Part shown: positions 1-55,407 of the stretch, piece by piece | Layout of the letters: every line of letters starts with the position of its first letter | How positions within the stretch are numbered: position 1 is the stretch's first letter | Assembly: GCA_016342455.1 (NCBI GenBank) | Contig: JAEIOE010000009.1 | Coordinates: 1 to 55,407, forward strand | Reading direction: 5' to 3' | DNA: 55,407 nucleotides | Origin: Mycoplasmatota bacterium | GTDB taxonomy: Bacteria > Bacillota_I > Bacilli_A > Izemoplasmatales > Hujiaoplasmataceae | Notes under the pieces: model-generated | What the model saw: the letters and a program-made list of their open reading frames with translations, nothing else | Database searches by the model: none | What the model was told of the DNA's origin: nothing | Position numbers and translations under genes: made by a program

Positions 1-2
1 GA

Positions 3-155
3 AACAGAGATATTTCACAAATACCTTTCCCGGTAGATATCTTTAAACCATATCAACATTCATCTTGAACACAGCCATTTGAAAAAGCACCATTCGGTTA
101 TCAATCACTTGATAAAGATGGTCGTTTTTTAGATGTTAATGATAAATGGCTAGAG
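3..155 (+). pseudogene. Upstream in-frame coding remnant of the PAS/GGDEF/HD-GYP gene, interrupted by TGA at 66-68
   Basis: The frame of the downstream gene is open from the window edge to 65, meets TGA at 66-68, and is open again from 69. Codons 69-155 translate to the start of a PAS domain (FEKAPFGYQSLDKDG, then RFLDVNDKWLEML), so the real domain begins before the ATG at 156. Either the gene is truncated by a nonsense mutation or a base is wrong. Recoding of TGA as Trp is unlikely because every Trp elsewhere in the window is TGG. The gene continues off the left edge. Confidence 0.6.
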
Positions 156-1829
156 ATGCTTCATTATGAGAAATATGAGGTTATTGGGAAATGGTTTGGT
201 GATTTTATAGAACCTGATTTCCGAGAAAACTTTTCGGAGCGTTTCGGTAAATTTAAGAGTAGAGGAAAAATTTATTCTGAGTATCCAAGGATAACTAAAA
301 GTGGAGAAAAAAAACTAATGTCTTTTGATGGAAGAGTTAGTTATTCAAAGGATAAAAAATTCCAACAAACTCATAGTACGATTAAAGATATTACAGAATT
401 AGTTCAAGCCAAGGAAAAATTAAAATATAGTGAAAATCAACTTAGTTTATTAGTGGATTATATGCTAATGGGAGTTGTTTACCATGAAATAGTTTTAGAT
501 AAACTTGGGAATCCATCAGATTATACATTTTTAGGTGGAAATAAAAAGTTTGAAGAACAAATTGGAAAAACAATAAATGAAGTAAGAGGAAAGTCCGTAT
601 TTGAGGTTTTTCCTCATACCGAAACATATTGGGAAAAAAGATACGGAGAAGTTGCTTTAACTGGTGAAACTGCAATTTTTGAAAACTATGCAAGTGATCT
701 TGATAAATACTTTAAAGTAACTGCTTTTCAAACCGAGTATAAAAGATTTGCAGTAATTGTTGATGACATAACTACTGAAAAGAAAAAACAAAATGAAATT
801 ATCTATTTAAGCAACCATGATTATTTATCTGGCCTTTATAACAGAAGATTTTTTGTTAAAAAATTTGAGCGTCTTGATGCAGAAAAACAATATCCTTTAT
901 GTTTAATGATGATTGATATTAACGGGTTAAAAATTATCAATGATGCTTTTGGACATAACATTGGGGATATAGCAATAAAAGAATTCTCAAGAGTTTGTCT
1001 GAAATCATTTAGATTTCAAGATATTGTCGCAAGAATAGGTGGAGATGAATTTGCCATTCTTTTACCGAAAACAAGTTCCGAAGAAGTAGAAGCTCTTAAG
1101 GATGTTTTCAAAGCGAATATCAGCAAAATATATATTGAAAATATTCAAATGTCAGTGGCTATTGGCTATGAACACAAAACTGCTGAATCAAAAGAAAGCA
1201 TTGATGAATTACTTAAAATCGCTGAAAACCACATGTATCGTCATAAATTGGCAGAGGGTATTTCTAATAGAAATAATTCTATTAAAGCGATTTTGCAGAC
1301 TTTAACGGATAAATTTTCAGAAGAAAGAATTCACTCTAATAATGTAAGTAGACTATGTAAAGAATATGGTATCGCTGAAAATATGAAAGAAGACGATATC
1401 AAAGAATTAGAACTAGCTGGACTTTACCATGATATTGGTAAAATATCTCTTCCAGATGCAATTCTTTATAAAAAAGGTAAACTAACAAAAGAAGAGTATG
1501 AGATCGTAAAAACTCATCCAGAAGTAGGTTATCAAATTCTTAGAGCAGCTGATGAGTATTCAGATTTAGCGATACATGCTTTGTACCATCATGAACGCTG
1601 GGATGGATTTGGATATCCTAATGGTTTAAAAGCTGAAGACATTCCATATTTTTCAAGAATAATTTGCGTTGCTGATTCTTATGAAGCAATGACAGCAGTA
1701 AGGCCTTATAAAAACAAAATGACTAAGAAACAAGCTGTGGATGAAATTATTCGTTGTGCAGATACGCAATTTGATAAAGAAATCGCAAAAATATTTGTGG
1801 AAAAAGTTTTAAAATCAAAATGGAAATAG
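156..1829 (+). CDS. PAS-PAS-GGDEF-HD-GYP cyclic-di-GMP signalling protein (N-terminus broken)
   Basis: This is a cytoplasmic sensor and second-messenger enzyme. Residues 1-85 are the rest of a PAS domain that starts upstream of this ATG. Residues about 95-210 form a second PAS domain. Residues about 218-365 are a GGDEF domain with an intact RIGGDEF motif (diguanylate cyclase). Residues about 375-557 are an HD-GYP phosphodiesterase domain with HDIGK and HHERWDGFGYP. Having both synthesis and hydrolysis domains is common in this family, and which one dominates cannot be read from sequence. There is no Shine-Dalgarno sequence before 156 and the PAS fold is cut, so 156 is only the first ATG after the in-frame TGA and may not be the native start. 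A hairpin terminator follows. Confidence 0.85.
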   Translation: MLHYEKYEVIGKWFGDFIEPDFRENFSERFGKFKSRGKIYSEYPRITKSGEKKLMSFDGRVSYSKDKKFQQTHSTIKDITELVQAKEKLKYSENQLSLLVDYMLMGVVYHEIVLDKLGNPSDYTFLGGNKKFEEQIGKTINEVRGKSVFEVFPHTETYWEKRYGEVALTGETAIFENYASDLDKYFKVTAFQTEYKRFAVIVDDITTEKKKQNEIIYLSNHDYLSGLYNRRFFVKKFERLDAEKQYPLCLMMIDINGLKIINDAFGHNIGDIAIKEFSRVCLKSFRFQDIVARIGGDEFAILLPKTSSEEVEALKDVFKANISKIYIENIQMSVAIGYEHKTAESKESIDELLKIAENHMYRHKLAEGISNRNNSIKAILQTLTDKFSEERIHSNNVSRLCKEYGIAENMKEDDIKELELAGLYHDIGKISLPDAILYKKGKLTKEEYEIVKTHPEVGYQILRAADEYSDLAIHALYHHERWDGFGYPNGLKAEDIPYFSRIICVADSYEAMTAVRPYKNKMTKKQAVDEIIRCADTQFDKEIAKIFVEKVLKSKWK

Positions 1830-1847
1830 ATTTGATAAACAAATAAT

Positions 1848-1879
1848 AAAACATGCAAAATAAATGCATGTTTTTATTT
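1848..1879 (+). terminator. Intrinsic terminator after the GGDEF/HD-GYP gene
   Basis: A 9-bp stem (AAAACATGC / GCATGTTTT) around a 9-nt loop is followed by a T-rich tail. It lies 19 bases after the stop codon. Confidence 0.75.
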
Positions 1880-1919
1880 TAAAAAATGTAATATAATATT
1901 ATTAATAGTGGAGGTAATC

Positions 1920-2543
1920 ATGAATGTAAAAAAATTACTTACTTTAGAAAATGAATTTTTGAGTGTTCACCCTGAAGGCTTTGCTTCGCCGGATATGCTA
2001 AAAATAGCTAAAAAACATAACGTGAATAAGCTGAGTCAATTTGTAAAAGAGATTTGTAGCAAAGGATTAGTCGTAATACCCGATATTGTTAAAATAATCA
2101 CAAAATCTTCTATGGTAAGTGTTTTTGAGAAAATGAGATTTAGAGATTTGATAAAAGAACTTTCAGAAGAAGAGAAATTATTGTTAGTGAGAGCTATCTA
2201 TGAAAATATCCATGGAGAGGAAGAAGAAGGGTTCAATGAATTAGTTCACTTACTGAAACCATATAAACTTGCTAAATGGACTATCATATCCGCCTTTAGA
2301 GCATATTACTATTTAGATGTAGATGTATTCATGAAGCCAATAACTATAAAAAAAATCATAGCTTTTCTTGAATTAAGTGGTCTGAATTATAATGCCACCC
2401 CTAACTATTATTTTTATTTTGTCTATAGAAATTATATAAATGAAATGAAAGAATTAGTCAATAAAAGCTTATCTCCAAATAACCCTGCTTTTTCTGGCTT
2501 TTTAATGATGTCTATTGATTACATGAATTACGCAGCTTTATAA
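1920..2543 (+). CDS. Uncharacterised 207-aa protein
   Basis: I do not recognise the family. The protein is mostly helical and rich in Lys and Leu. It has no signal peptide and no clear membrane span, although the C-terminal 60 residues are aromatic (a YYFYFVYRNY stretch). The middle contains an acidic run (HGEEEEGF). I chose ATG 1920 because GGAGG lies 5-6 bases upstream. A GTG at 1908 would overlap that ribosome site. It stands alone between a terminator and the next promoter. It is probably a lineage-restricted cytoplasmic protein, function unknown. Confidence 0.7.
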   Translation: MNVKKLLTLENEFLSVHPEGFASPDMLKIAKKHNVNKLSQFVKEICSKGLVVIPDIVKIITKSSMVSVFEKMRFRDLIKELSEEEKLLLVRAIYENIHGEEEEGFNELVHLLKPYKLAKWTIISAFRAYYYLDVDVFMKPITIKKIIAFLELSGLNYNATPNYYFYFVYRNYINEMKELVNKSLSPNNPAFSGFLMMSIDYMNYAAL

Positions 2544-2581
2544 AATCTCAGGTCTGAATTGATACAATTTATTTGAATTCG

Positions 2582-2610
2582 TTTAAAATTTTGCTTGACT
2601 GTGTTATGAT
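2582..2610 (+). promoter_or_regulatory. Extended -10 promoter for the PDT-like gene
   Basis: TGT-TATGAT at 2602-2610 with a weak -35 (TTTAAA, 2582-2587) 17 bases upstream. AGAGGGGGAG before the ATG at 2638 is the ribosome site. Confidence 0.55.
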
Positions 2611-2637
2611 AGATAAAACTTAGAGGGGGAGAACAAG

Positions 2638-3198
2638 ATGATTAAGATTGGTTATCAAGGAATACTAAATAGTAATTCGGAGGAGGCTGCGAAACAGTTC
2701 GCAAGCACTTTAAATGAAGAATACTTATTATTGCCTTTAGTTTCTTCCTTTAATGTATTAGATAATGTAAATAACGGTAATATTGATTATGGTGTAGTAG
2801 CCTATAAAAATAACACTGGTGGATTAGTAATAGAAACTGTTCAAGCGATTAAGTTCTTAGACTTATTTTTAGTAGATGAAATTACGCTGCCAATTCACCA
2901 TTTTCTTTTTGTTAGAGATCAAGATGTATTAGTAAAGGATATTTTAGCTATTGCATCTCATCCTCAAGCATTTACACAGTGTAAAAAGAACCTAACTATT
3001 AAATACAAAGATGTGAAACTGATAAAAGATGAAGATACAGCTACTGCAGCTAGAAAACTGAAATTAGAGCTTTTTGATAGATTTACTGCAGTACTTTGCA
3101 GAATGAATGCGGGAGAAGACAATTCGTTATACTTATTAGATTCTTACTTAGAAGATAGAGATGATAATACAACGAGTTTTAGAATATATAAAAAGTAA
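2638..3198 (+). CDS. Prephenate-dehydratase-fold protein, probably non-catalytic
   Basis: The 186-aa protein matches the periplasmic-binding-like fold of prephenate dehydratase. It starts with GYQGILNSNSEEAA, has a DYGVVAYKN segment where the family has PIENS, and keeps the clear signature SHPQAFTQC near residues 107-115. Near the C-terminus the catalytic Thr-Arg-Phe motif reads Thr-Ser-Phe (S180 in DDNTTSF), and the ENS of the substrate site reads KNN. There is no ACT or chorismate mutase domain, and no other aromatic amino acid genes are nearby. It may be a binding or regulatory derivative rather than an enzyme. The gene is preceded by its own promoter. Confidence 0.65.
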   Translation: MIKIGYQGILNSNSEEAAKQFASTLNEEYLLLPLVSSFNVLDNVNNGNIDYGVVAYKNNTGGLVIETVQAIKFLDLFLVDEITLPIHHFLFVRDQDVLVKDILAIASHPQAFTQCKKNLTIKYKDVKLIKDEDTATAARKLKLELFDRFTAVLCRMNAGEDNSLYLLDSYLEDRDDNTTSFRIYKK

Positions 3199-3249
3199 TT
3201 CGAAAAGAAAATAAATAGTTTTTTACTTATCTAGAAATAGGAGAATATT

Positions 3250-3693
3250 ATGAACTTATTACAAATTGGTATTTTAGTTTTTTGTTTTATAGAAACATTG
3301 AATATTATCATTCTATATTTCAAGCCGAATTCAACAATGGGAAATGGAGTTGGAGTTTTTGATTCATATAATGAATTAATTGAAGACCCCAAATCAACTG
3401 AATTTATTAAGTATTTAACGAATTGGGTAGCCGGATGTAAATTAATATTCATTATGGTTGGTATTGTTGTTGTAATTTTTGGCAATTACAACACTCAAAT
3501 TTTTACTGTCTTAGCCCTAATTATTTCTATCTTGTCTTTTTATTGGAGATTGTTTCCAGCAATTAAAAGATTAGACAAAGCAAATAGGATAAGTCCTAAA
3601 GGCTATTCTAAAACACTTAATTACATGATTATGGCTTTTGTTTTGGGATTCTCAATTATACTAATTATAGAAATTTTTAAAAACTTATTGTAA
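3250..3693 (+). CDS. Small integral membrane protein, unknown function
   Basis: This is a 147-aa protein with four hydrophobic segments (about residues 3-24, 60-82, 83-103 and 124-145). A polar loop after the first (GNGVGVFDSYNELIEDPKST) is followed by a cytoplasmic-looking KRLDKANR loop before the last. I do not recognise a family. The ribosome site TAGGAG lies about 8 bases before ATG 3250. It follows the PDT-like gene by 51 bases without an obvious terminator, so they may share a transcript. The 288 bases after it hold no convincing gene. Confidence 0.65.
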   Translation: MNLLQIGILVFCFIETLNIIILYFKPNSTMGNGVGVFDSYNELIEDPKSTEFIKYLTNWVAGCKLIFIMVGIVVVIFGNYNTQIFTVLALIISILSFYWRLFPAIKRLDKANRISPKGYSKTLNYMIMAFVLGFSIILIIEIFKNLL

Positions 3694-3916
3694 CCCTAGA
3701 AAAATCAAAATAATAATAACACCATTTAACTAACATTGTAAAATACAAATAACTATAATGATTGTTTATGCATTAGAATGGTATGTAAGAGATAAAGCGT
3801 CTAGATTTTGGGCTCTAATTCGTTTTTTTTATTGAAAAACTTAAAAGATATAAAATATGGTATGACGTGCTTAGAAATTTTATAAAAAGTTTAGGTCTAT
3901 TGTCACAAACTTTCTA

Positions 3917-3944
3917 TTGCAATATATCTATAAAATAGTATAAT
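3917..3944 (+). promoter_or_regulatory. Sigma-A promoter of the CoA-disulfide reductase/YeeE operon
   Basis: TTGCAA (3917-3922), 16-base spacer, then TATAAT (3939-3944). The transcript would start about 3951, leaving a short leader with AAAGGAG before ATG 3982. Confidence 0.6.
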
Positions 3945-3981
3945 ATTATAAGAAGCTTTTAAATAGAAAAGGAGATATATA

Positions 3982-5679
3982 ATGGCAAAAAAAGTATTAA
4001 TTGTTGGTGGAGTTGCAGGCGGTGCATCTGTAGCAGCAAGAGTTAGAAGACTCGATGAACAAGCAGAAGTAACAATGTTTGAAAGAGGACCAAATGTTTC
4101 ATTTTCAAATTGTTGTTTACCATTCTTTTTAAGTAGAACTATCGAAGAGAGTGATAGTCTAGTTTTAATGGATCCTGTACAATTTGACAAACAATACAAT
4201 ATTAACGCAAAAGTTAATAGTGAGGTTATTCAAATAAAACCTGAAGAACACAAAGTAGTTGTTAAAAACGTATTAACAGGTGAAACTTATGAGGAAGAAT
4301 ATGACAAATTATTCTTATCTCCAGGTGCGAATCCTATTATGCCTAAATCAATTAAAGGAATTGACGGAGCACATGTGTTCCCAGTAAGAAACGTTCCTGA
4401 CATTGTAAAAATCGATGACTATATTAAGAACAATAAAGTAACAGACGTAGCTGTAATCGGTGGTGGATTTATCGGTATCGAAGTAATGGAAAACCTTAAA
4501 ATGTCAGGTGTCAATGTAACTTTAGTTGAAGCTGCTAATCAAGTTATGGTTCCATTTGATAAAGATATGGCTCAATTATTACAAACTGAAATCATAAATA
4601 ACGGTGTTGATTTAATAGTTAGTGACGGACTAGCTGAAATCAAAAAAGACTGCGTAGTAACTGTAAGTGGAAAAGAAGTAAAAGCACAAGTAGTAATTAT
4701 GGCAATTGGAGTAAGACCTGAAGTGTCATTAGCTGTTGCAGCTGGTGTTGAACTTGGTGTTACTGGTGGTATTAAAGTTGATCATAATTATCAAACAAAT
4801 CTTAAAGATGTTTATGCAGTAGGAGATGCGATTGAAACTTATTGCTCACTTATTAGAAAACCTTCAAGATTAACATTAGCTGGACCTGCTCAAAGACAAG
4901 CAAGAGGTGCTGCTGATCATATGTATGGAAGAACTGTACAAAACAAAGGTGTTATCGGATCAAGTTGTGTTCATATCTTCGGCTTAAACGCTGCTAACAC
5001 TGGATTAAATGAAAAACAATGTACTGCAGCCGGAATTCAATATGATTACGTATATATCATTCCTGGTGATAAAGTAGGAATCATGCCTGCATCTAACCAA
5101 ATACATTTAAAATTACTATTTGAAGTTCCAACAGGAAAAATCCTTGGATGTCAAGCTGTTGGTAGAGGAAATGTTGACAAACGTGTTGATGTAATCGCTA
5201 CTATGCTTACAATGGGTGGAACATTAGAACAATTGAAAGAATTAGAATTATGTTATTCTCCAATGTTCTCAACTGCAAAAGACCCTCTTAATCATGCTGC
5301 TTTAGTTGCTTTGAATATTCTTAATGGAGATTTCAAACAAGTTAAAGTTACAGAAGTAAGAGACATAGTTGAAAACGGTGGATATATTATTGATGTTAGA
5401 GAACCAAACGAATGGGAACAAGGACACATTAAAACTGCACATAACATTCCTATGAGTGAATTCAGACAAAGATTAGATGAAATTCCAACTGACAGACCTG
5501 TATACTTACATTGTAGATCTGCTCAAAGATCATATAACGTAACAAGAGCATTAGGTCAATTAGGATTTGACAACGTTTATAACATTTCAGGTTCATACCT
5601 AGGAATTTGTTGTAACCAATATTTTGAAGATGTACAATTAAACAGAGATAAAATTGTGACAGAATACAATTTTAAATAA
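3982..5679 (+). CDS. CoA-disulfide reductase-like flavoprotein fused to rhodanese
   Basis: This is a pyridine-nucleotide disulfide oxidoreductase of the CoADR/NADH-oxidase group, predicted to reduce CoA-disulfide or CoA-persulfide with NAD(P)H. FAD binding: VGGVAGGASVAARVRR from residue 8. The active Cys is C44 in SFSNCCLPFF, where most relatives have NCG, so C45 is an extra adjacent thiol. The NAD(P) site is VAVIGGGFIGIEV (about 155). The C-terminal rhodanese domain (about 455-560) has its sulfur-carrying Cys at C511 in HCRSAQRS. A further CC pair lies at 543-544. This CoADR-Rhd layout is known from polysulfide/persulfide reductases. It sits 23 bases before a sulfur transporter gene, probably in one operon, which supports a sulfur-handling role. 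Confidence 0.88.
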   Translation: MAKKVLIVGGVAGGASVAARVRRLDEQAEVTMFERGPNVSFSNCCLPFFLSRTIEESDSLVLMDPVQFDKQYNINAKVNSEVIQIKPEEHKVVVKNVLTGETYEEEYDKLFLSPGANPIMPKSIKGIDGAHVFPVRNVPDIVKIDDYIKNNKVTDVAVIGGGFIGIEVMENLKMSGVNVTLVEAANQVMVPFDKDMAQLLQTEIINNGVDLIVSDGLAEIKKDCVVTVSGKEVKAQVVIMAIGVRPEVSLAVAAGVELGVTGGIKVDHNYQTNLKDVYAVGDAIETYCSLIRKPSRLTLAGPAQRQARGAADHMYGRTVQNKGVIGSSCVHIFGLNAANTGLNEKQCTAAGIQYDYVYIIPGDKVGIMPASNQIHLKLLFEVPTGKILGCQAVGRGNVDKRVDVIATMLTMGGTLEQLKELELCYSPMFSTAKDPLNHAALVALNILNGDFKQVKVTEVRDIVENGGYIIDVREPNEWEQGHIKTAHNIPMSEFRQRLDEIPTDRPVYLHCRSAQRSYNVTRALGQLGFDNVYNISGSYLGICCNQYFEDVQLNRDKIVTEYNFK

Positions 5680-5702
5680 AATTTTCTATACGGAGGAAAA
5701 AA

Positions 5703-6959
5703 ATGAAAGCTTTAAGTAAAAAACAACTGATTGAAGCAGTTGTTGGATTCGCGTTAATCGCGTTGGTATTAGTTCTTGGATTTACTGGTGTTCTTGCAGG
5801 AATGGTGTTTGTAAAAACTTTAATCGGTTTAGGTTTAGGTTATGCATTAACTAGAGGAGATTACGGTTTCGCTGGTTTGTCTAACAGAACTTGTAGAAAA
5901 GGTTCTACAAAACTTATTAGATCATTAATGTTAATGTTTGTAGTATCATCAATAATCGTTGGTGCATTACTAGTTAGTGGAAAAATCGCTGTTACAAACT
6001 TATGGATCAACCCAATTTCATGGGGATTATTAATTGGTGGTATCTTATTCGGTATCGGTATGGCTTTCTCTAGCTGTTGTGCTACAGGAGTTTTACAAGA
6101 TTTCCCATTAGGATTTAGCCGCGCCTTAATCACTATAGTATTCTTTGGAATCGGTGTATTCTTAGGATTCCCATTAATGTCTACTGGATTTGCTCAAAAC
6201 TCACTATTTGCATCTGCTAGTGACCCTAACGGTGTATGGTTCGTTGACTGGTTCTCAAACGGTGGAACTAATTTAGTTAACGGTGTTGTTGGAGCTATTT
6301 TATTAACAGTTTTACTTGCTGTTGGTGTTGGTGCATTAGCAAAATGGTATGAAAAGAAAATTTCTAAAAACTTTACTCCTGAAGTAGTAGCTGTTGAAGT
6401 TGAAGAAGTAAGTGTTTGGAATAAATTCTTTGTTAAAAAATGGTCAATGACTCAAACAGCTTTAGTAATTGCAATCTTATTCGGAGCAATATATGCTGTA
6501 TCTAGTGCTGGTTTGGGAGCTTCAACTGTTTATGGTAACTGGTTCGGAACTATTTTAGTTAAATTTGGTGCTGATCCTGCAAATCTTGCAGCTTGGACTG
6601 GAAGACCAGAATCATCATTTACAACTGCACTATTCGCTTCATCAGGATATATGCAAAATGTTGGTATCATTGTTGGTGCTTTCGTTGGTTTACTATTATC
6701 TGGTAGATTTACAGATGCATTCAAATCTGGATTAAAAATCAAACCTTTAGAAATCTTATTATTCGTTGCTGGTGGATTATTACTAGGATTCGGTACAAGA
6801 TTATCATTAGGTTGTAACGTTGGTGCATTATATACACCAATCGCTAACTTCTCATTAGCTGGATGGTTCTATTTCTTCTTCTTATTCTTCGGAGGATGGA
6901 TTGGAAACAAAATCAGAAAAGCATTCTACGTTAAAGTAGACACTACAAAAATAGCTTAA
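5703..6959 (+). CDS. YeeE/YedE (TsuA-type) sulfur-compound transporter
   Basis: This is a 418-aa multi-span membrane protein made of two related halves. Family motifs are clear: GFAGLSNRTCRKG (C64), FSSCCATG (C125, C126) and the C-terminal GFGTRLSLGCNVGALY (C371). In characterised TsuA, membrane Cys residues pass thiosulfate through the protein, and the conserved Cys are all present here. A charged linker at about residues 213-245 (KWYEKK, VEVEEV) joins the halves. GGAGG precedes the ATG. Being co-operonic with the CoADR-rhodanese protein, it probably imports thiosulfate or a similar sulfane-sulfur donor for reduction. Selenium-linked YedE proteins are an alternative, but no selenium genes are near. 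Confidence 0.85.
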   Translation: MKALSKKQLIEAVVGFALIALVLVLGFTGVLAGMVFVKTLIGLGLGYALTRGDYGFAGLSNRTCRKGSTKLIRSLMLMFVVSSIIVGALLVSGKIAVTNLWINPISWGLLIGGILFGIGMAFSSCCATGVLQDFPLGFSRALITIVFFGIGVFLGFPLMSTGFAQNSLFASASDPNGVWFVDWFSNGGTNLVNGVVGAILLTVLLAVGVGALAKWYEKKISKNFTPEVVAVEVEEVSVWNKFFVKKWSMTQTALVIAILFGAIYAVSSAGLGASTVYGNWFGTILVKFGADPANLAAWTGRPESSFTTALFASSGYMQNVGIIVGAFVGLLLSGRFTDAFKSGLKIKPLEILLFVAGGLLLGFGTRLSLGCNVGALYTPIANFSLAGWFYFFFLFFGGWIGNKIRKAFYVKVDTTKIA

Positions 6960-6981
6960 GAGATTTTCAATTTATAATTCA

Positions 6982-7021
6982 AATAGGTCTTTAACCATAA
7001 AGGTTAGAGACTTATTTTTTA
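6982..7021 (+). terminator. Intrinsic terminator of the sulfur operon
   Basis: A 15-bp stem (6982-6996 with 7002-7016, two G-U pairs), 5-base loop, and a T tail. It separates the CoADR/YeeE pair from the next ABC operon. Confidence 0.85.
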
Positions 7022-7044
7022 ATTTTAGATATTCAAAAAATGTA

Positions 7045-7074
7045 TTGGTGTTTATTAAAACTTTATATTATAAT
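7045..7074 (+). promoter_or_regulatory. Promoter of the TauABC-like operon
   Basis: TTGGTG (7045-7050), 18-base spacer, TATAAT (7069-7074). AAGGAGG precedes ATG 7114. Confidence 0.5.
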
Positions 7075-7113
7075 GTATATAGTGAATTTATCCATCTAAA
7101 AAGGAGGTAATGT

Positions 7114-7881
7114 ATGAAATTCAAAAGAACAATTGTATGGACGGTAGTAATTACCTTGTGGTTCCTTTTTACAATGTATCAGTTGAAAGAAGGATTTAAT
7201 GGAGCTGTTGTCATACCTAATCCATACTTAGTAATAAAAAGTTTCATTAATATACTTAAAAATGGATATGCAAGTCATACACTCCTTCAACATGCTGGAG
7301 CTAGTTTTGGAAGATTGTTTACTGCCATCTTAATTGCAGTACTAACCGCAATACCTCTAGGGCTCTTATGTGGATATGTTAAAAAGATTGAAACTGTTGT
7401 TTCAACAATAGTGGAGTTTATCAGACCGTTACCCCCTTTGGCTTACTATACAATTATTATATTAGCAACACAAATTGGAAATACATCAAAAGTTATACTT
7501 TTATTTATCGCTGCTTTCGCACCAATGTATATTGCCTGTGTTCAAGCAGTTAAGCAAGTTAGGAAAGATTATATTTTATCTTCACAAACCTTAGGAGCGA
7601 ACGGAATACAAATTTTTAGGAATGTTGTGTTACCTAGTGCGTTACCAAATATCTTTACAGGGATTAGAACAGCGATAGGTGTTGCATATACCACATTGGT
7701 AAGTGCCGAAATGGTAGCTGCTAAATCAGGATTAGGATATATGATTTTATATGCATATAATGTATTTCAAACTGAAGTTGTATTTGTTGGTATTATCTTA
7801 ATTGGTATATCAGCTGTATTATTAGATGATTTATTAAAGTTTACGGAAAAGAAATTAGTATTTTGGAAAGGACAAGCTTAA
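7114..7881 (+). CDS. ABC permease of the nitrate/sulfonate/taurine type
   Basis: This is a 255-aa inner-membrane permease of the SsuC/TauC class with about six spans. The N-terminal span is WTVVITLWFLFTMYQL. The cytoplasmic EAA-like loop is in the segment SSQTLGANGIQIFRNVVLPSALPN, a typical ATPase contact. The motif PLPPLAYYTIIIL is also characteristic of this class. It is the first gene of a three-gene importer, permease then binding protein then ATPase, with overlapping ends, so translation is coupled. Thiamine-precursor or nitrate permeases are related, but the partner binding protein looks like TauA. Confidence 0.85.
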   Translation: MKFKRTIVWTVVITLWFLFTMYQLKEGFNGAVVIPNPYLVIKSFINILKNGYASHTLLQHAGASFGRLFTAILIAVLTAIPLGLLCGYVKKIETVVSTIVEFIRPLPPLAYYTIIILATQIGNTSKVILLFIAAFAPMYIACVQAVKQVRKDYILSSQTLGANGIQIFRNVVLPSALPNIFTGIRTAIGVAYTTLVSAEMVAAKSGLGYMILYAYNVFQTEVVFVGIILIGISAVLLDDLLKFTEKKLVFWKGQA

Positions 7882-8888
7882 TGAGAAAATTACAAATAGT
7901 ATTATTGTTAATGTTAATGGTTTTATTTGCTGGATGCTCTGGAGATGCAAAAGTTGTTAACATTGGACTTCTTATGGTTCCAAATGATGCAATTCTAGCA
8001 AAACAAATGGGATTGTTTGAAGATAAATTTGGAGAATTAGGATATGATGTTAATTATCAAATCTTCGATTCAGGGTCAGCGGCTAATGTAGCTATTGTTA
8101 CAGGAGAAACTGATTTTGCTACAATGGGGAATATTAATGGACTTGTAGCACTTGGAAGAAATATGGATGCCGAATTAGTTTGGATTCATGAAACATTAGG
8201 AGCAATAGAAGCTCTTGCTGTTAAAACTGACTTAAACATTGAAAGTCCTGAAGATTTAGCAGGCTTAAAAATAGCTACACCATTTTCTTCAACTGCACAT
8301 TATGTCTTATTGAACGTGTTGAAAGAAGCTGGTTTATCTGAAACTGATGTTGATTTATATAATATGAATACTGCATCAATTGTAGCTGCTTGGGAAAATG
8401 GAAGTATCGATGCAGCTTATACTTGGCAACCATCTTTAGGAATTCTTCTAAATAATGGTGGAGAAGTATTAATAGATAGTGAAGATATGATTGAAAAAGG
8501 TTATATGACAGCGAACATTGAGTTGGCTAGAAAAACATTTGCAGAAGAACATCCTGAATTAGTAGAAGCATATATTGAATGTATGTATGAAGCAAATGAA
8601 TATTACCAAAACAATAGAACAGATGCTATTGCAAAATTAGCAGATGAATTAGATATAGAAGCAAATGATGTTTTAATTCAAGTAGAAGGTTCAATCTGGA
8701 CTAGCTTAACGGAAATGAAAAGTGAAACATTCATTAGTGGATATGTTGATACGATGTACGAACAAACAATCTTTATGTTTGAACAAGCTTTACTAGACCG
8801 TGTAGTTACAAGGGCTGAAGTAGCTACTTTTATTAACAATGAATATGCAATAGCTGTAGAAACTAGTTCAGCAACTACAAAAGAATGA
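7881..8888 (+). CDS. TauA-like substrate-binding lipoprotein
   Basis: The lipoprotein signal peptide ends in LFAGC, so the mature protein is anchored at the outer face of the membrane. Family features resemble the taurine-binding protein TauA: FDSGSAANVAIVTGETDFA, an IGAIEALAVK-like segment (here LGAIEALAVK), and MNTASIVAAWENGSIDAAY. The ligand is therefore probably an aliphatic sulfonate, but nothing here proves it. I start at ATG 7881, which shares one base with the permease stop (TAATG) and has AAAGGA upstream. A start at 7863 would place extra charged residues before the signal. The C-terminus overlaps the ATPase start by four bases. Confidence 0.82.
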   Translation: MRKLQIVLLLMLMVLFAGCSGDAKVVNIGLLMVPNDAILAKQMGLFEDKFGELGYDVNYQIFDSGSAANVAIVTGETDFATMGNINGLVALGRNMDAELVWIHETLGAIEALAVKTDLNIESPEDLAGLKIATPFSSTAHYVLLNVLKEAGLSETDVDLYNMNTASIVAAWENGSIDAAYTWQPSLGILLNNGGEVLIDSEDMIEKGYMTANIELARKTFAEEHPELVEAYIECMYEANEYYQNNRTDAIAKLADELDIEANDVLIQVEGSIWTSLTEMKSETFISGYVDTMYEQTIFMFEQALLDRVVTRAEVATFINNEYAIAVETSSATTKE

Positions 8889-9652
8889 AAAAGATAATTG
8901 AAATAAACAATATCAGTGTAGATTATGATTTAGAAGATGATCAAGAACCTGCAATAAACAATGTTTCATTAGATATAAATGAAAATGAATTTGTTTGTAT
9001 CTTAGGGCCATCCGGTTGTGGTAAATCAACATTGTTAAAAGCAATCGCTGGTTTTGTAAAACCTTTTAAAGGAAATGTATTAATGAATGGGGTGGAAATC
9101 ATAGGCCCTGATAAGTTAAGAGGGGTAGTTTTTCAAGAACCTAATTTATTTCCTTGGTATAACGTATTTCAAAATGTTGCAATAGGTCCCAAACTTGGAA
9201 AAACATCAAAAATAGAAATAAATAGAATTGTTGATAAATATTTAGCTCAAGTAGAACTTCTAGAATTTAAAAATGCAAAAGTTTTTGAACTTTCAGGAGG
9301 TCAAAAACAGAGAGTTGCTATCGCAAGAACCTTAGCGAATAATCCGGAGGTAATTCTGATGGATGAGCCTTTTGGAGCTTTGGATAGTTTTACAAGACAA
9401 AAAATGCAAACGATGATTAGAGAATTATGGAATAAAAATAATGCAACCATTTTCTTTGTAACTCACGATATTGATGAAGCACTTTCTTTAGCTACAAAAA
9501 TATATGTGATGCGCAGTGGTGAAAAAAGTATCGTAATGGATTATGACCTTAATTACACTTTTAGATTATTAAAGAATCCAAAAGAAAGAGTTTATGAAGA
9601 AAAAGAATTTATCTTACTTAAGGATGAAATTATTAGTTTATTAGAAGAGTAA
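8885..9652 (+). CDS. ABC ATPase of the TauB/SsuB type
   Basis: The 255-aa ATPase has Walker A GPSGCGKST (about residue 42), Q-loop VFQEPNLFPWYNV, signature LSGGQKQR, Walker B VILMDEPFGALD and H-loop VTHDIDEAL. It energises the permease and binding protein encoded just upstream. The start ATG overlaps the lipoprotein stop (ATGA). The sulfonate-family assignment follows from the partners and the Phe-Pro-Trp Q-loop, which is typical of the nitrate/taurine group. The operon ends in a strong palindromic terminator five bases after the stop. Confidence 0.9.
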   Translation: MKKIIEINNISVDYDLEDDQEPAINNVSLDINENEFVCILGPSGCGKSTLLKAIAGFVKPFKGNVLMNGVEIIGPDKLRGVVFQEPNLFPWYNVFQNVAIGPKLGKTSKIEINRIVDKYLAQVELLEFKNAKVFELSGGQKQRVAIARTLANNPEVILMDEPFGALDSFTRQKMQTMIRELWNKNNATIFFVTHDIDEALSLATKIYVMRSGEKSIVMDYDLNYTFRLLKNPKERVYEEKEFILLKDEIISLLEE

Positions 9653-9656
9653 ATTT

Positions 9657-9682
9657 AAAACAGTGGAAATTTCCACTGTTTT
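9657..9682. terminator. Bidirectional intrinsic terminator between convergent genes
   Basis: A perfect 26-base palindrome (AAAACAGTGGAAA and its complement) is flanked by a T run on the plus strand and an A/T run on the other. It serves the ABC operon and the converging CotH gene. Confidence 0.85.
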
Positions 9683-9685
9683 TTT

Positions 9686-11566
9686 TTAGAATTTATTAAT
9701 TTCTTCGTTTAACCACTGTGCTCTTGTATTAAGGTAATAATCTAAGAATTCAAGTTGTTTTTGATAAGTATCGGCTGCTAATACTTCAGGAGCTGTGTAC
9801 CAATCCTCCCAAACGCCTATTATATCCCATTTTAAGAAGTTATTATACCTTGAGTGAGTAATAGAAGCGGCTACAGGATAAACGTTTTGAAGAAGCGCTT
9901 GAATCTGTATATTGTATAGTTCATTCCATCGCTCTTTTAGATGCAATTTAAAAGAATCATATTCCATTAGGTAGTTAAACCATATATTTTTGTAAGGTAA
10001 TGAAGTGTACCAACCTTCTGGTTGTCTTAAAAAGTCTTCTAAATGTCCTGGATTACCTGTGGAAAGGTCAAAATCCCAAATGGGACCCATTTTAAGTAAT
10101 CCACCAGTGTCTTTATAAAAATAGACACTTGAATATCCAGAATCTACGTTTTGGAATAATTCATTGACGATAAACCAATCAATAAAAGTTGATTCATCTA
10201 TATAAGCTGAATAATCAAAGCCGTTTCTTAAAGCTGTTAAGGTGGTAGCGAAATAATCTTCAATGTAATAAAGTTGTTGCTGGCTGTAATAAGACTTATC
10301 CGTTTTAGGAGATTTTACTACATAAGGAACTCCATACAAGTTGAAGTAGTCCCAACCTTCAACACCCTCTGTAAATTGGGGGTCTAACATTCTTTTGTCG
10401 AACTCAATAAGATATCCTGTATCTAGATTAGCTGATTTCTCTTCGATATCTACTCGATCATTCGTTACTTCTATTTGATCTGTTAACATATAATTACCTA
10501 GATATTCATCATTAATAAATACATCTACGAATGCAGAACTAGGAGTGAAAGCCATATTCATGCTTTCAGATAAAGAATTTGCTAAATAATTTCTTATTAA
10601 TGTTTGATCAGCGAAATTAGCTAATATCACCCAATCATCTTCAGAATAGTCAAATAAGAGATTTGTTTTCTCTGAAAACTTCATACGATAAGATAACTTT
10701 GGCATCTCAAAGGTAGAGTTTCCTCTCGCTCTGATATTAAATGTTTGATCAGTATGCAAAGTGATTGGTTCTAGATTACTATTATAGGTTACAAGTGTAA
10801 ACTCACCAGTAACATATTCTTCTTTAGAAACAACTTCTTGGGCTTGCAAGGTGTTGATACGAATTTCAGGTATTCTATCTAAAAGACTAATTTCTTTAAT
10901 GGTTAGATTATAATTTAATAATTGTGTAACTCCTTGATAAGTTACAGTAACATTTAAGCTCATATATTGATCTTTTTCAGGGAAAGGATAGATATAGTAA
11001 CCATTATAAATACTAGAAATATCTACTAAGTATTGAACAGACAAACCATCCATTTCAAATACAGGCATCAAAAAGTCTGAACGAACAGTACTAGGAATTT
11101 CTAGTTCTAATCTTTCATTTACATCTAAAAAGACCTGAGTAATTAAATCCAAATTATATTGAGTTTCATTTTCTACTAACCTAATCGTAATCGATTTAGT
11201 TAGAGTTAAATCATTATAAGTGACTTCAATAACCAAAACACTATTAATTCCATCTAAACTTGCATTGTATTCAATTATATTATCTGTCAAGTATAAATCA
11301 TCTTGATAATAACTAACTAAAATATCTTGGTTCTCAAGAACGGGTAAAGTAAAATCTTCCGTCAATTCTCTAGGAATTAAAGAACTTAAGTAATCTAATT
11401 GTTCGCTTAATTGAAGTTCAGTTGTACTTATAAAAGTAGTAGAACTTGTCTCTAAATTAGTTGTAATACCATTTGTAGAAGTTGTCTGTACGCTTGTTGT
11501 AACGGCGTCACAGCTAACTAAGTATGCAGTTGAAAGTAATAAAAATAATATGAATATTTTTTTCAT
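9686..11566 (-). CDS. CotH-kinase-domain lipoprotein
   Basis: This is a secreted, membrane-anchored 626-aa protein. The signal peptide ends in YLVSC (lipobox), followed by a Thr/Ser-rich linker. Two Ig-like or Big-type repeats follow (about 60-130 and 135-225), then a CotH domain (about 235-600). CotH hallmarks are FNIRARGNSTF with a following Lys, the segment LANFADQTLIRNYLA, and MGPIWDFDLSTGNPG. CotH proteins are atypical protein kinases known from spore coats, but also occur as surface proteins in non-spore-formers and beside cellulosome-like systems. Nothing here suggests sporulation, so a surface role is inferred. AAGGAG precedes the start. Confidence 0.85.
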   Translation of the reverse strand: MKKIFILFLLLSTAYLVSCDAVTTSVQTTSTNGITTNLETSSTTFISTTELQLSEQLDYLSSLIPRELTEDFTLPVLENQDILVSYYQDDLYLTDNIIEYNASLDGINSVLVIEVTYNDLTLTKSITIRLVENETQYNLDLITQVFLDVNERLELEIPSTVRSDFLMPVFEMDGLSVQYLVDISSIYNGYYIYPFPEKDQYMSLNVTVTYQGVTQLLNYNLTIKEISLLDRIPEIRINTLQAQEVVSKEEYVTGEFTLVTYNSNLEPITLHTDQTFNIRARGNSTFEMPKLSYRMKFSEKTNLLFDYSEDDWVILANFADQTLIRNYLANSLSESMNMAFTPSSAFVDVFINDEYLGNYMLTDQIEVTNDRVDIEEKSANLDTGYLIEFDKRMLDPQFTEGVEGWDYFNLYGVPYVVKSPKTDKSYYSQQQLYYIEDYFATTLTALRNGFDYSAYIDESTFIDWFIVNELFQNVDSGYSSVYFYKDTGGLLKMGPIWDFDLSTGNPGHLEDFLRQPEGWYTSLPYKNIWFNYLMEYDSFKLHLKERWNELYNIQIQALLQNVYPVAASITHSRYNNFLKWDIIGVWEDWYTAPEVLAADTYQKQLEFLDYYLNTRAQWLNEEINKF

Positions 11567-11753
11567 AGACAGGACTCCTTTACATTATTATTAATATTCT
11601 ACCATAAAACGAAATAAATGTATCTAAATTAAGCTAGAATACCTTTTCATTAAAGAGAATAGTTGTACTTGTATATGGCCAAGTTTAGCCTACAAAAAAT
11701 CTATCATTTTGATAGAAAAAATATTGGTTTGAAACTTCTTAATAGCTATTGAT

Positions 11754-11783
11754 TTGAAAGCGTTTGTATTATATACTTATAAT
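11754..11783 (+). promoter_or_regulatory. Promoter with overlapping cre (CcpA) site
   Basis: TTGAAA (11754-11759), 18-base spacer, TATAAT (11778-11783). A cre-like sequence TGAAAGCGTTTGTA at 11755-11768 matches the consensus TGWAARCGYTWNCW at all but one position and covers the -35. This arrangement implies glucose repression of the sugar symporter and glycosidase genes. The rest of the 288-base gap holds no gene. Confidence 0.65.
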
Positions 11784-11866
11784 AATTGTAAGGGAAGAAA
11801 GTATATAATTATCTAAATATATTATAGAAAAGCCCTAACGGAATAGGCATATTTTTGGAGGATATT

Positions 11867-13366
11867 ATGGAAGAGCAACAAGCAAAAAGAAGACCAACAA
11901 TAAAGAATGTATTTTCATACGCTGTTGGGGATTTATATGGTGGAGGAGCTTTCTTCATTATTGGTGCATTATTTTTAATATTTTTAACAGATGTAGCTGG
12001 AATGAGTCCCGCTTTAGCTGGGGCAGTAATTCTTATTGGTAAAGTATGGGATGCTATTAGTGATCCAACTATGGGATATATATCTGATAATACTAGATCA
12101 AAACATGGTAGGAGAAGAATATACTTTTTGATTGGTATATTACCTATATTTTTATCTTGGTTCTTATTGTGGAGTAATTTTGGCGTTCAAAGTGAAGTTG
12201 GAAAATTTATTTACTATCTTTTAGTATATTTATTATTTAATACAGCTTTTACCTTGGTTATGGTTCCCTATAATGCAATGCCTGCAGAAATGGCTACAAA
12301 CTATAAAGATAGATCAAAATTGATTACTGTTAGAATGGCTTTTTCTCAAGGTGGTATGCTCCTTGGGGCAGTTTTACCTTTAACAATCGTTGGGTTCTTT
12401 GGAACTCCAAGTGTTGGATATATGGTTATGGCAACTGTATTTGGTTTGCTTTTCTCTATTCCATGGATATTTGTTTTTAGAGGAACTTACGAACAAGTTA
12501 GAGTGTTAGAAGAACCTAAAAAATTGAAAGCAAATGAGATTGCTAAAAAAATAAGTAAAGAGTTTGGCTCTACTGTAAAGAATAAGTCTTTAAGAGTTCA
12601 AATTTCTATGTATATCGCAGCTTTTGTATCTATGGATGTATTTAATGCGCTATTAATATTCTATATTAGAGATTATATTTATAAAGGAATAGATATGGGC
12701 GGAAATTATCAAATACTTTTAGGTATCGTGGTTGTATTCCAAATGTTGTCTTTAATTATTGTAATGAAGAATGTAAATAAATTTGGGAATGCGAAAACTT
12801 ATAGAATACATGCCCTATCTTGGTTCGCCGCACTTATTGCTTTAATATTTGTGCCACCTGGTGCAGTTTTTTACGTTGTTTTAGTAATTGGTGTTGTTAT
12901 CGGTTTTGGATTAAGTGGTTGCGTTATGACACCATATAATATGTTAGCTTTTGTAGTAGATGCAGATGAAATGATTACTACAAAAAGAAGAGAAGGAACA
13001 TATGCTGGGGTGATGACATTTTTAAGAAAAATAGCCCAAGCTTTAGCATTATTCTTAGTAGGATTAGGACTAGAATATTTTGGTTATGTGGCTCCAATTA
13101 ACGATATTGTTCAAATCCAATCAGATGCGACATTAAACGGTATTAGACTCGTATTCTTTATAGCACCTCTAACACTAATTATACTTGGAGTAATCTCTTC
13201 ATTGAGATTTAAAATTACACCGAATAATCATAAGATACTAATGAGCGAAATTGAAAGATTAAAAAATGGTGGTTCTAAGAAAGAAGTAAACAATAAAACG
13301 AGAGAAGTTTGCGAAGCAATCACAGGACTTGATTACAAAGACTTATATATTAAAGAGGCGGAATAA
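11867..13366 (+). CDS. GPH-family sugar:cation symporter (MFS_2, YihO/XylP type)
   Basis: A 499-aa transporter with 12 membrane spans. The melibiose-carrier signature is clear: KVWDAISDPTMGYISDNTRS then KHGRRR. It has no C-terminal EIIA domain, so it is a YihO/XylP-like rather than a LacS-like form. I start at ATG 11867 because GGAGG lies six bases before it. A TTG at 11855 would overlap that site. The gene is two bases from a GH31 glycosidase gene and shares a promoter with a cre site, so the pair probably takes up and cleaves an alpha-glycoside. GPH carriers next to YihQ-type enzymes are found in sulfoquinovose clusters. Confidence 0.88.
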   Translation: MEEQQAKRRPTIKNVFSYAVGDLYGGGAFFIIGALFLIFLTDVAGMSPALAGAVILIGKVWDAISDPTMGYISDNTRSKHGRRRIYFLIGILPIFLSWFLLWSNFGVQSEVGKFIYYLLVYLLFNTAFTLVMVPYNAMPAEMATNYKDRSKLITVRMAFSQGGMLLGAVLPLTIVGFFGTPSVGYMVMATVFGLLFSIPWIFVFRGTYEQVRVLEEPKKLKANEIAKKISKEFGSTVKNKSLRVQISMYIAAFVSMDVFNALLIFYIRDYIYKGIDMGGNYQILLGIVVVFQMLSLIIVMKNVNKFGNAKTYRIHALSWFAALIALIFVPPGAVFYVVLVIGVVIGFGLSGCVMTPYNMLAFVVDADEMITTKRREGTYAGVMTFLRKIAQALALFLVGLGLEYFGYVAPINDIVQIQSDATLNGIRLVFFIAPLTLIILGVISSLRFKITPNNHKILMSEIERLKNGGSKKEVNNKTREVCEAITGLDYKDLYIKEAE

Positions 13367-13368
13367 CA

Positions 13369-15333
13369 ATGATAAAGAAAATTAATAATGGTTTTGAAAT
13401 TTACAAAGATGAATTATTGTTAATCAGACATACTGAGGAGTTGCCAGCATTCTATTTAGGATCTAAAGATTTAACTATTTCTATGAAGAATGGAGAATTT
13501 GATATAGAAGATTCAACGGTATATCATCCTCTTATTAATTATAAAATCTCAAAAAACAGAATTGTATTTGATGAACTAAATATAGCATTGATTGAAACAG
13601 AAGATAAGTTATTACATTTAGAATTTTCGAATACGGATAAACCATTAAAGATATTGATTCAAGCAAAGCATGATGAAAAGATTTTTGGCTGCGGTGAACA
13701 TTTTACTTCTCTAAATTTAAGAGGCCACATGGTGAAAAACTTAGTGGAAGAACATATTACTAGGAAACAAATATATAACAAAATATTGCGAAGAATTTTT
13801 GGCTTGAAACCTAAAAAATGGAAATTCGAAGAGTATAAAACATACTTTGTTTCTCCTACATATATCTCAACAAACAATTATTTTTTACATGCGGAAACAA
13901 ATAGTTATGGAAGACTAGATTTCACAAGTGAAACACATCACGAATTAACATTTTTAACAATGCCAAAAGAGTTGGTTATTGGTAAAGAAGATAACTTATT
14001 AGAATTAAGTGCAATGCTAACAAAACAAAGAGGAATTATGCCAAAACTTCCGGATTGGATATATGACGGAATGATTCTTGCCATTCAAGGTGGAACAAAG
14101 ATTTGTGATGAGAAACTTACAAAGATGCTTGATAGAGGGGCAAAGGTTTGCGGTATCTGGTCTCAAGACTGGTGTGGCGAATTATTTACAATGTTTGGGA
14201 AACAAGTATTATGGAATTGGGAAGAAAATAGCGCACTTTATCCTAATTTAGAAGCATTTATCCAAAAATGGAACAAATTAGGAGTAAAATTCTTAACTTA
14301 TATAAATCCGTACTTAAATGCAAATGAATTAATGTATCAAGAAGCTTCTACTAAGAATTACTTGGTAAAGAATAAAGATGGTAGTGATTTTTTAACGAAA
14401 GCGACTACTTTCGATTTTGGGATAGTTGATTTGACGAATCCAATTGCTTATGATTGGTATAAGGATATTATTAAGAACAATTATTTAAAACTCGGTATTA
14501 TGGGTTGGATGGCTGATTTTGGTGAGTATCTACCATTTGAATGTGATTTAGCGAATGGTACTGGAGAACAAATGCATAATACTTGGCCCGATTTATGGAT
14601 TCAATTGAATCGAGAAGTTTTAGAAGAAACTAATATGTTAGGCAAAGCTATATTTTTTAATAGAGCTGGATACAAAGATAACGTAAAATACTCAACATTA
14701 ATTTGGAATGGAGATCAACACGTTGATTTTTCAGATGATTTTGGAATGGGATCTGTTGTAAGGTCTACCTTATCTCTTTCCTTGTCAGGAGTTGGAATTA
14801 CACACTCTGATGTAGGTGGTTATACAACTGTCCCTAAGATTAAAAGAACGAAAGAACTGTTTATTAGATGGATGGAAATGAATACATTTACTCCAGTTCT
14901 TAGAGGACACGAAGGAAACAAACCTTGGGTAAATACTCAATTTGATTCAGATGATCAAATCATCGATATGACTGTAAAATTTACCAACATTCACGTACGC
15001 TTAAAACCTTATCTTTTGTCAGTTGAAAATGAATATCAAACAAAGGGCTACCCAATGATGAGACCGACATTTATGTATTATGATTTATATACTGACCAAT
15101 GTTTCTTATTGGGAAGTGATTTGTTGGTATGTCCAGTAATTAAAAAAAGAGCGAAAAAGATGCTAGTAAGCATTCCTAGCAACAGTTGGGTTCACTTGTT
15201 TACAGGAGTTGTTTACAATAAAGGAAAGCATATCATAGAAGTGCCACTAGGAACTCCTCCGGTATTCTATAAATCAGAGTCATTACATAAATCAACTTTT
15301 GAAAATATTACGGAATATATACTATCAGTGTAA
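13369..15333 (+). CDS. GH31 alpha-glycosidase of the YihQ clade
   Basis: This is a cytoplasmic 654-aa glycoside hydrolase with no signal peptide. It aligns along its length with E. coli YihQ sulfoquinovosidase as I recall that sequence. The nucleophile is D383 (GWMADFGEYLP) and the acid/base is D449 (WNGDQHVDF). In YihQ the sulfonate of sulfoquinovose is held by Gln288, Arg301, Trp304 and Tyr508. Here the equivalents appear to be Q266, Q279, W282 and Y485, so the key Arg is Gln. It may be an alpha-glucosidase for a neutral substrate rather than a true sulfoquinovosidase. Weak ribosome site GAGG; coupled to the symporter two bases upstream. A terminator follows. Confidence 0.88.
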   Translation: MIKKINNGFEIYKDELLLIRHTEELPAFYLGSKDLTISMKNGEFDIEDSTVYHPLINYKISKNRIVFDELNIALIETEDKLLHLEFSNTDKPLKILIQAKHDEKIFGCGEHFTSLNLRGHMVKNLVEEHITRKQIYNKILRRIFGLKPKKWKFEEYKTYFVSPTYISTNNYFLHAETNSYGRLDFTSETHHELTFLTMPKELVIGKEDNLLELSAMLTKQRGIMPKLPDWIYDGMILAIQGGTKICDEKLTKMLDRGAKVCGIWSQDWCGELFTMFGKQVLWNWEENSALYPNLEAFIQKWNKLGVKFLTYINPYLNANELMYQEASTKNYLVKNKDGSDFLTKATTFDFGIVDLTNPIAYDWYKDIIKNNYLKLGIMGWMADFGEYLPFECDLANGTGEQMHNTWPDLWIQLNREVLEETNMLGKAIFFNRAGYKDNVKYSTLIWNGDQHVDFSDDFGMGSVVRSTLSLSLSGVGITHSDVGGYTTVPKIKRTKELFIRWMEMNTFTPVLRGHEGNKPWVNTQFDSDDQIIDMTVKFTNIHVRLKPYLLSVENEYQTKGYPMMRPTFMYYDLYTDQCFLLGSDLLVCPVIKKRAKKMLVSIPSNSWVHLFTGVVYNKGKHIIEVPLGTPPVFYKSESLHKSTFENITEYILSV

Positions 15334-15369
15334 AGCATAAATATGATTATAGGATTAGAATAAAGTAAA

Positions 15370-15406
15370 AAATAGTATCTCTAATTTGGGAGATACTATT
15401 TCTTAT
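15370..15406 (+). terminator. Intrinsic terminator of the symporter/GH31 operon
   Basis: A 12-bp perfect stem (AAATAGTATCTC / GAGATACTATTT) with an 8-base loop and a T-rich tail. Confidence 0.8.
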
Positions 15407-15417
15407 TTTTATCAAAA

Positions 15418-15426
15418 TGTTATAAT
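15418..15426 (+). promoter_or_regulatory. Extended -10 promoter
   Basis: TGT-TATAAT. The predicted start point near 15433 makes an ATG at 15432 unusable and favours ATG 15456. Confidence 0.55.
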
Positions 15427-15455
15427 TTAATATGAGAATAAATAGGAGTCGTTCA

Positions 15456-16106
15456 ATGTTAGAAAGTGATATGTATCTACCAATAAAAGAATACTTAGAA
15501 CGTTTAGATTATACTGTGAAAGCAGAAGTTCGGAATTTAGATGTACTTGGGAAAAAGGATGACCTAATGATTGTTGTTGAAATGAAAAAACAACTATCAT
15601 TAAAACTTCTATATCAAGGCTGTGATAGACAGAGAATGTTTGATAATGTCTATCTAGCAATATTTGACCCGGGTTATAAGAAAAGAAGAATGAAAGCTTT
15701 TAAAGAAAAACTTCACATTCTTCATAGGTTACGACTTGGTTTAATGGTAGTAGATGTTTTAAACAACAAAGTAGAGGTCTTATTAGATCCAAAAGAGTAT
15801 GTATATAAAAAAAACAACAAAAAGAAAAATCTATTGCTAGATGAATTTGCAAATAGAAAAACTTCTTTAAATAAGGGTGGAGTTAGTAAAATTAAGATAA
15901 TGACTGCCTATAAAGAACAGGTGATTGAAATAGCTAAAACTTTAGTATATGGGCCCTTAACAACAAAAGAGATTCGTAAATTAACTCAAAACCCAAGAGC
16001 AACTCAAATATTATATATAAACTATTATAAATGGTTTAGAAGAGTAGAGAGAGGAAAGTATGAATTAACAGAACTAGGACATAAAGAAATAAATCAATAT
16101 ATTTAG
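15456..16106 (+). CDS. DUF2161 PD-(D/E)XK-type nuclease/phosphodiesterase-like protein
   Basis: This 216-aa protein matches the DUF2161 family. The N-terminal fold has ESDMYLPIKEYLERLDY, then the nuclease-type metal residues: an acidic residue in RNLDVLGKKDD and the ExK motif in VVEMKKQ, followed by YQGCDRQRMFDNVYLA. The C-terminal part (IKIMTAYKEQ onward, with YYKWFRRVERGKYELTELG) is a helix-turn-helix-like extension typical of the family. Biological role is not established for the family. AGGAG at 15444-15448 sets the start at 15456, eight residues inside the longest frame. Confidence 0.8.
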   Translation: MLESDMYLPIKEYLERLDYTVKAEVRNLDVLGKKDDLMIVVEMKKQLSLKLLYQGCDRQRMFDNVYLAIFDPGYKKRRMKAFKEKLHILHRLRLGLMVVDVLNNKVEVLLDPKEYVYKKNNKKKNLLLDEFANRKTSLNKGGVSKIKIMTAYKEQVIEIAKTLVYGPLTTKEIRKLTQNPRATQILYINYYKWFRRVERGKYELTELGHKEINQYI

Positions 16107-16164
16107 GCTTTACTAAAAAATTGATTATAAATAAAAATAAGAGTATGTTACAAGGAGAAGAACC

Positions 16165-16449
16165 ATGGATTTATTTGAAGTATTAATGTTAGTTTGTTTT
16201 GGCTTCGCTTGGCCGACATCAATTTACAAAAGTCTAACAAGCAAATCAATAAAGGGAAAATCTGTAATATTTTTGTATGTTGTAATTGCTGGGTATTTAT
16301 TTGGTATTGTACATAAGATAATTAATGACCCTGATTTTGTCATTGCATTATATGCTATAAATGCAACAATGGTTTTTGTTGATTTACTACTATATTACCG
16401 AAATAAACGATTATTACTCATAAATGAAACACAAGAAACACAAAAATAG
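16165..16449 (+). CDS. PQ-loop/SemiSWEET-like small membrane protein
   Basis: A 94-aa protein with three predicted spans (about 3-20, 32-51, 60-78). The first span ends in WPTSIYKSLTSKSIKGKS, which resembles the PQ-loop pattern (Pro, then Lys, then T/S-KS-GKS) of half-size sugar transporters. In SemiSWEETs two such three-helix units dimerise to form the pore. The Gln of the PQ motif is replaced (PT), so transport is a guess. A separate conserved small-protein family with the same pattern is also possible. GGAG precedes the ATG by about nine bases. Confidence 0.55.
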   Translation: MDLFEVLMLVCFGFAWPTSIYKSLTSKSIKGKSVIFLYVVIAGYLFGIVHKIINDPDFVIALYAINATMVFVDLLLYYRNKRLLLINETQETQK

Positions 16450-16494
16450 ACTATATAATGAATAATGTAAGTTATATTTTTTGATATTTTTTTT

Positions 16495-16529
16495 AGAATA
16501 TATATTTTTAATATATTCTGTGTTAAAAT
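16495..16529 (+). promoter_or_regulatory. Extended -10 promoter with an upstream inverted repeat
   Basis: TGT-TAAAAT at 16521-16529. Immediately upstream a perfect 9-bp inverted repeat (AGAATATAT, 16495-16503, with ATATATTCT, 16511-16519) covers the -35 region and could be an operator for the NfeD/flotillin operon, or a chance AT-rich palindrome. Confidence 0.45.
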
Positions 16530-16558
16530 ATAGACTGAAATAAATAAGGAGGAATCTT

Positions 16559-17218
16559 ATGTGGTGGGATAGTTTATCTAATCTTCAACAAACTTCATTT
16601 ATTATCGCAACAGTAGCTACAGTACTAATGATCATCTTTATTATTATGATGTTAATGGGTATGGATGGTGCTGATTCGTTTGATGGAGACGTTGATTTTG
16701 ACATGGATGTAGGCGGAGACGTTGATTTTGATACAGACGTCGATTTTAATGCAGCTGACGGAGCTGTAGATGTCTATAACAATGATCCAATAATATCAAT
16801 TAGCGGATTACGTATTGTAACAGTAAGAGGCGCTTTGGCCTTCTTTAGTATAGGGGGTTGGGTAGTATTTTTATTAGCAGATACTATGCAAATTTGGCTC
16901 GCTATAGTTTTAGGGTTTATTGCTGGAGGAATAGCTGCAATATTACTTGCAATTACTATGAAAGCAGTGATGAGATTAGAATCTTCGGGTAATCTTGATT
17001 ACAGAACAGCAATAGGCAAAACAGCTGCTGTGTATATTAGAGTACCGAAGAACAGTTTAGGAAAAGGTAAAGTCATATTCAATCACCAAGGAAGAATGGT
17101 TGAAGTGGATGCAATTAACAGAGGAACTGAAGATCTTACAACAAAAACAGTAGTAAGTATTATTGGTTTAGAAAATGAGACAACTTTGATTGTCAAATTA
17201 TTAGAGGAGGAAAAATAG
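16559..17218 (+). CDS. NfeD-like membrane protein (YuaF type)
   Basis: A 219-aa protein with one N-terminal span (about 12-34), an Asp-rich extracellular loop (about 38-75, repeated GDVDFD units), two more spans (about 88-110 and 112-135) and a C-terminal OB-fold (about 148-215) typical of NfeD. It is encoded one base before a flotillin gene. YuaF/YuaG pairs cooperate in membrane microdomains, and the OB domain is thought to contact the flotillin. The acidic loop is not usual for YuaF. GGAGG precedes the ATG. Confidence 0.82.
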   Translation: MWWDSLSNLQQTSFIIATVATVLMIIFIIMMLMGMDGADSFDGDVDFDMDVGGDVDFDTDVDFNAADGAVDVYNNDPIISISGLRIVTVRGALAFFSIGGWVVFLLADTMQIWLAIVLGFIAGGIAAILLAITMKAVMRLESSGNLDYRTAIGKTAAVYIRVPKNSLGKGKVIFNHQGRMVEVDAINRGTEDLTTKTVVSIIGLENETTLIVKLLEEEK

Positions 17219-17219
17219 T

Positions 17220-18656
17220 ATGTTTTTAGCAGGATTTGAAGCTGCAGGATTGATTATCGCAATAATTGCGATAATAGTTATGGTATTAGTATTTATTGTT
17301 TCTAGAATTAGAAAATGTCCATCTGACAAAATTCTAGTTGTGTATGGTAAAGTAGGTAAAAACACGGACGGATCTAATGTATCTGCCGCTTGTATTCATG
17401 GGGGAGCAAAATTTGTCTATCCTTTCATTCAAGCATATCAATACATGGATTTAACACCACTTTCAATAAGTGTTGATTTAACAAAGGCGCTATCAAGACA
17501 AAATATTCGTATTGATGTACCTTCAAGATTTACAGTAGGTATCTCAACAGAACCTGCAATTATGATGAACGCTGCGGAACGTTTACTTGGATTACATTTA
17601 GATGAAATTCAAGAACTTGCCAAAGATATTATATTTGGACAATTACGTTTGGTTATCGCAACAATGGACATTGAAGAAATTAATACAAACAGAGATAAAT
17701 TCTTAGAAGCTGTTTCAGACAATGTAGAAACAGAATTAAAGAAAATAGGACTTAGACTTATCAACGTTAACGTTACTGACATTACTGATGATTCAGGATA
17801 TATTGATGCACTTGGTAAAGAAGCTGCTGCAAAAGCAATCAATGATGCAAAAAAATCAGTTGCTGAAAAAAATAGAGATGGATCTATTGGTGAAGCAAAC
17901 GCAATGAGAGACCAAAGAGTTTCAGTTGCTACTGCAAATGCTACAGCAATCGCTGGTGAAAATGAATCTTTAGCTGATATATCAAAAACAGATGCAGGTC
18001 GTAGAGAAATTGAAGCAGAATCATTAAGAAGAGCTACTGCAGCTGAGAAAACTGCTGCTGCAAAAGCATTAGAAGAATCTTATGTTGCTGAACAATTAGC
18101 CGAACTTGCGAGAGCTGCTAGAGAAAAAGCTTCATTGGAAGCAGATGTTATTGTTAAATCAGAAATCGATAAACAAAAGAAAGTTATCGAAGCAGAAGCT
18201 GTTGCGGAAACATTCCGTAGACAAGCCAAAGGTAAAGCGGATGGTATCTATTCTAAAATGGAAGCAGAAGCACGTGGTACTTTTGAAGTTCTTTCAAAAC
18301 AAGCTGCAGGGTTTAAAGCATTAGTAGATGCTGCTGGAAATGATTCAGATTCAGCTGTTCAATACTTAATCGCTCAAAAACTTGAAACATTAGTTGGTAT
18401 TCAAGTTGAAGCAATTAAAAATATTAAATTTGATAACATTACTGTTTGGGATGGCGGTTCAAACGCTGACGGTAAAACACAAACAGCTAATTTCGCTTCA
18501 GGTTTAATGAAATCTATTCCACCTATGAGTGATTTATTTAAAATGACTGGAATGGAACTTCCAAGTTTCTTAGGAAAAGAAATTAAGAAAGAAGAAAAGC
18601 CGGTTACTCCAATAGTGGAAAAAGCACCTGAAAAACCAGCAAAAAAAGATAAATAA
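17220..18656 (+). CDS. floT: Flotillin (YuaG/FloT type)
   Basis: A 478-aa scaffold protein of membrane microdomains. The N-terminal hydrophobic hairpin (about 5-28) is followed by an SPFH/PHB domain (about 35-200) and a long Ala/Glu-rich coiled coil (about 205-370) with the AEA/EAxA repeats typical of flotillins. The tail ends in a Lys/Pro-rich stretch. Length fits YuaG (about 510). GGAGG overlaps the end of the NfeD gene, so the two are translationally linked. They very likely form one complex. The operon ends in a strong terminator. Confidence 0.92.
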   Translation: MFLAGFEAAGLIIAIIAIIVMVLVFIVSRIRKCPSDKILVVYGKVGKNTDGSNVSAACIHGGAKFVYPFIQAYQYMDLTPLSISVDLTKALSRQNIRIDVPSRFTVGISTEPAIMMNAAERLLGLHLDEIQELAKDIIFGQLRLVIATMDIEEINTNRDKFLEAVSDNVETELKKIGLRLINVNVTDITDDSGYIDALGKEAAAKAINDAKKSVAEKNRDGSIGEANAMRDQRVSVATANATAIAGENESLADISKTDAGRREIEAESLRRATAAEKTAAAKALEESYVAEQLAELARAAREKASLEADVIVKSEIDKQKKVIEAEAVAETFRRQAKGKADGIYSKMEAEARGTFEVLSKQAAGFKALVDAAGNDSDSAVQYLIAQKLETLVGIQVEAIKNIKFDNITVWDGGSNADGKTQTANFASGLMKSIPPMSDLFKMTGMELPSFLGKEIKKEEKPVTPIVEKAPEKPAKKDK

Positions 18657-18665
18657 TATAAACGG

Positions 18666-18700
18666 AAAGCACTTCGAATTACAGAAGTGCTTTTTTTTAT
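18666..18700 (+). terminator. Intrinsic terminator of the NfeD/flotillin operon
   Basis: A 10-bp perfect stem (AAAGCACTTC / GAAGTGCTTT), 8-base loop and a run of eight T. Confidence 0.9.
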
Positions 18701-18738
18701 TTAAAATATTGCTTATAACTTCAATCTTCCCTAGTTTA

Positions 18739-18747
18739 TGCTATAAT
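18739..18747 (+). promoter_or_regulatory. Extended -10 promoter of the ZIP gene
   Basis: TGC-TATAAT. AAAAGGAG lies before ATG 18768. Confidence 0.55.
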
Positions 18748-18767
18748 ATTAAAAAAGGAGATATATT

Positions 18768-19592
18768 ATGATAGAATTTTTTGAGAATACAAGTCCGGTA
18801 ATAGCGGCATTAGTTGGAACCGCATTTACTTATTTTATGACAGCTACAGGAGCGGCGATGGTGTTTCCTTTTAAGAAGATTAACCAAAAAATTTTAAATG
18901 GTATGTTAGGATTTAGTGCCGGAGTTATGATAGCAGCTTCATTTTGGAGTTTATTAAATCCTGCTATTTTATTAGCTGAGGAATTAAGAGAATCTGGAGC
19001 TATGAGTGCACCTTCATGGGTGCCAGCTGTAATAGGGTTCTTATCAGGAGGAATATTCCTTTTATTAGTTGACAAAATACTACCGCATATTCATATGGAA
19101 ACAAATCATAAAGAAGGTGTTAAATCATCTTGGCAAAGATCGGTATTGTTAGTTTCAGCGATTACAATACATAATGTTCCGGAAGGCTTGGCTGTTGGGG
19201 TTGCATTTGGTGCAGCAGCTGCGGGTATACCAGGAGCTAGTATTGGTGCGGCTGTAGCCTTAGCAATTGGTATCGGTATTCAAAACTTCCCTGAAGGAGC
19301 AGCTGTAAGTATTCCTTTAAGAAGAGAAGGAATGTCTAGAGGAAAATCATTTATGATTGGGCAATATAGTGGTGTTGTTGAACCAATTGCCGGGGTATTA
19401 GGAGCTTTACTTGCAGTTAGCTTGAGAAACTTTTTACCGTATGCATTAGCTTTTGCAGCAGGAGCTATGATTTATGTTGTAATTGAAGAATTAATCCCTG
19501 AATCACAAATGTTGAAGACATCAAAAATAGCAACAATTGGAGCTATGTTAGGATTCTCAGTTATGATGTTATTGGATGTAGCCTTAGGATAA
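18768..19592 (+). CDS. ZIP-family divalent metal transporter
   Basis: A 274-aa membrane protein with eight predicted spans. The metal-transport motifs of the ZIP family are present: HNVPEGLAVG (H135 in span 4) and QNFPEGAAVS (Q172 in span 5). It probably imports zinc, iron or manganese. Between spans 3 and 4 lies a short loop with LPHIHMETNHK, which could bind metal. It is followed 13 bases later by an MBL-fold hydrolase gene, probably on the same transcript. Metal preference cannot be read from the sequence. Confidence 0.9.
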   Translation: MIEFFENTSPVIAALVGTAFTYFMTATGAAMVFPFKKINQKILNGMLGFSAGVMIAASFWSLLNPAILLAEELRESGAMSAPSWVPAVIGFLSGGIFLLLVDKILPHIHMETNHKEGVKSSWQRSVLLVSAITIHNVPEGLAVGVAFGAAAAGIPGASIGAAVALAIGIGIQNFPEGAAVSIPLRREGMSRGKSFMIGQYSGVVEPIAGVLGALLAVSLRNFLPYALAFAAGAMIYVVIEELIPESQMLKTSKIATIGAMLGFSVMMLLDVALG

Positions 19593-19605
19593 AAAGGAGA
19601 TAATT

Positions 19606-20232
19606 ATGAAGATTAAATGGTTGGGACATTCTTGTTTTAAAATAACAGAAGGAGATTATTCAATTGTCATAGATCCATATAATCCACTTATGTTTCCAAG
19701 ACTAGAAAAGTATACAGTCTCTGCAAATCAAATTATTTGTTCACATAATCATGAGGATCATAATTTTAAGAAAGCAGTTACCTTAATACAAACATCCAAA
19801 GAGAATCCGTTTAAAATTGATACTTTAACCACTTACCATGATGATTCAAAGGGATCAACTAGGGGATTAATGACAATTCATATTCTAGAAGTAAATGGAA
19901 TAAAGATTGCTCATTTAGGAGATATAGGTTGTGAATTAGAAGAAGATCAAATACAAAAACTTTGGGGTTTAGATTTTTTAATGATACCAGTAGGCGGATA
20001 TTATACAATTAACGCAGAAACTGCCAAAAGGTTAATAGATCGAATAAAACCTAAAACAGTTATACCGATGCACTATCGAGGAGAATTATTTGGTTTTCCA
20101 GTATTAGCTACATTAGATGATTTTACTAAATTTTATAAAAAAAATGAGATTACATATCTAAAATTCAATGAAATTGACTTAGAAAACAAATTAACAACTA
20201 AAGTATTAGTATTTAATATAGCAAGGTCTTAG
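19606..20232 (+). CDS. MBL-fold metal-dependent hydrolase
   Basis: A 208-aa cytoplasmic protein of the UlaG/YtkL-like branch. It opens with KIKWLGHSCFKI, has the metal motif SHNHEDH (H47, H49, D51, H52), HLGDIG with a further ligand Asp, and ends with VIPMHYRGE. Substrates of this branch vary (lactones, phosphodiesters) and this one is unknown. AAAAGGAG lies seven bases before the ATG. Co-transcription with the ZIP transporter is plausible, since the enzyme needs divalent metal. A terminator follows. Confidence 0.85.
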   Translation: MKIKWLGHSCFKITEGDYSIVIDPYNPLMFPRLEKYTVSANQIICSHNHEDHNFKKAVTLIQTSKENPFKIDTLTTYHDDSKGSTRGLMTIHILEVNGIKIAHLGDIGCELEEDQIQKLWGLDFLMIPVGGYYTINAETAKRLIDRIKPKTVIPMHYRGELFGFPVLATLDDFTKFYKKNEITYLKFNEIDLENKLTTKVLVFNIARS

Positions 20233-20259
20233 TTTAATAAACTCAATTAATATACGATT

Positions 20260-20288
20260 AAAAAAGCGAATTGTTTCGCTTTTTTTTT
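20260..20288 (+). terminator. Intrinsic terminator after the MBL-fold gene
   Basis: An 11-bp stem (AAAAAAGCGAA / TTCGCTTTTTT) with a 4-base loop and T tail. It lies just left of the insertion sequence. Confidence 0.85.
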
Positions 20289-20310
20289 AATATATCGCTA
20301 ATTTTCTGTT

Positions 20311-20332
20311 ATAATCTCGAGTTTCTCATTAA
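20311..20332 (+). repeat. Left terminal inverted repeat of the IS
   Basis: Begins ATAATCTCGAGTTTCTCATT. Perfect complement of 22217-22238. Together with flanking TGTT it forms an extended -10 (TGT-TATAAT, 20307-20315) pointing into the element. Confidence 0.88.
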
Positions 20333-20341
20333 AAAAACTAC

Positions 20342-20388
20342 AAAAGTGAACTTAAGACCGTAATAAAGTCATAAAGTTCACTTTTTTT
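20342..20388 (+). terminator. Terminator inside the left end of the IS
   Basis: A 12-bp perfect stem (20342-20353 with 20374-20385, AAAAGTGAACTT and complement), 20-base loop and T run. It would stop outside transcription from entering the transposase gene, a common way insertion sequences limit activity. Confidence 0.75.
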
Positions 20389-20418
20389 AAAATTTATGTT
20401 GTGGAAAACGGTGTAATA

Positions 20419-20427
20419 TGTTATAAT
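20419..20427 (+). promoter_or_regulatory. Transposase promoter (extended -10)
   Basis: TGT-TATAAT ends seven bases before ATG 20434. The predicted transcript starts at or next to the A of that ATG, so the message may be leaderless. No Shine-Dalgarno is visible. Confidence 0.5.
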
Positions 20428-20433
20428 GTATCT

Positions 20434-22155
20434 ATGGCATATATAACAATAAGAAAAAACCGTGAAGGTAGACAATATGTATATCTTGTCGAATCATTTA
20501 GAGTTAAAGACAAGGTACATAAGAGAACACTTGAATCTTATGGTAGACTAGATTTTATGGAAAAAAACGAACCAGGCGTTTATGAAAGATTAAGAATTGA
20601 AGCGCAAGAAGGGTTGATTGGTCGTACAATTCCTAAAAGACTAGAAGTATCATATGATTCAGAAAAAGAAATCTCATATGAGATTAAACAGTATGGATGG
20701 AAATTATTTGAATCCATCTTTGAAATGATTCGTATAAAGGAAGCATTAATGGAGACATTTGATGATTCAAATAAAGTATCTAAGCTTTTGGATATTTTGA
20801 AACTTCTAACTTATCAACGAGTGTTAAGACCTGGAAGTAAACTCTACACACAAAAAAATCAAAGTGATATGTTTGGTAATTGGAAAATTAAGGAAAATAA
20901 AATGTATCGCAGTTTAAAAAATCTATCTATAGCTAAAGAAAATATCCAAGTAAAAGCGCATGAAGGTGTTGGACATCATATAGGAAGACAAGCTACACTA
21001 GTCTTCTATGATGTAACTAACTATTACTTCGATATTGATATTAATGATCCAGATACAGTGGATGAAGAAACTGGAGAGATTACGGAAGGGTTTAGAAAAA
21101 AAGGGCCATGTAAAGCAAAAAGTGGTAATCCAATTGTTCAATTAGGACTATTTATGGACATGAACGGAATACCAATTTCTTACAAACTATTTAAAGGAAA
21201 CACCGTAGATGTGAAGACTTATATTCTCGCAATTGAACAAGTAAAAAAACAATTTGGATTAGAGCGAATCATAGTCGTTGCAGACAAAGGGATGAATAGT
21301 AAAACAAATGTGGGACTTACTTCTAATAATAACGATGGCTGGCTCTTTTCCCAAAAACACAGAGGGAAAAGAGGCGCAAATAAAGCAATACAAGACTTTA
21401 TTCTAGAGGGTAATGACTGGGAGTTTAATAAAAAAGCAACATTCGCAAAAAAATCAATGATCCATCAAAGAAAACTAGGAGACGGTCTTAGCGTAAGTGA
21501 AAAGATAGTCGTTACATGGAATAAAAAATATGCGATAAGAGAGAAGATACGCAGAGACGGCGCATTAGATTACGCAAGAAAACTTACAAACCCAGAACTC
21601 TTTAGACAAACGGCTAAAAGAGGTGGAAAGAAATACCTAGAAATTATGTATAAAGATAAAGAAAGTAATGAGTTAAAGCCATTTAATCCATTAATAACTA
21701 TTGATCAAGATAAAGTAGACTTTGATGAACAATTTGATGGCATTAACGTTTTAGTTACAAGCGAAATCAATATGAGTGATGATGACATCATCGCTCATTA
21801 TGGTAGTTTGTATAAGATTGAAGACTGTTTTAGAGTCACTAAGACAGAATTCAACGCAAAACCTGTTTATGTTAGGTTAGAAGAACATATAGAAGCACAC
21901 TTCTTAACTTGTTTTCTATCATTAATCATTATCAGGGTCTTACAGCATAAAACAAACTGGAAGTTCAGTGCTAGAAAACTAATTGAAGCAATCAATAGCG
22001 CAAGAGCAATAGAATTAACAAAGGGATTCTATAAAGTAACAGCAAACGAGGATTTAAAAGAATTATTTAGAATGCTGGATATAGATTTTAATAAAGAAAT
22101 AGTTCGACATGAAGACTTAAAAAACTTCAATAAAACGTGGTGTACTACAAAATAA
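20434..22155 (+). CDS. IS1634-family DDE transposase
   Basis: A 573-aa transposase, intact. The N-terminus MAYITIRKNREG and the segment FRVKDKVHKRTLESYGRL are typical of IS1634-like proteins. Catalytic acids of the DDE core are visible: YDVTNYYFD (first Asp), IVVADKGMNS (second Asp), and YKIEDCFRVTK (Glu with the downstream R and K). The longest frame begins at GTG 20401, but that stretch contains the promoter, so ATG 20434 is preferred. No frameshift is present, so the element could be active. Codon use is similar to its neighbours. Confidence 0.88.
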   Translation: MAYITIRKNREGRQYVYLVESFRVKDKVHKRTLESYGRLDFMEKNEPGVYERLRIEAQEGLIGRTIPKRLEVSYDSEKEISYEIKQYGWKLFESIFEMIRIKEALMETFDDSNKVSKLLDILKLLTYQRVLRPGSKLYTQKNQSDMFGNWKIKENKMYRSLKNLSIAKENIQVKAHEGVGHHIGRQATLVFYDVTNYYFDIDINDPDTVDEETGEITEGFRKKGPCKAKSGNPIVQLGLFMDMNGIPISYKLFKGNTVDVKTYILAIEQVKKQFGLERIIVVADKGMNSKTNVGLTSNNNDGWLFSQKHRGKRGANKAIQDFILEGNDWEFNKKATFAKKSMIHQRKLGDGLSVSEKIVVTWNKKYAIREKIRRDGALDYARKLTNPELFRQTAKRGGKKYLEIMYKDKESNELKPFNPLITIDQDKVDFDEQFDGINVLVTSEINMSDDDIIAHYGSLYKIEDCFRVTKTEFNAKPVYVRLEEHIEAHFLTCFLSLIIIRVLQHKTNWKFSARKLIEAINSARAIELTKGFYKVTANEDLKELFRMLDIDFNKEIVRHEDLKNFNKTWCTTK

Positions 22156-22164
22156 ATCGCTAAA

Positions 22165-22210
22165 AAAACACTATCTATGGCTAATTTAAGCCTTGGATAG
22201 TGTTTTATGT
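22165..22210 (+). terminator. Transposase terminator
   Basis: An 11-bp stem (AAAACACTATC / GATAGTGTTTT) whose loop contains a second small stem (GGCT/AGCC). It lies just inside the right end of the IS. Confidence 0.75.
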
Positions 22211-22216
22211 TTAAAA

Positions 22217-22238
22217 TTAATGAGAAACTCGAGATTAT
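22217..22238 (-). repeat. Right terminal inverted repeat of the IS
   Basis: Ends in GAGAAACTCGAGATTAT. Perfect complement of the left end. Confidence 0.88.
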
Positions 22239-22317
22239 GTCCTTAATATTTGATGTGTTATATAATGTTTTAGATCCTAGAATGAAAATGGGTTCCAATA
22301 AACTTTCTAGAGATTAA
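22237..22317 (+). pseudogene. 3' remnant of an OppB/DppB-type permease gene
   Basis: Directly after the right IS end an open frame of 26 codons ends at TAA 22315-22317. It reads LIFDVLYNVLDPRMKMGS and then NKLSRD. This is the C-terminal signature of dipeptide/oligopeptide permeases: a last span, then a Leu-Asp-Pro-Arg box. The intact oppB in this window ends VDLSYGLVDPRIRMGARK, which shows the same pattern. The rest of the gene is not left of the IS. The remnant is probably untranslated. Confidence 0.7.
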
Positions 22318-22341
22318 TTACTTTCTAGTATCAAAAAAAAT

Positions 22342-22369
22342 AAAAGCAGATTTTTCAATCTGCTTTTTT
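22342..22369. terminator. Terminator between the permease remnant and pullulanase
   Basis: An 11-bp stem (AAAAGCAGATT / AATCTGCTTTT) with a 4-base loop. T runs on both strands make it work in both directions. It ends five bases from the pullulanase stop. Confidence 0.8.
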
Positions 22370-22374
22370 AAATA

Positions 22375-25152
22375 TTATTTTTTCTTAAGTTGTGTAAATA
22401 CAATAAACGCTCCAGCACTTAATACCGCTAGGCCTCCTACAATTGAAATGATAATAGTAGGAAGTGGATTGTAATCCTCGATTGTGGTATCTTGGTACAG
22501 AATGTAAGTTGAATGCTCTTCAACAGAAATTTTTTCTCCGCCTTTGAATGTCTCAATTTCAGTATCTCCAGCAATTTCATTATTAGTTATCAATACCCAA
22601 CCGCCACCAGTAGGGAGTTTCAATTTTGTATTTTTAGTATTTGAATTTTGAATCACTAATATTTCTCCATATGCATCATTAGACGCACCATTTGAAATTT
22701 GATAAGCGATAATACCTTCTTCATCTTCATATAAGAATGATAAGTTATCTAAGATATCTTGTGAAGTAGACATTCTAAATGATTCGTGAGTATTTCTTAA
22801 TTCTATTAATTCTTTTACATAAGCAAACATATCAGCGCCATCAGCACTTGTTTTTAGTGACCAGTCTATTTGGTTTACTGAATCAGGTGATTCATAGCTA
22901 TTGTGGTCAAATCCTGTGCCACTTTCACTTGGTTTAGATCTTAGGAATTCATCTCCAGCGTGGATAAATGAAATACCCTGTGAAGTAAATATAATACCGT
23001 ATGATTGTTTTGCAAGTGGTAAAATTAAGTCTAGTTCATCATCTTCTTCAAGCGTTAAATATAATTTGTCATATAAAGTATTATTATCGTGACAAGCTAC
23101 ATAGTTAATTGTTTTATTAGGATCTTTATGCCAAGCAGTATATAGAACAGAAGGATGACTAATTCCACCAACGATACCATATTTTACAGCATTTATTAGA
23201 CTCAAGTCACCTTGAATCCAACCACCTTGTTCTCTAGCAAAAACGGAACCTTTAATTCCATCACGCGTTGCATCATTGAAAGCACCAACACCTTCGATTT
23301 CAGCTAAATTTGTTTTTCCTGCTTTTAAGCTATCTGCTAAAGGTGATGTTCCACCAGTCCATGGTTCACCATAGACCATTATCGTTGGATCTATTTCATG
23401 TAATTCCGCAGCGATAATTTCCATTGTTTCAGTATCATGTAAAGCCATTAAGTCAAAACGGAAACCTGATAAGTTATATTCAGTAGCCCAAAATAGTAAT
23501 GAGTCCACCATGAATTTTCTCATCATTGCGCGTTCTGAAGCAGTTTCATTACCAGTACCTGATCCATTACTGAAAGAACCATTGTTATTCATTCTATAGT
23601 AATAACCTGGTACTATTAAACTAAAGTTTGAATCAGCAGATTGTCCTGTATGATTGTACACAACATCCATATTCACTCTAATGTCCGCTTCTGAATAAGC
23701 CATTACAACTTGTTTTAATTCTGTAATTCTTGTTAAACCATCATATGGATCAGAAGAATAAGAACCTTGAATTGCATTAAAGTTTAAAGGCATGTATCCC
23801 CAGTTAAATAAATTATATCCTTCTTCATCAAGTCTTGTTTCGTCAACCATTCCAAAATCAAAGAATGGAAGTAGTTGAACATGTGTTACACCTAGTTCAA
23901 CGATGTGATCAAAACCAGTGGTTGCACCTTCATAAGTAGTCCCTTCTTCAATTAAGCCTAAGAATCTACCGCGATTAGCTTCGGTGCCATTCCAAGTTGT
24001 TGAAGAAGTTAAATCTCTTACATGTAATTCATAAATAATTGCATCAGTATTATTAACCATTATATCTGGTCTGTCATTATATGAGAATCCTTCAGGATTT
24101 GTTTGAGAAAAGTCAACTACTAATCCGCGGTATCCATTGACACCTACACCTTTAGCGTATGGGTCAACTACCTCATTAGTAACACCTCCGTTAGTAACTG
24201 AGAATGTATAATAAGTTCCATGTAAATTGGAATCAGCAATATATTCAAAAGTTCCTTTTTCTGAAGCAGTCATAGCAATTGTTTCTGAAGGTGTATCAGT
24301 ACCACCATCCGCTAAGCTCGTACCCGTAGAATAAAGATTTAAAGTAACATTTTCAGATATCGGCGCCCAAACTCTAAATATTGTATTGCTTCCGTCTATA
24401 AAAGCTCCTAAATCTCCATCATATGCATAAGCAGTTTCAAAAGCTTCTGAATCATAAATTCCATCAAATCCAATTTGTAATTCATTTACAGAACTATCTG
24501 AACTAAACGTAGCTTCAATAGTATATTTATGAGCAAAACTTAAATCGTTTGTTAAAACAATTGTACCTTCTGTATCATCGATTACAATACTTTCAATGCT
24601 CTCTGGAATTCCATCAGCGTAAACAGTAATATTAGCAGAAGGAATTGTTTCAGTGGCTTCAAAAGTAATTGTATTCATATTTGTAAAGTAGGCGTATTTG
24701 AATTTAGGTGATTTTACCGGCCCATCTATATCATCTAATGATGTACCAATTGCAGCATCACCTTCAACGAAGTAGTAATGCAATTCACCGTTGCTAGAAT
24801 TTGCAGGTATTTCAATAAATCTATCGCTAGCAATATCTTTTTCTAACCAAGCGCCTTTTCTAATAATTAATCCCATTTTTGTAATGCCAGGGAATGTGTC
24901 GTCAATATCTATAATAGCTACCACTCCACCAAAATTATATTCAGCTGACGTTTCGTCGGTGACAAAGTCAAATTGAGCACCTTCTTCGCTTGTAGGCATG
25001 TTTTGCCAACCCCAAACATTCCAGTTATCGTAATCTCCTCCAAAACGGTAATAATGTAAGTAAATTTCATTAGAAGCTTCATCAGCTTCAATTTGTTGTG
25101 CAAACCCAAAAATCGAGAATATAAGCACAAGTAAAACAAGAATTTTTTTCAT
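22375..25152 (-). CDS. pulA: Surface-anchored type I pullulanase
   Basis: A 925-aa secreted starch-debranching enzyme hydrolysing alpha-1,6 bonds. Order: signal peptide (1-23), CBM41-like starch-binding domain (about 28-130, with YYRFGGDYDNWNVWGW), Ig-like linker, CBM48-like domain (about 245-345), and a GH13_14 catalytic domain. Catalytic residues: nucleophile D567 in GFRFDLMALHD, acid/base E596 in VYGEPWTGG, and D689 in ACHDNN. The C-terminus has a membrane span (about 900-920) ending in KKK, so the enzyme is tethered to the cell surface rather than released. GAGGGG precedes the ATG. It diverges from the maltodextrin importer operon with a cre site between. Confidence 0.93.
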   Translation of the reverse strand: MKKILVLLVLIFSIFGFAQQIEADEASNEIYLHYYRFGGDYDNWNVWGWQNMPTSEEGAQFDFVTDETSAEYNFGGVVAIIDIDDTFPGITKMGLIIRKGAWLEKDIASDRFIEIPANSSNGELHYYFVEGDAAIGTSLDDIDGPVKSPKFKYAYFTNMNTITFEATETIPSANITVYADGIPESIESIVIDDTEGTIVLTNDLSFAHKYTIEATFSSDSSVNELQIGFDGIYDSEAFETAYAYDGDLGAFIDGSNTIFRVWAPISENVTLNLYSTGTSLADGGTDTPSETIAMTASEKGTFEYIADSNLHGTYYTFSVTNGGVTNEVVDPYAKGVGVNGYRGLVVDFSQTNPEGFSYNDRPDIMVNNTDAIIYELHVRDLTSSTTWNGTEANRGRFLGLIEEGTTYEGATTGFDHIVELGVTHVQLLPFFDFGMVDETRLDEEGYNLFNWGYMPLNFNAIQGSYSSDPYDGLTRITELKQVVMAYSEADIRVNMDVVYNHTGQSADSNFSLIVPGYYYRMNNNGSFSNGSGTGNETASERAMMRKFMVDSLLFWATEYNLSGFRFDLMALHDTETMEIIAAELHEIDPTIMVYGEPWTGGTSPLADSLKAGKTNLAEIEGVGAFNDATRDGIKGSVFAREQGGWIQGDLSLINAVKYGIVGGISHPSVLYTAWHKDPNKTINYVACHDNNTLYDKLYLTLEEDDELDLILPLAKQSYGIIFTSQGISFIHAGDEFLRSKPSESGTGFDHNSYESPDSVNQIDWSLKTSADGADMFAYVKELIELRNTHESFRMSTSQDILDNLSFLYEDEEGIIAYQISNGASNDAYGEILVIQNSNTKNTKLKLPTGGGWVLITNNEIAGDTEIETFKGGEKISVEEHSTYILYQDTTIEDYNPLPTIIISIVGGLAVLSAGAFIVFTQLKKK

Positions 25153-25198
25153 ATATCTTCCCCTCTATATCTTTCAATATATTTTTCTGATTTTCTTC

Positions 25199-25207
25199 AT
25201 TATAACA
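25199..25207 (-). promoter_or_regulatory. Pullulanase promoter (extended -10, minus strand)
   Basis: On the minus strand TGT-TATAAT. The cre site at 25244-25257 lies about 40 bases upstream of it. Confidence 0.55.
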
Positions 25208-25243
25208 CATCAATACAATTCTTAGAATACAGCATATTAAAAA

Positions 25244-25257
25244 TGAAAACGATAACA
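25244..25257 (+). promoter_or_regulatory. cre (CcpA) site between pullulanase and the malE operon
   Basis: TGAAAACGATAACA matches TGWAARCGYTWNCW at 13 of 14 positions. It lies between two divergent starch-use promoters and could control both. Confidence 0.65.
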
Positions 25258-25301
25258 CATACTAAAAATAGCCATTTGTCTTCTTGCCTATTTATATGCT
25301 A

Positions 25302-25330
25302 TTGTAAAGAAATTTGTAAAGTGATAGAAT
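25302..25330 (+). promoter_or_regulatory. Promoter of the maltodextrin operon
   Basis: TTGTAA (25302-25307), 17-base spacer, TAGAAT (25325-25330). GGGAG lies before ATG 25370. Confidence 0.6.
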
Positions 25331-25369
25331 ATATGTATTCAATAAAAATTAAAAAAGGGAGAATAAAAT

Positions 25370-26698
25370 ATGAAAAAAGCATTATTAATCTTAGCGCTTT
25401 CTTTTACAGTTCTTTTAGCTGCTGTTGGATGTAATTCTGACAACACACTAAAGATATGGGTTGGTTCTGAATCTGAAGCATTCTATACTGAAAAGATGGT
25501 CGAATATGTAACAGAATATAACAACACACATGATGAAGAATTTCCTTATGAAGTAGTTGTTTCAGGTGTTGATACAGGTACAGCAGCATCAACATTTCTA
25601 GATGATACAGAAGCAGGAGCAGACATTTTTACAGTCGCTCATGATAATTTAGGAAAATTGATTGCTGGATCTAGTTCAATCGCACCAATAACAAGTGCTG
25701 CATTATTAGCTCAAATTGATGCGGATAATCCAGACAGTTTTAAAGATGTAATAAAAGGAACAGTAGATGGTACAACTTATACTTTTGGTATTCCTTATAT
25801 TGCTCAATCATTAGTTCTATATTACAACACTTCATACATTACGGCAGAACAAGCAGAAACTTGGGAAGGTATTTTAGCGGCTGCTAAAGCAGCTAATAAA
25901 CAAGCTCTTTCTTTAACAGGTACTGATGGATTTAATAATTCATTCTTATTACTAGCTACAGATGCAACTGACCACTCTACATCATTAGAGTTATACACTG
26001 ATGGGGTTCAAGAAAATTGTTTCGCTACTGGTGATGATACAATTGCTAAATTAAAATGGGGTCAAAGTTTCTTTTTAGATGCTAATGGTGCTAAAAAACC
26101 ATCTGAATCTGGATGGGAAGTAGAAATTAGTGATGAAAAATCTATCTCAGTAATTGGTGGAGCATGGCATTTCTCTGCTGCACAAGCTGCATTAGGAGAA
26201 AATTTAGGTATCACTACACTTCCAACATTTACGTTAACTGAAGATGATGCATATGGAACAGCAGTTGCTGGAACAGTTTATAAATCAGGTTCATTTGCAG
26301 ATACTAAAATGTTTGTTATGAAGAAAAACAGTGAAAGAGCAGAATACTTAGAAGATATTCTATTATTCTTATCAAGTACAGCTGTTCAAGAAGAATCTTT
26401 TGAAGCAGTTCAAAACTTACCAGCTTACAAAAACGCTGCTACAGAATTTGAAGCTTTCCAAGAAGATACGTTAGAAGCTGATTTAGCTTCAGCTCAAGTT
26501 GAAATGTTTAGTTGGGGAATTCCACAACCTTTTGGATTCTCAAGTAGATTTAATACATATTTTTACTCAAAAGGAGCTCCAGAATTAATCCTAGCTATCC
26601 TAGAAAATGCTGAAAATGCATATTCAACTGATCAAGATATATATGATCAAATGGTAGAAATTCAATCAATTTGGACAACAGGATTAAAATTAGAGTAG
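25370..26698 (+). CDS. malE: Maltodextrin-binding lipoprotein (MalE/MdxE type)
   Basis: A 442-aa extracytoplasmic solute-binding protein of family 1. The signal peptide ends in AAVGC. The mature protein opens with NTLKIWVGSESEAFYTEKM, as in maltose-binding proteins, and contains TFGIPYIAQSLVLYYNTSY and ISVIGGAWHF, typical of the hinge and ligand cleft. It is the first gene of an operon with malF, malG and an extracellular amylase, which supports maltodextrin as the ligand. Relatives bind other oligosaccharides too, so the exact glycan is inferred. Confidence 0.87.
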   Translation: MKKALLILALSFTVLLAAVGCNSDNTLKIWVGSESEAFYTEKMVEYVTEYNNTHDEEFPYEVVVSGVDTGTAASTFLDDTEAGADIFTVAHDNLGKLIAGSSSIAPITSAALLAQIDADNPDSFKDVIKGTVDGTTYTFGIPYIAQSLVLYYNTSYITAEQAETWEGILAAAKAANKQALSLTGTDGFNNSFLLLATDATDHSTSLELYTDGVQENCFATGDDTIAKLKWGQSFFLDANGAKKPSESGWEVEISDEKSISVIGGAWHFSAAQAALGENLGITTLPTFTLTEDDAYGTAVAGTVYKSGSFADTKMFVMKKNSERAEYLEDILLFLSSTAVQEESFEAVQNLPAYKNAATEFEAFQEDTLEADLASAQVEMFSWGIPQPFGFSSRFNTYFYSKGAPELILAILENAENAYSTDQDIYDQMVEIQSIWTTGLKLE

Positions 26699-26725
26699 TA
26701 TAAATCCTAATTTAAAGGAGATAAT

Positions 26726-28144
26726 ATGAACAACGAAGATAATGCAGACAAAAAGGGATTTTTGTCTGCTTTCCACAAATTTTTTAATAAAATAAAAGAA
26801 CTTTTTGTCGCCTTTGCTAAGCGTTTTAAAGACGCTAGTACAGGGACTAAAATAAGTCATTTCGTTATGGGCTTTGGAAACATAAAACACAAACAGATTT
26901 TGAAAGGAATCATTTTCTTTATTGTGCAATTGGGCTTTATCTCTTTGATGGTGTTTTCACCTGAAATAAATGCTACTCCATTTGGTTCAAAATCATTAGT
27001 TAATCTAATTACATTAGGTACAGAAGCAGGCGATATTAGTAATCCAACTGACAATTCTATGTTAATGTTATTATTTGGTATTGTAACAATTGGAATGATT
27101 TTATTATTTGTAATGACATATTTTGCAAGTATCCGATCTTCTTATAAGGCTGATTTAGATATAAGAGAGGGTAAATTACCAACTACTTTCAAACAAGATT
27201 TACAAGCTTTATTAGATGAAAGATTCCATATAGCCATGTTAACACCTGCCTTAATTGGTATATTGGTATTTACGCTTTTACCTACCATATTCATGATAAG
27301 TATTGCCTTTACAAATTTTGATTCCTTGCATCCCGCAGGGCAAGTATTGTTTGATTGGGTAGGCTTTGAAAACTTTGTTAATGTATTTAATGGAACAGGT
27401 GAAATTGGACATAGATTTTTACCGGTATTAGGTTGGACGATATTATGGGCTTTTTTAGCAACTTTTTCTAATTATATAGGCGGTATATTACTGGCTTTAT
27501 TAATTAATAGAAAAGGAGTTAAAGGAAAGAAAGTTTGGCGTACAATCTTTATTGTAACGATTGCGTTACCACAGTTTATTACCTTATTGGCTATGAGAAA
27601 CTTGATGGCTGATTATGGACCAATCAATACATTTATGGTTAATATTGGTTTAATAGATGAACCAATTAATTTTCTAGCAAATGCTGCAAGCCCTTGGGTG
27701 GCTAGAATCACTATTGTTGTGATTAATATTTGGATTGGGGTTCCATTTACAATGTTAATGACAAGTGGTATATTAATGAACGTTCCAAGGGACCTTTATG
27801 AAGCTGCACAAATAGATGGAGCTACCAAACGTCAAGCATTTAGATATATTACGATACCTTATGTAGTATTTGTAACCACTCCATATTTGATTACTTCATT
27901 TATTGGTAATATTACAAACTTTAACATCATATTCTTATTGACTGGTGGTGCACCAAATGTACCAGGATACATCGCTGGTGAAACAGACTTATTAATTACT
28001 TGGTTATACAAATTGACTATTGATCAAAATGAATATAATCTAGGAGCTGTAGTAGGTATCTTAACCTTTATTATTACAGCGACTGCTACGTTATTAACTT
28101 ATACACGTAGTAAATCTTTCAAAGAGGAGGATGCTTTCCAATGA
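26726..28144 (+). CDS. malF: Maltodextrin ABC permease MalF-like
   Basis: A 472-aa permease, longer than the usual 290-aa sugar permeases, like E. coli MalF. A charged N-terminal region (about 1-45) is followed by extra spans (about 55-80 and 105-130). The core permease domain from about 165 on has the EAA loop YEAAQIDGATKRQAFRYITI. It ends with a TGA that overlaps the malG start. It forms the channel with MalG. AAAGGAG precedes the ATG. No ATPase gene is adjacent. Confidence 0.88.
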   Translation: MNNEDNADKKGFLSAFHKFFNKIKELFVAFAKRFKDASTGTKISHFVMGFGNIKHKQILKGIIFFIVQLGFISLMVFSPEINATPFGSKSLVNLITLGTEAGDISNPTDNSMLMLLFGIVTIGMILLFVMTYFASIRSSYKADLDIREGKLPTTFKQDLQALLDERFHIAMLTPALIGILVFTLLPTIFMISIAFTNFDSLHPAGQVLFDWVGFENFVNVFNGTGEIGHRFLPVLGWTILWAFLATFSNYIGGILLALLINRKGVKGKKVWRTIFIVTIALPQFITLLAMRNLMADYGPINTFMVNIGLIDEPINFLANAASPWVARITIVVINIWIGVPFTMLMTSGILMNVPRDLYEAAQIDGATKRQAFRYITIPYVVFVTTPYLITSFIGNITNFNIIFLLTGGAPNVPGYIAGETDLLITWLYKLTIDQNEYNLGAVVGILTFIITATATLLTYTRSKSFKEEDAFQ

Positions 28145-29046
28145 TGACCGAAGCCGCAGCTTTAAAACCAAAAGCTTTTAAAAGTGTAAAAAAATCAGAA
28201 AGAATTAGCAATATTTTATCTTATGGACTATTGGGAGTGCTTGCCTTAATTTGGATGTTTCCTATAGTTTGGATTATTTTAAATGCATTTAGAACTGAAT
28301 ATAATACATCTGGACAATTAATTGGTATCGTAGTAAGTCATTACTTCCCTACCCAATTAGGTTTAGAGAATTTTAAATTATTGTTCCAAGAAACATTATT
28401 CCCGCGTTGGTTCTTGAATACGTTGATGGTGGCTTTCTTTACTTTCATCTTATCAACATTCTTAACCTTATGTGTGGCTTATGTTATGTCAAAACTTAAA
28501 TTTAAAATGAGAAAGAGATACCTAAGTGTTGCAATTATTTTGGGATTATTCCCAGGATTTATGTCAATGATTGCTATATATTATATATTGAAAGCATTAC
28601 AATTAACTCAAACATTGTTCGCACTTATTTTAGTTTATTCTTCTGGTGCTGGACTTGGATTCTATGTTGCAAAGGGATTCTTTGATATTATTCCTGATTC
28701 ACTAGTAGAATCCGGAAGATTAGATGGAGCAACCAACTTCCAGATATTTACAAAGATTATTGTTCCAATTTCCAAACCAATTATTATATATACAGCTTTA
28801 ACATCATTTATCGGGCCGTGGATGGACTTCATCTTTGCTAGAGTTATTCTCGGGGAGACCAACGTCGAACTGCACACGGTCGCCGTGGGATTATATTACA
28901 TGATGTATGGGGAAAGAATTGACTCCAATGTCTTTACTATTTTCTGTGCTGGTTGTGTCATTGTTGCTATTCCTATTGTCGCATTATTCTTAATGATGCA
29001 AAAATATTATGTTGAAGGCGTAACTGCTGGAGCAGTTAAAGGATAA
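28141..29046 (+). CDS. malG: Maltodextrin ABC permease MalG-like
   Basis: A 301-aa permease with six spans. The EAA loop is LVESGRLDGATNFQIFTKII and the protein ends with AGAVKG as is usual for MalG. Start is 28141 or 28144 (ATGATG); GAGGAGG lies in the end of malF. A stretch at 28811-28890 is about 57% G+C against roughly one third around it and uses codons rare elsewhere in the window (GGG, CCG, CTC, CTG, GTC). The protein reads normally through it (FIGPWMDFIFARVI onward), so the reading frame is intact. Confidence 0.9.
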   Translation: MMTEAAALKPKAFKSVKKSERISNILSYGLLGVLALIWMFPIVWIILNAFRTEYNTSGQLIGIVVSHYFPTQLGLENFKLLFQETLFPRWFLNTLMVAFFTFILSTFLTLCVAYVMSKLKFKMRKRYLSVAIILGLFPGFMSMIAIYYILKALQLTQTLFALILVYSSGAGLGFYVAKGFFDIIPDSLVESGRLDGATNFQIFTKIIVPISKPIIIYTALTSFIGPWMDFIFARVILGETNVELHTVAVGLYYMMYGERIDSNVFTIFCAGCVIVAIPIVALFLMMQKYYVEGVTAGAVKG

Positions 29047-29070
29047 ATTGTTTTTAGAGAGAGAGGTGGA

Positions 29071-30663
29071 ATGATGAAAAAGATTTTCTTGGTTTTTCTA
29101 CTTAGCTTACTGTCTTTTGGAATGATAGCTTGCAACAGCGAGTATATCATTCAAGACGAATCCTTGATTTCAGTGGGTGTTGATGATATGTACAAAGTAT
29201 ATTATGAGATATTTGTAGGATCCTTTTCAGATTCTAATAAAGATGAAATGGGAGATTTACAAGGAATTATCAATCGTTTTGATTATTTAAACGATGGATT
29301 AGATTCAAGTGGAAATAGTTTAGGAGTAGAAGGTCTTTGGTTAATGCCAATTATGCCTTCGCCTAGTTACCACAAATATGATGTTACTGATTATAAAGAT
29401 ATTGATGATGATTATGGTACACTTGAAGATTTTTCTCTATTGATCGAAGCTGCTAATGAAAGAGGCGTTGATGTGATTATTGATTTAGTTTTAAATCATA
29501 CATCAAATCAACATCCTTGGTTTAAAGCGGCGAAACAAGCTATCATGGACGGAGATTTTTCGAATGAGTATATTAATTATTATGTAATCGTAACGGAAGA
29601 TCAAAAAGAAAGTGGCAAAATATATTACAATCTATATGGAGATTATTACTATGAAGGTAATTTTTCTTCATCAATGCCAGAACTAGACTTAGAAAACGAA
29701 TCAGTAAGAAATGAAATAGTTGATATCATACAGTTTTGGTATGATTTGGGAGTGAAAGGTTTTAGACTAGATGCTGCTAAATACATATACCTAGGTGAAA
29801 CGGATAAAAATGTTGAATTTTGGAACTGGTTTGTTTCGGAAGCTAAAAAAATTAAAGAAGATACTTATATAGTAGGAGAAGTGTGGTCTGGAGATTCTTT
29901 GATTATGCCTTATTATGAAAGTTTCAGTAATTTTGATTTTGGGATGTCACAACAAGAAGGAGCTGTAGCTTCTGTTGTTAACGGATTGGACGATATTAAC
30001 TGGTTTGTAAGTTATATTGACAGGTATAGAAGTCTTGTTGAACAAGTAAATTCAGAAGCAATACTTACTCCGTTTATTTCAAACCATGATATGAACCGTG
30101 CTGCTGGTTATTTAAGTTTAGAGGATTACAGTATGTACTGTGCTGCTAGTATGTATATCTTATCTTATGGAAACCCATTTATTTACTATGGGGAAGAGAT
30201 TGGGATGAAAGGTAGTAGATCAACAGAAAATACGGATGCAAATCGTAGATTAGCTATGCTTTGGGGAGATAGAGATACAGTAACAGATCCGGTAGGAACG
30301 ACTTACGACGCTAAGTTGCAGATTAACGGAACAGTTAAATCGCAGCTAAAAGATGAAGACAGTTTATATAATCACTATAAGAAGTTAATTATGTTAAGAA
30401 AAGCAAATCCAGAAATCGCTAGAGGTGATTACACCGTTCTAGACTTTGATAGTTATTATAGCTTTGGTGGATTTTTATCTACCTATAATAATTCAACAGT
30501 AGGAGTGTTTCACAATATTGGTGAAACTGATCTCGTAATTGACTTAAGTTTATTTACCGATTTTAGCTTTTCAGAAGTCAGAGGATATGTTGGTGCTGAT
30601 GTAGCAAGTCTTGAAGGGCAAATATTGACTATATCAGGCAATACATCTGTTGTTTTGAAATAG
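29071..30663 (+). CDS. GH13 alpha-amylase-type lipoprotein
   Basis: A 530-aa surface enzyme. The signal peptide ends in GMIAC (lipobox). The GH13 barrel shows VIIDLVLNHTS, nucleophile D234 in GFRLDAAK, acid/base E270 in VGEVWSGD, and D340 in FISNHDMNRA. Its closest kind is the alpha-amylase/oligo-glucosidase group. It would cut alpha-1,4-glucans at the membrane surface and feed the MalEFG importer. Start ATG 29071 or 29074 with GAGAGAGGTGG upstream. It is the last gene of the malEFG transcript or close to it: the 107-base gap after it contains a new promoter. Confidence 0.9.
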   Translation: MMKKIFLVFLLSLLSFGMIACNSEYIIQDESLISVGVDDMYKVYYEIFVGSFSDSNKDEMGDLQGIINRFDYLNDGLDSSGNSLGVEGLWLMPIMPSPSYHKYDVTDYKDIDDDYGTLEDFSLLIEAANERGVDVIIDLVLNHTSNQHPWFKAAKQAIMDGDFSNEYINYYVIVTEDQKESGKIYYNLYGDYYYEGNFSSSMPELDLENESVRNEIVDIIQFWYDLGVKGFRLDAAKYIYLGETDKNVEFWNWFVSEAKKIKEDTYIVGEVWSGDSLIMPYYESFSNFDFGMSQQEGAVASVVNGLDDINWFVSYIDRYRSLVEQVNSEAILTPFISNHDMNRAAGYLSLEDYSMYCAASMYILSYGNPFIYYGEEIGMKGSRSTENTDANRRLAMLWGDRDTVTDPVGTTYDAKLQINGTVKSQLKDEDSLYNHYKKLIMLRKANPEIARGDYTVLDFDSYYSFGGFLSTYNNSTVGVFHNIGETDLVIDLSLFTDFSFSEVRGYVGADVASLEGQILTISGNTSVVLK

Positions 30664-30665
30664 AC

Positions 30666-30679
30666 TAAAAGCGTTTACA
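30666..30679 (+). promoter_or_regulatory. cre (CcpA) site upstream of the starch-binding lipoprotein
   Basis: TAAAAGCGTTTACA, one mismatch from the cre consensus, centred about 68 bases before the predicted transcription start. An upstream position like this can activate as well as repress in related bacteria. Confidence 0.6.
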
Positions 30680-30705
30680 TGTTTTTACAAAACACCTTGT
30701 ACTAA

Positions 30706-30734
30706 TTGACTTACATGGGCCTCGGTGTTATAAT
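30706..30734 (+). promoter_or_regulatory. Strong sigma-A promoter for the starch-binding lipoprotein
   Basis: TTGACT (30706-30711), exactly 17 bases, TATAAT (30729-30734) with an extended TGT. One of the best promoters in the window. AGGAGG precedes ATG 30773. Confidence 0.75.
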
Positions 30735-30772
30735 TTATACAGTTATATTAAAAAAATTTATAGGAGGAAAGA

Positions 30773-31369
30773 ATGAAAAAATTATTTGTTTTATTACTAG
30801 CTCTAGTATTATCTATTGGATTAATCGGATGTTCAAACGACCCATTAGTAAATGCAGACAAAGATTATTATGTTACTGGTAACTTTAACGGTTGGGATAC
30901 TGTTGCTGATACTGGTATGATGGAAGCTATCGCTAAAAATGATGATAGAGTTGCTTCTCTTGACCTTAAAGGTGTTGAATTCTTATATTTAAAAGAAATC
31001 GTATTACCTACTGACGAAGCTGGTTGGGGAGTAAATTATATTATTGATGGTGTAAATACATCATTAGACGGAAACTTAACAGTTAAAGTTATTAGAACTA
31101 CAGCTGGTGATTCTGATGCAAGAGACTGGTGGTCACAATCTCCTGAAAGTGGAGCAATTATTAACTTAACACCAGAAACATTATTTATGCCTGAATTCTT
31201 AGAAAATGCAACTACTTCAGTTGTTGTTGGTGAAGGTGATGATGCAGTTACATTTACAAGCGGTGCTTGGAATGACAACCCTGCAGCATTAGCAGCTGGT
31301 ACTTATTATGCTGTTTTCGCTGAATTTACAGATGGAACAAGAGGATTAGGATTAATCGTTGTAGCATAA
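30773..31369 (+). CDS. Small lipoprotein, probably starch/glycan-binding
   Basis: A 198-aa lipoprotein (signal ends in GLIGC). The mature N-terminus reads DKDYYVTGNFNGWD, the opening strand pattern of starch-binding E-set/CBM modules found in amylases and in SusE/SusF-like proteins. The rest is beta-rich with aromatic residues that could stack on sugars (RDWWSQ, GAWNDNP). There is no catalytic domain. It follows the amylase gene but has its own strong promoter and a cre site, so it is probably abundant. I infer that it gathers glucans at the surface for PulA, the amylase and MalE. Confidence 0.6.
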   Translation: MKKLFVLLLALVLSIGLIGCSNDPLVNADKDYYVTGNFNGWDTVADTGMMEAIAKNDDRVASLDLKGVEFLYLKEIVLPTDEAGWGVNYIIDGVNTSLDGNLTVKVIRTTAGDSDARDWWSQSPESGAIINLTPETLFMPEFLENATTSVVVGEGDDAVTFTSGAWNDNPAALAAGTYYAVFAEFTDGTRGLGLIVVA

Positions 31370-31389
31370 TTCTAAAAAACTACTAAAAT

Positions 31390-31425
31390 AAAAAGCAGAC
31401 TTTTTATAGCCTGCTTTTTTTATTT
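31390..31425 (+). terminator. Terminator at the end of the starch locus
   Basis: A 9-bp stem (AAAAAGCAG / CTGCTTTTT), 12-base loop and T run. Confidence 0.75.
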
Positions 31426-31483
31426 ATTATTGGTAATTTATTAAGTTAAATGCTAGAAATTTGTTTTAGATAAGTCAACTCTC

Positions 31484-31492
31484 TGTTATAAT
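31484..31492 (+). promoter_or_regulatory. Extended -10 promoter of nfnAB
   Basis: TGT-TATAAT. It leaves a leader of about 100 bases before ATG 31600. Confidence 0.6.
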
Positions 31493-31551
31493 AGACAAGA
31501 TAAGTTACTTTTTTTTAAAAAAGAAACGATGATAACTTTCAGAAAGGAAGA

Positions 31552-31588
31552 TATATTCTAAAATACAATATTCGCTGTTTAGAATATA
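31552..31588 (+). promoter_or_regulatory. Hairpin in the nfnA 5' leader, next to the ribosome site
   Basis: A perfect 11-bp inverted repeat (TATATTCTAAA, 31552-31562, with TTTAGAATATA, 31578-31588) around a 15-base loop. It ends one base before the Shine-Dalgarno AAGGAAG (31590-31596). It could be a translation control element or a DNA operator. Confidence 0.5.
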
Positions 31589-31599
31589 CAAGGAAGCTT

Positions 31600-32415
31600 A
31601 TGTATAAAATCATACGCAAGGAAATCCTTAATGTGGATGTAGAACTAATGGAAATAGAAGCTCCACTTGTTGCTAGAAATGCGCTACCTGGAAATTTCCT
31701 CATTATTCGTGTAGACGAAGACGGAGAAAGAATTCCATTAACTATAGTAGAACACGATTTAAAAAATGTAACAATCATTTATCAAAAATTAGGTTATTCA
31801 ACAAAACTTCTTAGTCAAAAAGAAGCTGGGGATAGTCTGTTTGATGTGGTTGGTCCTTTAGGACAAGCTTCTCATATTCGTGATGTAAAGAGAGTGTTAG
31901 GTATTGCGGGTGGAGTAGGAGCTGCACCTTTATACCCTCAATTAAAGGAATATGCTAAAAGAGGGGCTAAAGTTGATTTAATTATCGGCGGTAGAACCAA
32001 AGAACATTTGATACTTTTAGATAAATATAAAGAGTTTTGCGATACGGTTTATTGTGCAACTGACGATGGATCTTCAGGAATAAAAGGTTTTGTTACTCAA
32101 GTAGCTGAAATCGTATATCAAAACTATAAATATGATTTAGCAATTGCGATTGGGCCACTTATTATGATGAAGAACTGTGTTATTTTGAATGAAAAATATG
32201 ACATAGAAACAGATGTCTCTTTAAATCCAATAATGATTGATGGAACTGGGATGTGTGGAAACTGCCGCGTTACCATAAACGGGGAAACAAAGTTTGCTTG
32301 TGTGGACGGTCCTGATTTTCCAGCAAAAGGGATAGATTTTGACGAGTTAATGGCAAGACAAAAATATTACAATCATGAAGAAGACCATATTTGTAAAATG
32401 AAGTTAAGTAAGTAA
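31600..32415 (+). CDS. nfnA: NfnA-like subunit of NADH-dependent ferredoxin:NADP+ oxidoreductase
   Basis: A 271-aa flavoprotein of the PyrK/NfnA/SudB type. It has a ferredoxin-reductase FAD and NAD domain (VLGIAGGVGAAPLYPQLKEY near residues 103-122) and a C-terminal [2Fe-2S] site. The ligands appear to be D214 (IDGTGMC), C219, C222 and C234, the Asp/three-Cys spacing known for NfnA. With NfnB it would couple NADH, NADPH and ferredoxin by electron bifurcation. SudAB sulfide dehydrogenase is the same family, so a polysulfide-linked role cannot be excluded. Confidence 0.88.
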   Translation: MYKIIRKEILNVDVELMEIEAPLVARNALPGNFLIIRVDEDGERIPLTIVEHDLKNVTIIYQKLGYSTKLLSQKEAGDSLFDVVGPLGQASHIRDVKRVLGIAGGVGAAPLYPQLKEYAKRGAKVDLIIGGRTKEHLILLDKYKEFCDTVYCATDDGSSGIKGFVTQVAEIVYQNYKYDLAIAIGPLIMMKNCVILNEKYDIETDVSLNPIMIDGTGMCGNCRVTINGETKFACVDGPDFPAKGIDFDELMARQKYYNHEEDHICKMKLSK

Positions 32416-32416
32416 C

Positions 32417-33799
32417 ATGAAAAGAGATAGAACAGTAATGCCAGTTCAAGAGGCAGATGTTAGGAGTACTAACTTTTTAGAAGTTGCTTTAGGTTATAGT
32501 CTAGATGATGCTGTACTAGAAGCTTCGAGATGTTTAGACTGTAAGATACCAAGATGTGTAGCAGCTTGTCCAGTTAATATAGATATACCATTGTTTATCA
32601 GAGAATTAAAAGGCAAAGATGTTGAATCTGCTTATTTTACAATCAATAAAGCAAATATTCTTCCAGCAATTTGCGGAAGGGTATGTCCTCAAGAAAAGCA
32701 GTGTGAAGGAGCTTGTATTGTTGGGATTAAAGCAAAACCAGTATCTATTGGTGCTTTAGAAAGATTCGTTGGAGACTATGCTTTAGAAAATAAGCTAAGT
32801 TCAGATGAAATAATCATAGAAAATAATAAAAAAGTAGCCATAGTGGGATCTGGACCTGCAGGCTTAGCTTGTGCTGTGTCACTAAGAAGACTTGGTTATA
32901 CAGTAGATATATTTGAAGCATTACATGAATTTGGTGGAGTATTAAAATATGGTATTCCAGAATTTAGATTACCAAAAAATGTTGTTGACGAAGAAATTAA
33001 TAAAGCTAGAAAATTAGGAGTTAATTTTCATAAGAATGTCATCATTGGTAAATCAATAACAATTGATCAATTATTACATGAAGAAAACTATAAAGCTATC
33101 TTCTTAGGTTCTGGTGCAGGACTTCCAAGTGCTTTAGGCTTAGCGGGAGAAAACTTAACAGGTATTTACTATGCTAATGAGTTTTTAACTCGTGTAAATT
33201 TAATGAAAGCAAACTCTTTTCCAAATACCCCAACACCAGTAAGAATCGGTTCTAATGTAGCCGTAATTGGCGGAGGAAATGTAGCTATGGACGCTGCGAG
33301 AACAGCGAAAAGATTAGGGGCTAAAAATGTCTTTATACTTTATAGAAGAGACATGGATTCATTACCAGCTAGACTAGAAGAAGTACATCATGCAATAGAA
33401 GAAGGTATTACTTTCAATTTACTATATAATCCTGTTGAATTTAAAGGTAGAGATTATAAAGTAAATCGTGTAAAATGTGAAATCATGGAACTAGGAGAAA
33501 TGGATGATTCAGGTAGAAGAAGACCTATGCCTACAGGTAAATATAAAACTTTTAATATTACCTCAAGTATCATATCAATTGGTCAAAGCCCTAATCCAAT
33601 TCTTAAGAAAGCAACACCCGAACTTGTTGTAGATAACAGAGGAAGAATTGTAGTAGATCATCATCAAACATCAATTGACGGTGTTTTCGCTGGAGGAGAT
33701 GTTGTAAGTGGAGCGGCTACTGTTATTTTAGCGATGGGTGCCGGAAAAGAAGCGGCTGTTGCGATGAACGAATATATAGAAAGTTTAGAGATAGATTGA
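32417..33799 (+). CDS. nfnB: NfnB-like subunit (GltD-type NADPH oxidoreductase)
   Basis: A 460-aa iron-sulfur flavoprotein. The N-terminal half has the Cys clusters for two [4Fe-4S] centres: CLDCKIPRCVAACPVNIDIP and ICGRVCPQEKQCEGAC. FAD binding: VAIVGSGPAGLACAVSLRRL (about 137). NADPH binding: VAVIGGGNVAMDAARTAKRL (about 280). The last FAD motif is GVFAGGDVVSGAATV. Glutamate synthase small subunit has the same plan, but the adjacent NfnA and absent large subunit favour Nfn. It starts one base after nfnA and ends in TGA overlapping the next ATG. Confidence 0.88.
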   Translation: MKRDRTVMPVQEADVRSTNFLEVALGYSLDDAVLEASRCLDCKIPRCVAACPVNIDIPLFIRELKGKDVESAYFTINKANILPAICGRVCPQEKQCEGACIVGIKAKPVSIGALERFVGDYALENKLSSDEIIIENNKKVAIVGSGPAGLACAVSLRRLGYTVDIFEALHEFGGVLKYGIPEFRLPKNVVDEEINKARKLGVNFHKNVIIGKSITIDQLLHEENYKAIFLGSGAGLPSALGLAGENLTGIYYANEFLTRVNLMKANSFPNTPTPVRIGSNVAVIGGGNVAMDAARTAKRLGAKNVFILYRRDMDSLPARLEEVHHAIEEGITFNLLYNPVEFKGRDYKVNRVKCEIMELGEMDDSGRRRPMPTGKYKTFNITSSIISIGQSPNPILKKATPELVVDNRGRIVVDHHQTSIDGVFAGGDVVSGAATVILAMGAGKEAAVAMNEYIESLEID

Positions 33800-34244
33800 T
33801 GAAAAAGCAAGAGATAGAACTTACAAGAAGAGATAATCTTATACACGTAGTAAAATTCACTCTGTTTTCAGCTTCAGCTGGTTTAATACAAGTAATAACC
33901 TTTACATTACTTAATGAAATAGTTAATGGGTTTATTGGCCTTCTTATTTGATAGCTTTAGTGCTATCTGTTTTGTGGAATTTTACATTAAATAGAAAATT
34001 CACATTTAAATCGGCTGCTAATATTCCAGTGGCTATGACAAAAATAGCTATCTACTATGCAATTTTTACGCCATTATCACTTTGGTGGGGAGATGCATTA
34101 ACAGAAGTAGCGGCTTGGAATTATTATGTTGTATTAATTGGGACAATGTTAATAAACTTTGTAACAGAGTTTTTGTATACAAGATTCGTTATTTATAGAA
34201 ATCAAATCAATACTGCTGTCGTAGTTGAAGAATCTGAAGTTTAG
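33799..34244 (+). pseudogene. GtrA-family membrane protein gene broken by a frameshift
   Basis: An ATG at 33799 overlaps the nfnB stop (TGATG) and encodes 50 residues with a GtrA-like start (HVVKFTLFSASAGLIQVITF), then stops at TGA 33949-33951. The other half continues in another frame from about 33948 with WNFTLNRKFTF and ends FLYTRFVIYRNQ, the conserved second half of GtrA proteins. One missing T near ATTTG (33945-33949) would rejoin them. GtrA proteins are four-span membrane proteins linked to glycan-lipid flipping. The gene may be newly inactivated, or a base may be miscalled. Confidence 0.75.
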
Positions 34245-34373
34245 TAATAAAGAATAGAAACTTTTATAAAAATTGAAGATATATAGATATCAAAAAGGGT
34301 CTATGATATAGTATTAGTATTAATTATTGAACAGATAAAAAAAAGAATTTCCATATTTGGAGAGGTTACTGGA

Positions 34374-35321
34374 ATGATAAAAGAAGACGTTAAAAATAAA
34401 GGATTAACTTTAATAGAGTTAATTGCAGTTATCGTAATATTGGGTATTATAAGCGGAGTAGGAACATTATTAATTGGAAATATTATTCCAACTATAAGAC
34501 AAAATGCTGATATAGCTACTCTAAGTAATATAAATGCTGCAATGGACCTATATAAATACAGTCAATCGGATACATTAGAAACTTTCTATACAGATTCGTT
34601 ATCAGACAGTGAGAGACTTGCTATCTTGTTTGAGGAAGGTTATTTATCTAAAACACCTAGTCCTCAAAGAAGCACAAATGAATATGTATTTCAAATTGAA
34701 ACGCAACAATGGGCTATGACGAGTAGTGATGGAGAAATCATATATACTCCTACAGCAGAAGAATATTTTACTGTAAATCCTACCTACCCATACCTTTTAA
34801 CAGCTTATAATATAACTGGAGGACTAGATGTTGTTATTCCTTCTGAAATAGATGGGGTACAAATTACGACAATAGATTCAACATGCTTTACTGGACTTGG
34901 TATTAATTCTGTAATTATTCCAGATGGAATAACTAGAATTTCAGGAAATTCCTTTAAAGAAAATAATCTAACTACCCTCGTTGTTCCTAACTCTGTACTA
35001 CGTATTTGGCATAATGCTTTTAATGACAATCAAATAACATCTGTTAGCTTTGGAACCGGTCTGACAAGAATCGAAGGCGGTGCATTTAGTAACAATAGTA
35101 TAACAGAAGTATCATTGCCTGCGAATGTTGTATATGTTGGTGATGGAGCATTTGGATATGGTGATAATTTTATTACTAGAATCGAAATTGGAAGTAATGT
35201 TGAAATAGTTAATGATCATTCATTTGGTTGGTATGGAAAAACATTTAGAGCATTATATAATGTTTCTAAAGAAGCTGGGACCTACATCTACAGTGGTGGG
35301 ACATGGGTTAAACAAACATAG
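34374..35321 (+). CDS. Type IV pseudopilin-like N-terminus fused to BspA-type leucine-rich repeats
   Basis: A 315-aa protein. Residues 1-11 are a short basic leader ending in Gly, followed by LTLIELIAVIVILGIISGVG, a class III (prepilin peptidase) signal with Glu at position +5. After the pilin helix and a linker, residues about 135-290 form BspA/LRR_5 repeats with the units I-x-T-I, SVIIPDGITRISGNSF, LVVPNSVLRIWHNAF, VSFGTGLTRIEGGAF and VSLPANVVYVGDGAF. LRR_5 proteins are usually adhesins. No pilus assembly genes are in the window. GGAGAGG lies nine bases before the ATG. A minor pseudopilin presenting an adhesive tip is one reading. Confidence 0.82.
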   Translation: MIKEDVKNKGLTLIELIAVIVILGIISGVGTLLIGNIIPTIRQNADIATLSNINAAMDLYKYSQSDTLETFYTDSLSDSERLAILFEEGYLSKTPSPQRSTNEYVFQIETQQWAMTSSDGEIIYTPTAEEYFTVNPTYPYLLTAYNITGGLDVVIPSEIDGVQITTIDSTCFTGLGINSVIIPDGITRISGNSFKENNLTTLVVPNSVLRIWHNAFNDNQITSVSFGTGLTRIEGGAFSNNSITEVSLPANVVYVGDGAFGYGDNFITRIEIGSNVEIVNDHSFGWYGKTFRALYNVSKEAGTYIYSGGTWVKQT

Positions 35322-35351
35322 TCAGTAGAACAATAAATTAAGTATATAAAA

Positions 35352-35383
35352 AAGGTGTTTATCCTCCTAGGGATAAACACCTT
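35352..35383. terminator. Bidirectional terminator between the pseudopilin-LRR and ferritin genes
   Basis: A perfect 13-bp stem (AAGGTGTTTATCC / GGATAAACACCTT), 6-base loop, with T-rich tails on both strands. Confidence 0.88.
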
Positions 35384-35396
35384 ATTTTTATTATTT

Positions 35397-35894
35397 TTAT
35401 TTTGCAATTGGTACAAATACTCTAGTTAATAATTCTTTGTCTAACATGAAAAGACCTTTACCACCAACAAGTTTAACTTTGTCGATTAGTTTAGAAAAAT
35501 TGTCTTCTTCCTCAACTTGTTCGTCTACATACCAATTTAATAAACTGATACTTGGATAATCACCAATTTCAATAGCCATTTTCATTAAGTTATGAATTCT
35601 TCTTGTAACTTCTTTTTCGTGAGCTAACGAAGCCTCTAATACTTCAAGAACTGAACTAAAGTCGTTCTTTGGAGTTTCAAAACCTCTAATTTCAACTCTT
35701 CCACCACGTTCATTTAGGTAATTCATAAATTTTTGAGCGTGAGCCATTTCTTCTTGGAATTGTATTTCAAACCAATTAACAAAACCTTCTAAAGATAACG
35801 TTTCAAGATAGTTTTTCATTGCCACATAAACGAATGCAGATTCAATTTCAAAATTTAGTTGTGTAACGATTGCTTTTTCTAATTCTTTGTTCAT
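35397..35894 (-). CDS. ftnA: Ferritin
   Basis: A 165-aa non-haem ferritin that oxidises and stores iron in a 24-mer shell. The ferroxidase ligands are visible: the Glu in LNFEIESAFVYVAM, the Glu and His in QFQEEMAHAQKFMNYL, and the helix around YVDEQVEEEDNF. I start at ATG 35894 because AAGGAG lies nine bases upstream. A GTG at 35903 would overlap it. It has its own promoter. Iron use is high in the neighbouring Nfn proteins. Confidence 0.92.
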   Translation of the reverse strand: MNKELEKAIVTQLNFEIESAFVYVAMKNYLETLSLEGFVNWFEIQFQEEMAHAQKFMNYLNERGGRVEIRGFETPKNDFSSVLEVLEASLAHEKEVTRRIHNLMKMAIEIGDYPSISLLNWYVDEQVEEEDNFSKLIDKVKLVGGKGLFMLDKELLTRVFVPIAK

Positions 35895-35917
35895 ATTTAT
35901 CACTCCTTTATAACATA

Positions 35918-35946
35918 ATTATAGTCTATTTTGAACTTAAAAACAA
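35918..35946 (-). promoter_or_regulatory. Ferritin promoter (minus strand)
   Basis: On the minus strand TTGTTT (35946-35941), 17-base spacer, TATAAT (35923-35918). It lies against the end of the flaR-like gene. Confidence 0.55.
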
Positions 35947-35947
35947 A

Positions 35948-36466
35948 CTAATTGCTCATATTCCTATTTAAATTTATAAAAAACTTTTCAACTTCGTCGT
36001 AATTGAAAAATTTTATCAATTTCGCATTAGATTTACTAAGAATTTCATCTATTTTTGGTTTTACATTTTTATTAAAGGTTTTAACATATTCTAAGAATTC
36101 AGGGTCCATTATAGTATTATCAAACCCCGGAGCAATATCATCTCTGACTAACTTGTGTTCAACTCGGTAGATGACGTTTCTTAAACAAACTACTGGATCG
36201 ATATCAAAGTAGAATACAGTATCACTAAAACTTAATCTAAATTCTAAGGTTCCACTATAATTTCCATCAATAATATATACTTCATTTTCCTCTATGAAAT
36301 CAGTAATCTTATTTTTTAATTCTACTCTGCTTATTTGACTGTGATTATCAATGTGAAAAATCCTATCTAAATGCAATATTGGATAGTTCATTTTTTCTGC
36401 TAGTCTTTTTGAGAAAGTAGATTTTCCACTTCCTGGACAACCTATTACTAATATTCTTTTCATCAT
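35948..36466 (-). CDS. FlaR/topology-modulation-like P-loop nucleoside kinase
   Basis: A 172-aa protein with Walker A GCPGSGKST at the N-terminus, followed by LHLDRIF as in adenylate-kinase-like proteins, and YIIDGNYSGTLEFRL near residue 68. These are features of the family annotated as DNA topology modulation protein FlaR, which looks like a small-molecule kinase. The substrate is unknown. The start may be either of two adjacent ATGs (36466 or 36463), and the ribosome site is weak (GGTGAT). It lies downstream of the peptidase terminator. Confidence 0.72.
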   Translation of the reverse strand: MMKRILVIGCPGSGKSTFSKRLAEKMNYPILHLDRIFHIDNHSQISRVELKNKITDFIEENEVYIIDGNYSGTLEFRLSFSDTVFYFDIDPVVCLRNVIYRVEHKLVRDDIAPGFDNTIMDPEFLEYVKTFNKNVKPKIDEILSKSNAKLIKFFNYDEVEKFFINLNRNMSN

Positions 36467-36489
36467 ATCACCATACCTATTCTATCATG

Positions 36490-36528
36490 TAGTTAAAAAA
36501 ATAGAAAAGGAGCTAAAAAATTAGCTCC
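36490..36528 (-). terminator. Terminator after the M3 peptidase gene (minus strand)
   Basis: GGAGCTAA / TTAGCTCC (36509-36516 with 36521-36528), 4-base loop, followed on the minus strand by TTTTCTATTTTTTT. Confidence 0.8.
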
Positions 36529-36536
36529 AATTTGTA

Positions 36537-38228
36537 TTATAATTTCGAATCGTCTATTGTGTTTAAGTACGCTTTAATAGGCGCAACAATTTCTTTCACT
36601 GTGCCTTGAATAAACGGATTTTTTAATCCAACACTATTCATCAAATTAACAAAGCTTTGAGAGCCTCCTAATTTACATAAACTTAAATAGTTTTTAAATG
36701 TTTCTTCGTGATTTTCTCTTGATTTAATCCAATATTGTAATGCACATACTTGTGCTAAAGTATAATCGATGTAGTAGAAAGGCGAACCAAATATGTGACC
36801 TTGTCTAAACCAACGAGTACCTTTTTCCATAAATGCATCATCACCATAGTCTTTAAATGGTAAATATTTCTTTTCAATACGTCTCCAAGCTGCTTTTCTT
36901 TCAGCTGGTGACATCGTTGGATTCTCGTATATTTCATGTTGGAATTCATCTACAGAAACACCATATGGTAGGAATTCTATAGAACCAGAGAGATGATTAA
37001 ATTTAAATTTATCTGTATCTTCTAAGAAGAAGTTCTTCATCCAAGGCCATGTGATAAATTCCATACTCATAGAGTGAATTTCACAAGCTTCTAATGTTGG
37101 CCAACGATAAGGGTTAAGAAGGGCTCTACTTTGATAGATTTGGAATGCATGTCCCGCTTCATGAGTTAGCACTTCAACATCATGTTGAGTACCATTAAAA
37201 TTAGCGAAGATATAAGGTGTGTTGTATTCAGGAATGAAGGTGCAATAGCCACCACCTGATTTACCTGGTTTTGAGTCTAATTCTAACACACCTAAGTCAA
37301 TCATTCCATTGAAGAATTTTCCAGTTTCTGGTGATAATTCTTCATACATTTTTTGAGCTTTGTCTACTAACCAAGCGCGATCACCTTTTGGCGTGGGATT
37401 TCCACTTTTAAATGATAATGTTAAGTCATATGATTTAGGATTTGTAATTCCAATTCTTTTTGTTTTTCTAGCTACTAACTCAGTAGTTAAAGGCACTATT
37501 TCTTCAAAGACTTGTTTTCGGTAAGATGCAACGTCTAAAGCATTGTAATCAGTTCTACCTAAACGGTCATATCCTAATTGTACAAAATTTTCATAACCAA
37601 GTTTTGAAGCCATTAGAGTTCTAACCTTGACTAATTCATCATAGATTCTGTCAATATCAGTTTCTTTTTCTTCAAGAAAACTAGAAATAGCTAACTGTGC
37701 ACTATGTCTTGTTTCTCTATCTAAATCTTGAGTGAAAGGTGTCATTTGACTGAGATTATATACACCACCTTGGAATTTAATTTTAGCGCTAGACATCACT
37801 TTTTGATATTCAGTTCTTAATTTGTTTTCTAACTGTAAATCAGGAATAATTTCAGGTTGGAATGTTTTTAAAGATTGTTCGATTTGTTTGAATAGTAGTT
37901 CTCCAAATTCCTTGATTAAACCTTGTCTGTTTTTAGATGCAAAAATTCTTTTTTCAAAATTATTTGAACTCTCAGTAATAATAGGTCCATTTTCATTGAA
38001 AAATTCTTGTTCATCCTCATAAAATTTATCGGTTGTGTCAACTGAGTTTCTGATACTAACTAAGGTTTCCATTGTTTCTAAATCATCGATTAAATTATAG
38101 TAATCATGAATCGCTTTTATTTCGATTTCTAGGGATTTATTTTCCCCAACTAAATTGGATAGTTCAGCGATTTCTTTTTGGACTTTTTGGATATCTGGTC
38201 TAAGATATTTAAAATCTTTAAATTTCAT
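36537..38228 (-). CDS. M3-family oligoendopeptidase (PepF-like)
   Basis: A 563-aa cytoplasmic zinc metallopeptidase that degrades oligopeptides. The zinc site is THEAGHAFQ (H356, E357, H360), with the third ligand Glu in LEACEIHSMSMEF about 28 residues later. The N-terminal half is helical as usual for M3 enzymes. Length is near the family norm (about 560-600). No signal peptide. GGAGG precedes the ATG. It probably processes peptides imported by the Opp system encoded 11 kb away. Confidence 0.9.
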   Translation of the reverse strand: MKFKDFKYLRPDIQKVQKEIAELSNLVGENKSLEIEIKAIHDYYNLIDDLETMETLVSIRNSVDTTDKFYEDEQEFFNENGPIITESSNNFEKRIFASKNRQGLIKEFGELLFKQIEQSLKTFQPEIIPDLQLENKLRTEYQKVMSSAKIKFQGGVYNLSQMTPFTQDLDRETRHSAQLAISSFLEEKETDIDRIYDELVKVRTLMASKLGYENFVQLGYDRLGRTDYNALDVASYRKQVFEEIVPLTTELVARKTKRIGITNPKSYDLTLSFKSGNPTPKGDRAWLVDKAQKMYEELSPETGKFFNGMIDLGVLELDSKPGKSGGGYCTFIPEYNTPYIFANFNGTQHDVEVLTHEAGHAFQIYQSRALLNPYRWPTLEACEIHSMSMEFITWPWMKNFFLEDTDKFKFNHLSGSIEFLPYGVSVDEFQHEIYENPTMSPAERKAAWRRIEKKYLPFKDYGDDAFMEKGTRWFRQGHIFGSPFYYIDYTLAQVCALQYWIKSRENHEETFKNYLSLCKLGGSQSFVNLMNSVGLKNPFIQGTVKEIVAPIKAYLNTIDDSKL

Positions 38229-38312
38229 TTGTTTTCCTCCAATACGTCTTTTAAATAGTTTACCATATAATTTTCTTAACTACCAATTATTTAGCACTAA
38301 TTACTAAGAAGA

Positions 38313-38346
38313 AATTAAAAAAAAGTCTAACCGAAATTAGACTTTT
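38313..38346 (-). terminator. Terminator after hppA (minus strand)
   Basis: A 10-bp perfect stem (AAAAGTCTAA / TTAGACTTTT) with a 6-base loop and eight T on the minus strand. Confidence 0.85.
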
Positions 38347-38354
38347 AATTTTTC

Positions 38355-40394
38355 TTAAATTAAACCAGCTCCAAATAAAGTTGCACAAACTAAACTAATA
38401 GTAGTCATTAACTTAATAAGAATATCAATTGCAGGTCCTGCAGTATCTTTTAAAGGATCTCCAACCGTATCACCTGTAATTCCGGCTTGATGAGCTAAGC
38501 TACCTCGTCCACCATTTTCTCCAGACTCAATTAGCTTTTTAGCGTTATCCCAAGCACCCCCGGCATTAGCCATGAAGATAGCTAACATAATACCAGATAT
38601 TAGTGTTCCGGCTAACATTCCACCTAATGCTTCAGCACCGAATATGAATCCTACCACTAAAGGTGTTGCAATAGCTAATATTGCAGGTAAAATCATTTCA
38701 TTTAATGCAGCAGTAGTAGAAATACTAACACATTTCGCATACTCTGGAGTACCGGTACCTTCTAATATTCCAGGTATGTCTCTAAATTGTCTTCTTACTT
38801 CATCGATCATCTTATTAGCAGCACGTCCTACAGATTTAATTGTTAAAGAACTAAATAAGTAAGCTAACATCCCACCAATCATTAAACCAGCGATTACTTT
38901 TGGTTTGGTAATATCAATACCAGTTAAACCTGCGGCTTGTGTGAATGCACTAAATAATGCTAAAGCAGTTAAAGCGGCTGAACCAATTGCAAATCCTTTT
39001 GCGATCGCAGCCGTTGTATTACCAACAGAATCTAATTCATCTGTAATTTCTCTAACTCTCTTATCTAGTTTAGCCATTTGAGCAATACCGCCTGCATTAT
39101 CAGCAATTGGTCCATATGCATCAACAGATACAGTCATACCAGCAGTTCCTAACATACCAACTGCAGCTAAACCAATACCATATAAACCACCAAAGTGGAA
39201 AGCAAACACTGTACCAACAGCAATCATAATTACTGGTAATGCGGTTGATTGCATTCCAGTTGAGAAACCACTAATAATATTAGTTGCATGTCCTGTTTCT
39301 GATTGCTTTGCTATTTCTTTTACATAACGGTATTCTGCAGAAGTATAATACTCACTCATAAAAGCAATAAATAATCCAACTACAATACCAATAACAGTAG
39401 AAATAAATGGTCCATAAGCAAAGCCTAGATTTGCATCAATGCTGAATACGCCTTCTTTAATAAAATACATATTTAAGAAGAAAGTAATCAATAAGAATAG
39501 TCCTGCACTTGCATAAGTACCAAGTTTTAACGCTTTGTGAGGATTTGAACCTTCTTTCCCTTTTACAAACAATGTTCCAAGGATAGAAGATAAAACACCA
39601 AATCCAGCAACGATTAATACAAAGATAACCCCATTTGTTGAATACCATAAAGCACCAATTGTTGCGGCTCCAATAATAGAACTTACATAAGATTCTAATA
39701 AGTCAGACCCCATACCCGCAACATCACCTACATTATCACCAACGTTATCAGCAATAACAGCAGGGTTTCTAGGATCATCTTCTGGAATGCCAGCTTCGAT
39801 TTTACCAACTAAGTCAGCACCAACATCAGCAGCTTTCGTGAAGATACCTCCACCAACACGTCCAAATAATGCAATACTAGATGCACCTAAGCTGTAACCA
39901 GCTGCTATTTCAACTGCAGCGTAAGCTTCGATACCTCCGAATTGATTAGCGATAACAAAGACAATTATTACCCCTAATAATCCAAAACCAACAACACTCA
40001 TACCCATTACTGCTCCACCTTTAAAGGCAACACCTAATGCTTTTTGCATTCCGTGATGTTGAGCGGCTGTAGCGGTTCTACAGTTTGCATCTGTTGCACT
40101 TTTCATCCCGATTAAACCAGCGGATGCACTAAAGATAGCACCTAATACAAAAGCAAAAGCACTATACCATCCTAATGGCGAAATAGCGATGATGAAGAAA
40201 GCTACTATTACAAATACAACAATGATTGTGTATTCCTTTTTAATAAAAGCATTCGCTCCCTCTTTAATGAAACCTGAAATCTCTTGGACTAAATCATCGC
40301 CCATTGGGTTTTTAGCCATTTGTCGATACAAAACAAAAGCATAAAATATCGCGACTAAGCTTAAACCACACGCCAAATAAATTAAATACGTCAT
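38355..40394 (-). CDS. hppA: Membrane-bound pyrophosphatase, K+-dependent type
   Basis: A 679-aa ion pump with about 16 spans that hydrolyses pyrophosphate and exports H+ and/or Na+. Signature motifs: DVGADLVGKIEAGIPEDDPR with NPAVIADNVGDNVGDVAG, and GNTTAA near residue 457-462. Alanine (A462) at the position that is Lys in K+-independent enzymes indicates the K+-dependent class. Sodium or proton specificity depends on Glu positions in span 6 and I cannot settle it. GGGGG precedes the ATG. It may drive ion-coupled carriers such as the GPH symporter. Confidence 0.95.
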   Translation of the reverse strand: MTYLIYLACGLSLVAIFYAFVLYRQMAKNPMGDDLVQEISGFIKEGANAFIKKEYTIIVVFVIVAFFIIAISPLGWYSAFAFVLGAIFSASAGLIGMKSATDANCRTATAAQHHGMQKALGVAFKGGAVMGMSVVGFGLLGVIIVFVIANQFGGIEAYAAVEIAAGYSLGASSIALFGRVGGGIFTKAADVGADLVGKIEAGIPEDDPRNPAVIADNVGDNVGDVAGMGSDLLESYVSSIIGAATIGALWYSTNGVIFVLIVAGFGVLSSILGTLFVKGKEGSNPHKALKLGTYASAGLFLLITFFLNMYFIKEGVFSIDANLGFAYGPFISTVIGIVVGLFIAFMSEYYTSAEYRYVKEIAKQSETGHATNIISGFSTGMQSTALPVIMIAVGTVFAFHFGGLYGIGLAAVGMLGTAGMTVSVDAYGPIADNAGGIAQMAKLDKRVREITDELDSVGNTTAAIAKGFAIGSAALTALALFSAFTQAAGLTGIDITKPKVIAGLMIGGMLAYLFSSLTIKSVGRAANKMIDEVRRQFRDIPGILEGTGTPEYAKCVSISTTAALNEMILPAILAIATPLVVGFIFGAEALGGMLAGTLISGIMLAIFMANAGGAWDNAKKLIESGENGGRGSLAHQAGITGDTVGDPLKDTAGPAIDILIKLMTTISLVCATLFGAGLI

Positions 40395-40430
40395 TTTCTC
40401 CCCCTATTCAATTTTGTTTTACCTATATTT

Positions 40431-40459
40431 ATTTTAACAAAAACAATTTAGATAAGCAA
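40431..40459 (-). promoter_or_regulatory. hppA promoter (minus strand)
   Basis: On the minus strand TTGCTT (40459-40454), 17-base spacer, TGT-TAAAAT ending at 40431. Confidence 0.6.
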
Positions 40460-40466
40460 TAGACTT

Positions 40467-40496
40467 ATCAAAAAATATGAATATTTATTCATATTT
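40467..40496 (-). terminator. Second terminator-like hairpin after the YjbQ gene (minus strand)
   Basis: A perfect 11-bp inverted repeat (AAATATGAATA / TATTCATATTT) with a 2-base loop and a T run on the minus strand. It also lies just upstream of the hppA -35 and could be an operator instead. Confidence 0.5.
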
Positions 40497-40506
40497 GTTT
40501 TTGCTA

Positions 40507-40533
40507 CAAAAAAATGATATTGAAAAATATCAT
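40507..40533 (-). terminator. Terminator after the YjbQ gene (minus strand)
   Basis: An 8-bp stem (ATGATATT / AATATCAT), GAAA-complement loop and seven T on the minus strand. Confidence 0.7.
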
Positions 40534-40950
40534 TCATTCCCCTATAATTTTGACCAAAACTCGTTTATTTCTCATTCCGTCAAATTCGCCATAAAAAATT
40601 TGTTCCCAAGGCCCAAAATCTAATATGCCATTCGTAATTGCGCAAACTACTTCCCTACCAAAAAGTTGTCTCTTAATATGAGCATCACCATTATCTTCAT
40701 AGCCATTATGTTGATACTGACTATGAGGTTTTTCAGGAGCGATTCTTTCTAAAAAGTTTTCAAAGTCCGCATGCAGGCCAGACTCATCATCATTAATAAA
40801 GACAGAAGCAGTAATATGCATAGCATTCACCAGGACAAAACCTTCTAAGACTTCACTTTCATGAATGGCTTTTTGGATTTCCTTAGTTATGTTAACATAC
40901 GCTCTTCTGTTATTTGTATTAAACCATAATTCTTTACGAAATGACTTCAT
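40534..40950 (-). CDS. YjbQ/UPF0047 family protein
   Basis: A 138-aa cytoplasmic protein. Family motifs: [15 protein letters not shown], then [13 protein letters not shown], and a C-terminal [17 protein letters not shown]. Conserved His and Asp residues could bind metal. The family has been linked to a weak thiamine phosphate synthase activity, but its true role is not known. It overlaps the upstream membrane protein gene by 17 bases, and GGAGG lies inside that gene, so they are translationally coupled. Confidence 0.9.
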
Positions 40951-41626
40951 CTTTACCTCCTGAATTTTTCATCTTTGATATTGTTAAGATTAATCCTAAA
41001 GCAATAGATAAGAAACCTGCCATTAATACACGGTAGTTTTCTGGCAATAAAAATGTGATAGTATGTGCAGGAATCCAAAAGAAAGGAATTGTTTTAAAGA
41101 TAACAAAAGAAAAAAACTTTTTCCAATCAATGGTATCTATAATTTCTTCTATTTTAATTCTTTTAATATTTTTAAACACTCCATGACTTAAATCAATATA
41201 TGTATCAGTAATTCTATGTAAAATCATGAAAGTAGGTGCAAAGACTAAATTCATAAATAAACTAGTCATAAATGCAAGGTATAAGCTTCCTAAGAATCCA
41301 GTATTATGAACCATTGGTAGTAAGCCTACATTCATTGCTTCATAAACACCGTTTGAGAAAATTTTAAACATTAATACAAAAGCAAAACCTAAAATACCCC
41401 AAACAATAAAACGTAATAGAATACCTGGTCTTGAAAAGTATTTTTTTGTAATGATTCTACTCGCGAGTAGTTCTCCCCAAGTAGCTAGTATAGAAGTTTT
41501 TATGAATCCCAATATATAAGGATAATTATCGGTAGCTTTTTCAAATAGATTTCTTGTAACTGGGATTGCTAGAAAGCAGATAATTAAAACAAAAATCAAA
41601 ATGAACAGAAAATCTTGTTTTTTCAT
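40934..41626 (-). CDS. Multi-span membrane protein with Mpv17/PMP22-like C-terminus
   Basis: A 230-aa protein with five to six spans. The C-terminal part ([20 protein letters not shown]) resembles the Mpv17/PMP22 signature (W-x-P-x-x-x-x-x-F-x-x-P-x-x-x-R), and [15 protein letters not shown] could be the mid-helix motif. Function in bacteria is unknown. I start at ATG 41626 because GGAGG lies six bases before it; the longer start at 41638 overlaps that site. Co-transcribed with yjbQ. Confidence 0.65.
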
Positions 41627-41647
41627 TTGAACCTCCATAATATTTTA

Positions 41648-41656
41648 ATTATATCA
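41648..41656 (-). promoter_or_regulatory. Extended -10 promoter (minus strand) of the Mpv17-like/yjbQ pair
   Basis: TGA-TATAAT on the minus strand. A divergent TATAAT for the methyltransferase lies at 41699-41704. Confidence 0.5.
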
Positions 41657-41698
41657 TATTGTATTTGAAAATGACTTTCAAAACTGAATTAGATACAG

Positions 41699-41704
41699 TA
41701 TAAT
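41699..41704 (+). promoter_or_regulatory. -10 element of the methyltransferase gene
   Basis: TATAAT with no clear -35. The predicted start near 41711 leaves a leader of about 12 bases holding AGGAGGG. Confidence 0.45.
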
Positions 41705-41722
41705 CAAAAAAGGAGGGAAAAA

Positions 41723-42436
41723 ATGGATAAACTTAAAAAATTTCTTGAAACAATCCCAAATTCAAAGATTTTGGATGTTGGGACAGGTAGGGGTAGCTTT
41801 ATCTCATTGATAGATCAGCTGTATAAAGATTATGAAAAAATAGTAGGAATTGATATTTCTGATGCATCGGTAAAAATGGCCTCAAAATATTTTGAAGGAA
41901 ATCAGAAAATAAAAATTATAAAAGCTGATATCAATAATTGTGATTTTCCAGATGAACATTTTGATCTTGTATGTCTTTCCAATTCATTACATCATTTAGA
42001 AGATAAAGCCAAAACATTTCAAAGCATGGAAAGACTTGTAAAAAAAGGTGGATATCTTTTGTTTAATGAAATGATGAAAGATCATTTAAACAAATTACAA
42101 ACTAGTCATCTTTTATTACACCATTTCGCTGCCAAAATTGACAGAGAACTAGGTAGAGTTCATGGCGAAACATATAATCGTCTGGAGATTGTTGAAATAG
42201 TCAAGCAATACACAAAATTTAGTGTAATAGAGTTTTGGGATATGGAAGTTCCAAAGGAAGAAATGAAAGAAGAAGACGTCATTGGATTTTCAGAAACTGT
42301 TGATAGAATATTATCACAAATTCAGGATGAATCTATCAAAGAGAAATACCTTGAAGAAGCAAATGAAATAAAGGAGTATATTTTACAAAACTCTGTTCAG
42401 GCATGTACTCAATTATTAATCATATTAAACAGATAA
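41723..42436 (+). CDS. Class I SAM-dependent methyltransferase
   Basis: A 237-aa cytoplasmic enzyme. Motif I is ILDVGTGRGSF (residues 15-25), with VGIDISDASVKMA for motif II, FDLVCLSNSLHHLED for motif IV and GGYLLFNEM for motif V. The fold is that of methyltransferase type 11/25. The substrate is unknown; the C-terminal part is helical and rich in Glu. AGGAGGG precedes the ATG. It stands alone between a divergent promoter and a 284-base gap. Confidence 0.85.
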   Translation: MDKLKKFLETIPNSKILDVGTGRGSFISLIDQLYKDYEKIVGIDISDASVKMASKYFEGNQKIKIIKADINNCDFPDEHFDLVCLSNSLHHLEDKAKTFQSMERLVKKGGYLLFNEMMKDHLNKLQTSHLLLHHFAAKIDRELGRVHGETYNRLEIVEIVKQYTKFSVIEFWDMEVPKEEMKEEDVIGFSETVDRILSQIQDESIKEKYLEEANEIKEYILQNSVQACTQLLIILNR

Positions 42437-42653
42437 TCTACCTATTAATGAAAAGTGATTTTCTTAGTCAAAATAAACAGAAAAATTATTTTAACGTTTA
42501 GATTGGGGGAAATAAATTTAATTCTTTTTCTGAAAAATATATAAAATGGTGGCAAATTATTGCAAAAAAAACTATAATAAGGGTATAAATGATAAATTGA
42601 AATTGTTTTCATTCTAAATAATCATATCTTGTATCGCATTTCTATATAACATA

Positions 42654-42662
42654 TGATATAAT
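42654..42662 (+). promoter_or_regulatory. Extended -10 promoter of the S41 lipoprotein gene
   Basis: TGA-TATAAT. The rest of the 284-base gap (42437-42720) shows no gene. Confidence 0.5.
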
Positions 42663-42720
42663 ATTAAAAATTTATAAAATGTGATAAATTTTATGAGCAC
42701 GAAGAGAGAGGAGAATTAAA

Positions 42721-44919
42721 TTGAAGAAGATATTTTTATTAATTTTATCGATTTCACTAGCATTTGGTATTATTGCTTGTGATAAAGATACAACAACCGT
42801 GACACAAACTACAGTCCAACAAACGACTGCTATACCGACTACTTTAGTAGCTGAACCTGTGATCGCAGGGGCAAGTGATAAAGTGATTACACAATTAGAT
42901 GAACTTGATCTTTTAGATGGTTTAACAGCTACTGATGGACAAGATGGAGATTTAACAGACAGCTTAATGGTTTTGGAGGGGGATTATACCAATTTAGAAC
43001 CTGGTGAATATGAAGTAACTGTTTATGTTATTGATTCAGATGATAACAGAACAGAAGTAAGTTTTACAGTTACTGTATCAGCTACGACATTTGATAGTGC
43101 AGCTTGGGCATACTATGATGCAAACAAAATCGAATTAGATGTAGATGATTTAGTATTACCTATGTATAGTGAAAACTTTACGTATTTCTATTGGGCTAGT
43201 AATAACAATCAAGTAATTACTGGTGAAGGTTTTATTATCAAACCACACGTTGGTTCTGACCCAGTCGATGTAATATTGACATGTACAGCTATCAATCTGG
43301 GTCAAGTTGTTTCAAAGAGTTTTATGCTTACTGTACAACCAAACGAAGAAGTAACAGTGACTTCACATGTTACGGTACCGTTCATTGGAACTTCAGAAGA
43401 ATATATAGTTGAAAATGATTCAGAAGTAAATATTTTCTATGTTGACGAAGGAACTGTTCCTTATATTGATATAGAAGAATTCCTATATATGGTTGATGGA
43501 GCTATTGTACCTGAAGAAATTACTATCACTCCAGACGGAGCAAATGGTCTATCATTAACATATCAAGCGGAGTGGACAGATTTTGATGAAGTTACAATCA
43601 TAACTGAAGATTATTCTGGATACTTTGATTTCGATGAAAATACATTTACAGTAAATAACTTTGATTTCTTTTCTGGTTATGAAGCTTCTACTGAATCTGA
43701 TTATGGATCAGGACTTATTTATACAGGTGCTGATTATGTAGATGGAGAAGAAGTTACGATTCCTTTAGGAGATTATAATTTTGATCTTGTAATTTATGAA
43801 GATGCAGGAGAAACTTACTATCTAGCACCATTTGCAGTAGTTAACCTATTATTCTTAGGGTCAGTATATTATGATGCTTACTTTAATGGAGATACAATTT
43901 ATGGAACTTCTTATTTGTTAGATGACATGACTACAATGGAAGATACAATGAGAACAAGTTCTTTAAATAGTGCAACAATGGCAGAAGATTTAAAATTATC
44001 AACTTATAACTTCATGGCATTAGTTATAGACTATTTCTATGGGCTAAAAGAAGATAAAAAAATTGAATCTGGTTATGACTTCTTGTCAGCATCTGCAAAA
44101 AACCTTATAACTGGTACAGATCAAAAAGTTTATAATAAATTATTCGATATCGCTTATGGATTAGATGATTTACATACATCACACGCATTTCCTGGTTTCT
44201 ATGAAGCGCCTTACGGAATGGGATTATCAATATCAGATTTAGGTGTAAGATCAACTGCTTACTATGAATATAGTTGGGATATAGATGATCAATTAGAAGC
44301 AAAATACGGTGCTAGTGGACAACCAGCATACGAATTATTAGACAACGATACCATTTGTGTTATTAATATCGATGGTTTTGATATCGATACTCCAGATGAG
44401 TTTGCAGCTATTCTTGATGGACTTCCTGCATCTGTAACTGATGTTGTTGTAAGTTTGATTAGTAATGGTGGAGGTAACTTAGGGGCAGTATTAAGAATCT
44501 TTGGTTACATGACAGAAGAAGCATTTATGTATCATTCACAAAACCCAGCAGATAATTCTGCAGCGACATATTATATAGAAAGCGAATCTGTTGCTTACAA
44601 TTATGATTTCGCAGTATTGTCTTCAGGTGTTTCATTTAGTGCGGCTAACTTATTTGTTAACATCGCTAAAGAATTAGGTATTCCAGTGCTTGGGCAAGAC
44701 TCTGGAGGTGGAGCTTCATCAATTGGTGTAATTATTACTCCTGATGGAACCGGATTAATTATCAGTACAAATAATGTATTAAGCACAAGAGTTGGGAATG
44801 AAACTGACGGCTATGAGTATTTAAGTATTGAATACGGAGTAGAAGTAGATTACTTTATGAGTAATGTAACAAGTGATTCACAACTGATTTCAATTATTAA
44901 CAGTTTAAGAGCAGAATAA
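42721..44919 (+). CDS. Lipoprotein with Ig-like domain and S41-type peptidase domain
   Basis: A 732-aa surface protein with TTG start. Signal peptide ends in GIIAC, then a Thr-rich linker (TTTVTQTTVQQTT). Residues about 45-123 are a DUF5011/HYR-type Ig-like domain (VTVYVIDSDDNRTEVSFTVT). A long beta-rich middle follows. From about 420 to 730 is a C-terminal-processing (S41) peptidase fold with LDDLHTSH, VVVSLISNGGGNLG and SSGVSFSAANLF, where S640 is the probable nucleophile. It would cleave extracellular proteins or peptides. GAGAGGAG lies seven bases before the TTG. Confidence 0.8.
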   Translation: MKKIFLLILSISLAFGIIACDKDTTTVTQTTVQQTTAIPTTLVAEPVIAGASDKVITQLDELDLLDGLTATDGQDGDLTDSLMVLEGDYTNLEPGEYEVTVYVIDSDDNRTEVSFTVTVSATTFDSAAWAYYDANKIELDVDDLVLPMYSENFTYFYWASNNNQVITGEGFIIKPHVGSDPVDVILTCTAINLGQVVSKSFMLTVQPNEEVTVTSHVTVPFIGTSEEYIVENDSEVNIFYVDEGTVPYIDIEEFLYMVDGAIVPEEITITPDGANGLSLTYQAEWTDFDEVTIITEDYSGYFDFDENTFTVNNFDFFSGYEASTESDYGSGLIYTGADYVDGEEVTIPLGDYNFDLVIYEDAGETYYLAPFAVVNLLFLGSVYYDAYFNGDTIYGTSYLLDDMTTMEDTMRTSSLNSATMAEDLKLSTYNFMALVIDYFYGLKEDKKIESGYDFLSASAKNLITGTDQKVYNKLFDIAYGLDDLHTSHAFPGFYEAPYGMGLSISDLGVRSTAYYEYSWDIDDQLEAKYGASGQPAYELLDNDTICVINIDGFDIDTPDEFAAILDGLPASVTDVVVSLISNGGGNLGAVLRIFGYMTEEAFMYHSQNPADNSAATYYIESESVAYNYDFAVLSSGVSFSAANLFVNIAKELGIPVLGQDSGGGASSIGVIITPDGTGLIISTNNVLSTRVGNETDGYEYLSIEYGVEVDYFMSNVTSDSQLISIINSLRAE

Positions 44920-45055
44920 TAGTATTAATGATTATTTTGTGATGACAGAAAGACTGATTTTGACGTTTAAATGGATTTATTTGATATTTATGTGATTTAT
45001 TTGTTAGTAATAGCATTTAAGTGAGAGAGTTATGCGGAGAAAACCTAAAGGTTTC

Positions 45056-45084
45056 TTTACATGACCTTTGTAATGTGATATAAT
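45056..45084 (+). promoter_or_regulatory. Strong promoter of the opp operon
   Basis: TTTACA (45056-45061), 17-base spacer, TGA-TATAAT (45076-45084). The 353-base gap 44920-45272 holds this promoter, a weak AAACC/GGTTT hairpin at 45041-45054, and a leader of about 180 bases with no recognised riboswitch. Confidence 0.7.
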
Positions 45085-45272
45085 TTGTTAACAAGTTTTC
45101 ATTGTCTAAATATCTTAATATCGGTTTAAATGATAATAAGTGTTATAAATTTTCTATGCTTTATTAAGATGTATTCCGTTTACCCGGTGGAAATTACATT
45201 TATAGGAGTCAGAAATTTATATAGATATGGAAAAATGTAAAAGAAAAAGAAAGAGAAGAGAGGAGAATTAAA

Positions 45273-48200
45273 TTGAAAAAATTATTTATGTTTTTATTAG
45301 TAGCACTTTTTGCAGTTAGTATCGTAGCATGTGGAAACGACACAACTACAACAACTACGGCAGCAGCAACAACAACTGCCGCAGCAACTACTGTTGCACC
45401 TACTACTGTAGCACCTACTACTGTAGCGCCTACAACTGTAGCGCCTACAACTGCAGGGGCAAATGTAGCTCCAGTATTAACTGGTGTTGCAGATATTACT
45501 GTTGTTAAAGATAGCACTGCATTTAGTCCTACAGTTGGAGTTACTGCAACTGACGAGGAAGATGGAGATATCTCTGCAACTGTAACTTACACAGGTACAT
45601 ATGACCTAACTACTGCAGGTGATTATGACCTAACTTATACTGTTACTGATAGCGATGGTTTAACAACTACTGCTGTAAGAACTGTAACTGTTTTAGCGAT
45701 TACTTTAGACACTGGAGTTACTGGTTTCTATAACTATAAATTCGCTACAACTGAAGTTAGACATACATTCATGGCTGCTGCAGAAAAATACTTAATGAAT
45801 AATATGGCTGCTGGTGTACCATTATTCGCAAACGGAGGATTTGTATTATACAGTCCTAGACTTGCGTTACCTACTGGTTCATACATGCCTGTTATGGGTT
45901 ATGGTACTGGATTCGGTACATTTACTGCTGATGACTCAACAGTATTAATGGATGATGGACAATTAGGAAATGCTGGTGAGTATACTTACCGTACTACTAT
46001 TTCAACTAACCCTGGAACATTTAACCAATGGTTATATGATACTTCAACTGACTCAGACTTAATGGGTGCTTATATGGATTCATTATATTCTTACGAGTAC
46101 AATGCTGACAAAACTGGTTACGTTTTAGCACCTTCAATGGCTGCTTCTAACCCTGTTGCGATTTCACCAACAGTTACTGAAACTGGTAAATCAGTATCAA
46201 CTACTTGGCAAATTACTTTGAGAGATGACTTATCATGGTTCTACCATCCAAATACTGATACTACAGGATTTGCAACTGATCACGAAACATTAGACGCAAA
46301 TGATTTCATCGACACATTCGAGTTAGCATTAACTCAAGAATGGTTCAGAGCTATTTCTGGTGGTGGAGACTTCTTAAATGAATCTACTGGTATCCAAGGC
46401 GCTCAAGAATACGTTGATGGTTTAGATGATGACGGTCTTCCAACTGTTGCATTCTCAACTGTAGGTTTAAAAGTAATTGATGATTTAACATTCGAAATGA
46501 CTTTCGTTAATGATATGTCAGAATGGAATGTAAGATATTTCTTAGGATCATTCGTTATGAATCCAATCAATATGGAATTATATGATGCTTTAGAAGAAGA
46601 TGGTGACACAACTACTAGTTACGGTCTTGATGAAGAATCAATTGCATATTGTGGACCTTATTATGTAGATTATTATGAAGAAGATAAAATTTTACGTTAC
46701 AAAGAAAACCCTGAATATTTTGATACAGACAGATATTTCTATACTGGATATACTTTCTCAGTAATTGAAGATTCAGCTGTAAGATTCCAAGAATTCTTAG
46801 CTGGTAAACTTGAAGGTGTTTCACTTCCAACAGAAGAATATGACACTTATAAAGATCATCCTGGTCTTAAACAAGTTCCTGGAGCAACTACATTTAGAAT
46901 CATGATTAATGGTTTAGGTGATGTTGCAGGTCAAACTGCTGAATTCCCTGGATCAACATGGGTTCCAGAACCAATTTTAGCAAATGTTGACTTCAAACAA
47001 GCAATGTTCTTTGCTGTTGACAGACAAAAATTAGCTGAAGAAGTTCTTAAAACATCTACAACAAACATGTATTTATTCTCAGATGCATACTTAGTAGACC
47101 CTGAAATGGGAGTTCCTTACCGTGACACTGCTCAAGGTTTAACAGTTGGAGTTGGCTTAAGCCCTACAACTTACGGATTTAACCCTACTGCTGCAACTGC
47201 TTATTATGAATTAGCATTAGACGCATTAGTAACTGCTGGTGCTTACACTGACGGTACTGCTGCTAGTCCTAATATTATTACAATCGAATTTAACTACTTC
47301 AGTGGATCAGAAGCTCAAGTAACTATGTTCGAATACTTACAAACTACATTTGAAGAATTATTCGTATCAACAGAACATTATATTAATGTTGACTTAGTAG
47401 GATACGCTAAAGACTTCCCAGATATCTATTATGATTATATGATGGTTGGAGAATTTGACTTATCAATCGGTGGTATTTCTGGTTCAACTTTAGACGCTGC
47501 AAGTTTCTTAGATACTTATTGTTCAGATAACCGCGGTGGATTTACATTAAACTGGGGTATTAATACTTCAGTAGCTGAAATCCCTGTATTATATGAAGAT
47601 TTCGAAGGTGTTTGGCACTATGAAGAATGGTCATTTGACGCTATCACATCTGCACTTAACGGAAATGTATTCCTACAAAATGGTGAAGAAGCAGTAGTTC
47701 CAAATGCAACTGTTACTGGCGTAACTGCTACAACTGTTACATTCGACATTGACCAATTTACTAATGTATTATTCAGTAATATTAATGTTGGCGTAGATAT
47801 CTATGATTTCGACGCTGATGCATATGTTCCTTTAGATGGATACCAAGGTTTAACTGCTGCAAGTGCTGAAGTAACTGCTGTTGGTGGAACTTGGACAATT
47901 TCTGGATTAACACCTTATTACTATTGGTATAATTCTGATGGTGACCTTCAATATCGTTCTGGTGACTACGTACTTAACGTAACTTATGGTTTAGCTGGAG
48001 ATACTTCTGGTGAAACTGCTACTGTTGCAAGTTCATGGTTCCCAATGGATACAATCGTTTACGGTTCTCCAACTGGTGAAGGATATGACGAATGGCCAAC
48101 TGTTACAGAATCAACTGATACACCTACATCAGCTGCTATTGACTTAGTACTTGATGAAGACTATACAGTAACTGATATTACAACTGTAAAAGTATTTGAC

Positions 48201-48932
48201 TTAGGTGCTGGATTCGCAGAAGTAACTGCTGACGTTACAATTAGTTCTTTCGTTGCTAATGTTGTTACACTTACTGATTTAATGCCTGGTGGAAACTACT
48301 TAGTAGAATTCACTATGAGCGATGGTAACTGGGATACATTCAGAGTTAAAAACCCTAATATCGTTTCTGACGACGCTGCTGTAGTACTTCAAGATGGTGC
48401 TGCAATGATTATGGTTGACATTAACACTGATGATATGGCTAGAACTATTACAGGTGTTGATTTCTATATGATGGCTTCTATTCTTATGACTGATGGTGAC
48501 GATCCTGACACAACTGCTGTTGAAACTGATTTTGAATATGTTGTAGAAGATTATGTTATGTTAACATTTGGAACTTATGATGTATTTGAATATGTAACAA
48601 TGACTGGTGACGATCCTGACACTACTGCTGTTGAAACTGACGCAGAATATGACGTATGGCAAGCTGTTACTCAAGATGCTGCATGGACTTTCCAAAACTA
48701 TGTAGAAGCTGGTGACAACCCTGATACAGAAGCTGTTGAAACTGATTGGGCTGGTTACGTAACAGTAGCTACAGACTTAGCAGAAATGTTCTCAACTGAC
48801 TTTACTTGGGCTTACTTAACAGGATTAGAAGAAGGAAAATCTTACATGTTAGGATATACTTTCTCTGACGGATTAGAAGATTCAATTACTATTGACGTTC
48901 CTGAAGTTGAAGTTGAAGAAGCTGCAGAATAA
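45273..48932 (+). CDS. oppA: Very large OppA-like peptide-binding lipoprotein
   Basis: 1219 aa, more than twice the usual OppA (about 540). TTG start with GAGAGGAG upstream. Signal ends in SIVAC. A low-complexity Thr/Ala linker with four VAPTT units leads to a DUF5011-type Ig domain (about 65-150). An SBP_bac_5 domain follows (about 190-860), with the segment WYHPN replaced by WFYHPNTD, and typical FAVDRQKLAEEVL. The last third carries Fn3-like modules and three copies of GDDPDTTAVETD-like repeats. It starts the opp operon, so it most likely captures peptides. A stem-loop separates it from oppB. Confidence 0.85.
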   Translation: MKKLFMFLLVALFAVSIVACGNDTTTTTTAAATTTAAATTVAPTTVAPTTVAPTTVAPTTAGANVAPVLTGVADITVVKDSTAFSPTVGVTATDEEDGDISATVTYTGTYDLTTAGDYDLTYTVTDSDGLTTTAVRTVTVLAITLDTGVTGFYNYKFATTEVRHTFMAAAEKYLMNNMAAGVPLFANGGFVLYSPRLALPTGSYMPVMGYGTGFGTFTADDSTVLMDDGQLGNAGEYTYRTTISTNPGTFNQWLYDTSTDSDLMGAYMDSLYSYEYNADKTGYVLAPSMAASNPVAISPTVTETGKSVSTTWQITLRDDLSWFYHPNTDTTGFATDHETLDANDFIDTFELALTQEWFRAISGGGDFLNESTGIQGAQEYVDGLDDDGLPTVAFSTVGLKVIDDLTFEMTFVNDMSEWNVRYFLGSFVMNPINMELYDALEEDGDTTTSYGLDEESIAYCGPYYVDYYEEDKILRYKENPEYFDTDRYFYTGYTFSVIEDSAVRFQEFLAGKLEGVSLPTEEYDTYKDHPGLKQVPGATTFRIMINGLGDVAGQTAEFPGSTWVPEPILANVDFKQAMFFAVDRQKLAEEVLKTSTTNMYLFSDAYLVDPEMGVPYRDTAQGLTVGVGLSPTTYGFNPTAATAYYELALDALVTAGAYTDGTAASPNIITIEFNYFSGSEAQVTMFEYLQTTFEELFVSTEHYINVDLVGYAKDFPDIYYDYMMVGEFDLSIGGISGSTLDAASFLDTYCSDNRGGFTLNWGINTSVAEIPVLYEDFEGVWHYEEWSFDAITSALNGNVFLQNGEEAVVPNATVTGVTATTVTFDIDQFTNVLFSNINVGVDIYDFDADAYVPLDGYQGLTAASAEVTAVGGTWTISGLTPYYYWYNSDGDLQYRSGDYVLNVTYGLAGDTSGETATVASSWFPMDTIVYGSPTGEGYDEWPTVTESTDTPTSAAIDLVLDEDYTVTDITTVKVFDLGAGFAEVTADVTISSFVANVVTLTDLMPGGNYLVEFTMSDGNWDTFRVKNPNIVSDDAAVVLQDGAAMIMVDINTDDMARTITGVDFYMMASILMTDGDDPDTTAVETDFEYVVEDYVMLTFGTYDVFEYVTMTGDDPDTTAVETDAEYDVWQAVTQDAAWTFQNYVEAGDNPDTEAVETDWAGYVTVATDLAEMFSTDFTWAYLTGLEEGKSYMLGYTFSDGLEDSITIDVPEVEVEEAAE
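45393..45452 (+). repeat. Four 15-bp tandem repeats coding VAPTT
   Basis: Units GTNGCNCCTACNACT encode a flexible linker between the lipid anchor and the first domain of the OppA-like protein. Confidence 0.85.
48495..48746 (+). repeat. Three spaced repeats coding GD(D/N)PDT(T/E)AVETD
   Basis: 12-codon cores start at 48495, 48606 and 48711 (spacing 111 and 105 bases, so units of 37 and 35 residues) near the C-terminus of the OppA-like protein. The cores are Asp-rich and could bind calcium. Confidence 0.8.
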
Positions 48933-48991
48933 TTGCAACTTTAAACAAAATATAATTGTATAATTTTACAATAATATAACTAGATAACTAT

Positions 48992-49032
48992 GCAGACCAT
49001 CTGACTAGCGTTAGATGGTTTGCTTGTTGTCT
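48992..49032 (+). terminator. Stem-loop between oppA and oppB (attenuator or partial terminator)
   Basis: An 11-bp stem (GCAGACCATCT / AGATGGTTTGC, one G-U pair) with a 10-base loop and a weak T-rich tail. Such structures keep binding protein expression above permease expression. The rest of the 439-base gap (48933-49371) has a possible -10 (TATAAT, 49266-49271) and the leader ORF. Confidence 0.5.
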
Positions 49033-49334
49033 TAATGATTTATTTGAGGTTCAAATTAAAATTTTTAAGTTTGTTTTATTAAGAATTTACTAACTGGGAA
49101 TTAGTATCTATCTTAATACTATAAGCGCAGAATTACGGGCTTTAAACAGAAATAAGAAAAAAAGTATAAATGTATTAAAAAAAGTTTATTAGTGAATTAC
49201 TATTAATTTTGAAATCAAACTCTATGTAAGTAGTAGGATGACTTAAACTATTTCATAGTTATTTTTATAATTTTGTTCATTCTATTATCAAAAATATATA
49301 GAGGTTCATATAAATTAATTACAGAAAGGAGAAA

Positions 49335-49379
49335 ATGTTAATATTTAAATATATTGGCATTTCACATACATATGGGTAA
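49335..49379 (+). CDS. 14-codon leader ORF overlapping the oppB start
   Basis: ATG 49335 lies three bases after a good Shine-Dalgarno (AAAGGAG, 49325-49331). It reads MLIFKYIGISHTYG and stops at TAA 49377-49379, overlapping the oppB ATG at 49372. The oppB ATG itself has no ribosome site nearby. The short frame may serve to bring ribosomes to oppB by stop-restart coupling. It could also be a chance frame. Confidence 0.45.
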   Translation: MLIFKYIGISHTYG

Positions 49380-50442
49380 ATACATTGCCGTGAGAGTTGT
49401 GTGGGTATTTCTTGTACTAGCGATTATTTTGACATTAAACTATACATTAATCAAAATCGCTCCAGAATATCCTCCAACAACAGTAGACGCAAAAGAAATA
49501 TATTATGCACGACAAGTTAGTGATGGATACATGACAGAGAGGGTAGAAAGAAACGAATTTATCGTTATTTCTATGAATAACCAAGAACTCACAATTCCTA
49601 CTAACGCTTATTATGAAGACGAAGACGGAAGATATAGAATCTACGAACCTATTTCAGTGGCGCTTCAATACTTCAGATGGATTACAAATATAGTAACAGA
49701 TTGGGACTGGGGAGTATCAACTAGAATTGCGGTTAACCAACCTGCTTTTGGTGTGCTTAGTAAAAGAATGGGTGTTACACTTAAGCTTAACTTAATTGCA
49801 CTATTCTTTTATATTCCTATTGGGTTCTTTCTTGGTATTATTGCGGCACTTAAGAAGAATTCATGGCTTGATAATGTTATTTCATTCTCAGTAATGATTT
49901 TTATTTCAATTCCAAGTTTCGTATTAATGACCCTATTACTAATGTTCTTAGGTTACCAATGGGGTTGGGTTCCAACTCAGTTTCCCGCCGCCGACTTGGA
50001 GGGATCAATACAGTTTGTAGGATTAATTCTACCTGTATTAGGTCTATCTTTTGGGGCGATTGCAGGACTTACAAGGGTAACAAGAGCTGAATTAACAGAA
50101 GTTTTAACTTCTGAGTTCTTATTATTAGCGAGAACAAAAGGTTTAACAAAAACACAAGCTGTCTTAAGACATGCGATGAGAAATTCATTAGTGCCATTAG
50201 TTCCTGGTATTATTGGTTCATTCGTAGGATTATTAAGTGGTTCTGTTATTATAGAAAAAATCTATAGTATTCCTGGTACAGGTAGAATTTATCTGAGAGC
50301 CATGACAGAAGGACAGTATGACTATAATGTAATTTTAGTTTCAACAGCATTCTATACAACAATAGGATTGTTTGCAGTATTGCTAGTTGACTTATCATAT
50401 GGATTAGTTGACCCTAGAATTAGAATGGGGGCGAGAAAATAA
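49372..50442 (+). CDS. oppB: Oligopeptide ABC permease OppB
   Basis: A 356-aa permease with six spans. It opens MGKYIAVRVVWVFLVLAI and has a large external loop (about 35-130) before GVSTRI. The ATPase-contact loop is FLLLARTKGLTKTQAVLRHAMRNS. It ends VDPRIRMGARK. ATG 49372 matches family N-termini; a TTG at 49354 adds six residues. It has no own Shine-Dalgarno, but a 14-codon leader ORF overlaps its start. It ends sharing one base with oppC. Confidence 0.88.
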   Translation: MGKYIAVRVVWVFLVLAIILTLNYTLIKIAPEYPPTTVDAKEIYYARQVSDGYMTERVERNEFIVISMNNQELTIPTNAYYEDEDGRYRIYEPISVALQYFRWITNIVTDWDWGVSTRIAVNQPAFGVLSKRMGVTLKLNLIALFFYIPIGFFLGIIAALKKNSWLDNVISFSVMIFISIPSFVLMTLLLMFLGYQWGWVPTQFPAADLEGSIQFVGLILPVLGLSFGAIAGLTRVTRAELTEVLTSEFLLLARTKGLTKTQAVLRHAMRNSLVPLVPGIIGSFVGLLSGSVIIEKIYSIPGTGRIYLRAMTEGQYDYNVILVSTAFYTTIGLFAVLLVDLSYGLVDPRIRMGARK

Positions 50443-52379
50443 TGACAGATAAAAAAGACATTAAAGAAGAATGCATTGAGCAAGAGCAATTTAATTTTGT
50501 TCAAAATGAAAAACGTATTTTCGATAAAAAATTCGATACAAAGCCTATTGGTTATTTCAAAGATGCAATGATTCGATTCACTAAGAATAGAGGTAACGTT
50601 GTTGCTTCAATTATCTTAGGTGTCATTATTTTATGCTCTATTTTTGTACCGATTTTAAGCCCGAAAAATGCAGAGGTTTTAGAAGAAAGAGTTGCTTTCT
50701 TGCCACCTCGTATTCCTTTATTAGAAGATATAGGAATTGCTACAGGTTACAAATCAAAAACGGATCAACAAGTAGATATGGATACAATTGATCCTGAAAC
50801 AGGACTTGGATTACCAGCTACAATTGATTCGCAATATATCATTATGGATACTTTAACTAATTATTGGGTAGAGTGTACTGAAGAAGATGAATTATGTATC
50901 GGTGGAACAAACATACTACGATTAGATTCTGGTTCAACTGCAGTTGCTGTTAATACTGCAATGAAAACATATATGCCTAGTATAAACAGCGAAATCACTA
51001 TAATTGTTGATGAAATGTTTGGCGAAGGTGCTGAACTTAATTTAATGATGGTTGATGGGTTTGGTGCTTACAAAGTAGTTGCTACCATAACTGAAGCAGG
51101 TACTTATACAATTAATCCTTTTGATACGCTTACTTCATTATTTACTTTTACAGCTATTCGTTTAGAATTAAGATCTGATGACGCATCAAGTTATGCTTCA
51201 TTAACAAGCATTGAAGTAAATGATACAACACAAGAAGAACCAATATTATTCTTGGAAGGATTTGAGTTTTCAGAATTAGAACTAGTATCGGGAGTAGATC
51301 TTGATGATGATGGTGAACCAGATTACGCTGGTTCATGGGGACGTTCTCAAGGTCAAAGATTAATGTCATATTTTGAATATGATGCATACGCATTTGTTTT
51401 TGGTGAAAAAACAGAAAATGTTTTTAGTAAAAGTGAATACGAGCAAATCTTAATTGATTATGCTGATGTATGTGTTATTTCTCCTGACCCTGATAATGCA
51501 AACGGTTGGTTGTTTTCGGAAGGTTGTCCTATTGTTAAAGTTATCAACCAAACAGAATCTGTATGGGTAGATACAAACAAAGATGGTCTTAGAACAGACA
51601 ACGAAGAATATTATAATTATAAATTAGTATTAAATTATGCACAATATAAAGGTTACGATGAAATACCTTACTATATATTTGGTACAACATCACAAGGTAA
51701 AGACTTATTCAAAATGATTTGGATTGGTGCAAGAACATCACTTATCTTAGGGTTAATCGTTTCGGCGATTAATATCTCAGTAGGTATCTTATTCGGCGCT
51801 GTATCTGGTTATTATGGAGGAACGGTCGATTTGATTATGCAACGTTTCTCAGAAGTCATAGGTCGAATACCTTGGCTTGTTTCACTAAGTATCTTTACCG
51901 CATTAGTTGGTCCTGGACAGACAACTCTGATTCTGGTGCTGATTATTAATGGTTGGATTGGTATTGCTTCGATTACTAGAACACAGTTCTATCGATATAA
52001 AGGTCGTGAATACGTATTAGCATCAAGAACTTTAGGTGCAAAAGACGGAAGACTTATCTTTAGACATATCTTACCAAATGGTATTGGTACGATTATCACA
52101 TCTGCTATCTTATCAATTCCTTATGTTATCTTTACTGAATCAACATTATCTTACTTAGGTTTCGGTATTGGACATGGTCAATCATTAAATATATTTGGAT
52201 TTGAATTAACAGGGGCTTCAATTGGGGTTCTATTAAATGACGGTAGAAATAAGATGAGAACTGAACCATACTTAACTTTATGGCCAGCAATTGTTATCTC
52301 AATCTTAATGATTACATTTAATATGTTTGGTAACGCGTTACGTGATGCCTTCAATCCTGCTTTAAGGGGGTCTGAATAA
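50442..52379 (+). CDS. oppC: Oligopeptide ABC permease OppC with a large extracytoplasmic insert
   Basis: 645 aa against about 300 for typical OppC. After a cytoplasmic N-terminus and the first span (about 50-72), an external region of about 340 residues is inserted before the conserved motif FGTTSQGKDLFKMIWIGART (G414). The insert is beta-rich and has two calcium-loop-like stretches (DLDDDGEPDYAG and DTNKDGLRTDNEEY). The core has five further spans and the EAA loop YVLASRTLGAKDGRLIFRHI. The insert could bind peptide or contact the oversized OppA. Confidence 0.88.
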   Translation: MTDKKDIKEECIEQEQFNFVQNEKRIFDKKFDTKPIGYFKDAMIRFTKNRGNVVASIILGVIILCSIFVPILSPKNAEVLEERVAFLPPRIPLLEDIGIATGYKSKTDQQVDMDTIDPETGLGLPATIDSQYIIMDTLTNYWVECTEEDELCIGGTNILRLDSGSTAVAVNTAMKTYMPSINSEITIIVDEMFGEGAELNLMMVDGFGAYKVVATITEAGTYTINPFDTLTSLFTFTAIRLELRSDDASSYASLTSIEVNDTTQEEPILFLEGFEFSELELVSGVDLDDDGEPDYAGSWGRSQGQRLMSYFEYDAYAFVFGEKTENVFSKSEYEQILIDYADVCVISPDPDNANGWLFSEGCPIVKVINQTESVWVDTNKDGLRTDNEEYYNYKLVLNYAQYKGYDEIPYYIFGTTSQGKDLFKMIWIGARTSLILGLIVSAINISVGILFGAVSGYYGGTVDLIMQRFSEVIGRIPWLVSLSIFTALVGPGQTTLILVLIINGWIGIASITRTQFYRYKGREYVLASRTLGAKDGRLIFRHILPNGIGTIITSAILSIPYVIFTESTLSYLGFGIGHGQSLNIFGFELTGASIGVLLNDGRNKMRTEPYLTLWPAIVISILMITFNMFGNALRDAFNPALRGSE

Positions 52380-53806
52380 TGAGTAAAGACAGAGAAAAAA
52401 TCTTACAAGTCGAGAATTTAACAGTCTCATTCCGTACTACTCAAGGTATGGTTAGAGCCGTAAGAGGTGTAACTTTTGATTTATACAAAGGTGAAACTTT
52501 AGCTATCGTTGGTGAATCAGGTTCAGGTAAATCTGTATCATCAAGAACAATCATGGGTATCTTAGCTCCAAATGGTATTATTGATGACGGAAAAATTATG
52601 TATGAAGGACAAGACTTAACAACAGTTGATGAAGATCATTTCCATGAATTACGTGGTAATAAAATTGGTATGATTTTCCAAGACCCTATGTCAAGTTTAA
52701 ATCCAATTATGAGAATTGGTCGTCAAATTACTGAAGGTATGTTACTAAATGGTAAAAGATACAAGAATAGACAAAAAGCTCTATATGCAGAAGACAGAAA
52801 TATATACAAAGAAATTCTACACAATATAGATCAACTTAAGAAAAATAGAAAAAAAGATTTAAAAGTTATCAAAGAAGGTACTTCTACAAAAACTGTTGCT
52901 GAAGTGAATACGTTATTTAATCAACAATTTGCAGAAAAACTTGCATTAGTGAAACCTGCTAAAGCAAAGTTTCACTCATCTAAAAAAGCTGCAGGAATTA
53001 AAGCGAAAGCTGATTTAAAGGCTGAAACTGAAAGAATTAATGCGTTAATAGCTGCTTTAGATAAAGCGGATGATACTTACAAAGAGAAAAAAGAAGCGCT
53101 AAAAGAAGAACTAAGAAGATACATAAAAGTAACTAAAAAAGAAGCTTATGAAAAAGCACTAAAAATCATGGATGAGGTAGGTATTCCTCAACCGGACAGA
53201 AGATTCAGACAATATCCATTCCAATTTTCAGGTGGGATGAGACAAAGAATCGTTATTGCTATTGCCTTAACAGCTAGTCCAGATGTTTTGATTTGTGATG
53301 AACCAACAACTGCACTTGATGTTACAATCCAAGCTCAAATTCTTGAATTAATTAATAATTTAAGAGTTGAAAGAAATTTATCAGTTATTTTTATTACCCA
53401 TGACCTTGGTGTTGTTGCCAATATGGCTGACAGAATCGGTGTTATGTATGCTGGTAAAATCGTAGAAATTGGGACTTCTGAAGATATTTTCTATAGTCCT
53501 ACACATCCTTATACTTGGGCATTATTAAGTTCTATGCCTGATTTAGACTCAAAAGACAGATTGGTTGCTATTCCAGGAACCCCACCGAATATGCTTTTCC
53601 CTCCAAAGGGTGATGCATTCGCTGACCGTAATATATACGCTATGAAAATAGACTTTGAGAGACAACCTCCAATGTTTAAAATTAGTGAAACACACAGTGC
53701 AGCAACTTGGTTATTACATCCTGATGCACCAAAGGTTAATATGCCTGATGTAATTAAAGTTAGAATTGATAGAATGTTGGCACAATCAGAGGAGGAAACT
53801 GTATAA
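52379..53806 (+). CDS. oppD: Oligopeptide ABC ATPase OppD with helical insert
   Basis: 475 aa against about 330 normally. Walker A is GESGSGKS (about 43), Q-loop MIFQDPMSSLNP (about 98-109), signature FSGGMRQR (283-290), Walker B VLICDEPTTALD and H-loop ITHDLGVV. Between the Q-loop and the signature, residues about 125-255 are a Lys/Glu/Ala-rich, probably coiled-coil insert. The C-terminal extension has HPYTWALLSSMP, as usual for OppD, but no Cys cluster is seen. It starts on the last base of the oppC stop. Confidence 0.9.
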   Translation: MSKDREKILQVENLTVSFRTTQGMVRAVRGVTFDLYKGETLAIVGESGSGKSVSSRTIMGILAPNGIIDDGKIMYEGQDLTTVDEDHFHELRGNKIGMIFQDPMSSLNPIMRIGRQITEGMLLNGKRYKNRQKALYAEDRNIYKEILHNIDQLKKNRKKDLKVIKEGTSTKTVAEVNTLFNQQFAEKLALVKPAKAKFHSSKKAAGIKAKADLKAETERINALIAALDKADDTYKEKKEALKEELRRYIKVTKKEAYEKALKIMDEVGIPQPDRRFRQYPFQFSGGMRQRIVIAIALTASPDVLICDEPTTALDVTIQAQILELINNLRVERNLSVIFITHDLGVVANMADRIGVMYAGKIVEIGTSEDIFYSPTHPYTWALLSSMPDLDSKDRLVAIPGTPPNMLFPPKGDAFADRNIYAMKIDFERQPPMFKISETHSAATWLLHPDAPKVNMPDVIKVRIDRMLAQSEEETV

Positions 53807-54969
53807 TGGCAAAACAAGAAAGCAGAACTCCGGTATTAAGCGTAAGACATTTAAAACAATATTTTACATCTGGACGCGGAAAAAACAAACTTGTAATTAA
53901 AGCTGTTGATGATATTAGTTTTGATATCTTTCAAGGGGAAGTATTCGGTTTAGTTGGGGAATCTGGATGTGGGAAAACTACAACGGGTAGAACAATTATT
54001 AAATTATACGAACCTACTGATGGAGAAGTGTTCTTCTTAGGACAATTAATCTCTGCTGGTACTGAAGGTAATAAAGAAGCTATTAGAAGAAAAAAAGTTG
54101 ATATTGCAAGCAAGATCAAAGACTTAAAACTTCAAATGAAAGAAGAATTAACGAATGATCCAGAAAAAGCAGCGGAAATTAAATCAAGCTATAATCAAAA
54201 AATAGGAGTTTTAAGAAAAGAAAAATCTGAGTTCATAGAAGAACAAAAGATTGATATTCATAGAAGAAAACAAACTGTAGAAGTTGATTATGATTTAATG
54301 AGAAATATGCAAATGATTTTCCAAGATCCAATTGCTTCCCTTGACCCTCGTATGACGGTTAAAGAAATTGTTGCAGAAGGACTAAGAATTTCAGGAGAAA
54401 AAAGAGATAGCGTAATTAATGAAAAAGTTAACGAAGTTTTAAAAACAGTTGGATTATTACCAGAACATGCTAGTCGTTACCCTCATGAGTTTAGTGGTGG
54501 ACAACGTCAAAGAATTGGTATTGCTAGAGCTTTAATTGTAGCGCCGAAATTCATCATTGCTGATGAACCAGTGTCTGCACTAGATGTTTCAATTCAAGCA
54601 CAGGTAATTAACTTATTGAACGACTTACGTAAAACCTTAGGAATTACAATTATGTTTATCGCCCATGACCTTTCAGTTATTAAGTATTTTAGTGATAGAA
54701 TTGGGGTAATGTATTATGGTAACTTAGTTGAGTTAACTTCAGCTGAGGAATTATTCTTAAACCCATTACATCCTTATACAAGGTCATTATTATCTGCAGT
54801 ACCATTACCAGACCCTAGATACGAAAAGAAGCGTAAGAGAATGGTATATAGACCTGCAGAGCTTCATGATTATAAAACAGATACGCCAAAACTTCATGAA
54901 ATTAAAGAAGGACATTTTGTTTATGCAAATAACAAAGAAATCGCAGAATACAAAAAAGTTCTAAAATAA
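53806..54969 (+). CDS. oppF: Oligopeptide ABC ATPase OppF with helical insert
   Basis: 387 aa against about 320 normally. Walker A is GESGCGKTT (about 50), signature FSGGQRQR, Walker B FIIADEPVSALD, H-loop IAHDLSVI, and HPYTRSLLSAVPLPD. An insert of about 75 residues (roughly 85-162), charged and helical, lies before the Q-loop MIFQDPIASLDP (M170). OppD carries its insert after the Q-loop, so the two ATPases are extended on opposite sides. Start overlaps oppD stop (TAATG). GGAGG is upstream. Confidence 0.9.
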   Translation: MAKQESRTPVLSVRHLKQYFTSGRGKNKLVIKAVDDISFDIFQGEVFGLVGESGCGKTTTGRTIIKLYEPTDGEVFFLGQLISAGTEGNKEAIRRKKVDIASKIKDLKLQMKEELTNDPEKAAEIKSSYNQKIGVLRKEKSEFIEEQKIDIHRRKQTVEVDYDLMRNMQMIFQDPIASLDPRMTVKEIVAEGLRISGEKRDSVINEKVNEVLKTVGLLPEHASRYPHEFSGGQRQRIGIARALIVAPKFIIADEPVSALDVSIQAQVINLLNDLRKTLGITIMFIAHDLSVIKYFSDRIGVMYYGNLVELTSAEELFLNPLHPYTRSLLSAVPLPDPRYEKKRKRMVYRPAELHDYKTDTPKLHEIKEGHFVYANNKEIAEYKKVLK

Positions 54970-54970
54970 T

Positions 54971-55330
54971 ATGTTAAGAAGATTTTTGATAAATGTAGTT
55001 CTCTCGGGATTAATGTTTCTCATATTAATGTATGCAAGATTCTTAGGAGAGTTCTCAATACTAAATGTTCTAAATGGCTTATTTGTGGTAGGAATTATCA
55101 TGTTCTCAGTAGGGATTTTAACAGTCACTAACGCAGGGCAAGCATTTCGAGGAATCGGATTCATCTATAAGAAAATGTTTTCCAAGAAATACACTAGTAC
55201 ATCATATTATGAATATTTAAAGACGTTAGATAGTTCTGAAAAAGAAAAACCTACGGGTTGGCCAGCTTTATTAGTTGGGATGATCTATTTAGCTTTATCA
55301 ATAATATTTTCAGTTATTGAATATTTATAA
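54971..55330 (+). CDS. DUF3899-like small membrane protein
   Basis: A 119-aa protein with three spans (about 5-24, 29-52, 97-117). After the second is a basic cytoplasmic loop (YKKMFSKKYTSTSYYEYLK) ending in KEKPTGWPALLVG. The pattern matches DUF3899 proteins of Bacillota. It begins one base after the oppF stop, so it is the last gene of the operon. Function unknown. Confidence 0.6.
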   Translation: MLRRFLINVVLSGLMFLILMYARFLGEFSILNVLNGLFVVGIIMFSVGILTVTNAGQAFRGIGFIYKKMFSKKYTSTSYYEYLKTLDSSEKEKPTGWPALLVGMIYLALSIIFSVIEYL

Positions 55331-55379
55331 AAATAGGTTGAATGTCAAGGATAGGGGTTCAACTAAATAAAAAGAAAAA

Positions 55380-55407
55380 AGAGGTGTTATTCCAAAGTTT
55401 GGAATAA
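55380..55407 (+). terminator. Start of the opp-operon terminator, cut by the window edge
   Basis: TTATTCCAAA and TTTGGAATAA form a palindrome at 55387-55407. With the preceding AGAGGTG it would be the left arm of a larger stem whose right arm lies outside. Confidence 0.55.

Follow-up and report, generated by a model that had tools for sequence, protein, structure and literature searches.

The window, by which we mean the whole stretch of 55,407 nucleotides analysed here (contig JAEIOE010000009.1 of a Mycoplasmatota bacterium, GCA_016342455.1), probably holds a deletion scar associated with an insertion sequence (IS). We think it likely that an element of the IS1634 family inserted itself in a conserved promoter, at the -10 box, and that a later deletion ran from the right end of the element into a permease gene. 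The features around the junction are collected in Table 1.

Table 1. Features around the IS junction (positions in the window; G002, G003 and G004 are related genomes).
Feature	Position	Strand	Basis
ZIP metal transporter, conserved left neighbour	18768..19592	+	PF02535; adjoins LactB3 in G002, G003, G004
LactB3 metallo-hydrolase, last conserved gene left of the IS	19606..20232	+	PF13483; G002-G004 orthologues 49-53% identical
Intrinsic terminator of LactB3	20260..20285	+	
Truncated promoter: TTAATA, 17 nt, TATAAT with TG before it (TGTTATAAT)	20287..20315	+	Alignment with G002-G004
IS1634-family insertion sequence	20311..22238	+	22-bp perfect terminal inverted repeats; single copy
Intact IS1634-family transposase, 573 aa	20434..22155	+	NF033559 and PF01609
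Last 26 codons and two bases of lost oppB-like permease gene (MSLIFDVLYNVLDPRMKMGSNKLSRD, stop)	22235..22317	+	Translation; C-terminus matches
Terminator-like hairpin between oppB tail and convergent pullulanase gene	22342..22367	.	
Type I pullulanase, convergent with oppB tail	22375..25152	-	TIGR02104, 695 bits
Maltose-type ABC transporter, alpha-amylase-type enzyme, small lipoprotein	25370..31369	+	
pyrK-like and gltD-like genes, where the ancestral order resumes	31600..33799	+	

A preliminary description, made from the sequence alone, had recognised a 26-codon permease tail with an OppB-like DPR..MG box abutting the IS. The frame at 22237-22317 translates into 26 residues followed by a stop, with the D..Y..DPR..MG box of OppB C-termini present at the stop. 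We scored the tail against approximately 1.04 million translated residues (all frames of the fetched loci), and the top scores were 67, 65, 65, 63 and 62, every one of them at the extreme C-terminus of an OppB-type permease, near the stop, while the maximum for 20 shuffles of the tail was 46. The library was enriched in OppB genes, but the matches are position-specific and end near the stop. Could the frame be a chance one and no permease remnant at all? It is only 26 codons long and no Pfam model matches it alone (PF00528, the BPD_transp_1 membrane domain, does not match these 26 residues, and the corresponding part of the gene is missing), but a chance frame should not score 63-67 at OppB C-termini when its shuffles stay at or below 46, and we find this reading scarcely credible. 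On sequence comparison, the tail is a genuine OppB-type C-terminus.

The ATG of the tail is probably a native codon because it aligns with a homologue residue (MSLIFD..DPR in the tail, VMVLMVD..DPR and VMTLIVD..DPR in homologues). After the MG, the residues SNKLSRD are nearer to those of orphan OppB-like genes (MGSKKAQIE, MGSKR) than to the operon type (MGARK), and going by these few residues the lost gene was perhaps of the orphan type. Like the tail, the orphan OppB-like permeases of the order (e.g., G000 C83 and G055 C9) have a C-terminal DPR box and residues past the MG; unlike the tail, whose own gene is lost, they are intact, at approximately 315-360 aa, with no adjacent oppC seen. Such orphans are common in the order and occur in varied gene contexts (L075:8641-9612; L091-L103, L175-L178).

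Left of the IS the LactB3 gene ends, followed only by its terminator and a promoter. The upstream part of the permease is thus absent from the left flank, as had been stated, and neither a truncated oppB nor the remainder of the tail's gene was found elsewhere in the assembly. The preliminary description went further and had the IS removing an opp-type locus, which we do not find: there is no oppC, oppD or oppF downstream of the tail, the genome's three OppB genes (C25, C78 at 49354-50439, and C83) are all complete, and two complete opp operons are still in the genome. The loss that can be shown is of one OppB-like gene, not of a whole opp locus. The counter-case named at the time was a relative with the short frame and no permease gene upstream; none of the relatives that we searched has the short frame, and none has oppB beside the pullulanase gene either (it is absent there in G007 and G017, and the G001 and G008 contigs end at that point).

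The IS is 1928 bp long, with its inverted repeats at 20311-20332 and 22217-22238, in agreement with the length and terminal repeats of the IS1634 family (1500-2000 bp, the size range given in the family account of PMC2266710). Its transposase scores 316 bits against NF033559 (cut-off 100), the transposase family that it has in common with IS1634 of Mycoplasma mycoides and IS1549 of Mycobacterium smegmatis, and 29.5 bits against the DDE domain PF01609 (cut-off 23). By these models it is an IS1634-family element. The element proper is probably 20315-22234, which would make the outer ATAA at the left part of the target. At the protein level, the closest relatives from public genomes show 62%, 54% and 47% identity; a single-sequence scan of GTDB genomes found no close copies, and from an alignment-based scan for relatives we kept 80 loci. 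Viral contigs gave none, and an Rfam scan over 19500-32500 gave no matches. As the preliminary description had proposed, the genome was searched for other IS copies as well as for the missing permease part, and it holds no second copy, remnant or IS end, with 3 mismatches allowed in the ends.

For IS1549 and IS1634, the account in PMC2266710 reports long, variable direct repeats of 8-514 bp; relatives of the window IS have such repeats too, whereas the window copy has none. We measured the direct repeats abutting the IS in relatives having both flanks. Most of the measurable copies had them, usually perfect and 37 to 360 bp long (one was 626 bp with 23 mismatches), and the three nearest relatives, in the order given above, had repeats of 69 (4 mismatches), 37 and 197 bp. 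For the window IS we found no direct repeat after shifting the boundaries, allowing repeats up to 700 bp and looking for seeds in 1.4 kb flanks; the longest exact word common to its 3 kb flanks is 12 bp and lies far from the IS ends. Elements of the IS1634 family have direct target repeats that are either 5-6 bp or long and variable; a direct repeat belongs to the insertion event, and a rearranged copy cannot show it. Because the repeat is missing despite the long ones of the relatives, the flanks most likely do not come from one simple insertion. Decay or age is a poor explanation for the absence, since the IS ends are perfect and the transposase is intact. A few other family members (L182, L211, L253, L262) also have no measurable repeats. 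Two of these, L182 and L253, have a TATAA-like sequence at both ends, which the window copy partly resembles; they may also be recombined copies.

On the left side, the IS cuts a conserved promoter right at the -10 (TGTTATAAT). This promoter aligns with the one before an ABC-F gene in the congeners G002 and G003 and with the one before an ion-channel gene in G004. We place the IS at the -10 of the promoter following LactB3 because G002 (TTATTATAAT), G003 (TTGATATAAT) and G004 (ATGTTATAAT) all have a promoter-like sequence in the matching position, after the LactB3 terminator and before the next gene. At the left end, all 7 defined bases of TGnTATAA are matched (chance approximately 0.001 per end). 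An extended -10 at this end had been suggested as perhaps the old promoter; it is real and it is old, but by synteny with G002 and G003 it is the promoter of the ABC-F and channel genes, not of opp. As for the right junction, its reverse complement (GGACATAAT) has only 5 of the 7 bases of a -10 signature, which is frequent by chance and uninformative.

The gene order in G002 and G003 is ZIP, LactB3, promoter, ABC-F, CASTOR/POLLUX-type channel, pyrK and gltD. In G004 the channel comes directly after LactB3, and the contig ends soon after. In the window it is the IS, the oppB tail, the pullulanase and the maltose-amylase genes that lie between LactB3 and pyrK, and the genome has no orthologue of ABC-F (the best match is a 28% paralogue) or of the channel (the best is a 24% partial match). 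In G001, G017 and G007 the block of pullulanase, maltose, amylase and lipoprotein genes (22375-31369) is found in a different setting, which means that it has moved relative to those genomes. Ahead of the ABC-F gene of G002 and G003 there is a very short leader frame (MFTNR or MFYNR, then a stop) and a hairpin-like stretch (L068:6780-6935 and the matching L069 stretch on the minus strand), an arrangement that suggests attenuation control. Against the ribosomal-protection model NF000355, the ABC-F protein scores 381.7 bits, just above the cut-off of 380.

This two-sided gene order also bears on whether the assembly is correct. The genome is in 108 contigs, and if two IS copies had been collapsed and the left flank of one joined to the right flank of the other, we would expect the same picture of unmatched flanks; the G018 and G040 contigs do end shortly past an IS1634-family element. 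However, the IS is present once, no other contig has its ends even at 3 mismatches, and ZIP-LactB3 and pyrK-gltD, which are neighbours in the congeners, flank the junction on one contig. Since ancestral neighbours stand on either side, the assembler is unlikely to have joined the flanks at random, and we regard a chimera as quite improbable.

The preliminary description also had the IS taking part in a deletion or recombination, and the absent direct repeats and the two genes missing from the genome bear this out. We infer the following order of events. The IS would have inserted into the -10 box of the promoter behind LactB3, which served the ABC-F and ion-channel genes. In a separate event, the pullulanase-maltose block, with a convergent oppB-like gene, would have come between LactB3 and pyrK. 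A deletion beginning precisely at the right-hand IS end would then have removed the right-hand target repeat, ABC-F, the channel and all of oppB except the last 26 codons. This deletion was likely the outcome of homologous recombination with a second IS copy that lay in oppB; alternatively, the transposase may have made an adjacent deletion, with one IS end attacking oppB. The data fit both routes. There is no reciprocal product in the genome (ABC-F, channel or truncated oppB elsewhere), and recombination between IS copies is not directly demonstrable because no second copy or remnant remains.

A different history would have oppB already truncated when the pullulanase block arrived, with the IS inserting later into the existing junction. 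The changed context of the block in G001, G017 and G007 means that a junction had to form in any case. But a simple later insertion should leave direct repeats tens to hundreds of bases long, and only by coincidence would the IS ends meet both the conserved -10 and the oppB break, so we consider this history unlikely and prefer a deletion from the IS end. There are comparable cases in Paracoccus, where ISPmar2 and ISPve1 generated deletions at their insertion sites (PMC3281130): as in the window, the DNA beside the inserted IS was deleted, and ISPmar2 was intact without direct repeats. Unlike the window IS, those elements belong to other families (IS3, IS21) and were studied in laboratory trap plasmids.

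A -10 at one end appears to be typical of related elements with long repeats. We scored 19 relatives with long repeats for TGnTATAA at the repeat edge, against random positions in the same loci with their own composition (three of the 19 loci are copies of one element at different sites in one organism). At one IS end, the repeat edge matched 7 of 7 defined bases in 11 loci and 6 of 7 in 5 (16/19), which the random positions seldom did. The Fisher combined p is about 2e-23, for a motif that was noticed and tested in the same loci. Where the repeat copy is uninterrupted, the motif mostly extends to TGnTATAAT, and 9 of the 16 have an open frame of 100 aa or more that begins within 130 bp downstream, compared to 1.1 expected. 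The loci with a TGnTATAA-like sequence at one end only and long repeats are L180, L181, L183, L184, L186, L187, L200, L209, L221, L223, L226, L236, L237, L239, L243 and L255. A distant copy on a Ligilactobacillus plasmid (L263, with a 14-bp repeat) has TGCTATAAT too; the signature is absent in L259 and L261, and L260 and L262 have no usable end.

We therefore think it reasonably probable that, in this clade of the IS1634 family, strand transfer takes place at the 3' edge of TGnTATAA for one end and tens to hundreds of bases further upstream for the other, with the long repeat containing the promoter. If true, the target gene keeps a full copy of its promoter while a second copy abuts the IS, and a clade that targets extended -10 elements would explain why the left end of the window IS lies exactly in the -10 after LactB3. 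A limited literature search found no publication on the signature, and the account of IS1634 and IS1549 in PMC2266710 does not describe it. The scar is an unremarkable example of gene loss driven by an IS; what may be new is the preference in insertion. That 2008 review states, for the long variable repeats of IS1549 and IS1634, that there was no mechanistic model (PMC2266710). With a rule that links one repeat end to extended -10 promoters, the mechanism becomes testable, and there are three candidates for what the transposase recognises: the sequence of the promoter, its DNA in melted form, or RNA polymerase bound to it.
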